The position numbers and the translations under genes are program-made. 11,985 bases of DNA. Origin: Actinomycetota bacterium (GTDB lineage Bacteria; Actinomycetota; Actinomycetes; Actinomycetales; Microbacteriaceae). Positions 1-11,985 of the stretch are shown here, in pieces. Where the stretch lies: positions 1 through 11,985 of the forward strand of contig WLFX01000016.1 in NCBI GenBank assembly GCA_009703545.1. Direction: 5' to 3'. The notes beneath the pieces were generated by a model. That model saw nothing but the letters and a program-made list of their open reading frames with translations, was not told where the DNA came from and made no database searches. Within the stretch, counting starts at the first letter, position 1, and each line of letters opens with the position of its first letter.

Positions 1-207
1 ATCCCCCTCGGGCTCATCATCGGTGTTGTCGTCGTGTTCCTCGCCGCTTACTCGCTCGTCCTCGATTTCGAATCAATCAAGCTCGGCGCTGAGCGCGGTG
101 TTCCAGCCGTTTACGCATGGCAGGGCGCTTTCGGCATCCTCGTCACCGTCGTGTGGTTGTACCTCGAAATCTTGCGGATGATTGCAATCTTCCGCGGTAA
201 CGACTAG
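1..207 (+). CDS. Bax inhibitor-1/YccA family membrane protein, C-terminal part
   Basis: The open frame enters from the left edge in frame 1 and ends at TAG 205-207, giving the last 68 residues. Two hydrophobic helices are visible: one at the start of the fragment (begins IPLGLIIGVVVVFLAAYSL) and one around GILVTVVWLYLEILRMIAIF, followed by the short polar tail RGND. Between them is FESIKLGAERGVPAVYAWQG. This arrangement and the closing LYLEILRMIAIFRG pattern match the C-terminus of actinobacterial Bax inhibitor-1-like (BI-1/YccA) integral membrane proteins, whose biochemical role in bacteria is not settled. The start and most of the protein lie outside the window. It converges on the gua operon across the terminator at 222-250. 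The family call rests on the pattern of the last two helices only. Confidence 0.7.
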   Translation: MPLGLIIGVVVVFLAAYSLVLDFESIKLGAERGVPAVYAWQGAFGILVTVVWLYLEILRMIAIFRGND

Positions 208-221
208 TAACCCATTCGCGG

Positions 222-250
222 AAAAGGCGCCGAGCCATCGGCGCCTTTTT
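222..250. terminator. Rho-independent terminator, likely bidirectional
   Basis: A 12-bp perfect stem, AAAAGGCGCCGA (222-233) and TCGGCGCCTTTT (238-249), has a 4-nt loop GCCA and a plus-strand T run at 246-250. On the minus strand the same hairpin ends in TTTT. It lies 14 nt after the Bax-inhibitor-like stop codon. Its T run overlaps the first bases of the 46-bp repeat at 248, so before the insertion at 294-636 this hairpin would have sat directly behind the guaA stop codon and served both convergent genes. Confidence 0.9.
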
Positions 251-293
251 CTTATTCCCACTCGATCGTGCCGGGCGGCTTCGAGGTGACGTC
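248..293. repeat. 46-bp direct repeat, left copy (displaced guaA 3' end, att-like)
   Basis: These 46 bases are identical to 637-682, with no mismatch. Read on the minus strand they encode the last 13 residues of GMP synthase, [13 protein letters not shown], plus the TAA stop (252-254) and 4 downstream bases. Upstream codons of guaA are absent, so this is a detached gene end rather than a gene. Flanking bases differ on both sides of the two copies (T versus C at the left edge, A versus G at the right edge). A perfect, non-functional copy of a gene's 3' end placed 389 bp away is the expected trace of integrase-type recombination into that 3' end. Confidence 0.9.
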
Positions 294-314
294 AAGGAGC
301 CGCCTTGCTTTAAT

Positions 315-587
315 TCAGTTGTTTCTAGGCCCATTATCGACCAACAAAGCAAAACCCGCGATGGCAAGAAGAGTGACGCCAACGATTGGGAGAGTGGCAT
401 GCGCGTCTCCCATTTCCAGAAGTTGCGAAAGTGGTATGGAAAAACATTGGTTTCTCTGTCGGCAAATTGCTAAATCACTACCTAGCAGACCATCACAAGG
501 GGGACCATCGAGACACCACGATACCGGCAATAGGAAAAGCAAAAATGCAGCTCCAAGAAAACTGATTCCCCAAGTTTTTCTTGACAT
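315..587 (-). CDS. Small membrane protein with four cysteines, unknown function
   Basis: This is a 90-codon frame from ATG 585-587 to TGA 315-317. I do not recognise a family. The N-terminus is positive (MSRK), followed by a hydrophobic segment at about residues 7-24, a polar middle with Cys25, Cys31, Cys42 and Cys48, and a second hydrophobic segment at about 66-83 before the tail DNGPRNN. By the positive-inside rule the cysteine-bearing loop would face outside, where two disulphides are possible. There is no Shine-Dalgarno sequence; TACTAT ends 6 nt before the ATG, which would suit a leaderless transcript. It reads in the same direction as guaA, 53 nt after the guaA stop, and fills most of the DNA between the two 46-bp repeats, so it is the sole candidate cargo of that insertion. 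It could be a chance frame, but the hydrophobicity pattern argues for a real protein. Confidence 0.5.
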   Translation of the reverse strand: MSRKTWGISFLGAAFLLFLLPVSWCLDGPPCDGLLGSDLAICRQRNQCFSIPLSQLLEMGDAHATLPIVGVTLLAIAGFALLVDNGPRNN

Positions 588-593
588 GAAAGA

Positions 594-599
594 ATAGTA
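594..599 (-). promoter_or_regulatory. Candidate -10 box for the small membrane protein gene
   Basis: TACTAT on the minus strand fits the TANNNT -10 pattern and is followed by exactly 6 nt (TCTTTC) before ATG 585-587. That places the start of transcription at or next to the A of the ATG, the geometry of leaderless genes common in Actinomycetota. No convincing -35 box is seen upstream. Confidence 0.3.
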
Positions 600-636
600 C
601 CCGATAGATACTCACTATAAATCGCCGCTCAAAAAC

Positions 637-682
637 TTTCTTATTCCCACTCGATCGTGCCGGGCGGCTTCGAGGTGACGTC
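637..682. repeat. 46-bp direct repeat, right copy (3' end of intact guaA, att-like)
   Basis: This is identical to 248-293. It contains the last 13 codons and stop of the intact guaA plus 4 bases beyond it. It marks the gene-side junction of the putative integration; guaA continues unbroken to the right of it, so the insertion restored the reading frame completely. Confidence 0.9.
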
Positions 683-2203
683 GAGTACTACCCGGTTGAC
701 GTCTTTGACCTCGTTCGTGATGCGATTCGAAATCTTGGCGAGAACGTCGTAAGGAACGCGGGTCCAGTCAGCGGTCATCGCGTCTTCGCTCGAGACGGGA
801 CGCAACACGATGGGGTGCCCGTAGGTGCGACCGTCGCCCTGCACTCCGACCGAACGAACGTCGGCGAGAAGAACGACGGGGCACTGCCAGATGTCCTGAT
901 CGAGGCCGGCAGCGGTGAGTTCGGCGCGAACAATTGCGTCGGCGGCGCGAAGCACATCGAGACGTTCTTTCGTGACCTCACCGACGATTCGAATTCCGAG
1001 GCCAGGGCCGGGGAAGGGCTGGCGGCCCACGATGAGATCGGGAAGTCCAAGTTCGCGACCGATGGCGCGCACCTCGTCCTTGAATAGTTGCCGAAGCGGC
1101 TCGACGAGTTCGAACTGAAGGTCTTCGGGAAGTCCGCCGACGTTGTGATGCGACTTGATGGTCGCGGCGCCACTCCCTCCGCCGCTCTCGACGACGTCGG
1201 GATACAGCGTTCCCTGAACGAGGAATCGGACTTTCTTGCCCGCGTTTGCGGCCTCGGCGACGAGGTCAGCTTCTGCAGTTTCAAACGCCCGAATGAATTC
1301 GCGACCGATTGTCTTGCGCTTGGTCTCTGGGTCGGTGACACCCTTCAACTCGGCGAGAAACCTGTCCGCGACATCGATGGTGACGAGTCGTACCCCGGTG
1401 GCAGCGACGAAATCGCGCTCGACCTGTTCGCGTTCGCCTTCGCGAAGAAGGCCGTGGTCAACGAAGACACAAATGAGTTGGTCGCCCACTGCCTTGTGCA
1501 CGAGCGCCGCCGCAACGGCCGAATCGACACCGCCCGACAAGCCGCAGATGACGAGATCGTCGCCGACTTGCCCGCGGATTGCGGTGACCTGCTCATCTAG
1601 GACGTTTCCGCTCGTCCAATCCGGTGCGATCCCCGCGCCGTTCCACAGGAAGTTTTCGAGGACGCGCTGGCCATAGTCGGAGTGCAACACCTCGGGGTGC
1701 CACTGCACTCCGAACATCTTGGTTTCGGTGTTTTCGAAAGCCGCCACGGGGGTCGCCTCGGTCGATGCGGTAACGGTGAATCCGGGCGGTGCCGTCTCGA
1801 CCCGATCGCCGTGGCTCATCCAGCAGGTTTGTTGCTCTGGCTGTTCGGCAAACAAAATTCCGCCGGACACACGAGCCTCGGTCGCCCCGTACTCGCGCAA
1901 ACCTGTGTTCGCCACCTCACCACCGAGTTGCTGCGCCATGACTTGAAATCCGTAACAAATTCCCAAGACGGGAATGCCGAGCGCGACGATTCCGGGGTCG
2001 AGCGACGGCGAACCGGCTTCGTACACACTCGACGGGCCGCCCGACAGAATGATGGCGAGAGGCCGTTTTTCGGCCACTTCCGCCGCCGTGATGGTGTGTG
2101 GAACAATCTCACTGTAGACGTGCGCCTCGCGAACTCGACGCGCAATCAGCTGCGCGTATTGCGCCCCGAAATCGATGACGAGGACGGGACGGTGGGTTGT
2201 CAC
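641..2203 (-). CDS. guaA: GMP synthase (glutamine-hydrolysing)
   Basis: GuaA converts XMP, ATP and glutamine to GMP in the cytosol, the last step of guanine nucleotide synthesis. The 520-residue product has the usual length. The N-terminal class I glutamine amidotransferase domain (about 1-195) shows the nucleophile in GICYG (Cys83) and the His169/Glu171 pair in WHPE. The ATP pyrophosphatase domain has the P-loop SGGVDS (223-228), and the C-terminal dimerisation domain ends in KPPGTIEWE. The start is GTG 2201-2203, supported by GAGGTGG (2211-2217) 7 nt upstream and by a GTGA overlap with the stop of the preceding gene, which suggests translational coupling. It is the last gene of the gua operon. 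The 3' end is part of the 46-bp repeat, and no terminator follows directly; the probable original one is now about 390 bp further on at 222-250. Confidence 0.98.
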
Positions 2204-2583
2204 CGGGTTCCCACCTCAACCATGCGGCGAACACGGCGCTCGGTGATGAACGACAGCAGCGGCACGACACCGCCCAGTGCGAGGACGGGGAAGTAGGTGA
2301 GTGGCCAGCGCATCGCCGACCACAACTGGAAGCACCCGAGAAGGTAGACGACATACAGCCAGCCGTGAACGATGAGGATAATCGTCGAAATGTTCGCGGC
2401 GACAACCGTATCAACGGGAACGAGTGCGACTATTCCGAACGGGCCGCCCCCTTCGATCTCGAGTCCGAAAAAATACTTCAGGACCATCTCGCCGGTCAGC
2501 AATAACAACATGGTTCCGGTGATGTACGCGGTGACGCGATACGTCTTCCCTGCCTTCAGAGCCTTTTCACGGTCAATCGCCAT
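2200..2583 (-). CDS. DUF3817 family integral membrane protein
   Basis: This 127-residue protein has three clear hydrophobic segments, at about residues 16-38, 60-85 and 92-112, and a basic tail ([13 protein letters not shown]). The pattern with [19 protein letters not shown], the glycine-rich loop [16 protein letters not shown] and [17 protein letters not shown] matches DUF3817, a small actinobacterial membrane family of unknown function often found next to guaA. It starts at ATG 2581-2583, 9 nt after the SURF1 gene, with no good Shine-Dalgarno sequence, so coupling to upstream translation is likely. Its TGA overlaps the guaA GTG by 4 nt. Position alone does not show a role in purine metabolism; a membrane or transport-related function is only a guess. 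Confidence 0.85.
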
Positions 2584-2592
2584 ACGTCAATT

Positions 2593-3330
2593 CTAGGCTT
2601 GCAGTTCGCCCGCCGCTTCCGCTTCCCGCTCGACTGCATCGGCGACGAGGCGGTACCAGAAATAGATCGCGAACCCAGCGAAGAACGCCCATTCGATGGC
2701 GTAAAAAATGTTGAGCCAGTTGAGAGTGGCCTGCGGCAACGGCGTGACGGACGCGATGGCCTCGAGCGGGCGCTGCGCGGTGTCAAGGACGAGAAACGCA
2801 TCGTATATCGTGTCGCAGTCCCAGCGATTGACGAGGTCCGCGCTCGACACCACGGTCAGGCGATTGTTGTCATAGTCGCCGGTCGACGGGTCGTCACTGG
2901 GGACGAGCCGGCCGACGAGCGGGGATGGTGAATCGTCGATCACGATGAAATCGTCGGGGTTGACGCTGGGCGCCCAGCCAATCGCGATCGGGAGGCACGC
3001 GCCATCGGCCGTCCGGGCGTTGGCAATCAGCCACTCGCCCATGTCACTTCCCTGGCGTCGATCGAGAACAACGAGTCGCTCCTGAGTCCATGTCGCGGTC
3101 ACCGTGACACGGCGACCACCGTCGGTCAGAGGTAATCCGGCTCCGGGGTCAAGGACCGACGAGATGGGTACGGGGGTTTCGGTGTCGACCTCGACGATTG
3201 TTGCCTCGGCGATAGCTCGTTGGACTTGCCACTGCCCCAACGCCGCAAATACCCCCGCGAGAACGAGACATGCGAGGAGCCCGACAATCCAGCGCGGCTG
3301 CCGAGCCATCGCCCACCATGCGCGGGTCAT
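2593..3330 (-). CDS. SURF1 family cytochrome c oxidase assembly protein
   Basis: SURF1-family proteins are membrane factors for assembly of haem-copper cytochrome c oxidase, linked to haem a insertion. This 245-residue product has the family layout: an N-terminal helix at about 14-34 running into GQWQVQRA, a long extracytoplasmic domain (about 40-203), and a C-terminal helix in NIFYAIEWAFFAGFAIYFWYR (206-227), the most recognisable part of the family. The frame is open further upstream to 3504, but that extension lies inside guaB3. I chose ATG 3328-3330 because it comes 10 nt after the guaB3 stop and puts a short basic segment before the first helix; the ribosome site (CAGGTT) is weak. ATG 3307-3309 is a possible alternative. 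Its place inside a guanine operon is an operon association, not evidence of a metabolic link. Confidence 0.92.
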   Translation of the reverse strand: MTRAWWAMARQPRWIVGLLACLVLAGVFAALGQWQVQRAIAEATIVEVDTETPVPISSVLDPGAGLPLTDGGRRVTVTATWTQERLVVLDRRQGSDMGEWLIANARTADGACLPIAIGWAPSVNPDDFIVIDDSPSPLVGRLVPSDDPSTGDYDNNRLTVVSSADLVNRWDCDTIYDAFLVLDTAQRPLEAIASVTPLPQATLNWLNIFYAIEWAFFAGFAIYFWYRLVADAVEREAEAAGELQA

Positions 3331-3340
3331 CGGAACCTGA

Positions 3341-4456
3341 TCACGCGGTGGGGTCGACAACGACCTCGACCCGTTGGAATTCCTTGAGGTCGCTGTAACC
3401 GGTAGTCGCCATTGCTCGGCGCAGTGCTCCAATGAGGTTCGATTGCCCGTTGGCGTGGCGCGACGGCCCGAACAGGACTTCGTCGAGGGGCCCGATTTGA
3501 CCAACCCACACGCGGTTTCCGCGGGGAAGGTCGGCGTGGTACGCCTCTTGCCCCCAGTGCCAACCGTTTCCTGGAGTGTCCGTCGCCCGAGCGAGAGTCG
3601 TGCCGAGCATCACGGCGTCGGCTCCCATCGCAATCGCCTTGACGATGTCTCCAGACAATCCAAGACCTCCATCGGCGATGACGTGTACATAGCGGCCACC
3701 CGATTCATCGAGATAATCACGGCGAGCGCCGGCCACATCGGCGAGTGCGGTAGCCATGGGGACTTCGATACCGAGTGAAGTTCGAGTGGTTGAGGCCGCG
3801 CCACCACCAAAACCCACGAGAACGCCGGCTGCGCCGGTTCTCATCAAGTGAAGCGCGGCGGTGTATGTCGCGGCTCCTCCAACGATGACGGGCACATCAA
3901 GTTCGTAAATGAATTGCTTCAGGTTGAGAGGCTCACCCGTTGGCGAAACGTGCTCAGCACTGACGGTGGTGCCGCGAATCACAAAGAGGTCCACTCCCGA
4001 TTTCGTCACTACGTCGTGGAATTCGACGGTCCGCTGTGGGCTCAACGCACCGGCAACGGGGACACCCGCATCTCGAATTTCGCCGAGACGCTGTGCGATG
4101 AGTTCCGGCTTAATCGGTTCAGCGTAAAGCTTTTGCATTTCAGCGGTCGCGATGTCAACGGGGAGTTCACGAATCTTTTCGATCACGGCCTCGGGCTTGT
4201 CGTACCGCGTCCAGAGTCCTTCGAGATTGAGGACACCGATTCCACCGAGTTTGCCGATAGTGATCGCGGTGCGAGGTGAGACGACCGAGTCCATCGGCGC
4301 GGCAAGAATCGGGATCTCGAACTTCAGCGCGTCAATTGACCAGGCGGTGCTCACAGCCTTTGGGTCGCGGGTTCGGCGACTCGGCACCACCGCGATATCG
4401 TCGAATGAAAACGCGCGGCGGGCCCGCTTGGCACGACCGATTTCAATGTCACTCAT
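3341..4456 (-). CDS. guaB3: GuaB3 family IMP dehydrogenase-related protein
   Basis: This 371-residue protein has the IMPDH/GMP reductase TIM-barrel fold without the inserted CBS pair. Visible family features are FSFDDIAVVPS (16-26), PILAAPMDSVVSP (49-61), VGGAATYTAAL (192-202), ADGGLGLSGD (261-270) and the C-terminal SDLKEFQRVEVVVDPTA. The loop that carries the catalytic Cys in IMPDH (GPGSICTTR in the neighbouring GuaB) reads GGGAASTTR here, so Ser222 aligns with the catalytic Cys. GuaB3 is a standard companion of guaB in Actinomycetota and its biochemical role there is unclear; IMPDH activity has been reported for a cyanobacterial GuaB3. It starts at ATG 4454-4456, 9 nt after the guaB stop, and ends 10 nt before the SURF1 gene. 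The family call is firm; the activity is not. Confidence 0.95.
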   Translation of the reverse strand: MSDIEIGRAKRARRAFSFDDIAVVPSRRTRDPKAVSTAWSIDALKFEIPILAAPMDSVVSPRTAITIGKLGGIGVLNLEGLWTRYDKPEAVIEKIRELPVDIATAEMQKLYAEPIKPELIAQRLGEIRDAGVPVAGALSPQRTVEFHDVVTKSGVDLFVIRGTTVSAEHVSPTGEPLNLKQFIYELDVPVIVGGAATYTAALHLMRTGAAGVLVGFGGGAASTTRTSLGIEVPMATALADVAGARRDYLDESGGRYVHVIADGGLGLSGDIVKAIAMGADAVMLGTTLARATDTPGNGWHWGQEAYHADLPRGNRVWVGQIGPLDEVLFGPSRHANGQSNLIGALRRAMATTGYSDLKEFQRVEVVVDPTA

Positions 4457-4465
4457 GATCGTCGC

Positions 4466-6167
<1,702 letters not shown>

Positions 6168-7490
6168 ATGGTAAACGCGTCGAAGCCAGCCGCTCGGTTG
6201 ATTAAGCTATCCGCTGTCCTCTTTGCTGTCGGGTTGTGGTTTTCCCTTTTTGCGTCCCCAGTTGCTGCAGAAACCACCAATGGAGAGCTCCCTTTCTCAA
6301 TTAGTGGCACGGTATCGGACAGTGGCACGCCTCTGGGTGGGGTGAAGCTATCGGTGACTGGTGAAACGATGACGGCTCCGGCGAGTGTCTTGACTTCTGC
6401 AGATGGTACCTGGTTAGTCGGTGTTCCAGAAAAGAACGCTGACTATGTGATCAATCTTGACGTCTCGTCATTGCCGGCTGGGTCCAGCATCGTGGATGAC
6501 CCTGACACGGTGTTGGTTGAATCTGAGAAAGTTAACGTTCGGGTTGGCCCTGGGGGGCGCGTTGCGCTCAACTTCTTTCTCGGCGAAGTTGAACGAAATA
6601 CCACGAGCTTTTTCGACCAATTGGTAGCGCGTTTGATAAACGGGCTAAATTTTGGCCTAATGTTGGCTCTCGCGGCCATCGGGCTGTCGTTGATTTATGG
6701 CACGACGGGAATATCAAACTTCGCCCACGCCGAGATGGTTACCTTCGGGGCAATCTCTTCTCTCATTCTCGTAGGCATCGGACTCCCGCTTTGGCTTGCC
6801 CTTATTGGAGCCGTTGTCTTGTCTGCTCTTTTTGGGTGGGGTATGGATTCAGTTCTTTGGGCGCCACTGAGGCGAAGAAACACCGGATTAGTTCAACTAA
6901 TGATTGTGTCAATTGGATTATCGCTTGCGGTGAGGTATACCTACCAACTGTTTATCGGCGGAAACACCGAACAGCTACCTGGAGCCGATACCCCCAAACT
7001 ACAACTGTTTGGTTCGGTGTCTCTCAGTTGGATTGATGTTGCCAGCATGATTCTTTCCATTTCGTTGATCGCGGTTTTTGCATGGTGGCTGCTCCGCACT
7101 CGAATCGGCAAAGCGACGAGGGCGATATCGGACAACCCTTCTCTTGCGGCCGCTTCTGGAATCAACGTGGACGCCGTCGTTCGAGTTGTCTGGATTGTCG
7201 GTTCTGCGCTCGCGGGTTTTTCGGGAATTCTATGGGCGTATTTTCGCCCTGGAATCCGCTGGGACATGGGTGGCCAAATTTTGTTACTGATGTTTGCCGC
7301 CGTCACTCTCGGTGGTTTGGGTACTGCATGGGGCGCACTCGCGGGTTCAATCATCGTTGGTTTGTTGGTGGAAACGTCAACTTTATTCATTCCCTCAGAT
7401 CTAAAGTACGTCGGAGCTTTGGTTATCTTGATTGTCATTCTTTTGTTCCGACCGCAGGGAATTTTGGGACGCAAGGAAAGGATTGGCTAA
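6168..7490 (+). CDS. livH: Branched-chain amino acid type ABC permease LivH with N-terminal extracellular domain
   Basis: This 440-residue inner permease subunit belongs to a HAAT-family ABC importer. The permease core starts near residue 150 and shows the LivH signature around NFGLMLALAAIGLSLIYGTT, then GISNFAHAEMVTFGA (181-195), the cytoplasmic loop RTRIGKATRAISDNPSLAAA and the C-terminal LLFRPQGILGRKE. About 150 residues precede it, longer than a classical LivH of roughly 300: a signal-peptide-like stretch (basic 5-13, hydrophobic 14-30, possible cleavage after PVAA at 34), then about 43-137 with ISGTVSDSGTPLGGVKLSV, TSADGTWLVGVP and a final GGRVALNFFLG. That pattern resembles carboxypeptidase-regulatory-like or Cna B-type beta-sandwich domains. 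Role of the extension is unknown. The substrate is inferred from family only. The gene is 4 nt from livM. Confidence 0.9.
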   Translation: MVNASKPAARLIKLSAVLFAVGLWFSLFASPVAAETTNGELPFSISGTVSDSGTPLGGVKLSVTGETMTAPASVLTSADGTWLVGVPEKNADYVINLDVSSLPAGSSIVDDPDTVLVESEKVNVRVGPGGRVALNFFLGEVERNTTSFFDQLVARLINGLNFGLMLALAAIGLSLIYGTTGISNFAHAEMVTFGAISSLILVGIGLPLWLALIGAVVLSALFGWGMDSVLWAPLRRRNTGLVQLMIVSIGLSLAVRYTYQLFIGGNTEQLPGADTPKLQLFGSVSLSWIDVASMILSISLIAVFAWWLLRTRIGKATRAISDNPSLAAASGINVDAVVRVVWIVGSALAGFSGILWAYFRPGIRWDMGGQILLLMFAAVTLGGLGTAWGALAGSIIVGLLVETSTLFIPSDLKYVGALVILIVILLFRPQGILGRKERIG

Positions 7491-7494
7491 GTAG

Positions 7495-8478
7495 ATGGAT
7501 TTTCTCGGAGTCTTAAATTCAACAATCGGATTTGTTCTCGACCCGGTCACGTTCGCGTTTTCACTTGCCGCATTGGGTCTCGCGTTGCATTTTGGATTCG
7601 CAGGTTTGCTCAATATGGGTATGGCGGCATTTATGGCACTGGGCGCATACGGATACGCAATCGGAATTCTGACGTTCGGCCTACCTTGGTATTTAGCGGC
7701 ATTGCTCGGCCCACTCGCGGCAGTGATTTTTGCAATCATACTTGGGGTACCTACGCTCAGGTTGCGGGGCGATTATCTCGCGATCGTTACTATTGCGGCG
7801 GCTGAAATTATGCGTCTTCTTTTCCTCACGACAACTTTTGGACCAGTAACGGGTTCAGCGGACGGTCTCTCCGGCCACAACTCAGCTACTTTTTGGGCTG
7901 CAAACCCAATAGCGGAAGGTCAGTATGATTTTGGGCCCTTTAGGGGAACCGAACTCGACTGGTGGGTTCGTTTGGTGGGTTTTGGAATACTATGTGTCGC
8001 AGTTGTGGTTGTTTGGTTACTTGTCAATTCACCTTGGGGACGTGTGTTGAAGGGAATTCGCGAAGACGAGGATGCCCTCCGGTCGCTGGGAAAGAACGTT
8101 TTCGCATTCAAAATGCAAGCACTTATCATTGGCGGCATTTTGGGCTCATTAGGAGGATTGGTGCTCGCCATGGGTCAAAACGTGAACCCGAACCAATATG
8201 TCACATCCATTACCTTCTACATTTGGACGGCACTTCTTCTGGGTGGTGCTGCCACCGTATTCGGCCCTCTGGCGGGTTCTATCATTTTCTGGACAATTCA
8301 AGCTTTTATTGGATTGCTAATGCCAGCACTCGCCTCAGAAGGTTTGCTGTTCGGTCTTTCCTCGATCCAGGCGGCCCAAATTAAGTTCATACTTGTTGGG
8401 CTTGCTTTGGTGCTTATCGTCGTCTTTCGGCCACAAGGTATCTTCGGCAACAAGAAGGAGTTGACCTTTGTCAAGTAA
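7495..8478 (+). CDS. livM: Branched-chain amino acid type ABC permease LivM
   Basis: This is the second permease subunit (327 residues) of the same importer. Diagnostic features are GFAGLLNMGMAAFMALGAYGY in the first third (34-54), PTLRLRGDYLAIVTIAAAEI (86-105), the coupling loop GRVLKGIREDEDALRSLGKN (182-201) that contacts the ATPases, and the closing FRPQGIFGNKKE (311-322), which mirrors the LivH C-terminus and shows the two permeases are paralogues. Several hydrophobic segments span the protein, which is normal in length. ATG 7495-7497 comes 4 nt after the livH stop; the nearest purine-rich stretch (AAGGAAAGG) is rather far upstream, so translation is probably coupled to livH. Its 3' end overlaps the livG start. 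Confidence 0.95.
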   Translation: MDFLGVLNSTIGFVLDPVTFAFSLAALGLALHFGFAGLLNMGMAAFMALGAYGYAIGILTFGLPWYLAALLGPLAAVIFAIILGVPTLRLRGDYLAIVTIAAAEIMRLLFLTTTFGPVTGSADGLSGHNSATFWAANPIAEGQYDFGPFRGTELDWWVRLVGFGILCVAVVVVWLLVNSPWGRVLKGIREDEDALRSLGKNVFAFKMQALIIGGILGSLGGLVLAMGQNVNPNQYVTSITFYIWTALLLGGAATVFGPLAGSIIFWTIQAFIGLLMPALASEGLLFGLSSIQAAQIKFILVGLALVLIVVFRPQGIFGNKKELTFVK

Positions 8479-9370
8479 CCCCGCATCCCCGACACCCGTG
8501 AAGTCAACGGGTATGCATGTTGGTACTATCAGAGCCGGTGTGGCGAAGAAGGATCCGATACTCATCGCTGACGGGGTTCGTCGTCAGTTCGGTGGACTTG
8601 TCGCAGTTGACGTTGAGCATGTCGAAATCCCTAGGAACGCAATCACCGCCCTCATAGGTCCGAACGGCGCTGGAAAGACCACGTTCTTCAATCTCTTGAC
8701 CGGTTTCGACCAGCCAAACGAGGGAAAGTGGTCGTTCAACGGCAAGTCCCTCGCGGGTGTATCTGCATACAAGGTCGCGCGAATGGGCCTAATTCGCACC
8801 TTTCAGCTCACGAAGGCGCTAAGCCTTCTATCTGTAATGGACAATATGAAACTGGGCTCGCCTGACCAAAAAGGAGAAAAGCTTTGGGCAAGCTTTTTCC
8901 CTGTTCTTTGGAAAAAGAAAGAAATTGAGATTGAAACGCAAGCTTTGAATCTTCTCAAACGATTCAATCTCGACACGAAACAAAGTGAATATGCCGCGTC
9001 TCTGTCTGGTGGACAACGTAAACTCCTCGAAATGGCGCGAGCATTAATGTCAAAACCCGAGTTGGTTATGCTCGACGAGCCGATGGCAGGGGTGAATCCC
9101 GCACTTACACAGTCATTATTAGAGCACATTCTGAATCTGAAGTCGGCTGGAATGACGGTACTATTCGTCGAGCACGACATGCACATGGTTCGACACATCG
9201 CGGATTGGGTCATCGTGATGGCGGAAGGCAAGGTTGTCGCGGAAGGACCACCAGGTGAAGTCATGAAGAATCCGGCGGTAATTGATGCCTACCTTGGAAG
9301 CCATCAGGAAATTGATCTCGGGACGATAACCGGCCGGATTTCAATTCCGAAGTCGGGCAAGGAGAAATAA
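8468..9370 (+). CDS. livG: Branched-chain amino acid type ABC ATPase LivG
   Basis: This 300-residue cytoplasmic ATPase subunit has Walker A GPNGAGKTT (64-72), Q-loop Gln113 in RTFQLTKALSLL, signature LSGGQ (179-183), Walker B LVMLDEP (199-205) followed by MAGVNP, and the H-loop VEHD (His236). The MAGVNP stretch and the RTFQ region are typical of LivG. The start is TTG 8468-8470, overlapping the end of livM by 11 nt; AAGGAG (8455-8460) sits 7 nt upstream and supports it. An ATG at 8513 would remove 15 residues but has no ribosome site. About 30 residues precede the ABC core, longer than a minimal LivG. It ends at TAA 9368-9370, sharing one base with the livF ATG. Confidence 0.95.
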   Translation: MSSNPASPTPVKSTGMHVGTIRAGVAKKDPILIADGVRRQFGGLVAVDVEHVEIPRNAITALIGPNGAGKTTFFNLLTGFDQPNEGKWSFNGKSLAGVSAYKVARMGLIRTFQLTKALSLLSVMDNMKLGSPDQKGEKLWASFFPVLWKKKEIEIETQALNLLKRFNLDTKQSEYAASLSGGQRKLLEMARALMSKPELVMLDEPMAGVNPALTQSLLEHILNLKSAGMTVLFVEHDMHMVRHIADWVIVMAEGKVVAEGPPGEVMKNPAVIDAYLGSHQEIDLGTITGRISIPKSGKEK

Positions 9371-10104
9371 TGCCTAAAGTCGCAATTCAGCCAGTTGTTG
9401 AAGTCAATAATTTGTATGCCGGTTACCTACCTGGCATAAACATCATGAATGGTGCAAATCTGTATGCCAATAATGGTGAACTAATTGGCATTATCGGTCC
9501 GAATGGCGCAGGTAAATCAACACTCGTAAAGTCGATTTTTGGAATGGTGAAGGTGCGTGACGGTGAGATACGACTAAACGGAGAGGACATCACCGGCCTT
9601 CAATCAAACCAGCTCGTTTCACTTGGGGTTGGCTTCGTGCCTCAGTCAAATAATGTCTTCCCAAGTTTGACCATCGAAGAAAACCTTCAAATGGGTTTGT
9701 ATCAGAAGCCCAAACAGTATGAGGAGAGGCTCGGTTTCGTAATCGAGATTTTTTCTGACCTTGGAAAGCGACTCAAACAGCGCGCAGGCACGTTATCTGG
9801 TGGCGAACGACAGATGGTCGCTATGAGCCGTGCGCTGATGATGGATCCAGCTGTGCTTCTATTGGATGAGCCCAGCGCCGGGCTTTCGCCCGCGCGTCAA
9901 GACGAGGCGTTCATTCGCGTCTCCGAAATCAACAAGGCTGGCGTAACGATCATCATGGTCGAGCAGAACGCCCGCCGCTGCCTCCAAATCTGTGACCGAG
10001 GTTACGTTCTCGATCAAGGCAAAGACGCCTACACGGGCACCGGGCGTGACCTTTTGAATGATCCAAAAGTGATTTCGCTTTACTTGGGAACTCTGGGCGA
10101 ATAG
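9370..10104 (+). CDS. livF: Branched-chain amino acid type ABC ATPase LivF
   Basis: This is the second ATPase subunit (244 residues), the expected partner of LivG. Motifs are Walker A GPNGAGKST (43-51), Q-loop in FVPQSNNVFPSLT (Gln92), signature LSGGE (142-146), Walker B VLLLDEP (162-168) followed by SAGLSP, and VEQN (197-200) in place of a His H-loop, which is normal for LivF. The N-terminal LYAGY-type segment and the length fit the family. ATG 9370-9372 overlaps the livG stop by one base (TAATG), with AAGGAG (9359-9364) 5 nt upstream. It is the last gene of the livHMGF operon and the hairpin at 10208-10255 lies downstream. Confidence 0.96.
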   Translation: MPKVAIQPVVEVNNLYAGYLPGINIMNGANLYANNGELIGIIGPNGAGKSTLVKSIFGMVKVRDGEIRLNGEDITGLQSNQLVSLGVGFVPQSNNVFPSLTIEENLQMGLYQKPKQYEERLGFVIEIFSDLGKRLKQRAGTLSGGERQMVAMSRALMMDPAVLLLDEPSAGLSPARQDEAFIRVSEINKAGVTIIMVEQNARRCLQICDRGYVLDQGKDAYTGTGRDLLNDPKVISLYLGTLGE

Positions 10105-10207
10105 CGCCCGGTTCAACGGTAAACCTCTACAGATTGAGTCGCAGCTTGACTAATTTGTCGTGACTAAACGATTGATGGGTCTGGGAAAACTGATACCCGC
10201 TTAGACA

Positions 10208-10255
10208 ACACGAAAGCGTGGCCCCGAGATTCCTCTCGGGGCCACGCATTCGTGT
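10208..10255. terminator. Large hairpin between convergent livF and substrate-binding protein genes
   Basis: A perfect 14-bp stem, GCGTGGCCCCGAGA (10216-10229) with TCTCGGGGCCACGC (10234-10247), closes a TTCC loop. After one A-A mismatch it extends by 7 more pairs, ACACGAA (10208-10214) with TTCGTGT (10249-10255). There is no long T run on either strand. Its position between two convergent stop codons (10104 and 10267) and its symmetry suit a bidirectional terminator for both transcripts. Confidence 0.8.
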
Positions 10256-10266
10256 TTGGTGGTGAA

Positions 10267-11613
10267 TTATCCGTAGAAAGGTACTGCTACGTTGTCCTCA
10301 CCGTACTGGTAGATCCCGATTTCTGCTTCCGTGGGGTCACCATTTTCATCGAAGGAAATCGGCCCCGACACACCGTCATAGTCCGCCTGACCGCCATCAT
10401 TAATGATGTCAGCACATTCGGCAAATGAGGTGCACTTGGTTCCACCTTCAACTCCTCCGGAAACCTCTTGGAGCTTCGACGCGATGTCAGCACCTTCGGT
10501 AGAACGTGCCTCAAGCGATGCCAGAGCAATCAGTACGACAGCATCGTAGGCCTCAGGACCATATGCGTAAACTTCAGCTAGGTCTTCGTTCCCGAGGGAT
10601 ACCCAGTTGTCGTTCATGCGAGTCGTGAAGTCCGCGATAGTCGTGATATCCAAGCCTGGCAAGGTTCCTTTGGCGCCAGTAAGAAGCCCTGGTTCAAAGT
10701 CTTCCGAGTAGTTGGCAAGGTTACCATCCACAAAGTAGACTTTTTCGGCAGGGAATCCGCCTCCGATGAGCTCCGGAGCAATCGTCTTTACCTCTTCAAA
10801 TGTGATGAGGACAATCGCATCGGGTGCTGCAGCTGTTACAGAGGAGATTTGAGCGTCAAAGCTCGTGTCTCCGGTGTTGTACATCGGGGCAGCTACGACT
10901 GTTCCACCAGCAGCTGTGAATGCCTCACATGTGAATCGAGCAAGTCCTGTTCCATATGAGTCGTTGAGAACAATCATGCCGAGCGTTTCGATCCCATCTG
11001 AAGCGATCAGATTTCCAAGAACCTCACCCTGGAGGACATCCGAAGGAGCCGTGCGGAAGTACAACCCGTTGTCGGCGTAGTTCGAAAGCGCTGCTGAGGT
11101 GTTCGCAGGCGAGAACTGGATAACTCCAGCACCCGTAACTTGGTCAATGAACTGTAGTGACGTTCCAGACGATGCGGCACCAATGACGGCCGAAACTCCC
11201 GCATCAAGGATTCGAGGAATTTCGGTCTCGTACGCCTTGTTATCCGTGTCGCCTGAGTCGCCCCAGACGGCGTCGATCGTAATTCCCTTCTTCGCACTGT
11301 TTACTTCCGCAATGCCGAGCGAAACACCGGCTTCTTCGGGCGGACCGAGGAACGCGAGGTTTCCAGTTTGAGGAAGCGCAGTTCCAATTTTCAACTCGAT
11401 TTCCGAGCCATCAGGAACCGTGTTCCCGGTAGGTTCGGCAGAAGTGGTACCTGTTCCCCCAGCTTCAGGTGCCGCGAATGTCTCACAATCGATAGCGGCA
11501 GCACTAGTACTAGCACAACCACTGACTGAAAACACCGAGACACCAAGCAGGACGGATGCAAGGATTGCACCAGATACCTTCTGGGAGGCCGAGGCCTTCG
11601 CAAATGCGCCCAT
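10267..11613 (-). CDS. ABC transporter substrate-binding lipoprotein, LivJ/LivK type
   Basis: This 448-residue periplasmic-binding-fold protein (type I, Leu/Ile/Val-binding family) is anchored outside the cell by lipid and feeds the LivHMGF importer. The N-terminus has a basic start, a hydrophobic stretch (13-29) and lipobox VSGC with Cys33, followed by a Ser/Ala/Thr/Gly-rich linker to about residue 70. The folded part opens with ELKIGTALPQTGNLAFLG and shows AVIGAASSGTSLQFIDQV and SPANTSAALS near the expected ligand site, ending with DGVSGPISFDENGDPTEAEI, common in actinobacterial members. The start is ATG 11611-11613 with AAGGAG 4 nt upstream; the frame is open to 11727 but that extension covers the promoter. 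The gene is convergent to livHMGF and separately transcribed. Ligand identity cannot be read from the sequence. Confidence 0.93.
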   Translation of the reverse strand: MGAFAKASASQKVSGAILASVLLGVSVFSVSGCASTSAAAIDCETFAAPEAGGTGTTSAEPTGNTVPDGSEIELKIGTALPQTGNLAFLGPPEEAGVSLGIAEVNSAKKGITIDAVWGDSGDTDNKAYETEIPRILDAGVSAVIGAASSGTSLQFIDQVTGAGVIQFSPANTSAALSNYADNGLYFRTAPSDVLQGEVLGNLIASDGIETLGMIVLNDSYGTGLARFTCEAFTAAGGTVVAAPMYNTGDTSFDAQISSVTAAAPDAIVLITFEEVKTIAPELIGGGFPAEKVYFVDGNLANYSEDFEPGLLTGAKGTLPGLDITTIADFTTRMNDNWVSLGNEDLAEVYAYGPEAYDAVVLIALASLEARSTEGADIASKLQEVSGGVEGGTKCTSFAECADIINDGGQADYDGVSGPISFDENGDPTEAEIGIYQYGEDNVAVPFYG

Positions 11614-11669
11614 TTTTCTCCTTGGTTTTTCGATGGTACGACGAATCGAATGATCCGCCGCTCCCGTAA

Positions 11670-11698
11670 ACACTATCAACTCATCGGGGCTAACACAA
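11670..11698 (-). promoter_or_regulatory. Candidate promoter of the substrate-binding protein gene
   Basis: On the minus strand, TTGTGT (11693-11698) and TAGTGT (11670-11675) are separated by 17 bp, a fair sigma-70-like spacing and fit. The implied leader is about 50 nt and ends in the ribosome site AAGGAG just before ATG 11611-11613. A separate promoter lets the binding protein be made at a level different from the permease and ATPases. Confidence 0.45.
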
Positions 11699-11763
11699 GA
11701 TTCGCTGCGGGCAGCGCCTAAACCCATACAATTCTGGCTAGCCGCGCCCCGTACACATGGATT

Positions 11764-11985
11764 TCAGGCGGTACGACGCCGATTTCGCTGTGCCATGTCA
11801 ATCATGAGCGCGAGCAAACCAACCCACACGAGCGCAAAACCAACAAGGCGGATGGGGGGCATGGGCTCGTGCATGACAAAAACCCCGATGGTGAACTGCA
11901 ACGTCGGTGCCACGTACTGCATAAATCCCATCCACGACAGTGGGACGCGTGATGATGCAAACCCGAAGAGCAACAGCGGGATTGC
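11764..11985 (-). CDS. RarD/EamA-type permease, C-terminal part
   Basis: The frame enters from the right edge and ends at TGA 11764-11766, giving 73 residues (AIPLLLFGFASSRVPLSWMG onward). It contains two hydrophobic helices, with MQYVAPTLQFTIGVFVMHEPMPP between and within them, then GFALVWVGLLALMID and a basic tail QRNRRRTA. The LQF-IGV-EPMPP-GFALVW pattern is typical of RarD, a ten-helix member of the drug/metabolite transporter (EamA) superfamily whose substrate is unclear. The N-terminal part is outside the window. It reads in the same direction as the downstream substrate-binding protein gene, 150 nt away. Confidence 0.85.
   Translation of the reverse strand, partial: AIPLLLFGFASSRVPLSWMGFMQYVAPTLQFTIGVFVMHEPMPPIRLVGFALVWVGLLALMIDMAQRNRRRTA

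Follow-up and report, generated by a model that had tools for sequence, protein, structure and literature searches.

A 389-bp insertion between two copies of the guaA 3' end in a member of the Microbacteriaceae: a possible integrase-free cassette moved in trans

The window analyzed here, the whole stretch of 11,985 bp, makes up all of contig C56 in a draft genome from the family Microbacteriaceae (1.0 Mb, 147 contigs, 65% complete). Near its left end, the minus strand carries guaA (641 to 2203), an uninterrupted reading frame of 520 aa with GMP synthase domains. A hairpin at 222 to 249 sits between guaA and the upstream plus-strand gene; its 12-bp arms are 100% complementary and enclose a 4-nt loop, and there are A and T tracts at its foot. 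By its form, this hairpin would be a terminator for both directions, and it is absent from the results of our terminator scan, which requires a T run after the stem and here meets the T run in the stem. By eye, an identical hairpin adjoins the guaA stop codon in G003, G011, G012, G013, and G014, all members of the same genus; we refer to the hairpin as native.

Between the native hairpin and guaA, the end of the gene occurs a second time. A repeat search of the window aligned 248 to 296 with 637 to 685 as direct repeats identical at 48 of 49 nt, and the original prediction of a perfect 46-bp duplication is borne out by exact contiguous identity of 248 to 293 with 637 to 682. The two exact copies are separated by 343 bp (294 to 636), and the copy-to-copy spacing, which we take as the unit size, is 389 bp. 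The right copy (637 to 685, minus strand) is the functional guaA 3' end, as had been claimed, because the gene with its GMP synthase domains spans 641 to 2203 on that strand. The left copy (248 to 296, minus strand) is an orphan that, by its geometry, would be half of an att site. The shared block begins 4 bases outside the guaA stop codon and extends 42 bases into the gene; in an attL/attR pair, such a block is the stretch where attP and attB agree. Chance can be rejected as the source of the repeat, since the next-longest direct repeats among those listed for the window reach only 25 nt at no more than 76% identity. We also rejected a target duplication made by a transposon, given that 46 bp of gene end is far too long for one; in the corresponding test for an insertion sequence or MITE, no inverted repeat of at least 8 nt was found to pair the two ends of the interior. 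The window holds no tRNA gene, and the target gene is guaA.

The 15 available genomes of the genus, our own and 14 others, were searched with the first 1,000 positions of the window. The locus is present in 12 of these 14 congeners (G004 and G008 gave no match), and all 12 carry a single guaA end, that is, an empty site. In each of them, the left part of the window (to 296 or 298) and the guaA part (from 637 to 641 onward) match overlapping stretches of one contig. A hairpin resembling that at 222 to 249 lies just before the guaA end in most congeners, with a different sequence in G001 and G002 (by eye). The 389 bp are thus a lineage-specific insertion, which upholds the claim of an attL/attR-like insertion at the guaA 3' end and gives a positive answer to the proposed search of relatives for empty sites. 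The parallel search for a longer island between the same repeats found none in the 12 congeners with the locus, nor any other cargo at their guaA site; a different cargo does occupy the guaA site of a second genus within the family.

Could the insertion have arisen during assembly, or from a chimera of strains? The draft is fragmented and incomplete, and no more than 247 bp separate the left repeat copy from the end of the contig, as might be expected of such an artefact. Against it, both flanks match the congeners in the same arrangement (the left flank is 90 to 91% identical in the nearest species, G003, G009, and G011), a repeat on both sides of the interior needs real DNA of such form, be it integrated or circular, and a comparable element is found in G141, a 99% complete genome, on a 389-kb contig. 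We consider an artefact very improbable.

The guaA ends of the 12 congeners differ from the element copy at 2 to 7 of 42 positions. Because the element copy equals the guaA end of its own genome and differs from those of the congeners, the element was probably derived from, or adapted to, the same species. This identity over 46 bp, closer than the match with any of the 12 congeners and suggestive of a conspecific source, would also suit a history in which DNA of a related strain, with the element already in place, was taken up and incorporated by homologous recombination; the repeat would then be a relic of an older integration elsewhere. Such a history merely moves the site-specific event to another strain, and we think it improbable, if somewhat less so than an artefact. 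The original prediction took the perfect orphan copy to suggest a recent event. That argument is weak: by simple arithmetic, zero differences in 46 bp bound the divergence of the repeats only to less than about 6 to 7%, and the closest congener itself shows only 2 differences in 42.

The 340-bp interior of the element (297 to 636) has a G+C content of 45.9%, versus 55.7% for the window, and its halves differ as well (about 49% at 301 to 450 and about 43% at 451 to 600). DNA searches of the genus found nothing at E <0.001 other than the interior itself (the best other match covers 37 bases, E 0.0026), so that the proposed search for it elsewhere yielded nothing, and it has no match in phages. 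Its only credible open reading frame (315 to 587, minus strand, with an ATG start) lies on the guaA strand and is a candidate cargo gene of 90 aa. The predicted product has two hydrophobic segments, at approximately residues 4 to 29 and 62 to 87, and four cysteines, at positions 25, 31, 42, and 48. An ATG frame of at least 90 aa appeared in 32 of 2,000 dinucleotide shuffles of the interior (P = 0.016). The frame begins 53 bp past the guaA stop codon and before the native hairpin, and based on this position we infer that guaA transcription should continue into it. By eye, there is no clear Shine-Dalgarno sequence ahead of the frame, and a TACTAT motif located 6 nt ahead of the start codon could act as the -10 element of a leaderless transcript. 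A promoter scan found no sigma-70 consensus promoter, and a weak terminator-like site lies inside the frame at 368 to 355 on the minus strand (2 sites were found versus 1.3 expected).

The 90-aa product matches no family in Pfam, PHROGs, NCBIfam, or PADLOC. Among the 398 family genomes, 23 gave matches at E values up to 0.1, none of them convincing; the best non-self match (E 0.004) and its like consist of partial stretches in other frames. In IMG/VR, 5 stretches fit the peptide pattern and none was confirmed; in GTDB genome contigs, 65 stretches matched, of which a single one was confirmed; it covers 24 residues in a MAG of the Lachnospiraceae, and we take it to be chance. A protein search of plasmids returned no match. 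The plus-strand frame at 268 to 597 has one weak PHROG match (phrog_15242, E 0.0031, 20 residues, unknown function). As RNA, the interior folds no better than its shuffles (z = -0.04), and no Rfam family exceeds its threshold, the best subthreshold match being STnc40 on the hairpin (E 0.23 and 0.35). As to an integron gene cassette, Rfam offers nothing above threshold, the fold is ordinary, and both tyrosine recombinase genes of the assembly (PF00589) match Xer models better than an integron integrase.

Does the element, or its host, encode the enzyme that would have moved it? Neither of the two longest interior frames (90 and 109 aa) matches an integrase family, in agreement with the original prediction, and the element thus lacks the recognizable integrase of its own that would mark an autonomous island. 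The assembled part of the genome (65% complete) contains two tyrosine recombinase genes, and both are Xer-like: the first is XerD by NCBIfam (344 bits; cut-off, 329.6), and the second best fits XerC at 307.9 bits, below the cut-off of 335.15. We read the neighbors of one as ParA and CTP synthase and those of the other as an MMPL-type transporter and a peptidase. The guaA-targeting tyrosine recombinase that was to be sought in this genome was not found in its assembled part.

Across the genus, where the recombinase search was limited to the tyrosine type, PF00589 is matched in 14 of the 15 genomes. In G001, G005, and G012 there are further tyrosine integrases at sites other than guaA, with no tRNA in the stretches around them; integrase N-terminal domains are present in those of G001 and G012, the two that were scanned (the G005 sequence has masked bases). 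Because these congeners carry additional tyrosine integrases, it is possible that potential helper integrases circulate in the genus. The integrases of G012 (L205, G012:C161) and G005 (L206, G005:C6) resemble each other, and their neighbors, which we read as a cytosine methyltransferase and a helicase/phospholipase-D-like protein, suggest defense-carrying islands. A guaA-specific integrase was found neither in the genus nor in the guaA-downstream stretches of relatives (a crude motif, 71 of 81 stretches, at least 5 kb), and any helper for the cassette is hypothetical for this reason. The motif had two matches in the 71 stretches, one a 385-residue frame close to guaA in G343 and the other a frame of PurH-like appearance in L125, and neither was counted as an integrase past a guaA end.

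To what extent is the guaA end occupied elsewhere? An exact guaA-end pattern was present in 380 of the 398 family genomes, 4 of which had more than one copy: our own (G000), G141, G122, and G343. The exact pattern misses decayed copies, as it did that of G315, and the counts of insertions given here are lower bounds. In G141, an orphan guaA end lies 1,545 bp beyond guaA, identical at 39 of 41 positions before the similarity ends. The intervening 1.5-kb element (L089:5370-6960, G141:C2) has its genes opposite to guaA and its own hairpin adjoining guaA. It encodes a helix-turn-helix protein (HTH_3, E 7e-10), a 73-aa frame that to our reading resembles an antitoxin, and a Fic protein (PF02661, E 2.6e-16) that is also a PADLOC candidate (PDC-S04, E 4.6e-59); by reading, none of its frames of at least 45 aa is integrase-like. 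The same element is found at 79% identity in G315 (L096), of the same genus as G141, with an orphan copy 1,531 bp away that is identical at 24 of 25 positions before ending. Two of the eight genomes of that genus carry it, and the remaining six have a single guaA-end copy. Over 36 positions, the orphan copies score 34 (G141) and 28 (G315), and the occupied sites of the family thus form a series of decay from our own (46 of 46) through G141 to G315. A full cargo module with both ends preserved, as in G141 and G315, argues for a cassette.

The remaining multicopy family genomes were rejected as carriers of elements. In G122, the guaA region is duplicated in inverted orientation close to the end of a 3.17-Mb contig (L090/L091, G122:C1 ends), probably an assembly artefact, and G343 has two different guaA ends on two contigs. 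One of these (L099, G343:C133), near which lies the 385-residue frame that fits the tyrosine-recombinase motif, represents either contamination or a guaA-bearing mobile element. In the order, the pattern was found in 335 of 396 genomes scanned (34 of the same family, our own included), and besides our own, G481 and G756 had more than one copy. G481 was rejected as a contig-edge overlap. In G756, an orphan guaA end (27 of 29 identical) is 98 bp away from the true one, and about 69 bp separate the two; so short an insertion has no room for a gene, which points to a remnant or scar. Its short interior (L176/L178, G756:C1:1380748-1380868) contains, by eye, a near-perfect inverted repeat, CCCCACGAAGT ... 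ACTTCGCGGGG. A more sensitive scan past guaA covered 79 stretches of 484 to 17,399 bases from 78 genomes, an 80th stretch being too short. It flagged a single stretch, that of G315; its filter passed over G141, whose element is known from the exact pattern. No integrase-bearing guaA island was found among relatives in the stretches examined. In viral contigs, a long guaA-end pattern had no match and a short one had three (L112, L113, and L114). L113 carries a full-length guaA. L112 (7523-7665, IMG/VR) has, next to genes for phage structural proteins, an orphan piece of the guaA 3' end some 47 codons long, and L114 (IMG/VR), an unrelated viral contig, has the 3' part of guaA with a phage-type integrase immediately beyond; both are consistent with phages that have their attachment site at the guaA end.

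The guaA 3' end is a known island site, as the original prediction had stated. GIsul2 integrates there at the core GAGTGGGA by means of an integrase encoded in the island (PMC9376610). This 8-bp core is present in both repeat copies of the window, at 256 to 263 and 645 to 652 on the minus strand. In the same study, the GIsul2 integrase also moved the CR2-sul2 unit, which has no int gene and lies between two att sites with the same core, in recA-deficient Escherichia coli (PMC9376610); by analogy, this sets an experimental precedent for the mobilization of an int-less unit at guaA. Tn5801-like islands likewise target the guaA 3' end and have direct repeats of the gene end, of 11 bp (PMC4844618). 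Both kinds of island share their target and their gene-end repeats with our element. They differ in spanning kilobases, in encoding their own integrase, and in their shorter repeats (19 bp for GIsul2), whereas the present element comprises 389 bp with a 46-bp repeat and no integrase match. For the interior of our element, the collections searched held no convincing homologue. The Fic element of G141 and G315 has in common with ours the site, an orphan guaA end and its core region, the lack of a recognizable integrase, and a partial distribution in its genus; it differs in its length (1.5 kb), its helix-turn-helix, antitoxin-like, and Fic genes and their orientation, its own hairpin, and its shorter and more decayed repeat.

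A second point of comparison is provided by the additive flexible islands of streamlined aquatic bacteria. The units of fGI-2 in "Candidatus Methylopumilus" range from 330 bp to 42 kb and from 1 to 63 coding sequences, with 3'-end repeats at a tRNA gene (PMC10872708). Two further sources describe gene cassettes with tell-tale tRNA repeats in fGI1 of "Candidatus Actinomarinales" (PMC7771536) and cassettes at a tRNA in fGI1 of Alteromonas australica (PMC4119200). Our element has the small cargo unit with a direct repeat of the target 3' end at each side, as in the one-gene units of Methylopumilus, and its cargo is without a family, in keeping with the large fraction of unknown cargo in such islands. 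It differs in that those islands target tRNA genes and grow by repeated insertion, whereas here the target is a protein gene and the insertion single. In total, the element is of a known kind, at a protein gene and near the reported lower size limit; it is unusually small, and by analogy the guaA islands and the additive islands appear closest in kind. The original view that a very small nonautonomous cassette would be unusual was too strong, considering the published one-gene units from 330 bp at a tRNA site (PMC10872708). We found no literature on a guaA attachment site in Microbacteriaceae.

Two readings of the insertion deserve the most weight. One is a deletion remnant: an integrase-bearing island or prophage at guaA would have lost nearly everything, leaving 340 bp in which the 90-aa frame is an end gene or a product of chance. 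In its favor, islands with an integrase are known at guaA, to which the viral contig L114 may be added; G756 has a guaA-end insertion without room for a gene; and the halves of the interior differ somewhat in G+C content. Against it stand the lack of an integrase family match in the interior frames, the lack of a longer guaA island in the 12 congeners, the 78 of 79 guaA-downstream stretches that went unflagged, and the need for a deletion that spared both perfect end repeats. We regard a remnant as a substantial possibility, one that falls short of the favored reading.

The favored reading, to which we assign a probability of about 0.5, is that of a small nonautonomous integrative element at the guaA attachment site, integrated by an integrase supplied in trans. 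We propose that a circular form of the cassette carried the last 46 to 49 bp or so of guaA as its attP, and that a tyrosine recombinase from elsewhere, such as the guaA-specific integrase of a phage or an integrative element, acted in trans, joining this circle to the 3' end of guaA by recombination at GAGTGGGA or close to it. The outcome would be a rebuilt guaA with an orphan copy left on the far side. The cargo would be a single gene for a small membrane protein, oriented like guaA and situated between the guaA stop codon and the native hairpin, and it would be read from the guaA transcript, making a promoter of its own unnecessary.

We favor this cassette model based on several observations: the perfect 46-bp gene-end repeat together with the empty sites of the congeners; the GIsul2 core within the repeat, given that the GIsul2 integrase also moves an int-less subunit; the deviating composition of the interior, with a reading frame longer than those of nearly all shuffles; the presence at this site, in G141 and G315, of a different element that lacks a recognizable integrase; and the further tyrosine integrases of the congeners along with the phage-type integrase beyond the guaA end in L114. 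It is preferred over a remnant because the frame is open, in a spot that is probably transcribed, and because the ends are perfect. Several points count against the cassette model. No second copy of the interior was found, and hence there is no sign of repeated movement; the 98-bp insertion of G756 fits a remnant; the 90-aa frame has no homologue and a P value of only 0.016; and no sigma-70-like promoter was found for it, while a terminator-like site lies inside it.

If the cassette model holds, the locus would be a near-minimal case, one att site and one gene, of gene gain at a fixed site in small-genome bacteria with few integrases, and one with clean empty sites in relatives. Dependence on a helper is directly testable, as the att sequence is known to the base. 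The same site bears at least one other element in the family without a recognizable integrase and with a candidate defense cargo. We speculate, with some doubt, that in some small-genome actinobacteria of the family the guaA 3' end is a docking site for integrase-free mini-elements moved by the integrases of passing phages or islands. Such elements would be satellites made of an att site and one cargo module (0.39 kb here, 1.5 kb with a candidate antiphage Fic protein elsewhere), the cargo here being read from the guaA transcript.

Elsewhere in the window, a strong 23-bp inverted repeat (10207 to 10256; 4-nt loop, 96% complementary) lies between convergent ABC-transporter and binding-protein genes and looks like a shared terminator.
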